Origin: Capitulum mitella
Taxonomy: Eukaryota; Arthropoda; Thecostraca; Pollicipedomorpha; Pollicipedidae
Assembly (NCBI GenBank): GCA_030062745.1
Contig: CP099839.1
Span: 4,263,115 to 4,327,114, forward strand
Direction of reading: 5' to 3'
DNA: 64,000 nt
The notes under the pieces were generated by a model. The model saw only the letters and a list, made by a program, of their open reading frames with translations, did not search any database and was not told the origin of the DNA. This document shows positions 1 through 64,000 of the stretch, piece after piece. The position numbers and the translations under genes were made by a program. Position 1 is the stretch's first letter. Each line of letters begins with the position of its first letter.

Positions 1-51
1 CTTCGTTTGTGTGTGACAGCGAGGCGGAGAGAACAGTTTATACGTGTTTAA

Positions 52-12996
<12,945 letters not shown>

Positions 12997-13930
12997 TGCT
13001 GCGGCGATAGACGATGCCCGCTCGTGGAGTGGGCCGCTCGGGTTCCGGGCGTGCAGCTACCGTGTAGCCGTCCATTTTCGGCGTGACCGCGCCGTCCGCC
13101 AGCTGAGCTGGCGGCGAGAGGCTGCCGGCTGGCACGTCACGAGCCTGCGCAGCTCAGAGGCTCGGAGGCGTCCGGCCCGGCTCCTGGCCCTCCAACCCGG
13201 CGGTAGCGGCCGGCCCAGGGTCCCGGGCGCTGGTGTGGTCACCGGACCGGCCGGCCGGGCAGCCGGACCAGCGCTCTAAACGCTGAATGTGATCGCCAGA
13301 CCGTCCGGGCCATCACGCTGGACACTGAATGTGAATACCGGACCGTCTGGCCCAGCTGGGCGGCCGGGCCAGCGTGCTGGACACTGCACGTGATCGCCGG
13401 GTCGTCTGAGCCAGCGCACTGGACGCTGAATTTGGGCTTCGCACAGTCCAGCCAGGCCGGACCGGCGCGCTGGATGTTGACTGTGATTATCGAAGTCCGG
13501 AGTGGGGTCCGACCTCCGGCTTTGTCGCGTGGCCGGAACAGCGGCCGGCGCCTGCAGCGGCCCTCAGTGCCGCCCTTTCACCGCCTCGCGCCTTCCCGGC
13601 GTGTTTGTCCGTCTGTCTGTCAGTGTGTGTGACGCCGGCCAGTAGCTGTGTGGCCGCGCCGCTCGCCTGCCACACGCCGACAGGCACGAGACTGCATAGT
13701 GCCAGCCGGCCAGCGCAGCGAGGATACCGCCGCCGTCCGATTCGAGGCCTTGATTTAATGAATTCCACTGTATTTAACAACAGAACACCACCTGTTTGCG
13801 CGTGCGACCGAAGCGTTGGTCGCTGTCGCTGTTGATGCCTTTGCCATTTGACCTTGTCAGTATGTGACCAAAATTATCCGTCCTGCGGTCAGTGTCGAAA
13901 TTTATGTTTGGCTGTCAAGTTACACGCAAA

Positions 13931-13936
13931 AATAAA
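13931..13936 (+). terminator. Probable polyadenylation signal of the kinesin-13 gene
   Basis: AATAAA lies 935 bp after the TAG of the kinesin-13 gene. It is the first canonical hexamer I noticed downstream, and would give a 3' UTR of about 0.95 kb. Cleavage site not identified. Confidence 0.45.
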
Positions 13937-15460
13937 TATTTTTCGCTCCTTATCACCAGTTTTGTTGTATTTTTTCACTGCAGAATGACTGGCCCTTTTC
14001 AGATATGGACTGAACTGGTGACGCATCTCCTTCAGGCCAAAAAAACTAAATACAGGCAGTGATTTGAAGTCCTCTACCGACTGCTGTCTGGTACAGTCTG
14101 CAAGCCAGTGACAATGTTGGAAGTTAAATGCCTACATAACTTGCTGTTACCAGACATGGTTTCAAAAGGCTCCTCGCATACACTGTTGACTACCAAAGGC
14201 ATACCATACCAATGGCATGGACATAGCACCACCAACTCATAAACAATAGCAAGAATATTAGGGCTATATTGGCAACATTAAAAGTGCCATGATATATGCC
14301 GATCCCCCTCCCCTCGTTTCTTCGAGTTTTCTGTCTATGATTCTTCTCGTTATGTGATTCATCTCGCGGATTTAATGCTGATGGTATGACAGTAGGCATG
14401 CCAAATTTGCTGACGCAAGTGCCTGCTTCTTGCATACATGGACTGCTAAGGGAAGATGGGTACAGGCGTTCCCTGGTCGACTCTTTAGTAAGCAGGTAAA
14501 TTGTCATGGCCTGAAGGAGAGTTTTTATCCCACTTTTTACTTCATGGCGCCTTCGCACGCGTGAAACGAGAGGGCCGAAATCAAATGAGAGATGAGAATA
14601 ACGGTCGCCTGAATGTGATCTATAAGCAGTTATTCGCCGTTTCTAGGCGATGCCCCACCGGCGAGGGATTAGGGTACCACGGAGGTCAGGTTGGAGCCAC
14701 GGGCCTATGCCAGGCAATGGCGAAGGGAGTGATGGTTTATTTTCTCAGGGTAGAACGTCATGACCCTTTTGTAAAACAATCTACTTTCAGATTTCTAAAC
14801 AGTTGGATTAAACTGTGGAATGGTACGAGGCTTGTAGAGTCTTCGTTTGTCACAATAGTGAATAAATATTAACATCTTTACGCACAAACGAGCGGATATT
14901 ACGAGACACCAACGCCCAAATGACGTCTGTGGCTGCCAAATCTGCCGGATTGTGCCGGCTAATTTGACAGTTTTACCGAACCGTATTTGGGGATGACGCT
15001 CGTGTGAGTAGTGGGAGGTGCGATGTTGTTACGTGTAGAATTTACACGTAATACTTCCAGTGGGAAGGAAAGTTAGGCAAGTATGTAGGTTAGGCGCTGC
15101 GCATCATATGGACTCGTCTCGATGCTTTGTTCCACTAATCTGGAGACTTGGTTGGTGTTTATATCTCAACTTGTAAGGCCCACTGGGACGCTAAAAGTTA
15201 AAATTGAGCCCTGAGTGCATGATGAGCCTAGACAAGTTTATATAAACTTATTGGGCAGTTTTACAGTGGCAATCAAATAACCTTTTTACTAACAGCAAAT
15301 CATTATGAAGATGCTATTGTTTATTGTTCAACACTGCTAACATGGTGTAAGGCTTGTTTGCAATTCATTTTTTGGCTACTGCAAAGATTTGCATGCCATA
15401 AATTTGCAACATTCTTCTGTATAACTACCACCATGACAGGGGCATGAAAGTTCCTCTGCT

Positions 15461-15570
15461 GTTGGGGGAAGGGTGAAGAAGCAATTTGGGTCAGTGCTTT
15501 TCAGTCAATGCTCAAAAGGCTAATGTTAGATTTAAAAAGTTAGAGGTTGCAAACCCCTTGCCCCCACTTC
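15461..15570 (+). repeat. Dispersed repeat, copy A
   Basis: About 110 bp similar to 60548-60660; shared blocks include TTTGGGTCA, CTTTTCAGTCAA and TTTAAAAAGTT, ending in a C-rich run. Where the other copy has CG this one often has TG. Confidence 0.75.
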
Positions 15571-18500
15571 CTGCATGCTGACCATCACCACTACAGAGAA
15601 TATTTTATGTTGCTGTGGTATCCAAGAATGCTTTCATTTCTCAAATAATAACAATAAAACCATAATTAAGACTGAGCTTAATACTTTATATGGGTGTGTA
15701 TGTTTATACATGGGCAGGCTGAGGTCACTTTACAGGGTCAGGTCAAAAGCCAAAACTTAGTTTCATAGTAATGATTTTGGTGCTGTTTCCTCAGATGTCA
15801 AACCCAGAATATATATAGCATACAAGGGTGTCCTCTGCTTGTGTACTAAGTGTCAGGTTGATATCAGGCTGGGTCATGGAGCTATGACCTAAAATGTCAG
15901 TGCTTGTACCCTGTATCATAGCAGGTGTAAAGTGGAATTTTGGAAATAGAGTGTATTCAAATGATTTAAAATGTTTTCAAGTGATACAGATGCACTCAAG
16001 ATTACTCTGTGATCATTGTGTGATTGATTCTGTGATCATTGTGATCAAATGTGACTCAGATCATTGGAGGTCATTTAAGGCCATTGGTCATAAGTTGGCC
16101 TGATCAGCATGTGACCATGATTTTTTCTTCTTTTCCATGCTCCTGGCACCACCTATGCTAATGTTGTACACTGTCATATGATTTGTGCCTCTTCAGCATA
16201 ACAGGACCAGTAAAAGCCAAAAAAGTGCTTTTAACTTTTTTGTTAATTCAGCTTTTTTACAAGTAATTTACCCATTTTTGAAACCCTGTGAATGCCTCTG
16301 CATTTTCTCTAAATTTTAAATGTATGGGCTAGTGGTAAATGTCCCACCCATAATCTCTTGATTCATGCCAATTTCATAAAAATTGGTGCATAAACAACAG
16401 AGTTACTAGTCCAGAAATATTCCCCTTCTTCACTTTTCTCTCCCCTGTATCCATTCTTTTAATAGTTTTCAAACCTCCATTTTATCAAAATGTGGCTTAC
16501 ATCATGGCAAATCCATTGCCATTTGTTGCAGTGAAATCAAATGAGTAGTTCTCAAGATCTTGGGGAATCCACTTCCCTCCGCCGTGAATTGGCCATACCG
16601 TCTGGCCCTCTGGCAATAGGGTTAAGGCTCACCCTGGGCATACTGTTTGCCAGTTGTTTCATCCCAACCTGAAGTCCATTTTGGACCCACATAAAACAAG
16701 AGAAGCTGGTTTGTGCAGCTTGTATTGTCACTGTCATGTTCACAATGTTCCAAAGCCACTTGAAAGATAGCCAGATCATTCACCTCTCATCACATTGGAA
16801 AGTCATCAAGAGGTTATGAGACATTTGAGAAGATCCATGTCATGTTCTCAAGATGTGGTGTCTTGTTGAGGGAGCAACAGGGTAGTTTGCACAAAAGGCT
16901 TCTGAAGTACTGAACATTCTTTTGGGAATGCCACTAATCTCCATTACTGGGCATGATCCGGTGCTAGAATGGATCTCAAAACATATGAAATTTGATATTC
17001 CCTGGAATGGCAAAATTTATGTTCCTGCTTTAGGTTGTTGTAGAAATATAATGAGATATCTACATCAGGAGCAGATGCTGTCTCATTTGATGATGAGGAC
17101 CCAGCTACTGGCATGCCATGGGGTATTATTTTTTTATTCCTGAATTCAGTTAGCTGGAGAATCTGTTATGCTGTCTTGATGCATCTGTGGCAGCCTGTCC
17201 AGATTACATTCATTGTGTGGTTGGTGCTACTTGACTTGAGTGGGATGTCACCCTGGCCATGGTCAAACATAGGGGGCATCAGAGGGTGCGTGAAAAGAAC
17301 CCGCAGCACCCTCGGGCATACTGTCTGGAGCAGACATGCTGCCGATAAGGGCTCATTTGACAACAGGCATTGTGCGTGGCTGGCCGCGTTTTTGCGGTTC
17401 AGGGTGCTGTGTCATGTTTCTGGTTGCACTGCCATCAACATCAAATGGCCAGAGTTCAGTTATGGAACAGGATGCACACAACCAGAGTAACAGTTTTCCA
17501 TAGAAGGCTGATATGGTGCTTGTACAAGCACCAGGTCACAGACTGGTGCTATTACAAGACAAAGGTATTTAACCCTGCAGCAGTTGCAGCTGATGCTTTA
17601 TGTTCGTTTTGGGCCTTCAAAAAATGTCCCATCAGCCGCAGTTTGCAACAAGAGAAGTACACGACGAAGATTGAGCTCAGGCATATGATGGCGTTTTAAG
17701 GTATGTTGTTGAGAAAAAATCACTGAACTCAGGCATATGATTGTGTATTAAGGTATGTCATGGAATAATCAGATCTCTAGTATCTTGTATATCCCTCATC
17801 ATGCAATGGCTAGCTCCATCATGAACATTCTTGGCAAGTCACAACTGGAAGAGTGGGTCAGTTGCACGAAAGGTCCTGTTGTTGGAACTTGATGCTAAGT
17901 TGCTCAAATGCACCAGCAGCAGCTAAAATTCTACAGTTGCATTGTTTATAGCAGAATGGCGAATAGTGATTAGGGATTGGACACTTTCGGACCAAACTGC
18001 CATATTTGGCGGAATGGGGAGGGGCACCAAGACACCGTGCCCCTTCCCCATCCCCCTTTCTTAAATGGCAAAATTTAATATTAACTTTATGGCATTGCAT
18101 GAGAAGAAATGTCTTGAAAAGTAACTGGTGCCCTCTTTCCCCCCGCTGGAACGTGTCCCGCCTCTGCAGCAAACTGTCATGTTTGTAGTCGCGTTTTTTA
18201 TACAATATTTAGAGCTTGTTGGACTGGAAAACTGGGGGGTCCATAGGCTGGTTAAAAGGATTTTAAAATTTACATGGTATAATGCAGTTATTTGATGCCC
18301 CGGATTTTACAGCTGTATAAAAACCAAGAGCACATGCAAACTCATTGAATCCGTCACACAAGGGACAATATTAGGCTAAGTACTGATTCGATGACTGCAG
18401 CTGGTTGGACAGATCAATGGCATTCTCTTCATTCCAGAGTTAATCTCGAATTTCCCGTAATTGTTTCTTTTTCGTAATCAGGCGTGGTGGTGGTTACATG

Positions 18501-18713
18501 TGCACATCTTTTGCAGGTCGTATGCAAGCTGATTTGTTGCATTGATCAAGGACAATAAAGCTCTGGATCAACGCGAATGGTTATGTCTTTGCGGTTGGGA
18601 AGAGGACGACGGTTCGGAAGCCATGATGTAAATACGAATCGTTTTGAATACTCTTGCTGTTGAATGGTACGTAACGCCTTTACGGCAGAAGCCTGTTGTG
18701 TGCTAATGCGAAG

Positions 18714-20345
18714 ATGAGCCCTGTGAGTGCGGATGAAGCTCGTGCACCCCACAGCAGTGAGCCAAAGCGGCCCGCGATGGAAGCCAAACCACCGCCCGTC
18801 TCTCAGCACCTGGGCGTCGACATCGGCCGCGTGTCGGCGCTGGAGTCGGTGATTTACTGGGGCTGCTGGACGTTCGGGTGCCTGTACTCGACGTACCGGC
18901 TGTACCGCGTGATCCAGCGGCACCCGGACGCCCTGGACGTCTACAGCGCGCCGGGCTGGATTGCCGGCCTGAGCGTCGACAGGTGTGACGACGAGTTGGA
19001 GGTGCTGATCAGGGGCCAGCTGCCGGTGTACGCTGCCTTCATGACGATCCACCTGGTGGTGAGCCATTTCCTGCGGAGCCTGGCCATGTTCAAGGTGCTG
19101 CCGCTGTTCCACTTCCTGCTGTCGGCCTGCTACCTGTGCTTCTCTGTGGGTTTGCGCCGGTACCTGCTGCTGCTGGGCGCGGCGCTGCTCTTCTTCGCCG
19201 TGTCGCGGACGCGCAGCCGGCGGCTGTGCTGGCTGCTGGTGGTGGCGGCGCTGCTGACGCACGGTCGGCTGCTGCTGGCCGCCGTCGGCGCCGACGTCAC
19301 CACCGACGACGAGAACCGGTCCTACCTGGTGACAGCCGTGCAGATGTGGAACCTGTGCCGGGCGGCCATGTTCTGCTGCGACCAGGCCGAGCGGCCGCCG
19401 GCCATGGCGCACCACGACAACCTGGTCAGCTACCTGGGCTTCATGTTCTACGGTCCGGTGCTGGCCGGGCCGCTGCTGGCTCACGCCGACTACCTGGACT
19501 CGCTGTCGGCCGCGGCCACGGCCGGGCCGGGCCGGCCGCGCCTGCGCCGCCTGCTGACCACCCTGCTGCAGCTGGCCGGCTGGCTGTTCGTCGTCGAGCT
19601 CTCCAACCACCTGATCCACTACCACGCGCTGCGGTACTCGCCCGAGGACGTGGAACGGCTCTTCGGCCGCTGGGAGCTGGCCGGCCTCAATTACTGGGCC
19701 GGCCAGTACTTCCACGTCAAGTACGTCGTCTGCTACGGCATCCCGTGCGCGCTGGCCGCCTTCGAGGGCGTGCGCACGCCGCTGCAGCCGCGCTGCGTCG
19801 CCTGGATCGCCAGCTACTCGGACATGTGGAAGTACTTCGACCACGGCCTGTACCGCTTCATGCGCCGGCACATCTACGGCCCGCTGACGGGCGAGCGGCC
19901 GTCGACGCTGCGGCGCACGCTCGCCTCCGTGTTCGTGTTCACGTTCGTGTTCCTCTGGCACGGTCTGATGCCGCACTTGCTGGTGTGGTCGGCGGCCAAC
20001 TTCCTGTGCATCTCGTTGGAGCGGCTGGGGGAGCACGTGGCGGCCAGCCGGCGCTGCCGCGAGTGGCGGCGCGTGGTCGGGCCCGGCCTGCGGCGCCGCT
20101 GCCACGGCCTGCTGGCGGCGCCGCTCTTCCTGGTCTCGCTCGTCTCGCAGGTGGGCTTCCTTACCAACAGCGGCCCGCTCGGCTGGCTGGCCATCGGCGA
20201 GGGCCTGGCGCCGGCCACCTCGACCGACATGCTGGTCACGCTCGGCTTCATGTACTGCGGCTGCCAGGTGTCGTACGACGTCAAGCGGTGGCGCCAGCTG
20301 CGCGCCAGGCTGCCGCGGGAGCAGGACAAGCTGAAGCAGCTATAG
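18714..20345 (+). CDS. HHAT: Hedgehog acyltransferase-like MBOAT protein (HHAT/Rasp type), intronless
   Basis: Predicted 543-residue multipass ER membrane O-acyltransferase. The family palmitoylates the N-terminal cysteine of Hedgehog, needed for its signalling; substrate here is inferred. Seen: ten or so hydrophobic segments; the MBOAT block SDMWKYFDHGLYRFMRRH (from Asp370) and the catalytic histidine in FVFLWHGLMPH (His416). Retention of His argues against the inactive HHATL branch. Length is near human HHAT and fly Rasp (about 490-500) plus a short N-terminal extension. I chose ATG at 18714 (A at -3); the frame is open upstream only from non-ATG codons. The whole protein is in one exon, while neighbouring genes have 7 to 18, so a retrocopy or secondary intron loss is possible. 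The frame is intact and GC3-rich like its neighbours, so it looks functional. A GTGAGT just after the start codon (18723) could be a fortuitous donor. Confidence 0.88.
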   Translation: MSPVSADEARAPHSSEPKRPAMEAKPPPVSQHLGVDIGRVSALESVIYWGCWTFGCLYSTYRLYRVIQRHPDALDVYSAPGWIAGLSVDRCDDELEVLIRGQLPVYAAFMTIHLVVSHFLRSLAMFKVLPLFHFLLSACYLCFSVGLRRYLLLLGAALLFFAVSRTRSRRLCWLLVVAALLTHGRLLLAAVGADVTTDDENRSYLVTAVQMWNLCRAAMFCCDQAERPPAMAHHDNLVSYLGFMFYGPVLAGPLLAHADYLDSLSAAATAGPGRPRLRRLLTTLLQLAGWLFVVELSNHLIHYHALRYSPEDVERLFGRWELAGLNYWAGQYFHVKYVVCYGIPCALAAFEGVRTPLQPRCVAWIASYSDMWKYFDHGLYRFMRRHIYGPLTGERPSTLRRTLASVFVFTFVFLWHGLMPHLLVWSAANFLCISLERLGEHVAASRRCREWRRVVGPGLRRRCHGLLAAPLFLVSLVSQVGFLTNSGPLGWLAIGEGLAPATSTDMLVTLGFMYCGCQVSYDVKRWRQLRARLPREQDKLKQL

Positions 20346-21224
20346 GCGCCGCCGGGCGTCGCGCTCGTGACGGCGTGGGATCGTCTTCCGGCCGGCAGCG
20401 GCCGGCGCTGGGTGGCGCGGAGCAGGGTGTGTCGTGCCCTGGCGTGGCGTGTGACCCTGTCTGCCACGGTCTCCGCAGGCCGGGTGACTTTCGTGGTGGC
20501 CGAAGTTTCAGTCTTTGTATGTTGTCGTTTGTTTTCTGGTTAGAGCACAAACTACAGCGATGACACGCGCTTTGTCGCATGCATTGCGTGCGCATCACAA
20601 GAGATTGCGAGGAGGGAAATCAGTACTGCCCGGTGACAAGATTCGAAACAAGTTGAGTGACGCCCTGTTTTATGTTCCGTGAAATGCGCCAGAGCTGTGA
20701 CGAATTTGCCTTGTGCTGTTCTGATAGACTTAATACATGACTTGCGTTGTTAAGTTTGTTCTGGGATGTCCTCAAGAGGAGTATTTTACCGTGTCAGAAA
20801 CCTGAACTGTTGAGGTCCAGAGCGATTGGCGTCAGCTGGATGCGAGTACATCGGACGGGGTTCCAAACCTTTGGCAGCTTCTCCAGTGCATGGCGTTTGG
20901 TTTGGGTTTTAGCTGTAATGGTCCTCACGTGCCACATGAATATTTTAATTTTTGCATCCAGGGCCACGGAGATATTCGGAGACCGTTGGAGTGTTGCTCA
21001 TCATGCAATTTCCGTTAACTACTTGAACCTGCTGTATAGCATTATTTGCGCCGTGGTAGGTGTCATTTCTACTCGCATGGCTCCTTCCGAAACTCACTAG
21101 CCTTTTGCAAAAATCCCCAGATGAATACAAAAAACAGTTGGCAAAAGCGTACGTATGGGGGCCCTGCGTGTGGTCGAGGATCGTTTTGTCACGCTGTTGT
21201 GCGTGTTTCGTCTGTAGACGGGGG
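20346..21224. other. HHAT 3' flank and LRRC42 5' flank
   Basis: No coding frame I can support. It should contain the HHAT 3' UTR (no canonical AATAAA seen; AATACA near 20730) and the promoter and 5' UTR of the next gene. A plausible acceptor ends at 21216, eight bases before the LRRC42 start codon, suggesting a 5' UTR intron. Confidence 0.5.
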
Positions 21225-24200
21225 ATGGAGCCGTCGTCTGCGGTGTTGTTCCGGGGCCTGACCGGCCCACTGCGAGTCTGCGCCGTCCACCAGTCGGACG
21301 GCGGCCAGCGCTACTCTCAGCCGAAGAGGGCATTGCACGGTACGTACATACCTCACCCACGGGTCAGACGGTACTTACAGACGATACGTTCAGACCTCGC
21401 CCGCGCTGCAGATGGACGACCGACGGGGACGGCTTGCGGCGGTGACAGCTCGTCTTTCGCCGTGGAGCACGGGAGTGGGTACAGCTCATCTACCCGGATT
21501 ACAGATAGTGTGTTCCGGCCTGAACGAAAGAGACAGGAATTCCAGCCGGATGTTTTTGCATCTGAAGCGCCCGTATCTCTGTTTTTGACGATGAAAATAT
21601 CCATGTTGGCATCCAACATGAACCGAGTTGGGTCCGAAACGACTTTAATCACCAGGACATGGAAATGCAGGCCGAAGAATACGATTTATTCGATCTTTGT
21701 CCATGTTTCCGAACACCGTGTGCTGGCCACGCTCGTTAGACATGATCGGAGTTGTCAGTAGTCATTGCATGAAATTGAGTCGGAGACGCTGCACATGCGC
21801 TACGGTCCGAAGTACCGGGGAACGAGTCAGCATTTTTTTTTGGGGGGGGGAGAGCGTAGATTCCTTTCAGTGATGCGTGCAACGACACCCTGACCGTAAC
21901 ATCAAAATCCATTTTTAAAACATCCTCAACTCACCGTCCGCGAGTTCACGGAGTTCCGAACCTGTGCAACCGTCTCTGCTGTGGCTCTGATCGTATCATC
22001 CTGGAAAACCAGTTGGATCAAATAGACTGACGATGCTTTAGGCTGCTTGCAAAGGATACCGGCCTCGTCTATTGACCCGCCGAAAAAAAATACTTCAAAT
22101 ATTTGTACAGTATAGTGTGATGTACAGTAGTAAGGTTCAATAACACTGGAGCGCTCGTTCATTTCTCAAAGTAGAGGCGGGGGCAGGAATGTTCTATGCT
22201 GCTGACGCACGAGCATTTTGCAATGGAAAACGAAGTGGAAAATGACGTGAGGGGGCTGTCTTGCGGAGCCGCATCTCAGGAGCGAATAGTTAAGCCCCCA
22301 TTTTCAGCGGCAACTGATGGTTCAGACAGCCTCGACCTATAATGACCTTGTTGCAGCTGTGGCTCCGGAGGGCGATGATGAACCACCCCCGGTCCTGGTC
22401 GCCGGCGGCGGCCCGCCCCTGGTCCCCGGCGGAGCGGTGGCGTCGCTGTTCGAGCTGTGCCTGCGGCTGGTGGCCGCGTGGCTGGACCACCTGGACAGCC
22501 TGGAGGGCTTCCCCGAGCTGGTCGGAGAACAGCTGGTGCGCCGAGCCGCCCTGCTGGGCCTCTTCGACCGGCCGGACGAGCGCTGCGTGCGCGCTCTGAC
22601 CGTGGCCGTCAGCGCGTACCCGGACCAGGTGAGGGCGCCCGCAGTCGAGCTGTACACTGATGGCTGTACCGAAAACGAGGTGCTCACATGTGGGAGATAC
22701 GGGACCGCTCACTACGTGCGGGAGGCACAGGAGCACAAACTGTGGGAGATTTGGTGGACAGTTGGACGGTTCGTTGCTTATATTTCATTAATTTAAGGTT
22801 ACAAATTTGAAAACTACAAGAGCCTCAGCCTTCATCCATTTTCCCACAGTTAAGCATGGGATAAACTTGGGATATTTCGTAATAGCTTTGACTGCTAAGA
22901 GCTCAAGTGTTGGGTCAACTGACGGCGGTTGATTGACGTCTGAAGCTGGTGCACGCGGTGGCTGAGGCTCTGCGCCCCTCAGGTGCTGCCCAGTCTGCGT
23001 ATACCGGACCAGCTGACGCTCAGCCAGTACGAGGAGCCTGTGGCCGCGCTCTGGTCCGGCCTAACGCACCTGAGTCTGTCCGGCTGCCGAATGGGGGACC
23101 GCCACCCGGCCCTGGCCCAGATCGCCACGCTGAACAGGTGTGTGCAGTTCCCCAGACTGGCGCACCTGTGCCGTGACGGCTCGTCAGACAGTCTGACACT
23201 TCTGTGCTGTGCTGTGCTGGTCTGTGGGCAGACACACGAATGCACTGTGTCGTTGTCTCCAACAGGCTTTAATGCCTGCGCGTTATTTGTCAGCCGGTGG
23301 ACTGACTTGAGTTTAACACGATAACGGTGCGTCAGGCAGGCTGGCACATCTGTGCCTTATGGGAGTATCTGACAGGCGAACTCACCTGAACTGTGCCAAC
23401 ACACTGTGACGGTAGGCTGACACACAATGCCGAATGTTGACAGACTGACACACCTGTGCCATGCCATGCCACCATGACACACCATGGCATGCGCCTGATC
23501 CTGAATCGAATTGATTGAACACTGAATCGATTAAGGAAATTTAGCACGTTTGTCGTGAATTGGAATCTGAATCATTCACTTCAGGTGAATCAGGCACAAG
23601 CCTGACCTCTACGGAATCGCTCTGTGAGCAGTGTGACATACCTATACTGCTGCGCCGGCAGGCTGCCACACGATGTCCATCTGTCTGCAGGCTAACACAC
23701 CTGTACGGCATCGCTCTGCCAACAGTCTGATACACCTTTACTATATTGCTGCGTCACCAGGTGACACCACGGTGTCGATTTATCTGCAGACTGACGCACC
23801 TGTACCTGGCCGGCTGCGCGCTGACCAGGGTCGGCATCAGGACGCTGACGCTGCCGGCCCGGATGACCAAGGCTGGACTGATCTCTCTGCAGCAGGTGGA
23901 CGTCAGAGGTAGGCGCCAACACCGCGCACCGGCGGCGGGCCGACCAGCTTTCGACAGTCGTGATATGTTCGTGCCCTGTGTGGTAAAGCCCCGAAAATTC
24001 CATGCGTTATGGGTAGATGAAGACCCAAACACGTAAAGAAGTGCCTTAATATTACCAGGACATCTCCCGGTCGTGTATATTCATAAAATCAACAGTGAAG
24101 TACGATCTAAACGCACTGTTTTCCGTTGCGCGTCCTCTTGGAGAATGTGTGTGCTGTTACTGTCGTCATGTAATATGTAGACTGGTAAGTGGTCGTCCTG

Positions 24201-26626
24201 TTGGGTTGCCCGGCACACAACTGTGTGCACTTGTGCCGGCCATGTACGATAGACTGCCGCGATTCACGCTTCTGTGCTAGGTAGTCGGTCAGAGGGCCAT
24301 TAATCTGACCGATCAGAAATCACATCAAAGCCCCGAGGACACTCATACTGGCTACCGACGAACAAACCCCGTGTTCGTTTTTGAAAAGTTGCGGTGCCCC
24401 CGGCCGCGGTTAATCGCCGCTGTCTGGCGGGTGCGTCACTCGGACGCAGGATGTTTGGTGAGACTATCGCCCGGACCCGCCCGGGGCACCGCGGGACCTG
24501 AGTCGTGCTGGGAATAACAGCAGTCTCTGCTGAAGGTCTCAGGAAGCATCTCGACTTTTGGACCCCTCCCACCCACTATTCGCCCTTTCCGATACATTTG
24601 AAATTCCCCTTCCCTTGCAAATATGTGAAATCGGAGCAAAATTCAGAAGCAGTTGTTTGTAACTGCTCCATTCTGTTAGTCCGTAAAGAGCACCTTTTAT
24701 GTCGCAAGCCTTCAGCAAACGCCCTCTGTCCTAACTGCTGCACTGTCTTCTCCCCAGACAACGATCTCGACAAGTCGTCGCTGCTGGCGTTGTGTCGACT
24801 TCAGCCTCAGGAGATTGCGGCCTCCGTTTCAGTTAATGTACGTTCTTTTCATGCTTTTGTAATATGTTGTGCTAAATGTTTTGCCAACACCTCGTAAGTC
24901 CGAAGGCTAAGTTCTTATTTGAACACCAAAAACTAGTTGACCAAGTGGGGCATTTACAAGCAGGCAGCTGCGAATCCTTCAAGTTGACTTGGGTTTGCGT
25001 TTACGTCCGTTAAACATATTGAATCCCACCTTGCATTTTCTAGAATCATTGGGTTTGAATGTGATCTAGATAAATAGTTCAGCTACCGTACTGTATGGTT
25101 AGTTGCTCATCATTTTGGCGGGAACGGTTTTCGTCATGGTGTTGTTCTGACGGCTTTTTGTAATCACACTATGTGCACGGTTCTCTGTCATTGTACTGCG
25201 TTCATATTTTACTGTGTGGTACTCTTTGTTATATTTGTTGGTGTGTGTTATATTACTGTGCTTACTGTTCTTTGCTATCGTGATCTGTGGATAGTTTCCG
25301 GTCATCACTGTGTGGGTTGCTCTGGTGTTGTATTCTATGGACAGCCCTTTTATCTTATTGTATCAAATTGTCTGTTTCTGTCTGGCATTGCCCATGAAAA
25401 CTGATGCTTTCAACGTATTATTTGCAAATGTATCTAAAACTTCTTTCCTTTACATCTGTGAATTCGAGGTACCTGTGTGGATGGGTGTCTGTGGTAAAGG
25501 ACCGGAATCTGAATTATGACTCCTGTTTCCATTGTATTACAGGCAGAGACGCGTTCAGCCATCAGTAACAGGGGCTACCAAGAGGTGCCGTCGATATGTT
25601 TCAAGAGCGTAGTCACCACGGGCTGGCTAAAGGACGTGGTCGAGCAGAAATGGATCTCGGCATCATGCCAATCCAGCAAGCGTGCCAGAATGTCGGCAGC
25701 CTCGCGATTCTGTGAGTTGCTGATCAGCTGACTGGTTCCGTAACAGCATTTTTTAGACGACGTTTCCGATATTGATGGTGCCAGTTTTACATACACTCAT
25801 TCTGAGATGTCGTAGTCATCTATAGTTCAGGACTTGAGGCATAATGACGCTTGACAATATGATGCTTAAATCAAGTAGATGTTCAGATAACGTGTTCAGT
25901 GCGGACTGGCACCAACTCCACGACTGGATTGACTGAAGTTGTAGATCGGTTTAAAACTGCGCGTTTTATGTGATTCGGAAACACTATCGACCTTGTGTTT
26001 TAGCATTACTTTATCAAGTCTCCATTCCACCAGTCTGTTGCCTTTGTTTTATCGTGGGCTGTGTCTGATATCATTTACTAGAACTGTCGTTACTGATAGA
26101 CATATAGTCCAAGTGCAATGAACTTGCGAAACGTTCACTGTCCATCGACATGCCATCTGACCCCTTTTGATTCGTTTCCTAATTAAGTTCCCAGTTTGGC
26201 TCTTTATTTTAAACAATTCACGAAAAGTAAAAAAGTACTCGCGTCAGTGTCATTTAATGTTTTAAAAAATAGTTAGAAAACTTTATTTAAGCGCAAAATT
26301 CAAGAAGGCATGGTTAAAAATACATGGTTGTCACCACTGAGAGAGGGCAGTTATCATGTCCAATGGTCGCTTCTTTTCGGGTGACGCTGATGTGTGGACT
26401 CACTACACTCTAAGCTGAAGTCTACTGCCCGGTGGGAATATCGGCGCAGGACCGGCAGAGGACTCAGGTGCGTGCCCTGCAGTGTTCTGAGGAATACCGG
26501 GACCCTGTGGCCCGGGACAATGACGCCGTTGTTGTGTGCACAGACGGCCGGCCGGTGGCGCGGCCGCCGTCGACGCCGGCTCGGCAGCCGTCGTTCCCGC
26601 CGCCCATCTTCCTGCGGAGGTCCTGA
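21225..26626 (+). CDS. LRRC42: LRRC42-like leucine-rich repeat protein
   Basis: Seven exons join without a frame break to 330 residues: 21225-21339, 22357-22628, 22983-23137, 23790-23908, 24758-24837, 25543-25711, 26544-26626 (TGA 26624). The family's function is poorly known (nuclear or cytosolic, conserved in animals). Seen: the family signature LDHLDSLEGFPELVGEQL, then leucine-rich repeats GLTHLSLSGCRMGD, LTHLYLAGCALT and ISLQQVDVRDNDLDKSSL, and a C-terminal GWLKDVVEQKW...AASRFYGRP tract matching the vertebrate tail pattern. Human LRRC42 is about 428 residues; the difference is mostly a shorter N-terminus and tail. The last join (T|AC in RFYGRP) is neat support for the terminal exon. Start: ATG at 21225, with a possible UTR acceptor just before. 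Confidence 0.82.
23152..23789 (+). repeat. Degenerate repeats of an exon start in LRRC42 intron 3
   Basis: Copies of the acceptor plus exon-4 start motif CAGACTGACGCACCTGTACC occur before the real exon at about 23154, 23337, 23441, 23691 and 23721, e.g. CAGACTGACACACCTGTGCC and CAGGCTAACACACCTGTACG. Several retain a CAG at the splice position. Spacing is irregular and the copies are diverged. Confidence 0.7.
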
Positions 26627-29600
26627 AGGCTGGAGACTCGGCGACCAGGCTCGGCGTGCACTGGCGTACCTGCATGCGTGGTTACGGTGTGCAGGCGAGC
26701 GTCGAAGAACGTTTTGGATTTGGTTCATCGTTTTGGATTTGTTTTTTTCGTACGTAGAAATAATTATGCCAGGTTTTGCGAAAAGCAACGGATCTTGCTG
26801 TTTACGAGAATATACTTTGTGTTTTTTACTTGCCATGTTTTCGTGCCCTGGCGTCAAGGCTAACATATGATGCATACTATAAAGAAAACAAACTTAACAA
26901 ACCCTGTGTTAAAAAGGAATTGATGTTCTTCGATTCGTTGCGGACAAAGCATGTATCTAGGCCGCATTGAGCCTGTGGAACTTCCAGTGCCCAAAGACAT
27001 GCTATTCGGCGACCCTTTTGATTCATTTGCTGATGAACTTGTCAATTTGGGTCTTTATCTTTTGTCTTTCGCGGAAATTGGTGTTGTAAATGTTCATTCA
27101 TGTTTCGAAAAATTGGACAAGTCAGCACGGGATTGCTGCGTTGTTCTTCACGATACGTTAAACGCACACCTAGCAGTCGTTAGCCAGGAATTGCGCTACT
27201 GGGTTTTCATTGAGTTCAGAGTCCGTGTAGTGCATCGTGAAAAACAAAATGTTCCCAAACCGCATGGGCTATGAATGACTAGGTATACACGAAAGCGTTA
27301 CTGTTCATCGGTGGTGCTAGCCACGACGGCAACTACGACGGATATTGTTCATCATGAGCGATTTTATGTTATCCTCCTTTAGCTTTGGACGGAGATTTAT
27401 CCTGCTGATTGTGGATGCCCTCGTAGTGATGAAAGCCAGACGCGTTCGGAATACGAGATATCTGATTTGAGACATTTTTGGCAGCCATGGTTTTTTATCT
27501 TGCCAAAATACTTGGACAACTGAGTGAGTCTGCACTGGTTTAGAATATAGATTGCCCTTTTTCGAGAATGGTTTATATATGCACTCACAGTTTTCTTCAA
27601 ATTAAAACTTATTTATATCTTTTCAAGTTTTGCTGCATTTTTGTGCGGAGCGCAGGCTGCAGATTACCGTCATATGGTAGCCTTCCGTATCAATGACAAT
27701 TTCAGCGTCTGTGATACATCCATGAAAAGTGGCCGAGTGTTGGCTGAAATATATACTTCGGGCTTCCGTGGTATGAAAAATAACAGATCATACAACCGCA
27801 AGAAAATAACATTCAAGGTTCCGTACTTAATTTCATTTCTCGTGTGAGTGCCTCTAGACATTTGCGCTCTTCTATGTAGTACATGGAAAACGCAACACTT
27901 GTCTTTTTAATTTGGGTCAGGTGCCGAAAACCCAGCAGCATTGTCTTAAATGTTTGTGCCTGTGAAGTACCGAGAAAATATTCATATTTTCTATGGCTGC
28001 ATGATGGCATAGTCATTGGTTGAGCTGGGAGCCTGAGCCTGTAAATGTATTTTTAAATCACTGCCCCTTTCCATTGAGAGTGGGACAAAATAATTTATTT
28101 TTTGTGCTGGAGAATTCAGTATTCCATTTTTAGTTACTACCTTGGCAGGTATTTTTATTAACCCCCCTCACATAAGGGGGAGAGAACCCCATCCCCAAGG
28201 TGTTCTGATGATAACTCCTTATTGGCCCAATTGATGTGCCTGAGACTCAGGGTACCCTCTGGGGCATCCTTTCTGCAGCTTATGGTGTAAAAAAGTCATT
28301 TACATTGCCATGGTAACTAGCTGTGACATAATGAAATAATGGAAAACACATCAGTCATTTTTGTGCACATACTCAGTTGGTTGACAATAATCCCATTTTC
28401 ATCCCAGTGTAAGATGGCTGGAGTGCTCAAATGCAACAGAATGTACATCAGTGGATGTAAAGTCTGCATCAGTATACATATGTTTGGCAGGCATATGATC
28501 ACTGCCTGGATGATGGAGGGTGCAAACTGAGATCATGAGCCACTGGGTGAAGCACATTACTTTACATGTCCATAGAATTATGATAGGAAATGCCAGTAAG
28601 TATCTCAGTGTATGCATTTATTTTTTTATTCAACAAATACCTGTTTTTTATTCATTTACTTGATATAAATTTAAGAAGTACATATTTCAAAATGGTCAGT
28701 ATATTCAGATTACTTGAGCTATAAGGAGCCAAATGGTATAACTGGTGCAATTTATCTTTCAGTTCAGAGCAGCTCAGTTCAGTTTATTTGCAGATCTTTC
28801 CACTATGTGGATTGCTGTTTGATTCTAGTCATTATGGTGCAGTGCATGCTCAATAGTAATGCAGATAGAACTAGAACTACAGATAAAACTTTCATGAAAA
28901 GAGGGCAGGATGCAAAGGCCTGACTTACTCCAACATATGGAGTGGTACTGATCATGGGTTGATGAGCCTGCAATATCATGGCATGTCCAAAGTTAGATTT
29001 TATTGTTGATACTGACTGTGCTTAAACACATTTCAGTCACAATGTTTGGATAATCTGAAATAAATCTAGGTCACTGGCTTAAGATAATCTTGGATGGCCC
29101 AAAAGGACCTTGGATGACTTAAGATGACCTTAGATGAGCTAAATTGGCCTCTTGAGTCATTTGACAATGGTGTTGACCAATTATTCAGACACTACATTTG
29201 ACTTAACATGACATGGCATTTGACTTGAAATGAGAATAGAAATTTTCGTATGTGTCATTGTTTTCCATTTCCCCATGTTTATCCCAGCCCCAAGTTTTCT
29301 CCATTCCTTCACACCTTTTTCTGTTTTTCTTTTTTTGTTATTTTTGAAAGATTTCATTTGTGCACCACAAAATTCCAGTGGAAATATTCATTCCTTGATT
29401 ATTACATGTTTTGAAATGAACATCATGGTTGCACATGGTATTCCCAAATGGTCTCAGTCAATGGCCTTGGTCCTGGAATTAAGTAAATGTTCACCATTGG
29501 TGTTGAGTATGACAGCTGTGAAATACCTCAGTTGGTACATTATGGCTCAACTCAGTAATGTTGCAAACAGTGCTGTTATGAGGGGATGCAGTGCTGAATG

Positions 29601-29745
29601 AACTAAACAGCATCAATAAACCTAACTGCATTTGTAAGAGCATGTATTCAACAAGGATAGAAGGTAGCAATGCCCAAAATGACAGCAATGAACTAGGCGA
29701 TTATCTAACTTTGCTGCATTGCCATTATGGTATGTTTGTTTGCAG
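26627..29745. other. Intergenic region LRRC42 to LYR/MTRFR locus
   Basis: Nothing I can name. The first part is probably the LRRC42 3' UTR (ATTAAA at 27602). An open frame at 26951-27274 (107 codons) and one at 27641-27847 have no family features. From about 28020 to 29720 lies a CpG-depleted, TG/CA-rich block containing repeated GATGACTTA/GATGACCTTA motifs near 29080-29150; CpG returns exactly at the LYR exon. Confidence 0.5.
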
Positions 29746-30390
29746 ATGTCGGCCCCCAGTGGAGCCCAGGTGCGCCGGCTCTACCGAGACCTGCTGCGGT
29801 ACGGACAAACGCTCCAGCTCACCGACAAGGCCTACTTCTACCGACGAGTGCGCGACGAGTTTCAGAAACACCGGAACGTCCAAAACGAAAGGCGCCAGCA
29901 GTTTCTGTTTGAGGTGACTCACCTGCTTATGCCACCAAGTATGCTTAGGTGGCATACTTGGTCTGCTAGTAGCGCCACGAACAAACTGCAAGAAGCTGTT
30001 GGAATGGAAATTTGTCGGAATCGATGTTTATCATTAAGTGCGAAATGACCCATTTAACCAAGTGAGAACTAGTTGCGCATTCGCCTACATTTTTCACGTT
30101 CCAATTCCCAGTTTGCTGTCGGTTATGAAAGCATTCTGAAAAGACATTCCAAGCTTGCTGAAGTACCATTCAGGTGCATGGGATTACCGAAAGAAACTAT
30201 TTCCCAATTGAATGTGGAAGCCGTTCCCGTGTCGATGGTGGTCCCTGTTCTCCTTCACTGACGCCCTGTGTCTGCTGTGCCCGCCAGAGGGGCCGGTCGG
30301 TCCTCGCTCTGCCCTCCGCCACTGACGCCCAGTGTTTGCTGTGCCCGCCAGAAGGGCCGGTCGCTGTTGGCTCGGCGCCGGCTAGTCTGA
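29746..30390 (+). CDS. LYR-motif mitochondrial microprotein (MIEF1-MP/AltMiD51-like), upstream cistron
   Basis: Two exons, 29746-29913 and 30352-30390 (TGA 30388), give 68 residues. Seen: LYR at residues 12-14 in VRRLYRDLLRYGQTL, the aromatic-rich helix AYFYRRVRDEFQKHRN and a basic C-terminus ending KGRSLLARRRLV. Spacing and length closely follow the 70-residue human MIEF1 microprotein, which with MALSU1 and mitochondrial acyl carrier protein docks on the large mitoribosomal subunit during assembly. In vertebrates that microprotein is an upstream frame of MIEF1; here it stands upstream of an MTRFR-like frame instead. The ATG follows directly after an acceptor (TTTGCAG), so a 5' UTR exon must lie upstream. 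An earlier duplicate acceptor (exon start 30288) would change the C-terminus and frame. Other LYRM families are the alternative. Confidence 0.8.
30261..30368 (+). repeat. 64-bp tandem duplication carrying a 3' splice site
   Basis: CACTGACGCCC...TGCTGTGCCCGCCAG followed by AGGGGCCGGTCG at 30288 is repeated 64 bp later as AAGGGCCGGTCG at 30352. Both copies keep a pyrimidine-rich CCCGCCAG acceptor. The downstream copy is the one consistent with the LYR protein tail. Confidence 0.88.
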
Positions 30391-30393
30391 GCC

Positions 30394-31504
30394 ATGCTGG
30401 CGGCGATGGCGCGCGCCGCGGCCGCCGCGCTGGTCGGCCGCTCTCGGTGGACGCCGGCCTGCGCCGCGGCGCGCCGTCCGGCCGGCGGCGACGCCATCGA
30501 CTGGTCCCGGTTCCCGCGGCTGGCTGAAGACGAGCTGGAGGAGCGCTTCGTGCGCGGTAGCGGCCCCGGCGGCCAGAGCGTCAACAAGACGGCCAACTGT
30601 GTCAGCCTGAAGCACGTGCCCAGCGGTGAGTGCCGCTGCTGAGCCGCCCGCTGTGGCCCGTCGGACACCGGATGACCCGTCATGGGAGCTATATCAGCTT
30701 ACGACCTTCGAAATTGCCTTTAAGATGCGTCTGTGATGAGGTGTCTCGTCGCGTCATGAGCAGAATTAAGCGCGATCGGATGACATTTCCCTGTGTATCC
30801 GAGTGGCCGCATTTAGTCCGCAGTTAGTCTGTGAGTTAGTTATCATTTGACGTTCTTGACAGTGTCAGTTCGTACAGAAGATTTATGACGTGTATATATA
30901 TTATAATATATAGTGTATATATTATAGGTCATTACGTCCATTCGTCGTTAGCCCTAAGTTTCCCGTCAGTCGACTTGTTTGCGCTTTCGGAGGATTGTCG
31001 CGGTGCACGCAAGGATCCCATTACTGAGCACCGGGCCTGATCGAACAAACGCAACCGAAATGACAGACACACGAGAGACTCAGATGAGCGGGACATTGGG
31101 TTGGCAGATTTAAGTGCTCCGTGAGCCTTGTCGAGCCCATTCGCGTACAGTTGCACCCTCGCGTCCGTCTCACGGCACGAGTCTCCCCGGCGGCCTGCTG
31201 CGTGATTCCGCTGCGTCTCTCCGGCCGGACCGGCGGGGCTCTGACTCTGACTCTGACTCTGACCGGCCGGTCGGCAGGTCTGGTGGTCAAGTGCCACGAG
31301 TCCCGCTCGCTGGAGACGAACCGGCGCCGGGCGCGCGAGCTGCTGGCCGCCCAGCTGGACCGGGCGCTGCACGGCGAGCAGTCGGTGGCCGCCCAGCAGG
31401 AGCGCATCCGCGCCCGCCGCCAGGAGCGGCGCGACGGCCAGCGCCGCCGCCGCCACCAGCGCAAGCAGCAGTGGCGGGAGCGCGAGTCGCCGCCCGACCC
31501 CTGA
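30394..31504 (+). CDS. MTRFR: MTRFR (C12orf65)-like mitochondrial release/rescue factor, downstream cistron
   Basis: Exons 30394-30625 and 31278-31504 (TGA 31502) give 152 residues. The family rescues stalled mitochondrial ribosomes by hydrolysing peptidyl-tRNA. Seen: an Ala/Arg-rich N-terminus without acids typical of a mitochondrial presequence (residues 1-30), the GGQ loop [16 protein letters not shown] (GGQ at 59-61), the strand [19 protein letters not shown] and a long basic tail ([14 protein letters not shown]). There is no codon-recognition domain, as in MTRFR and unlike MTRF1/1L. Human MTRFR is 166 residues. The start ATG at 30394 is three bases after the TGA of the LYR frame, in the same exon and same frame, so translation needs reinitiation, leaky scanning, stop readthrough or a separate promoter. 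A second ATG at 30406 has a stronger context. No AATAAA seen before the convergent WRN stop. Confidence 0.9.
30886..30928. repeat. AT-rich palindromic tract in MTRFR intron
   Basis: Alternating TA/AT sequence (TATATATATTATAATATATA and a near copy) that can fold on itself; microsatellite-like. Confidence 0.7.
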
Positions 31505-31647
31505 GTCGGCCACTGCGCGACTCTGAGTCGGCTGATGGTGCCACACGCCTGTCGGTGGCCGGGCGCCGGGCCCACGGTTGGCACCGTCTGCCTAGTTTGA
31601 CCGCATGTGGCAGCCGTGATACAAGAGAGCGGCTTCAGAGATGGCCG

Positions 31648-31653
31648 TTTATT
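31648..31653 (-). terminator. Probable polyadenylation signal of the WRN-like gene
   Basis: TTTATT on the + strand is AATAAA on the - strand, 142 bases past the WRN stop codon. It would place the WRN 3' end just short of the convergent MTRFR stop at 31504. Confidence 0.55.
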
Positions 31654-31794
31654 ATATCTGATGCAGCGCAACGATAGCTGAACCGATATAGCAGGTACTG
31701 ATGATGTCTATGACACGATGAACTACTTCAATGCGACAACGTGCGGAACGAAAATATACAACTAGTCCGTCTTGCACAGATATGAGCCTAACGA

Positions 31795-34700
31795 TCACAG
31801 CGAGAGGAGAGAGCTCTTCTTACTTGCTTTGACGGCCTGCGATGACGTGGATGCCCTCATCCAGGCGGGCAGTTTCCTCTTGGTGGCGGCGCCGGCGCTG
31901 GGAGCGGCCGGGGCATCGTCCTCCGAGTCCGAGTCGGGGAGCAGGCGGCCCGGACGGACGGCGGCAGTCCGGCGGCGCGGCGCCGCCGTCCGGGCGTTCA
32001 CCTCGGCCGGGTCCAGTGCGCCCCAGAGCGGCCGGCTCGGCGCGCCCGGCGCGTCGTCGGCCGGCGCCGCCGCCGCGCCCGGCCACCGGAACTTCTGCAG
32101 CCGCGCGGCGGCCCGCTCCGGCAGCGCCGCGGCGGCCGGCCGGCGGGGGGCCGCCGACTCGGCCGACTCCGCCGCCGCCGCCTCGGCTTCGGCGAGCCGC
32201 TCGGCCTCGGCGCGCCGCTCGGCCGCCGCCAGCGCCGCCTCGGCTCGCTGCTCGGCCGCCTGCACCTCGGCCTCGTCCGGCTCCCAGTCGTCTCCGAACG
32301 GGTCCACCAGCTGGATAAAACCGGCCGGCAGCGGCCTGGCAGCCGGCGGTGGCGTCGGCGCCGGCGCCGGCGACGGCGGCGGTGGCGGCTTCGCCGGAGC
32401 CGGCGGCGTCGCCTCCTCCGCAGACATGAAGCGGGTCGGCAGCGGCTGCGACGTCGCCAGGCGGCGGGCCGGCGCGATCGTGGTTGAAACCGCCGGCGAT
32501 TTGGACGACAGCCAGCCGTCCAACGGTCCGGCCGGCGCCGGGGACTCCGCGGTGGCCAATCCTGCCTTCCCCGCTGCCGCCGGCCCTGCCCTCTCCGTGG
32601 CCGGTCCCGGCTCCTGGGAAGACCGATGGAGGTCGGCGGACGGGGAGCACCACAGGAGAACCTCTCAACTGAGCGCTTCTCGAACAACGAAGTGAACGTT
32701 TTGAACGGCACGCTAACACTTGGTACCTGTTTATGAACTGCAGTGCGTGCTTTTGTTTAAATCCCTTTCTTGTTTGCATGTGGACCCTCGTAAAGCAACA
32801 ACAGAAAGTTTTGCCGTTTAAAGGCGGAATTGACACCTGTGGCACAGGGTGTGGCAGCATTAGTTCAACGTACCAAAAGACGTACCCAGTGTTCTGGGTC
32901 TCGTTCAGCGACTCGACTTACCTTCTCACCAGTCAGGCCGAACATCCTAGACAGGACGCTGAGGCAGACCTTCAGCTGGTCGTAGGTGATGTGGTCCGGA
33001 CAGTGTTCCTTAACCGTGCTCAGTCGACTGATGTCTGTCCGACAGGGCGTTATAAGCACGTGCGCTCCCTGGGTCTAAAAAGGATGTATTGTGAAGCAGA
33101 ATAACATTAATCTTTACCAGTTTACCAAGCATAGTGTCATTTGCAAGAAGTACGGGCTTACAGCATAGGACAAAACCGCTTGCCAAGATCGCATCAGACA
33201 CAAGAAGCAGCACAGACAGTCATGGGTCAACACGACTGGTGCACCATGATGGTGTATCACACGCTGAGGAGACACTGGATGCGTGAGGCTTACACACACC
33301 CGTACCTAGTGCGAAGTGTGTAGAAGGAAAAAAGAAGGTCCGCAGCGCTCTTTTTCGAAGCCACCGCGAAAATCCATTCAAAAATCAGTGGGAGTGACGG
33401 CATTCTGAGCAGTAGGGCCGAGCCTGCTGGCCGCCGCTGAACCGTATCGTCAGCGTGTGACAGACATGACCCGGACCGATCCCCGTCGGCTCGACGTCGG
33501 CCGCGCAGGCGCAGTACCGGCCTGAAATGACCACCGAACTGCGCACTATCGACATGGTGACCACCGGACTGCGCAATACATATCTGAGATGACCGCGGGA
33601 ATGTCCAGTGCCGATCTGAGTTGCCCGACGGATTGCGAAATATAAACCTGAACTGACCCTGGACTGCGCAATGCCGACCTGAACTGACCGCATGACTGCG
33701 CAGTGTGGGCATCCATTGACCGCATGGCAGCGCATTACCGATCTGAGTTGACCACAGGACTACGCAGTACCGGCCCGAGTTGACCGCAGGACTGCGCAGT
33801 ACCAACCCGAGTTGACCGCAAGACTGCGAAGTACCGACCTGAGTTGACCGCAGGACTGCGCACCACTCGGCACACGGTGTCGACCATAGCCTGGTCCACG
33901 TCCACGGCGGCCAGATCCACGGTCAGGCCCAGCTTAATCGCATCACACAGGTGGCCGATTACGGTGGAGGGCTTCAACAACCTGCATCAGCGGCGAGAAC
34001 TGATGGTATACAGCGCCCGCTGCGCACTGATGTCCGGACAGATGGACATCGACATCATCCGGTCCGGGACTTGAGGACCACGATTTCGCGTCAGTTCCAA
34101 ACAACAAACGATTCTGTCATAACACATCGAAAGCGACAATCACTCCATCGTATACCTCGTCAAACCAGGCTGTGCTCAGCGTCCAATATAAACGCAAACC
34201 CGGCCGGTACAATCTGCTACTAACGACGGTTACCGGTCTCCGCAGAGGCCGGACACCCACCGTTCGGCGGCGGCGTGGGCCACCGTCTGGCCCCAGCGAC
34301 ACACCCTCAGGTAGGAGTCGCGCTGCGTGTCGGACAGCCGCAGCAGCAGCGCCTCCTGGCGGACCTCCGCCGCCTTGTCCGCGGCGCCCTCGGCAGGCAC
34401 CTGCCGAGCACCGGACGGCGGCGTGACGTCAGCGCGAGACAGTGGAGCGTGAAAACGTCACAGGCCGATCTCACATCCAAACAGGCACAAAAACGCAAAC
34501 ACGAACAAACGATGGGAATAAAATATAAAAGCGTAACAGCACAATAGTAGGCATCTGGTGAGTCGGAAGCAGCAAATGAGCACGAAATCTAATCGTCGTT
34601 ACCTATCCTTGGTGGAAAATCCCCGGCCCAGTCACCTGGTGGTCGAAGTTGTTGGTGCTGAGGTTGTGCTTAAGCGCCATGTCGGTGATGAGCTCGACAA

Positions 34701-37700
34701 TCTCGTAGCCGTACTTCTGCGTCTTGACCTCGGTCATGCCTTCGACGGCGGCCAGGTGGCGCAGCGTGCCCGGCCGGCGGCGTGCCAGCTCCAACAGCGT
34801 CTTGTTGCTGGCGATCATGTAGGGCATGACGCCCAGCTGGTCACTGAGCCGCGAACGCAGCGACAGCAGCTCCGAGTACAGTATTCCCTGCCGACAAAGA
34901 CAATCATGCCACCGCGGAAACACAGCAACTCCGAATACAGCATTCCCCGCCGACACGAAAGATCAGTTCACTACAGAAACAGCCAGCTCGGGCTGCTATT
35001 GGTCGGTCGGGGTCTCCTGGATGGTAGCCAGTACGTTTTCAGCCCGGTTCCCACTTTTTTCAGGTCAGGTTCGGTACTTCAGCTCGGTGTGGTCTCTTGT
35101 GGCGGCGCACGGTACATACCCGGTATTTGAGCTCGGTGGGGGTCTCCTGTGGCAGTGCGCGGTAAATACCCGGTATTTGAACTCGGTGGGGGTCTCCTGT
35201 GGCGGCGCACAGTACATATCCGGTATTTGAACTCGGTGGGGGTCTCCTGTGGCAGCGCACGGTAAATACCCGGTATTTGAGCTCGGTGGGGGTCTCCTGT
35301 GGCAGCGCACGGTAAATACTCGGTATTTGAGCTCGGTGGGGGTCTCCTGTGGCGGCGCACGGTAAATACCCGGTATCTGAGCTCGGTGGGGGTCTCCTGT
35401 GGCGGCGCACGGTACATACCCGGTATTTGAGCTCGGTGGGGGTCTCCTGTGGCGGCGCACGGTAAATACCCGGTATCTGAACTCGGTGGGGGTCTCCTGT
35501 GGCGGCGCACGGTACATACCCGGTATTTGAGCTCGGTGGGGGTCTCCTGTGGCGGCGCACGGTACATACCCGGTATCTGAACTCGGTGGGGGTCTCCTGT
35601 GGCGGCGCACGGTACATACCCGGTATTTGAGCTCGGTGGGGGTCTCCTGTGGCGGCGCACGGTAAATACCCGGTATCTGAACTCGGTGGGGGTCTCCTGT
35701 GGCGGCGCACGGTACATACTCGGTATTTGAGCTCGGTGGGGGTCTCCTGTGGCGGCGCACGGTAAATACCCGGTATCTGAACTCGGTGGGGGTCTCCTGT
35801 GGCAGCGCACGGTACATACCCGGTATTTGAGCTCGGTGGGGTCCACTGCCGGCTCCAGAGTGACGCCGCAGACGGGTCGCTCGCTGGCGAGCTCGTCCGG
35901 CAGCAGAAGACGGCGCGCGCCGCCGCTCGTCACGTCGGCGAAGTCGGCGTGGTCGGGTCCTCGCTGCGAGCGCATCTCTTCAGTGGGCACCAGGTGCAGC
36001 GGGGTGTTGCGGTCCCGCGCCCAGCTGAAACGCCAGACGGTGCGGCTGACGCGCCGCCCCAGGGGGAGCGGACGGAGCACCAGGCCGGGCCACGGTCACA
36101 CCTCGTCGGTCGGGACAGTCACACGAACTGGCGACGGTCCCGAGTGTCGACATCCAAGGCTCCGCCGCAGCGTAATCTCAACACGACCGCATGGGAACGT
36201 CCCACACGGGGAGGCGGCCGTCCAGCTCCGCGTTTTGTGGCGCCACTACCATCCCTGTGTTAACACGGATTCCTCCCCCCTCTCCAGAAACTGACGGACG
36301 TCAGGCACACACACACACAAACGTGTTCAGGCACCAGCAGCACCCTCCCCACCGTGTGACCAGACAACACATCCCCACAGGGGCCGGTGTACGCTGCACT
36401 CACGCCTTGAGGAATTCCTCTCCCTTGGGCGTGACGGCGACGGTGCTGACGAAGCTGGGCGCGCCACGGCCGCGGCCCCGCGCCGCGCCGCCCCACGCCC
36501 TCATGGCGCCGCCGCTCCGCTCGCTCAGGTACTTCTCGAACAGCAGCATCTTCCCTGGCGAGCACCGGTCGAGTCAGCGCGCATGTTGGACGAGGAACGC
36601 TCACGACAGCCTCTTGTCCTACATAAGGCTACTTTCAAAGAAAAACTCAATACCATCAATGTACAACTACGCCTAAACAGTGTTTCGTCCAACAGGTCCC
36701 CGCGGGTTTCGAAGGCAAAACTTCAGACCGCACAAGACCATGACGCTGAAGTTTCAAATAACAAGAGGCAAGGTATTAGCAAACGCTACACAACACACGA
36801 TCTTTCATAAAAACAATAGAGGTCGATAAGAGTCTTTTAGGAGAAAAAGACAATGAGAGAAAGCAAAATAATGGTTGAAGGAATCGACGGTATCCTAATA
36901 AAAATCGGAATCTGGGCCATTTGTACTATACAGCGCATCACCATTGAAAACGCCTTTGTGACCTGCAATACTTCAGCAACATGCTGTACCATTTCGCTTA
37001 CCTAGGGACTTCCAAAACGCCTCTGAAAACTCCTTTCCTGATCCGAAGCCTTCTTTCGTTTTAAGCCACTGCCAGACTTTCTTACTAGACGAGCCGCGCA
37101 GGAACAAAATCGGTGTTGACAGACCTGACCAACAAGAACACATGGTTACGAACTTCCGGACTGTATATGAAGGAGGCCCAGTGACATTTGATGGCAATGA
37201 TAGACTGATTCCCCATAAGTTGTCTTTCTCAATGAACTCTTTCGATTGGTTGCACACCTGCCTGTTTCTCACAAATTGCACCACTTTTGTTGGCAACCAA
37301 GTTCCAAGAAGGGTTCTTCCGCTTTCTGCAGGAGAAGAAATTGCGCAGTGTCCCATCAAAAGCACGAAGTGACATCTGAACTCTCGGGGCAATAATGTAA
37401 GCTTCCCCCTCCCCGGAAGCATATCCAGTGGTGACCCTCCGACCTGATCTACCTATTCCCGATCACCGGAGAGGCCCCTGGCCCGATTGGCCTGTGACTA
37501 GAGGAGCGACCCCTGACGAGACGACGGCGCCTGGTCCGAGTCGTCCCTACTGCTGGACGAGAGGACCCTGACCTGAGCGGCCTGTCACCTGACCAACGGA
37601 CCCTGACCTGAGTGGACGCTGTCACTGAGGAAACAGGCCCTGTGAGTGAGTGTCTGTGTGGGGAGGACCTTGTAGCCGAAGACGTGAACCTTGGCCTTAG

Positions 37701-40700
37701 GGGCCCTGTAACGAGAGGACAGGACCCTGGCCTGAGTGGTCCCTTGAACTGGAGAAGCGGGCCTCCGAGTCCGACCTGAACGGCCCCGCATCAGCTGTAC
37801 GGCGTTCAGCAGCATGGCAGCCTGCGGGGCAAAGTTTTGACCGCCGTCGGTGGCCGTCGCGTCCAGGTTGGCCGTCCTCTTTTTGTTGTACCTGGCCGGA
37901 GAAGACCGGTTGGTCATTAGACCGCGGCCCCGCTGCAGAGCAAGTCTGCGCCGCGGGAGGTGGGACACTGAATCGTCACCGGCAATGTTCGAACTTGACC
38001 AAAGCTCCAAAATTCACTTGGTTGACATGAAAAAGCAACTTATTACGTTCTCAGCACTCATTTCAAAAAATGCCACGAAGCATCACCGAACGCAGTTAAT
38101 TAAAGAATATATTCAGTAGTCATTATCACGACACGCGGTGACGAGGAACCGCATACTCTGCCGTAATGAGTCGGAGGGGGAGGGGGGGGGGGCAAAAACA
38201 TATGCAGCAGTCATTACCACGACGCGCGGTGATGCTCCAGGAGCCGCAGACCCTGCCGTCACCAGTCGAGGCGGGGGGGGGGGGGACGGAAGGCCGCAGG
38301 GACCCACTTTCTGTCGCAGTTGTCGCAGCAGCCGGCCCGATCGCCGGCCGTGCAGTCGGCGTCAAAGTGCCTGAGCATGCTTCGCCGCCGGCAGCCGTCC
38401 TGACTCAGCAGCGCCTCGAAGCTGGTCAGCAGGTCCAGACGGCGCTGCACGTACCCGGCCGAGCTGACGCCGCCCAGGAAGTGCCTGCAACGACGACTCG
38501 TCTTCAACATGGCTGGGCAATAGCTTGCCACAGACGGAACCTGTCGATGACGTCATCCGTCCATCTCACACCGGGAACACCGAGCTGAATCGCAGTACTC
38601 AGTCGGTGCCAGCATCAAGCCAGCGTGGTGTGCACAATGAAGCAGACGTCACTATTTATGTCTGATACCAACCAGAGCGTTCGCATGCCGCTGAGCCCGG
38701 CGACCAGGCAAGGCTGCTGCGCTGCTGACATGGCGTGGTCCGGCAATAACTTGCTGTGGCTCCAACAGAAACCACCGAGCAGACGTCTGAACCCGTCTGC
38801 GCCGCACCTGACAGGACTGCCGCAACATATGACCATCAGCGCGTCGTGAGCGCGGACAGAACGAGACGGCCACCGAGACGGTCCCACCTGTGCAGCACGA
38901 AGTCGGACGGTTTGAAGAAGAGCGTGCAGACGGCCCGCTGACCGTCGCGGCCCGCCCTGCCGATCTCCTGGTAATACGATTCGACGTCTCGGGAGGCGCC
39001 GTAGTGCACGATGCGACGCACGTCTGCCAGCAACGAACACGGCCGAAACTCAGGCACTTCAGCATTAGAAAGGTCGTCAGTGATACGTTTGGGTGCCTTA
39101 TGTCTGGACAGCCAAACTACAATCCTGAATAGCACGTGCTTTGTACGAGCTTCCTCGAATGTGGTTGCGGTAAGAGAAGACGTGATGAAAGAGAAAGTAA
39201 CGATTCGAAGACCTCCTCTTTAGGACAAAACGATGCCACGATGGCTTACTGCACAAGGACGGAATCCGGGCTATTTCTGGAAATCTTCAATGGCTCACAT
39301 TCAGCGGAACACCAAGTGAACTCAGTACAGCCACAGCCTGTTTGCAAGGACTGGTATGTACCGTCGCTGGCATGCTACAAGCTATATATAAGGCCGCTGC
39401 TTCCATCGGACGAACTGTATGCCCCACATGACGCTGCTTACCGGGCTTGTCGACGCCCATGCCGAAAGCCACGGTGGCCACGATGATGGAGACCTTGTCG
39501 CGGACGAACTGTTCGTGCGCGGCCTTCCGCTGCGCCAGCCCCATGCCGGCGTGATACATGACGCAGGGCGTGCCGGCGTCTGAGGGCGCCAGTCAAAGAC
39601 AAAGTCAGTCCAGACCGGGGACTCCCTCCACCGGGACAGACGGTGATATGCGGGACTATCGGTCGCGGAGAGGTCAGTTTCAGCCAGCGGGGGAGGGCAG
39701 ACGGCCACCGTGGTACCTCCCCGGCACTGTCAGCATCGTCTGAGGGACGTCAGGAGAGCAACATCTTAACGAAAACAGTTCCTGATAATGCACCGTGACC
39801 AAACCGGATGTCATCTGCACATCGACCAAGAGCCAGCTTGCAACTTCCAGCTGGGCATTTAAAGTTCAAAGGGCAGTCACATGGTTATCTGATGCGATTC
39901 AAAGGGCAGGGATTTAAGATTATAGTAACGTGAGGAAATACGTTTGAACTAAACTAAAAGGAATATCAAGTGGTAGCTCGTTAATGAACACAGAACACCG
40001 CAAGGGTCGATGAATAGGGCAAAGGAATAAGGCACAATAATCTACACGCAGCGAATGGGAACACATAGGCAGACGCCGTTCACGCGGATGCGCACAGGCA
40101 AACTTCGCTCAGCTGCCCCCCCCCCAAAAAAAAAACGTTTTCACTCACTCAGCAGCGCCGTGTGGATCATCTCCGTGACCTTCCGAGTGGGACAGTACAC
40201 AATAGTGGCGCCGTCAAAGCGCCACTTGTTGTCGACTCGCTCCATCAGCGAGGTGATGTCGCCGAGCATGCTGGACGACTTGGGCCGCACCTCCAGGTAC
40301 AGATTAGGCCGGTCGAATGACGTCACCACCGTGTGGCACTTCCTGCGGCAGCGGAGGTCCATAGAGACGACAGGCCGGCGGTGGCGGCGCACTCTTTCCT
40401 CCGTCCACGATCTGACGCCGTTCTATGATAGCGGCCAGGGACAAACCGCGCCTGGATTGTCTACAAACGTGAACCAGCTCCAAGTCCCGCAGCCCAGCTC
40501 AAGTCAGTTCAAAGTTCGGCAGACTGAGCGCAGCACGGTCATTCCCGACGACGCCGGCTAACCCTGACCCCCGGCAGCTGTGCGACTGTCACTGACCTCA
40601 GGCCCAGCGAGCGCACGATGTCCTCGCGCACTTCCGGCGTGGCCGTGGCGGTCAGAGCCAGCAGCGGCACGTCCGGCAGCTCCTTCCGCAGCACGTCCAG

Positions 40701-43489
40701 CCTCCTGCGGGCGCCGGGGACGACAGTGATCACTCCCCACGTCATAAGTGGATCACAGTCAGCAGCCTAGTCTCAGCAGCATCAGTGTCATCGGGTGATA
40801 GCTGCACCACACGGTTCCAGAGCGCATTATCCACACTTACTGGCCCTTGAACTGATCACTCTCTGATTTATATGCAGACTTGTAGGTCATCAATGCAATA
40901 GTCATCTAACTGGAATCTAATCCATGACGACTGCGTAAACACCAAAAAAGCCAAATCTGAAACCCAATGCTAAGCCAAAACTAAACGCAAAACCCCTAAT
41001 GTCAAAAACGCCCACAAACTCCGCAAGAGCCAAGCGCGCGTCCGTATTCTGATAATGTTCATGAAGCACAGCACTTGATAATGCCCACGCTAAAAACGTT
41101 GGGTTACCCCATGCACAAATCTGGAGTTAGACACTGACCTATATGAAGATCTGAAGTCATGGCCCCACTGGCTGACACAGTGAGCCTCGTCAATGGCCAC
41201 CAGTGTGATGCCAACAGACGTCAGCAGCTGCGTCAGAAGCGCGACGTTTTCTATCGAACAGAAAAACGAAACTGGTTCTATGAAACGCGACACACAAGCA
41301 CGTCCCTCAGGATACAAATCGCGTGAGCCTCTTACATCAATCAATACCCCTATAAATCGCCAGTGATCATAAGACAATGTGACGGTCACTGCGTAGACTA
41401 CTTTTTCTACCACCCTCGCCGGCGAGCGCCCCACTCACCGACTATGAACTCCGGGCTGACGTAGAGGACACGGTATTTGCCCCGCACGAGACCGTCTCTG
41501 ACTTCAGCGCTGCGTGACTGGGCACTGCCCAACAGGCAGGCAGGGATCCCAGACAGCTGGAAAAGGACGCGCTAGATCAGAACGGCGCACCGCGCAAACT
41601 ATGGAGTCCGTCCAGAATGTGGACGATCTAATGCATGATTACTGCATTTCTGGATGAAGAAGACATCACTCCAGAACACACTGTCACCAGGCAATGGCGA
41701 CAGGCAAGTATCACAGTGGATATGGTGAACCATGTCCGCTGAGGATTTCACGCTTGGGTGGGGGTCAGGGTGTACAGCAACATATCGGACCCTATCAATC
41801 ATCTTCACAAAATGATATCCCGGCCAGACAACAATGTGCCACGCAAATTCCCACATCAAAAACCTAACGCAAGAAACCAACCCACCACCTAATCTTCTGA
41901 TGCCTGCTAGTAAAGCACGCAGATGTTCAAGGCGACGTCCGTCAACACAAAAATGGCATAACAGTTCTGATGGCCGCGGGTATTGGGGCAATAAAACCTT
42001 GCAATGGCGGCCGACAGACACTGTTTCAGCCACTCACCTTCAGTGCCATGACTTGATCTTCCATCAGCGAGATCAGAGGGGAGACGACCACGCTGAGGCC
42101 GTCCGTGTGCACAGCAGGGTACTGGTAACACAGGGACTTCCCCGACCCAGTCGCCATCACCGCCAGCTGGTCACATCGATCCTGCGAGAAACAGTGGCGT
42201 CCTGGCATGTTGGACCAGTTGATCATTTTTTTCTGCACCAAGCAGTCAGTGTTTATAAAACTGGAGATGCAGCTTCCGACTGATATGAGGGGACAATTCC
42301 CCCTAATTTAGGTTCCATGAAAAACATAACTGGTGCATGCATCCTTGACACATAAATACTGAAAAACATCATGCCACCATGCTTACTTGTACCTATTTCT
42401 CATACCAAATGTATGGATCTCTCCCATCTCTGCACATACACGACAGCATATGGAAGACACACAAATGCCTATGTCTAGTATTCCATGCACGCAGTAACAA
42501 GGTAGATGGGCATCACACGCGTACATGGTCCGAGCCACAAGCTGTGTTTTCATGGCAAGATGCAGAAAATAGTTCTCATGGGTGCCAAATGGCCTCAAAG
42601 GTGGTGCACCCCTAAGCCTCAATAATCAGCCATTCAGTCAGATGATAGTTTTGCAGAGAAGAGACCAATGAGCAAATCAAAGCATCTGTTTGGTATCTCC
42701 CATCAGCATTAAGATGCAGGCATTCAAAGAGTATGCTGTCAAAATGACTCCATCATGTTTTTAGTTTTGGATTTCAGTTCCAGCTCTCTTTAGAAGCTTG
42801 GTACTCATACTGTGAAGCAGATGAACAAGGAGTTGGCAGGCTTTTGAAATCACCAGACATGACCAGTTAGTTCTCCACAAGTTTTCCTTTCATACCCTAT
42901 AGGCATCAGTATGCTAACTTCTCTGCTGACAGCATTGCAAACAGTAACTACAGAGAATCTGGTGATGACAGTAATATGCAAAACAGTTGGACCACTAGGT
43001 GAATATATGCTGTCAGATCTTACATAAGCATGCAGAACATGTTATTTTTGTCACCAATGCAGTTTGTGGGACTGCTTTCTAATACCATGGTTATTTTAGC
43101 AGTTGGACCAGCTGAGAAAATAAGTTCTCTACGCACACATGAAGTATGCTGGAAGTGAATCTGGGGACCAATACTGTGACACTCTTAAAACACAAAAAGT
43201 AATGCATCTAGTGGTAATACATGACTTCTTATTAAACAAATGAAATCAGGTGGCTAAAAGCCAGATGATCAAGAATGATAGGATAAAGCTGTCAAGCCAG
43301 CATAACATAGAAATGAGAAATGACCAATGCCAGCAATTCAGTCTCTAAAAAAAAGTATTGCTTAAGACTTACATGCAAAATCCTCCATATGATCTCCCAT
43401 TGATTTTTTCTGAACTGTCCATGACCAAAGAACTTCTGCAGTGTTGCAAGGTGGCACTCATTTGGTCTTGGCACAGCACCAGAGGCCAT
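31795..43489 (-). CDS. WRN: Werner-type RecQ helicase lacking the exonuclease domain
   Basis: RecQ helicases unwind forks, recombination intermediates and G-quadruplexes. Eighteen exons join without a frame break to 1101 residues: 43489-43373, 42181-42038, 41556-41439, 41250-41139, 40704-40597, 40342-40149, 39579-39442, 39023-38888, 38484-38308, 37891-37776, 37124-37002, 36554-36404, 36024-35820, 34887-34636, 34400-34261, 33981-33839, 33034-32922, 32613-31795. Seen: motif I MATGSGKS (Lys54), DEAH at 147-150, motif [15 protein letters not shown] zinc site (C...CCDNCD, residues 356-414), WRN-specific [18 protein letters not shown] at 614-697, the tail signature [14 protein letters not shown], and KRKLPAWM near the end as in human WRN. 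These exclude BLM, RECQ1, RECQ4 and RECQ5. The start ATG at 43487-43489 has a strong GAAACCATGG context and the protein begins directly at the helicase; I see no DnaQ-like exonuclease between it and XPG. The last exon carries a Pro/Ala- and Glu/Ala-rich insert. Confidence 0.93.
33540..33870 (-). repeat. 32-bp repeats derived from the 3' end of WRN exon 16
   Basis: On the - strand the exon end GCGCAGTCCTGCGGTCAACTCAG and its GTCGGTAC donor are repeated into the intron with about 32-bp spacing (+ strand GAGTTGACCGCAGGACTGCG near 33745, 33777, 33809 and the exonic copy at 33841), followed by ever more diverged copies to about 33540. Confidence 0.85.
35074..35840 (-). repeat. 50-bp minisatellite carrying splice sites, at WRN exon 13 donor
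   Basis: The marker CGGTAT recurs every 50 bp from 35121 to 35821 (15 positions) with one decayed copy at about 35074. On the - strand each unit is a 27-nt segment (ETPTELKYR or a variant such as ETPTEFRYR) preceded by CCGCCACAG and followed by GTATGT or GTATTT, then a 23-nt spacer. The first copy is the real exon end (VDPTELKYR, 35820). All three - frames are open across the array, giving spurious long ORFs of 216-333 codons. Confidence 0.95.
37430..37790 (-). repeat. Diverged repeats of the WRN exon 10 donor region
   Basis: The + strand motif GACCTGAACGGCCCC at the exon 10 donor (37773) has relatives at about 37437, 37571, 37604 and 37728 (e.g. CCCTGACCTGAGTGG), often preceded by GAGAGGACC. 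Copies are degenerate and spacing varies from about 33 to 124 bp. Confidence 0.5.
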
Positions 43490-46400
43490 GGTTTCACCAA
43501 GTGATAGTTCAGTCATGAAAATAGACTCCTTTTTGTTGGCTGACCACAGTTACAACACAAGATTGCTGCTAGTCCTAATCACCCCCATCTCTGAAAAAGA
43601 AAGGCTGATTGAGTTATCATTCCATGATGTGTTAACAATTGTTGATCATAAATGTGCGATCACACAAACCGCTGGGCGGCTCAACTTACCTACGCTGGTC
43701 CTTAGAATAACTAAAGGAGAAGGCAAAATAACAAGGGAACAAGAGGAAGGAATAAGCCCTAAAAACAGTCCACAGTCAGTCAAAAGTCAGGGCTGGAGAA
43801 ATTATGGAAGAAGGAAAGACAAAAAGGCCAAAGAAAGGTCAAGTTCCTCTCACAAACCACTGCACCAAGCACCACCATCCACAATTCGGTAACTCCCGCT
43901 ATGAGCTCACAAGGCCAAGTGGCACCGCTCCGGAAGGTCCAGCCTGAGACCGACTCAGGCCAAGGTTGGGTCAAGGTCAGCAAATTAGAGATGAAAACCA
44001 CACCCTCCACTATGGAAAGAAACACTGGAAAGCCAAACCAAAGCTTGAACCAATCATTCCAACGACCATCCCACTCACCGTTCCGCCCCGAAACCGAAAA
44101 TTTTACTTTTATTGCACTATATGTTTCTCTAAATAGATGGACAAAACATAAAAATGTGACGCGCCTCCCCAACCCACCACTAAACTACCGCCCTTATAAG
44201 TCTAGCTTGTTGGGACGCCTGATGTTTCTACCACTTCTCGTGTGTTTTTCCACAATTGTCATGCCGGTTATCATTTTAACAATGTTATCCTGATGCTTTG
44301 TTTAGGGTGACATTAAAAATCACAGCCATGTTCAGCAAGCCTTCATAAATGCCCTTATATATTTGTATATGTAATGTATATATAATATGTATATATAATA
44401 TACATATAATATGTAATGTAAATTATATGTAAATGCCTTATAACTGCTGCCTGGCATGGAAAACAATAAAACCTGCCCAAAATCCCCAATAATACTAAAA
44501 AAATCTCCGAAACGAGAACAAGCGGGTACCCATGACGTCTTGAACCGTCACAAGTGCTATCCTTTTGTTTTCACTCAGAAATGCATTATAAATGTTCCAG
44601 TTTCACATTTCCCCAATACAGATATTTCTATCTGCCCAGAATCTGCACTCCCATGACGGCAGAAGCAAACACAAAGGAGGAAATAGTCACCACAGGATAC
44701 TGAGTTGAGCCACGGTACCACAAGCACGGTTGTTCCCGCGTTTTTCAGGAGTTCCCATCGCGTTGTGTTTGAAAATCTCACGCCAAATATGTCGTAATCT
44801 TGAAAATGCGGATCAACTGGAATGATCTCTAGCAAAGTCAGCAATCTTGCACGCTTCTCATTTTAGTGCCCAAACAAATAAATACATTTATTAACAACCC
44901 GTGATAAACGGGTTTTAATTCTCACATTCTTGTTTTGTTAAGATACAAGCTGTTCATAGATTCAATATTCTGGCAATTCAAACTGTTGACGTCATCAAAA
45001 TACCACCAGCGAAAGCAATGCATGCCGAGAGTGCACACCATGGTAAACAAACTGGGAACTTCAAGGCGAGCGCAAGGTTACGCAAGAGCGCGAGGTGCCG
45101 TGGTCCGAGGATTCTCAAGATTGGTGTACATGGTTTTGTCCTCTCGACAGTGCGGAGTGTAGAGACTCGACGTCTTTGCCCCATAGGTTTTCGGACATAG
45201 ATTTTCGGACTTTCGGCGGCAAGTTTGATACGGACAAATGGACACCGGACGCCTGAACCTAAGCGGCTTTGCGCCCTTATCCAAGCCAACGTAGCTGTGT
45301 TGACAGTATGCACTGGAAGAATCACAAGAACATCATCCAGTTTACCTGGGTGAGGATTGCTAGTGTATGCGTTGCAGGATACATATGAGTTTGTGTGAGT
45401 ATTTCATGTAAGAGGATGCAATCTATGTACCTACAGCCATCTTCCTGCTACGGTTTAAAGGATGCCTTCAGGCTCAAGAGAGCGTACTTGGCCTAGAGAA
45501 ATCCACCCATTTTGACATACCTATATGCAGCCTCAGCTTGTTTTGTTACAAAACTAACAGGTCCCTAGATTAGAAAGACTCCTTGAGTAAAACACAATGA
45601 GGGAGGGCTATGTCATTGCTGCTTGTGTCATTACTTTCCATTTGTGCATTCAATGGTGTAAGTTTGCAGTACAGTATTTATTGATCTATTTTACTGTTTT
45701 GCACAAAGAAATCAGAAGTTTTGGCATCATGTGGTTATTTGCCATCAGCACTGACCAGAAACACCTGTGATCCTATGATATATCAGGGAAAAATTGCTCT
45801 TGAAAGTTCTGTTGAATAAGGAGCATGTAAGGACATTGGAAATCAAAATGCATCAAGTGTCTAGAATTTGGCATTTTTGAGTAAAAATGTCATGATTTGG
45901 CACCAAGCATTTGCATAATAATTACCCAGAAAGTGCTTTGGCTGGGCCAGGCTGGCTGCACAGTATGATTTGTTTCTGCAGGTTGAAATAAGACTCACTT
46001 AGCATTTGGCATTGTTAACTTGATAACCTTAACCCATCCCTAATTGGGGGGCAGTTGACTGCACCCCCCCCTGAGGTTTTCTGGGATTGCGAGAGAATTA
46101 ACAAACAGAGTCACAAAACTTTGTGTACCTTTTGCTCCATCAATTTTACATCTCATGTCAAAATTGTGACCTCAGTTCAGGTCCAGTGCCTGACCTAAAC
46201 TGGGTCAAATGGGCTGATGTCAAAAAAGGTTTTGTGCCCCCCAACTTTTTGGCACAAAACAAGATATCTCAAAAATACTTTCAGGGATTAGTGATCTTGT
46301 TAGATGCAACAAATCTGCTATCTCAGATTTTTCAGAATTTTCCGGGACATTGGCCTAAGGTCAAGCCCATTTTTAAGACATGCCATCATTTTTTCAGAAA

Positions 46401-47709
46401 TTGACTGAATATTTTGTAACATTTTTAGTGCGAAGTGAAGCAGACATCTAGTTCCTGTCATTGGGCAAAGTATCAATGACTTCCAGCCATTGACCTGAGG
46501 TCAGGTCATGAATAACTGTAGTGTGCCAAAATGTACCACCGTCAAAATCAACGATGAGTTACTCAGAATGGGTAGAAAATGACAGAACTAGCTTGCACAG
46601 ACGTAAGTAATACCAGGAACCTCAAGAAGTTTGAAAAAAGTGCGTATTTTGGAAATAAACAGGCTCTCGCGAATAAAGCTCCGCCAACTGTGTAGATTGG
46701 TAACTAATGAATTTTTCCAAAATTTCAGCATGAAAACCATAACAAGAACCACAAAGATCAATAAAATTTATGTAGATCGTCTTTTTTCGTGAAAATAAAG
46801 GAACGCTAAAATTAGTTCCCGTCAATTTGGTACTGCATACGGCAACGGCGCACACCGACAGCTGGCGGGAGAATTGCCGTGTCCTTAACTCAACCTTTCG
46901 GCGTATATATTGAACAAATCTGGGGAAATTAGACGTATATCGGCATCCGGGAACCTTTACTTGTGCACTGGTGCCTTTACCTATGCGTTATTAGTCACAG
47001 CCCTTAAGATTTAGGCCATTTCTCGGTCTCATGCAGTCGGCTGTGAGAAAACATAAAGGGCGTAAATTGGCTTACATATTATCTAAAATTAAAAATGAGG
47101 CCAGTTTCGAGCTCTAATCGTCACAAGCTTTCCAACGGTGTGCTTATTTTATCTTGCGACCAACCGTTCGTGAGTTAGAGGGGACGGCCAACTGCCCCCC
47201 CTCCCCCCAGTCGCCCATGTTCGAAACGGACCGACGGTCGTGCGCGGGTTAAATAAACTTGGTGGCCCACAAATGTGAAAATTATGCCAGGTGCCTTGTG
47301 TCAAATTACTGTCATTACCTCACTCTTGTAAGTCATACTACTTTACATTTTTGTTGTTTTCTGGGGATTAGTAAATATTGTTTTTGATGCTTTGAGTAGG
47401 GACAATGGTATCTTATGATGTTGTTGATCTTTTCTGCCTGTAATGATGTCATGCTTAATGAGCCCCAGGATTGCTGTTTTAAGCACAGTGCCTAGCCCTT
47501 GGTTGTTGGCATAATGTCAAATACAAACCCAGACCCTTCATCACAAAACTCATGGAAAGCCCAAATGCTGCACCAGCAATTTCATCAGCGGTTTTGTATA
47601 TTTGTATTATTGATGTTTTATCAAGCTGTTTTACACAGGTTATGCCTGCAGTGGCATCTGTCTGACCAGAGGCTCCAGCTCATGTGACTGACACATTCAA
47701 GTCAACAAA
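43490..47709. other. Intergenic region between divergent WRN and XPG
   Basis: It must hold both promoters; I cannot place either. No gene recognised. Frames at 43488-43892, 43901-44293, 44575-44844 and 46123-46404 have no family features. An AT-rich microsatellite lies at 44355-44430. Two CpG-poor blocks, about 45400-46500 and from 47280 into the XPG gene, flank a CpG-containing stretch. TGACC/GGTCA pentamers are frequent at 46160-46510. Confidence 0.5.
44355..44430. repeat. TA-rich microsatellite
   Basis: Imperfect TATATAATATG/ TATGTAATG units for about 75 bp in the WRN-XPG intergenic region. Confidence 0.8.
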
Positions 47710-50700
47710 ATGGGAGTTACTGGCCTTTGGAAACTGCTGGAACCATGTGGAAAGCCAGTTCCCTTGGAGAGCTTAGAAAACCAAGTTTTGGCAGTAGATG
47801 TTTCCATATGGCTTAACCAGGTAAGTGAAATGCTGCGTGGTTAAAATGAATCATGTGTCCCTGAGCTCATGTACAATTGAATGTTTGGTGTGTGAATCTT
47901 TATGACCATAGCAGCTGATGGTAATCATTTTAAGGCCAAAAAGCAACTTGCTCTCTCAGCTCTGCACTTTTTGCGAATATGTGAAATTTATGTATTTGTT
48001 CTGCTTTCATGGTTCAAAACAGTTGTTACAATGATCTTGGCAAACACATTTATATGCAGTGACTCATTATAAATTTTTTGCTTGAGTTTAATTCCAGACA
48101 TGGACATGTGGAAGCAGTGAATTTGCCATGCATTTCACCCATTCCATTACAGGCAATGAAAGGCTACAGAGATGGACAGAATGGTACTTTGCAAAATGCA
48201 CATCTGCTCGGTGTTTTTCATCGAGCATGCAAACTGCTCACTTACAAGATAAAGCCAGTCTTTGTATTTGATGGTGGTGTGCCTTCACTCAAGCGGGATA
48301 CACTGGTATGTAGGGACTGGTTGATGCTACTTTTTACACTTTTTCATGTTTTTCGGGCATGTATATCATGCTTTTTTATTTTCATGTTTGTACCATTTAA
48401 ACTGTGATTGCTTCACATTTGTGATATTTTTATCATTCATGTTGGGAAAGGCAAAGTAATATTTTGCCTGTTGCAAATTCTTGTTTTTTTTTGGACACCT
48501 TAAGCTCTTAACCCAAGTGCAGAGGCCACTTGAGATTATGGGTGACACCCATGCATAAGACTGAGTAGCACTGGGTGCCCTAAAATGTTTTGAATGCTGT
48601 GTGATGATGACCATAGCCATGTTATGATTTGCCCATAGCATGCCCTTAAGAATGAGGCACCAGGTCAGAGACCTGTGAAGATATTGAATGTTGATAAATT
48701 GATTGTTGAAGATATTGAATGAAGATATGAAAACTTAAGTTTTCATATGATATGTAAAACGACTCCAAACTAGGCCATACAGAGTTTCATAACAATCAGA
48801 GTGGCTGTTTTAGGCAACTTGGCAAATAACCATGACATCCCGTCCTTAATTGAAGTGAATATGTTATATCACAAACATAAATAATGCATGACATGCTGTC
48901 CATTGCTCTGTTTTCTGTGAAAGTGCTTTGCTGTTCCCGAGTTCAGTGACGTAATTGTGTGCGTCGCAGGCAGCGCGACGGCTGAAGAAGCAGTCGGCGT
49001 CGCAGGCGGCCGACAAGAACTCGCAGAAGCTGGTGCAGAACCTGCTGCAGCAGGAGGCACTGCGGGCCGTGCTGGGCGAGCGGGCCCCCCTGCCGCTGGC
49101 GGTGGCGACCAGCGCCCGACCAGACCCGATGCAGCTGCCACTGCTGCCGCCCAGCCCTCCCGGTGGTGTGAGTACTGGTGGACCAGTGGGCCTCCGGTCG
49201 TGTCCAGGTTGCAGGATTCTGCGGGTGGAAACCGGGAAATGGATTTCATGTTATTCCAATGAAGCCTCTGCAAGTTGGGGGGGGGGGCTGCGAGCGTCGT
49301 GTAAAGCTAAACATGGACATGCGTCGTCGGTGTGCGTTACTTGGCTGGCCGCTGCGCGCGTTCATTTTAGGTGCCGATCTGGTAATTTCTCGAGGGTTCT
49401 AGAACTGCGGGATATTTAAGGACCGCCCACGTCAACCTGCGTCAATGCAGAAAGTATATTTTATAGTGAAAGCTTATGACACTAAGGCGTACATCAGGAA
49501 AAAGAAAACAGACTTTGTTGATCAGTGCTATGGTCGAGTGAATACCAGGAAACAAGTTACCTGTGTGTGGAAAAATGCTACAGCGATATTTTCAGCCTCG
49601 CCGTGCGGATAAGCTTTGTCGGAGGGAGACCGAAATACGGACCGTCCGCGAAGTGATGAGGGTGTAGAACAAAGACCGCATTCCCACTGCACCGGAGCGG
49701 AACATGATAACGAAGGTAGATAGGAAGCCTGACCACTACCGAACTGTCCGCGAAGGCAAATGCAGGAGGTCCACCCTGCAAATGGAGGTGGAGAAGGAGT
49801 TTAGGAGCAGCCTCAAAGACCTTGACATTGCCCGTATCGGCTCCATGAAGAATATCACTATCCAAGAGGACAAAGACTTCCCTCTGGCCCAGCCAGAGCC
49901 AGGCCACCGAGGCTTCATGGTGGGAGTCGATAATTTTCTTTCTGGGAAGAAGGAGCGAACTCTTCAGCGGCAACAGCAGGCCGCAGAAAGGCCTACCGTC
50001 AGATTGAAGAGCAAGCTGAGTAGGAGGCAACCTCTCCATTGGAATCCTCGTCCACCGACAGTGCACAATGAGGATGACCCGCAGCAGTTCGTCATGCCTT
50101 CTGCTTCGAAAGGGCCCTGCAGGAGAGCCAAGAGCATCGTCATTCCTGGTCTGGCAGCAGCCCTCGATCGAACCAAGCTCAGTGATCGCTCTGGTCCACC
50201 TCCTACCGGCGTCGGCCTCGGCCTCGGCCCTCGGCCATGGCTCCTCTGAACTGGTGATCAATAGAAGCTCGATCACGCGGCCGCGTAGATCTCAGAGGAG
50301 AGCCATTGCGAAGAAAATGCGTCATTTTTTCTCCGCGCCACCCCACCTGGTGGTCCACTGGGACGCCAAACTGTTACCCGACGATGGAAAGGAGAAGGTG
50401 GATCGACTCCCCGTTGTAACCGGCCCAGGAAGTGCCGCCAAGGTCCTCGGTGTTTAGAAGCTCGCAAGCGGAACTGGCGCAGTGACAGCCGACGCCGAGG
50501 CGAATTGTCTGGAAGACCGGGAAATCTCGGATAAGGTCGTCGGAACGGGCTTCGACCTCACTTCCAGCAATACGTGACAAGTGCTGGGTGTATGCACGCT
50601 TCTTCAACAGAAGAGTGGGTGACAACTCCTTCCCCTCGCTTGTCGTCATCATGTCTCCGAATGGTGGCAGTGGCGGCCTTCTCCACGTGCTTCGGTCCGT

Positions 50701-53700
50701 CGTCGGGAACGGAGATCTCTTTACTTAGGCGCTTCCAGGGGAGATGGATGCACACTGATCGGAGCAAGTTTGAACCCATGTTGCGTGAAGACCTGGAGCC
50801 AACAGTGGCCGAGACGTTTCTCTCCTCCAAGGATTGTGTCGTCACCTTTTGTCCGCGAGAAGCTGGCGGAAATGCAACCTCGCAGTAATTATCATGAGTT
50901 CTTGGGAGCTCACGACTATCCTTTTTGGCAAAGACTCTCCGCGGGGAGTCAGCTTTCGCGAACGAGACGCTCCCCACCGCGCCAGATGGATAGACACATG
51001 ATTTCCAGGATCAGAGCCTTCCTGCTTCGCGATTACTTCCTTCTCCCAGCGCATTGGGACCACTCGAGCGCTTTGGTCTCTTCCATTCTTGTCCTGTACG
51101 TCGGAGCATGGTTCTGCGCTCCATCGGCGGTCAAAGCCTCCGTGCTCGACCCGACCTTCATGCGCGCTTGATCAGCTACCCGGATGCTGAAATCTCGAAG
51201 GTGACTTCCAAAAGCTCGCTTGCCAATCATCTCTGGCACCTCAGCGAAGAGCTGGCTGGTGTGTCATTCTTCGACGAGGACGTACCGTTTTAGATGAAGA
51301 TGCTCGCCAGGATGCTTCCGGCACTCCAGGAGCATTAATGGGAGAGTTGGTCCAATGGACTCAGGTGAGTCTCGTGACAGAGGAGTCAGGAAGGTCATCG
51401 CGGATTTCATCACGGCAAAGTCGATAGGAATCCTGAAGGCCTATGAGGCATCAACCCGGACTTCCTTGCCATCGATCCCACTCATTGGGAGACAGCACGT
51501 GGCTTCAAGGACTTTCGAGGAAGTCCTTGGGTTTGCGGTGGTGAACGACCTCGCGGAACAAAGCGTGGCTCTTCTCGAAGTGTACAACTAGGTACTGACG
51601 AAGGATGAAAGCTAGAAGCAGTACCTGCTGCAAGTTGTGGAATGGCACCGTCGCCAGTACCCCGAGGCCACAAAAGGGGCTGCAGTGTCATTCTTACCTG
51701 AATCATGTTGATCATACTGCTGCCGACAAAGGCAATGGCCCATGACTGAGATGAGTCATGTGATGTGTCTTTCGATTCATTGTTTCAGTAGGAGTAGAGT
51801 GATGTATATTTTATGCATATCATGTTCATGGTTAAAAAAAACTGGAGCATAAAATGCATGTTAAAATCCATTTTATACTGTCCTCACCATGACCGAGTCT
51901 CCCAGGGATCACAAGTCCATGGAAAATGGAGGTCTTGCTGGGGATGGGTGGAATAGTCGTCTTTGACTTTATAATGAACTCCAAAAGAAGAAAAACCCGC
52001 TAAAATTTCATGAAAATCAAAAAAGAATCAAGCCAATGTTTTTATGTTGCACACCGCATGAACCAGTGACATTCAGCAATATTTCATAACGATGTTTTTT
52101 TTAATATTTACATATGTTCTCTGCCTGGGATTTGACTGAGAACTACGTTCCGCAGAAATGAAGAAACAGACTCGAGCTCGGACGATGAGGCAGACATGAT
52201 TGTGGACCGCCTTGGGCGAGATATGCACAGCTTCGACTTTGACTCGGAAGAGTTTAGGAATCTGGCGCCTCAGGTGAAGCACGACATATTGTCGGAGCTG
52301 AAGGAAACCAGGAAACAGAGCTCTTGGGGAAAACTGGATCAGATGCCGAAGGTGAGCCCTGGATTCCGAGAATGGTCGTGATGTGTGCCCGCTGTCATGG
52401 GTCTGGTAACATTGTTTTGGCTTTGGAATGGGCTCACCACCCTTTTCCCGTTATTTTGTTACTAAGTGTTTCATGATGTTCCATGTTCATTGTCTTCTGC
52501 TACCTGTTTTATGATATCTGTTATAAAGTAAACATTTTACTACTAAATGTTTCATGATGTTCCATGTTCAGTGTCTTCTGCTATTTGTTATATGATATCT
52601 ATTATAAAGTAAACATTTTACTCACAAAAATACCTTTTTCGTTGACTTTGTGTATGTGCTTTTGGCTCTTTTCGTTAGATTTCTTAGCCCTTTCTTTTAA
52701 GTACGTAACATAACTGGTTTACATAATTCAGTAAATCAGCAACTAAACTTTGAGATGGATGTCACAATTTGTCTTTGTATTTTGGATGAATGTTTTAACT
52801 GTTTGCAGGAATCTGATAACTTTGCTGATTTTCAAATGGAACGTCTTTTGAAGCGGAAAAAGTTTCAAGCGTCAATGGATGAAGTGGAGGCAGAAATAAC
52901 AAAAAGGGTAAGAATGGATGGAGAAGTTGTAGTCATTGAAAATAGTGACAACAGGCAAAACAGAATCATATTATTGTCGGTATAAAATTTGTGAAGGAAA
53001 GTCTTCCTTTGGAGTTGTATCCAGTGGGTGGTAAGTGCAGGTTGCACATGGCTGCAGAATAAAACTGATAATGCATTGTGTTGCAGTTTAAAGGTGCTGA
53101 AGCCCCATGAAAATCAGTTGTAGGATTTGATGCAGACTGACGTATCAGTCAGTGCGAGACTCCAGCACATATCCTTTTTTCTCCGTATAATCTTTTTGTG
53201 ATTCATTGAATATTCTTCTCGAAAGCTTCCAGTCTGGTCGAAATCGTGCCACTCACTGCAAGTACAACCTTGCTTCTGTCTGCCGTGAAAGGTGAAGAAT
53301 ACCTGACTGATTTCTTTCAGAACACGGAACTGCTTCACATGGGCATCGACCTGCCTGGCACCATGACGTCCCAGCACATGGCGTCTCGGTCGGACACGCT
53401 GCTGGTGCTGGGCCGGCTGGGCGCCGCGACAGAGCCGCAGCCGGCGCTGAAGCAGGAGCCGGAGCCGGAGCCAGAGCCAGAGTCGGAGCCGGACGACGCC
53501 GCCCTGCTGGAGGCGGCCGACACGGCGGAGTACCTGGCCGGCGCGGACCTGTTCGGAGGCGGCGGCGGCGGCGGCGCCGGCTCGGCCGCGCGCGTGGACC
53601 GCCAGCTGGAGGAGAGGCTGGCGGCGCGGCGGCGCGGCGCTGACGGGAAGCGGCCGCCGGCTGGCGCCGCCGGCCAGGACACGGCCGAAACGTTCTCGGA

Positions 53701-56700
53701 AATGGGCAAGAAGTTCTCGAACTTGTACCTGCAGTTCTCCGCCCAGTGGCTTAAAGACGAAAAGGCCTCGAAATCGGGCACACAGACCAGTGAGCCTCCG
53801 GGGTCCAGCGTAAAAACTGAGAGCGCTCGAAAGAGGCAAGTACCTCAGGCCGTTGAGAAAAGCTCGTCGGTGGGAAAAGATGCGGCCAAACGTCCAAAGC
53901 TTAACGGAACTCCAACTCTCCGGGAAATCACAAAGGACTTGGCAAAGCTCAGCCCCAAGAAGGGCAAGTCGTCGTTGTCGACGAGCTCAGGCTCGGTCGC
54001 CGACGCGGTCCGGCTCTCGCCCGACAGCGGAGGCCTCCTCCGGCGCCGGCGCGGAGGGCGGACGCCGACCGCCAGCCGGCGGACTGGAGATATCGATAGC
54101 GCCGCTGTCAGGGCCGGGGCCGGACGACCTCTTCCGTGACGTGTTCGCGGCGGACGGCGCGGCCGGTGCGGCAGAGACCGCCGGCGGCGCCGACGAGGTG
54201 CTGCTGATGAGCGACTCGTCGGACAGCGCCGAGGACGAGCCGCCGGCGCCCGCCGAGCCGGGCTCGTCCGCTGTCCCTGCCCGTCCCGCCGCGGACGACG
54301 CGGCACCGTCCCGGCCCGGCCGGGAGGGGCAGGGCTCCGGCCCCGGCGCCGGGTCGTCCCCGGCGGCCGACCGGAGCGGGCCGTCCCCCGCCGAGTCCAG
54401 CGAGACGCCCGCCCGCCGGCGTCAGAGCCTGTTGGAGTCGGCGGAGACGCCCGGCGACGGTCGGCTGGGGCAGGAGGCGGCCAGCGGGGGCCGGCGGACG
54501 CCGCAGACTGCAGGCGAGGGTCGGGAGATTCCTGAGACGACGTTAGGAGAGCAGAGGGCGCCTGCAAAAGGCGCCGATAACCAGACGGCTCCGGAGGTCA
54601 GTGATGAACGCGGGGAGTGCGGGAAGGTTCCTGATGAACGCGAGTCTCCTGGCATGGCTTAGTAATGACCAGAAGTCGCCGAAGGGCGCCAGAGAAGGCC
54701 GCGCGGCGTCTGAGAAGGTCATTAGCGACCGCAAAGCGCTCGAGGCTCCCATTGACAGCCAAGGGACGCGCCGTGAAGACGGCAGTGTCCAGGACGCTCC
54801 CGACGTGCCGGCGGCGGCCGCTGACGGCCCCGGCGAGGACGACCTGCCCTGGGAGGAGGTCGGTGACGAGGAGCTGCGCGACATGGCCGACGAGCTGGCC
54901 TCGCGTCAGCTGGCCCTGCTGGAGGAGCGCGGCCGCCAGCAGCGGCTGGCCGCCACCGTGACCGACGACATGTACGCGGAAGTGCAGGTAAGTGCGCGGC
55001 GGCCGGCGCGCCAGCCGCTGCTGCGTTTACCACCAGGGGCAGGGTAGGCATCGCATGCCAGTGGAGGTTGTTTGGCAATATTGCGCCGGCTTCTTTTTTC
55101 CGCGTGGAGATTAAGACGAACGAATCTCAGTCTTGTTGCTTGAAGACATGCCCCAACCATGTGCCATCTGCTAGGCGGATCTGTTATTGACTTACTGTAC
55201 TATTGATCACCGGAGAAATCTGAGTGTTGTGCTGACCGTGTAATCGGTTGTAACAGATTGCAGTTTCCGATTGTGGAGGTCGATGGCAGGGGGATTACAG
55301 TACTGAGTGGGTTATTGTCAGCCTTGGGACACTTTGAATAGAATCCGGTTGATGTTGTGCATGAGTAACCGGATTAGCCTTTTATATTTCCAAACACAGA
55401 AAAACAGCTCACTGAGTTGCGTTTCGTTGTTTGCATTGAAAGCCAGACATTGCAGCATTACTGAAAATTACAAAAGCAGTGTGGTTTCCCTTCATTGATA
55501 TTTTTCCACTGCGTTGGTGGCATCTCATGGAGTGCTGTTTGCACGGACGTTACAGACTCTGCTGCAGCTGTTTGGAATACCTTACGTCGTTTCGCCCGAA
55601 GAGGCAGAGGCGCAGTGCGCATACCTCGAGGTCAGCCATCTTACTCAAGGTAGGCCGAACACTGGTGACTGCGGCTCGGAACTCTGGGATTCGGTTACCG
55701 AGGAATAACCAAAACACCTCCGGAATGGATGAGTGAGAGCGCATGTGCTGATGGGAAGCGGTTAGTGGCTGCTCCTGTCATGTAAACATTGGAAAATGTC
55801 GGCCTGCTGGTGTTCAGTAATAGATTGGTTAAATCCACCTAAGTCCCTGTGGTAGATTATCGCGAACTTGAAATCCTTTCGTACACTTCTCTTAAGTCGC
55901 TCTGTTTGAGTTATGACTATCGTGACACCGGCGGCTTGGTGTACTACAAGGAAGCTCAGCGGCGTGCCGTGCCAGACGTCCGTCTGATGCGATTGCCACT
56001 CGGCCAGGGTCGATCACGGACGACAGCGACGTGTGGCTGTTCGGCGGACGTCGCGTCTACAAAAACTTCTTCAACCAGAACAAGTTTGTGGAGCGATATC
56101 AGCTGGGGGACATTCAAGGGTCTCTGGGTACGAGGCGGAATAGGGTTCATAGCTTACGTCGCAGACACTGGCAGTTGTGACGGAAATATTGTGTGCACGT
56201 TTTTTCCATTCCCACACTGCTGATACGTTGAGGTGCTGATAAGTTTCAAAATAGCATTGTGAGGAGGGCTGTTTTGACATGTGTCATTCGATGGCGACAG
56301 AATCACTGGTCATTTGTCGTCAACCGAACCAAAACAAATGACGTGCCGAGAGCTAAGTATGCCGAGGCGTACACCAGTGATGAACAAGCATCGCGTGGTA
56401 GCATGGGAAACGTGCAAGACTGTTCTGGTTTTTTTTTGTTCCTATTTTGCCCCTTTTTTACGCCAGTCAGTGCACATAGGGACAAGCTGGTGTGATGCAC
56501 GTCTTTGTCACTCTGGTTGTCTATCCAACGTGATGCACCACTGTCATTGACTGGCTGTGTGGTGTTCCCGGATGTGGACTGGGAGAAACTGATGCGTGCA
56601 CCTCTGTCAGTGACCGGACGTGTGGTGTTGCCGGCTTTGGACCAGGGAGAAACTGCTGTGTGTGCCTTTGTCAGCGACCGGACATGCGCCATTGCCAGGT

Positions 56701-59700
56701 CTGGACCGGGAGAAGCTGGTGTGCCTGGCGCTGCTGACCGGCAGTGACTACACGTGCGGCGTGGAGACTGTGGGCTGCGTGCGCGCGTTGGAGATCCTGG
56801 CCGAGTTTCCCGGCTCGGGCCTGGACGGTCTGCGCTGCTTCAAGCTCTGGTGGGACAGGTGTCGGGCCGGCGCCGCCGCCGCCGCTGCCCGCACGCCGAT
56901 CCGGCGCAGCCTGGCCACCCTTCAGCTGTCGGAAGGTCAGTGCGACACACGGCGAGACCTGACCCTGTGACCCCTCAGTTGGTATGTGGTCGACAAAGCG
57001 CGGCTTGTTTAAGCCTTGGACCGTGACAGCTGAATTGCTCGGTAAACAGAACTCATGGTGGTTGTTCGTAAGCCAGATAAGGTGCCAGAGTGTCGCGCTG
57101 GTGGTCGTCGGTACCCATCAGACTGAAGCATTCACGATGTCGGTTATGCCCGTTCTCAGTAACATAACCAGTATATCGGACATGCTACCTCAGCATTACC
57201 ACAGCGCATTACTGTCAACAGTGCTCGGCTGGACACTTTCATCCTTTGTCCTCGCTTCCTGTCGGGATGCAGCTTTCGTTGTCTTGCTGTTAGATGCCGT
57301 ATGCGTAGTAAGTTGGGAAGAACAGGAATCCGCACGTGTAACAAATACAGATATGTCATTGCGCATTCGCTTGCTAACTGCGAAGAAAACTCAGCAAATT
57401 TACATCAGACCGCTTGGTGGCAGAGAGCAGTGTTCAGTGTAGCAGATAACGGTTCGTTGCGTTTGTTCCCTGTTGTCAGTATCCTCTGCCAGACAGCGTT
57501 GGTCATTGGGTTGTTTCCTGTCGCCAGGGTTCCCCTCTGAGGCGGTGATGTCTGCGTATCTGGAGCCGAAGGTGGACACCAGCAAGGAGCCCTTCAGCTG
57601 GGCCGAACCGGACCTGGACGGACTTCGAGACTTCGCCGCCATCAAGTTCGGCTGGTCCCCTCGACACACGGACAGCATGCTGATGCCCATGATTAAAGGT
57701 CTCAGGGAGAGACAGGTACTGATCTTTCTGACCGCTCCGTGGAGGGGGGGGAGAAGGGACGGGTTGCTAGTAGCTGGAACACCAGCTATCGTTGGAGATC
57801 GTTCTCGGGGGGCTTTTGGCGGCTGATTTGTTAATGTGATGTCCAAGGCTTCATTGAGTCTGTAAATTACGCTTTGAATGTATGTAGAGGTTTGTTCGGA
57901 AGAAAAACATCGTTTGAATTGTAAGAGCTTCAAATTGACTCGTGGACCTTGAAGTAATACGCGTATGGTTTTATTGTTCTGTTTTTTCACTCTCGTCTAT
58001 AGGATCTGCGTGGGTATGGCAAGTAGGTTTGAAAACTAATGCCTGCATTCAGTGCATGTGTGTATTTCTGAATAAGTGATTTACGTGCTGCATAAATCGG
58101 TGAAATGCAAAAGAAAAAATGGTATAAAAGCCATTTATTAGCGCTGTGACGTGGCACCGCGGGTTGACACACCTTGTCCGGTCTGCCGTCCCTCTGACGG
58201 GGACTCTCCGGGCGGTCGCCGGCGGCCAGAGCTCTGCGTCCTGGTCCGGCGTGACGGCCGCACCTCTCCGCAGGGCCAGCGCCGGCTGGACAGCTACTTC
58301 ATCACCAGCTTCAGCCAGCAGACGCCGGCGGACGCGTCCGACCGGCTGCAGCGGGCGATCGGCAGGGTCAAGGGCGAGCCGGAGCCGGCCCAGGCGGCTC
58401 CCGCTCCGCCGGCCGCGCCGCCGCCGGCCGACTACCAGGCGCTGCTGGAAGGACGACGAGGACGTGCTGCTGGCGGCGCTGGACGACCCGGACGCTCTGG
58501 ACGGGGCTGATCCGGACGCTCTGGACGGGGCTGACCCGGACGATCCGGACGGGATGGAACCGGACGATCCGACGGCCCCGGAGCCGGCGCCCGCCAGCGG
58601 TGCGGCCGGCGGCGGCGCGCCCCGCGGTCGCCGCGCCGGGCGGGGCGTCGCCGGCGGTGTCGCCCGGAGGGTCAGGAAGCCCGCTGCGGCCGGCCGGCGG
58701 AGGCCACCGCGGCCGCGAGGAAATCCTGTCGCGCCGACTTCCGCGTCTGGCGGGTCTCCGCCGCGGCCTGGAGTCCGCAGATCGTCGGCAGGCCCGCCTG
58801 GCGAGTCGTCCTCGCGCGCTGGAGTCTCCTCGGCGCCGGCCTGGCCCCCTGGCGAGCCGCCGCGGTCGGGGGTGCCCTCCACGCCGGCCGCTTCCGCTGA
58901 GCTGGCCGAGCTGGAGCCGGCCGCGCGGGAGCGGGTGCTGCTGGTGCGCCGGCTGCGGGAGCGCGCCAGCCTCGTCCGTTCGGAGCTGCGTCTGGAGGCG
59001 CCGGCCGGCCGGTTGCCGCGCCGCCCCACCACGCGCGAGGTGCGTGCCCAGATGCTGGACGCCCTGGTGCGGAACAACCCGCGGCTCCGCGCGTGGAGCG
59101 GGACGCGCAGCTGCGCCGCCGCCTGGGGCTGCCCGTGGCCGCCTCGTCCCTGTCGTGCCGGGACGCGGCCGGCCAGCGCCAGCGCAGCTTCGAGCAGGCC
59201 CTGGCCGGGTCCGGTGACGCGCCGCCGCGGCCGGCCGCCGACCGAGCGGACGGCCCGGGCGGCGCTGGTGATCCGGGCGACTCCGGCACGGGCTCGGCGG
59301 AAGACGAGGCCGCGGCTGCCGAGCCGCCGCCGCGGACGCCGGAGAGCTCGGCTGGCGAGTTGCCTCCCGAGACGCGGGCCCCGGGACCCTCGGGTGACGC
59401 CGGTCCCTCGCCTCGGACCTCGGCCCGGTCGGGTCCGGCCGGGCCGCTGCCGTGGACGGAGGAGCGGCCGTCGGACCGTTTCCGGCTGCTGCCGCGGCCG
59501 CCGGCGCCGTCCGCCGGCGAGGTGGTGCCGCAGCGGCAGCTGTCCGAGCAGCGTCAGGCGGAGGCGCGCCGGCAGGCGGCGGCGCTGCTCCGCTCCACCG
59601 GCGCCAGGCGGCGGCGGCAGCGGCCGGCGGCCGGCCGCCCGCGGGCTCGGGCCCCGCTCCCCTGCCGAGAGGCAGGCGGCGCTCTCCGAGAGCAGCGACA

Positions 59701-59763
59701 GCAGCTGAGGCGGCCAACTGACGGTGGGGAGCGCACCGGCCCGAGGACCCGACGCCGCTAGCC
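47710..59763 (+). CDS. ERCC5: XPG/ERCC5 nucleotide-excision-repair endonuclease
   Basis: XPG makes the 3' incision in nucleotide excision repair and stabilises TFIIH. Exons: 47710-47820, 48153-48305, 48970-49167, 52156-52351, 52809-52907, 53321-54596, 54673-54987, 55556-55649, 56008-56127, 56699-56935, 57528-57715, 58274 to the end. Seen: N-nuclease start [11 protein letters not shown] with metal-binding Asp30 and Asp77 (VFDGG) at the human positions; a long acidic spacer (53321-54987); I-nuclease [13 protein letters not shown] and [11 protein letters not shown]; helix-turn-helix [14 protein letters not shown]; and a PIP-box-like QRRLDSYF. Problems: exon 3 ends in phase 0 but exon 4 needs phase 2; the frame shifts by +1 near 54000-54030; in the last exon it shifts by +1 near 58450 and -1 near 59090, and the true stop is either 59706 or 59761. 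These may be assembly indels, unseen exons or decay. The nuclease core is intact. A 76-nt intron (54597-54672) fits the frame. Confidence 0.9.
49430..51760 (+). mobile_element. Probable DNA transposon remnant (approximate limits)
   Basis: Limits are drawn from where the GC-rich, coding-like sequence replaces the AT-rich, CpG-poor XPG intron. It contains the pseudogene at 49580-51720. Ends and target-site duplication were not found. Confidence 0.45.
49580..51720 (+). pseudogene. Decayed transposon-type gene inside XPG intron 3
   Basis: Fragments in shifting + frames resemble one large protein family found as multicopy, transposon-associated genes in arthropods and cnidarians. Recognisable pieces, in order: [20 protein letters not shown] (50353-50412), LASGTG..., [55 protein letters not shown]...[15 protein letters not shown] and [19 protein letters not shown]. 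In-frame stops occur at about 50455 and 50574, and at least four frame changes separate the pieces, so it is dead. I recall the family by pattern only and cannot give its formal superfamily (hAT-like is possible). I found no terminal inverted repeats. Confidence 0.7.
52461..52622 (+). repeat. 81-bp tandem duplication in XPG intron 4
   Basis: Two copies, 52461-52541 and 52542-52622, each starting ACTAARTGTTTCATGATGTT and ending AAAGTAAACATTTT, with a handful of differences. Confidence 0.92.
56475..56760 (+). repeat. 63-64-bp copies of an XPG exon start, including its acceptor
   Basis: The exon beginning at 56699 (GTCTGGACCGGGAGAAGCTG) is preceded by copies whose TGGACC/TGGACT lies at 56638 and 56575, i.e. 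64 and 63 bp upstream, each extending through a GTCAGYGACCGGACRTG segment; a more decayed copy starts near 56475. The last exon's first 55 or so bases are therefore the newest or template unit. Confidence 0.85.
57440..57545 (+). repeat. Diverged ~44-bp duplication at an XPG acceptor
   Basis: GTTTGTTCCCTGTTGTCAG then TATCCTCTGCCAGACAGCG resembles the real acceptor segment GTTGTTTCCTGTCGCCAG then GGTTCCCCTCTGAGGCG (exon from 57528), about 44 bp apart. Similarity is moderate. Confidence 0.45.
58478..58550 (+). repeat. 24-bp coding repeat in the XPG tail
   Basis: GACGCTCTGGACGGGGCTGA is repeated at 24-bp spacing, encoding DPDALDGA units in the +1 shifted frame. The unit length keeps the frame, which supports that frame being the coded one here. 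Confidence 0.75.
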
Positions 59764-60547
59764 AGATGGTCTTTGCGGGATCTTCTGCTGCTGGAGGCTT
59801 CAATGCTCTGTGTGATATGAGTGATTTGTGCGAAGTGTTGTTGAGTCCATTGCAAACAGCTTTACGATTTGCCGCTGATGTCGGTTTTTGAAACGTTGGT
59901 ATTTATGAACTGTGTTTATTATTCTGCCGGAATCGAACACAACACTGTTTGCGTGATATTTTCGTGTGTATGAGCTGCTCCTCGTAATGGCATGGCTCTT
60001 TTATTTCAGATGATTGCGTTGAGTGTTTCGGAAACGGAGCCAGTCAAAATATCACAACTAAGGCATTTGCAAAGTACCGCTACTGAGTTGTTCTAACCAT
60101 TCTGCGTGTGGCCGACCAATTTGTTTTCTCTGTGCTTGGTTTTCCATTACTTTCAGGATTTTATATCTGGTAGCGTTTTGAACGAAACGGTCGGGCAGGG
60201 GCACGTGGCAGCGAACCGATGTTCTGTATGCGTTTTGTGAAAACGGAGAATACAGTTTGTTCAAACCACGTCAGTGATATTTTCGTCATATCGGTAGGAT
60301 TACGCAGGGTGCTCATTTGTTCGACATGGTGCTAGCTTACACCGTCGCAATTGTTGATTTTGTATTTTAGTTACACAAGAAACTTAGAGCAGAAGGGGGA
60401 TTTCAGGTTGCACTATTTGAAATCGTTTGATCACTCCATGAAAGTTAGTGGTGTGACGAGGCTTGCGGCCGGAAGCATGCCTCCTTGCAGGAACTCTGCA
60501 TCGGCCGCCCTTCACGCTCACTACCAGGGCGGGGGAACTCCTTCACA

Positions 60548-60663
60548 GTTGGGGATGAAGCAAAGAAACATTTTGGGTCAAACCTTTTCAGTCAACGCGC
60601 ATACTGACAACGTTAAATTTAAAAAGTTGGAAGCGCTGGCCTCCCCTGCCCCCCCCCCCCCAT
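60548..60663 (+). repeat. Dispersed repeat, copy B
   Basis: Partner of 15461-15570, with intact CpGs (CAACGCGC, CAACGTT) and a 14-base poly-C end. Loosely similar poly-C-associated sequences occur near 1003-1180 and 62025-62060. Confidence 0.75.
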
Positions 60664-63160
60664 GGCCCGCTTCCCGCGCTCTTGCCCATCACAATATTGG
60701 ATTATGACTGATTTTACGCCGCAGGTTATACGTGCTATCTTGGAAAAGTTACATCAGCTGATCGAAATTTCAGCATAACCGGCGTAGTGGGGATCGAGGT
60801 CATAACTGAAACTTGGTCGATTTTACACCTGAGCCCAACAAAGTAATACATTGCCCCTCATTGTGCTTCTCATTTCAACACTTCTGATCACATAATCCCA
60901 TCTTGTTTGGGCCACGGTTTGCTGCCAGAATGGATCAGATGCTTACCTTTTTCACGCTAACGGAAGCTTGTTTTCCCACGTTTTTTTGTGTGAGTGCCCT
61001 ATTCAATCGTGTCCTATTTGCAGTTGTTGCGCGATGTAAATGAGCGTGCGCAGGTTAATGAACGCTTCATCGCATTGTGGGCGATAATAAAAGTTTCATA
61101 AACCATTTGTTTCATAAATTTATTTTCTGGAGCTTTCAGATATATTTACAGAGCAGGAATACTGAAAGTGTTCTCCGCAACACTTTTCAGTCCAACCACA
61201 ATTATTCGCTGTGTTTTAGTGCTATGAATATCTCCGCGCATGCGCATATCTTCGCAGCACTTCGGTAGAGAACGTACGAGCCTGGTTGATTCCAGTGGAG
61301 TCTGTCGTCGAGCTTTACTGAGAAGACAGCCGCCGTTCTAGGATGTTGCGGCGCGTACGCGGGCTGGGTGATTCCAGCGTGATTCGTGTGACTGGTGTTT
61401 GGCGCTGAACTACCTCGCTAGTATCAGAGTTACCGTGGTGGAAGACGGCTGTTGTTAGCCGCCGAGGCGTGCGTTCCAATCGGACATTGGTAGATTTTAT
61501 TTCCTGAACATCACGGCACATATGGGCCTAAATATTCTTATTGCCAGTGCTGTGTGCCAGACAGCCTAACTGTTTAGGTCACACCTGCAGTGCGAAGGGT
61601 AGAGACGAGAAGCCGTCTGTCTTTCAGCAATGTCCGCATGAGGTGTCCAATGGCCTAAGAAGCAGGTGAGTGTGTGAAAGGGTGATTGTGCATACCATGA
61701 TACAGTGCTAGCCAGAATTCATGCAAAGTCATTCATGTGTTTGCATTGTTCAGATATAGTCATGTCATTCAGCTAGGGGTGATACTGGAGAACTGCACCT
61801 GATGAGGGCACTTTTTTGGTGGAAAGTAGTACCATTTGAAAGAGCTTCTTCTGATCAGGCAGTGATGACTGGCACAGATTCAAGAGACTGTCATACTGCC
61901 AGATGAAATTGCAATTCCATGACAGCTAAGGATGCAGTTTGGGTGGGCTCAGAACTCAGTATGAACTGGAGTCATATGAAAATTGCTTGCTGGAAGATGA
62001 TGTGCAGTGGTTTCACAAAAAATGTGGGCCTAAGACCCCTGCCCCCCCCCCCCATTGGCTGCATCTATGATGACAGCCCATCAGGACTGCAAGGGCCCAT
62101 CAAGGCCACCTTTGATTTGTCACTACCAGTGTGCCCAGCTGATTGTACTTGAGCAGTGGTCACACAGCATTCGAAAGAAGAAAGAAAGAAGTGGCTGTGT
62201 AGTGATGAACACTTCATTCCACAGAACTGATTGTTAGGTTAGGAACTTGGGTTATTAGGCTTTTTGCATGGCCCAAGAACTATTCCAACAAGGTTATCCA
62301 TCAGAAATGTTCATTTGTGATGCACTGATCATTTCCTGTACAAAATTTTCTTGATCTTTTGGTTGAAGGTATAGTCAACACAATCCAACTTGGCATTGTC
62401 TAGGATATATTGCAGACCTGTTGGTTAAACTTAGCTTGTCTGGGTGAACTGCAAAAAGCCATCCAGAACATATTTTGGTGACATTTCAGAATGCTAGAGG
62501 CAGTAATGGGGTCATTTTCTATCATGCCATGTGTCTTTGCTAAGATCCTCATCACAACAGTAAAAACACTATAAACATGCCTTTTCAGTTCCCCTGTTTC
62601 TGTTCTGAAGTGTGGCATGCATTGCTGCCTACACTTTCTCAGTATTGTCAGATAAAGAGATCAAACAAGCTCAAATTATCTGCAGCAGAACCTAGCCTGT
62701 GGAGTATGAACCCTGGTTGAACCAGCCGCACCTGGCATGTCACATGGCTAAACCTAGCCAGCTTTGGGACATTGGTCATCTCAGTATTAGCTATGATCCA
62801 GATAACCTCAGCTCAGCTCTGAAGTTTACTGGGATGCACAAATGTTGGATATTTTTTTCACTTTCCACAGTTCAAGATTATGCACTTAAAACTTGAATCA
62901 AGGCTTATCTAACCTAACCTTGCCTACCCTCACCTTGCCTCACCTTGCCTATCCTTTAACTGACTAACTGCTACTGCTAATTACTAAAATACCAGTGTTC
63001 TTCCATAATTGAAACTTAATGCTTGTCAGCCATAGGCATTTTTGCTAATGTTTTAAGCAAGGGAGAGAGTGTGTGGACCCAGCAGCATCAATTTCTGTAA
63101 ATGTTTGCAGGCCAAGACAGGGCCCAACAACATAACTTTTCCACAAATATGGGTCTCTCA

Positions 63161-63242
63161 GTTGATTTAGTCCACTTTATTTTGAATGGCAGAAATCTGT
63201 ATGTTTTTTTGTACTTGTGAAATAAGAAATGCATGTATTCCC

Positions 63243-63290
<48 letters not shown>

Positions 63291-63427
63291 GGGTGGGCAC
63301 AATATATACATATATAGACATATATATTTATTTATTTATTTGTTTATATTTATATATGTATAAATGGGGATATGTATATATAAACATACAGATTTTTGCC
63401 AGTCAAAATAAAGTGGACTAAATCAAC
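63161..63427. repeat. Inverted repeat enclosing TA and TTTA microsatellites
   Basis: The 46-base arm 63161-63206 (starting GTTGATTTAGTCCACTTTAT) is the reverse complement of 63382-63427 at 44 of 46 positions. The 175-bp loop holds a (TA)n run at about 63247-63285 and a (TTTA)n run near 63328-63352. It could be a small foldback element or a hairpin-prone locus. Confidence 0.85.
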
Positions 63428-64000
63428 AAAGAGATATGTATATGATATAGATAGGTAGACATGAGATAGAAAGATAGATACATCATTTAGGCTTTATTAT
63501 TTTTTACTTGCTCCCTATCTGTTATCTAATGCGGCCATTCATCTTTCTTTTTTTGCCCAGCTCCCTTTAAAACTGGTGGAAAATATTGCGGTAAGGACAC
63601 CAAAATTGGGGGCCCAATCAACATGGTGGCAGGGCCCTCACAAACAAATCCAAATTGATGCCCTTAGTGAGGCCCCCCATGCAGTTCGTTTTCTACTTAA
63701 AGTTGAATTTCAGGAAGTCCTATATAGGATTCGTGGGAGCCTTGCAGATCTAATGGTACCTCTCGTCATTATTCCAGTCAGTGGAGTAGGTCAGGTGAGT
63801 TCAAATCCTGTGACCAGCTGGAGTGGTATGGAATCTGGGGTCCTTGGCTGCAATTAAATGAATCTGGATAAGTCAGAATGGTGCAAAATGCATGCCAAAT
63901 TTGAAATCGGCGCTCGAAAATACCTTAGTGGCGTTCCGAGGTTAAAAAGGGTCATCCTAGGTTAACCGAGGTCATCGACCTCGGCTGACTTCGGATGACC

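Follow-up and report, generated by a model that had tools for sequence, protein, structure and literature searches.

The DNA analysed here, a 64-kb stretch from Capitulum mitella, is referred to as the window. Between 29746 and 31504 it carries two ordered, non-overlapping conserved coding frames on the same strand, a dicistronic layout. The first encodes a small LYR protein, and the second encodes MTRFR (C12orf65/mtRF-R). Direct reading places the stop TGA of the LYR frame at 30388–30390, followed by GCC and then by the MTRFR ATG at 30394, all in one exon and in one frame. This spacing was the core of the original prediction and is borne out by the sequence reading together with the gene model. 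In the model each frame is spliced once, so that 29746–29913 and 30352–30390 code for an LYR protein of 68 residues, and 30394–30625 and 31278–31504 for an MTRFR of 152 residues. The splice sites were inferred from GT/AG signals, the reading frame and homology. The features are as follows.

29746–29913, plus strand: first coding exon of the LYR frame, 168 nt, codons 1–56, its ATG directly 3′ of a plausible acceptor (model, GC step, homology)
29914–30351, plus strand: predicted LYR intron, phase 0, 438 bp, donor GTGACT (model)
30245–30372, plus strand: 64-bp tandem duplication, two copies 83% identical, with acceptors giving exon starts at 30288 and 30352
30352–30390, plus strand: last 12 LYR codons and stop TGA at 30388–30390 (model)
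30391–30393, plus strand: GCC, separating the stop from the following start (direct reading)
30394–30625, plus strand: first coding part of MTRFR, with a presequence-like N-terminus and the GGQ motif (homology, model)
30626–31277, plus strand: predicted MTRFR intron, phase 1, donor GTGAGT (model)
31278–31504, plus strand: second coding part of MTRFR, with a basic C-terminus and stop TGA at 31502–31504 (homology, model)

The LYR ATG adjoins a plausible acceptor (TTTGCAG|ATG), the GC content rises there from about 0.39–0.40 before the ATG to 0.60 after it, and the 300 bases upstream contain 15 ATGs. A separate leader exon, spliced on from 5′ of 29746, is therefore likely. It was not located, and the Pfam scan of 40 frames gave no lead to it. 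Shortly before the LYR exon, the interval 27972–29697 holds a single CpG (at 29247) against about 62 expected. Across most of the window the CpG count is close to expectation, but similarly poor intervals lie at 15190–16580, 42531–43657 and 61635–63532; heavy local methylation or inserted repeats may be behind them.

Of the 84 stop-to-stop frames that reach 150 aa or more, 39 were scanned against Pfam, as was one frame of 69 aa. Two of these 40 frames pass the curated cut-off. One, a 556-codon plus-strand frame at 18675–20342, encodes an acyltransferase domain of the MBOAT type (E 7.7e-25), and the other is a partial kinesin motor domain at 9486–10160, also on the plus strand (E 9.3e-50). A minus-strand frame at 36976–37452 weakly resembles the RecQ-helicase RQC domain, scoring 19.8 bits against a cut-off of 23, and is possibly a convergent downstream neighbour. 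A 50-bp unit is repeated 15.4 times with 92% match at 35072–35841, and all three minus-strand frames stay open across it for at least 289 codons. There is also a short CTAACC-type repeat at 62909–62945.

Identity of the two proteins

The MTRFR frame matches the Pfam RF-1 domain over residues 43–142 of 152 with an E value of 6.6e-24, above the curated cut-off. It contains GSGPGGQ and consists of the RF-1 catalytic domain without a codon-recognition domain. C12orf65 entries match it at 2.3e-28 and 1.2e-23, and the best match under any other name is RFH at 1.4e-11; the frame is closer to C12orf65 than to ICT1, RF1, RF2 or RFH. Its first 32 residues include five arginines and no acidic residue, and this N-terminus looks like a presequence.

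The LYR frame matches Complex1_LYR (E 6.1e-13), likewise above the curated cut-off. A chance layout is excluded, because both frames match curated families above the cut-off. The best PDB match of the LYR protein is human AltMIEF1 (L0R8F8), which has 70 residues, compared with 68 here and 91 in human LYRM4. As in proteins of the AltMIEF1 type, the LYR domain is about 70 residues long and ends soon after the third helix. The C-terminal extension of LYRM4 (ISD11) past that helix is absent: the frame stops at residue 68, and the last 21 residues of LYRM4 are unmatched. Identities are 27 of 70 aligned residues with human LYRM4 versus 20 of 58 with human AltMIEF1. Our preferred reading of the LYR protein is the MIEF1 microprotein (AltMIEF1/L0R8F8), with LYRM4 a close second. 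Both families named in the original prediction stand, while its choice of AltMIEF1 within the LYR family has a close rival.

Relatives were also sought in collections of bacterial and archaeal and of viral contigs. These gave 241 and 15 pattern matches, respectively, none of which was confirmed, as expected since the family is eukaryotic.

The fly gene CG30100 and other known systems

CG30100 is a gene that we take to be the fly ortholog of MTRFR. Hayden and Bosco (2008) screened Drosophila for conserved upstream peptides and described CG30100, termed a translation release factor, as having an upstream frame of 70 aa, compared with 68 here (PMC2276209). The upstream and main frames had reported Ka/Ks values of 0.08 and 0.09, respectively. 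The two frames share one annotated transcript and ESTs, and the most distant species reported to carry the pair is Ixodes scapularis, represented by EST DN974785 (PMC2276209). The arthropod survey that the original prediction asked for was thus partly covered already in 2008. Its gene order and its proposal of a single mRNA hold on the sequence, and the CG30100 and Ixodes EST reports support an mRNA shared in arthropods. The word LYR does not occur in the main text of the 2008 paper (PMC2276209); the 70-aa fly frame probably encodes the same LYR protein. The arrangement in Capitulum mitella is probably the same conserved arthropod gene as CG30100, and hence not new. In our literature search, which covered open-licence papers, the pairing of this LYR protein with MTRFR was not found named in print.

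Several other systems resemble this locus in part. The human MIEF1 microprotein, like the protein here, is an LYR protein (70 aa) coded as an upstream frame; its downstream partner, however, is the fission factor MIEF1 rather than MTRFR (PMC5703645). Drosophila Sloth1 and Sloth2 are two small mitochondrial proteins made from one transcript, as predicted for the present pair, with a gap of 5 nt from stop to start instead of three bases, and reporters supported leaky scanning for them (PMC9681215). They are, however, paralogs that function in complex III and are unrelated to the LYR and MTRFR proteins (PMC9681215). In green-algal bicistronic genes few potential starts precede ORF 2, which fits leaky scanning (PMC11892635). 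In that different lineage the mechanism was tested in vivo, and reporters supported it (PMC11892635).

Routes to the second protein

We favour, with somewhat more belief than doubt, one dicistronic nuclear gene in which the LYR protein and MTRFR are encoded on a shared mRNA and the second frame is reached by leaky scanning. A leader exon would be spliced to 29746, giving an mRNA that carries the LYR frame and, three bases on, the MTRFR frame. Ribosomes initiating at the first ATG would make the LYR protein; for those leaking past it, the next start encountered would be that of MTRFR. We infer both the shared mRNA in Capitulum mitella and the leaky scanning, which appears the likeliest route to MTRFR; reinitiation and readthrough are weaker.

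Between the LYR and MTRFR starts the predicted mRNA has no ATG in any of the three frames. The first ATG has T at +4, and its −3 base falls in the leader exon, which was not located. The MTRFR ATG has G at −3. Another ATG in the same frame follows 12 nt later, with G at both −3 and +4. The absence of ATGs was considered as strong evidence for leaky scanning and rejected. Upon synonymous recoding, 69% of the recodings lacked ATG under the genes' own codon usage, and 5% under uniform codons. The absence is therefore permissive of leaky scanning and not diagnostic of it, because GC-rich codon use gives the same result in 69%. Dinucleotide shuffles were uninformative: because the first cistron has no AT after its start, they could only yield sequences free of ATG (mean 0.0, fraction zero 1.0). 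The title of a 2005 paper links translation of a second cistron to a first cistron without in-frame AUGs (cited in PMC4528330). According to the FlyBase curators, most fly dicistronic pairs fail the requirements of a scanning mechanism (PMC4528330), so leaky scanning is not to be assumed.

Alternative splicing into two mRNAs is a considerably less probable explanation. Inclusion of the 168-nt exon 29746–29913 would give the LYR mRNA, and its skipping, with the leader joined to 30352, a monocistronic MTRFR mRNA. The exon with the LYR ATG is a discrete unit with splice signals on both sides, and the acceptor at 30352 sits 42 nt upstream of the MTRFR ATG. FlyBase release 6.04 lists 159 dicistronic pairs, of which 45 are apparently exclusively dicistronic; in the others, one or both genes occur on monocistronic mRNAs as well (PMC4528330). 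The duplicated acceptor adds a further possible splice form. Since 64 bp is not a multiple of three, use of the upstream copy, with the exon starting at 30288, is predicted to shift the LYR frame, which would then run past the MTRFR start in a different register and give a product of 135 aa.

Reinitiation at MTRFR on the one mRNA after the LYR stop we regard as unlikely. The three-base gap places a terminating ribosome at the next start, which speaks for this route. A first frame of 68 codons is long, however, and a short gap leaves little time to regain initiation factors. Nor does the junction show unusual RNA structure: folding of a single 96-nt stretch gave a z of 0.47, and 131 of 200 shuffles folded as well or better. 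The fly (PMC9681215) and algal (PMC11892635) cases that were tested favoured leaky scanning over it. It is quite improbable that MTRFR is transcribed separately, starting at a promoter in the LYR intron, with the LYR frame carried by its own or a longer mRNA. The GC-richness of the end of that intron and of the next exon (0.69–0.76) speaks for this, but the two frames of fly CG30100 share one annotated transcript and ESTs (PMC2276209).

The LYR and MTRFR frames share one register, and beyond the TGA no stop separates them; readthrough of the TGA would yield a single fusion protein of about 222 residues, as the original prediction had allowed. A G directly after TGA is not known to make the stop leaky. 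The fusion would bury the presequence-like N-terminus of MTRFR in its interior, and the 2008 study dropped genes whose frames are fused in any annotated fly splice form, a filter that CG30100 passed (PMC2276209). Readthrough is thus not supported, and we give it very little credence. As for the remaining routes, reinitiation, which the original prediction had set beside readthrough, appears weaker, and leaky scanning, skipping of the first exon and the duplicated acceptor were absent from it.

A possible common role on the mitoribosome

PDB entry 7a5h is listed for both the human AltMIEF1 chain and human C12orf65, the respective matches of the LYR and MTRFR frames. The large subunit of the split mitoribosome that is bound by mtRF-R and MTRES1 also carries the MALSU1-L0R8F8-mtACP module, which stops the subunits from rejoining, and this split large subunit is reported to be the particle rescued by mtRF-R (PMC8786322). 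The original prediction linked the two human proteins through large-subunit binding, one in assembly and the other in rescue. The link is closer than that, as both are chains of one solved rescue particle (7a5h, PMC8786322). In the human particle the relatives of the two proteins come from different genes, whereas here both are coded at one locus.

Human and kinetoplastid relatives are reported to bind both MALSU1 and acyl carrier protein on mitoribosomes. If the LYR protein behaves like human L0R8F8, it would join these two partners in mitochondria and keep a split large subunit apart; freeing the stuck peptide from that subunit would then fall to MTRFR. We infer a functional coupling of the two proteins in Capitulum mitella. 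Human MIEF1-MP is described as a component of a mitoribosome assembly intermediate (PMC11293456), and the LYR protein may instead act in assembly alone.

It is conceivable, as a tentative reading, that arthropods have possessed this locus since ancient times as a unit of two proteins for quality control of the mitoribosome. A single mRNA would fix the ratio of LYR protein to MTRFR, and the duplicated acceptor and the skippable LYR exon could shift it. If the fly frame encodes the same LYR protein, arthropods have retained the microprotein and the rescue factor together on a single mRNA. If true, this would suggest a common job for the two proteins in clearing stalled mitoribosomes, and would offer a simple genetic handle on it in flies.
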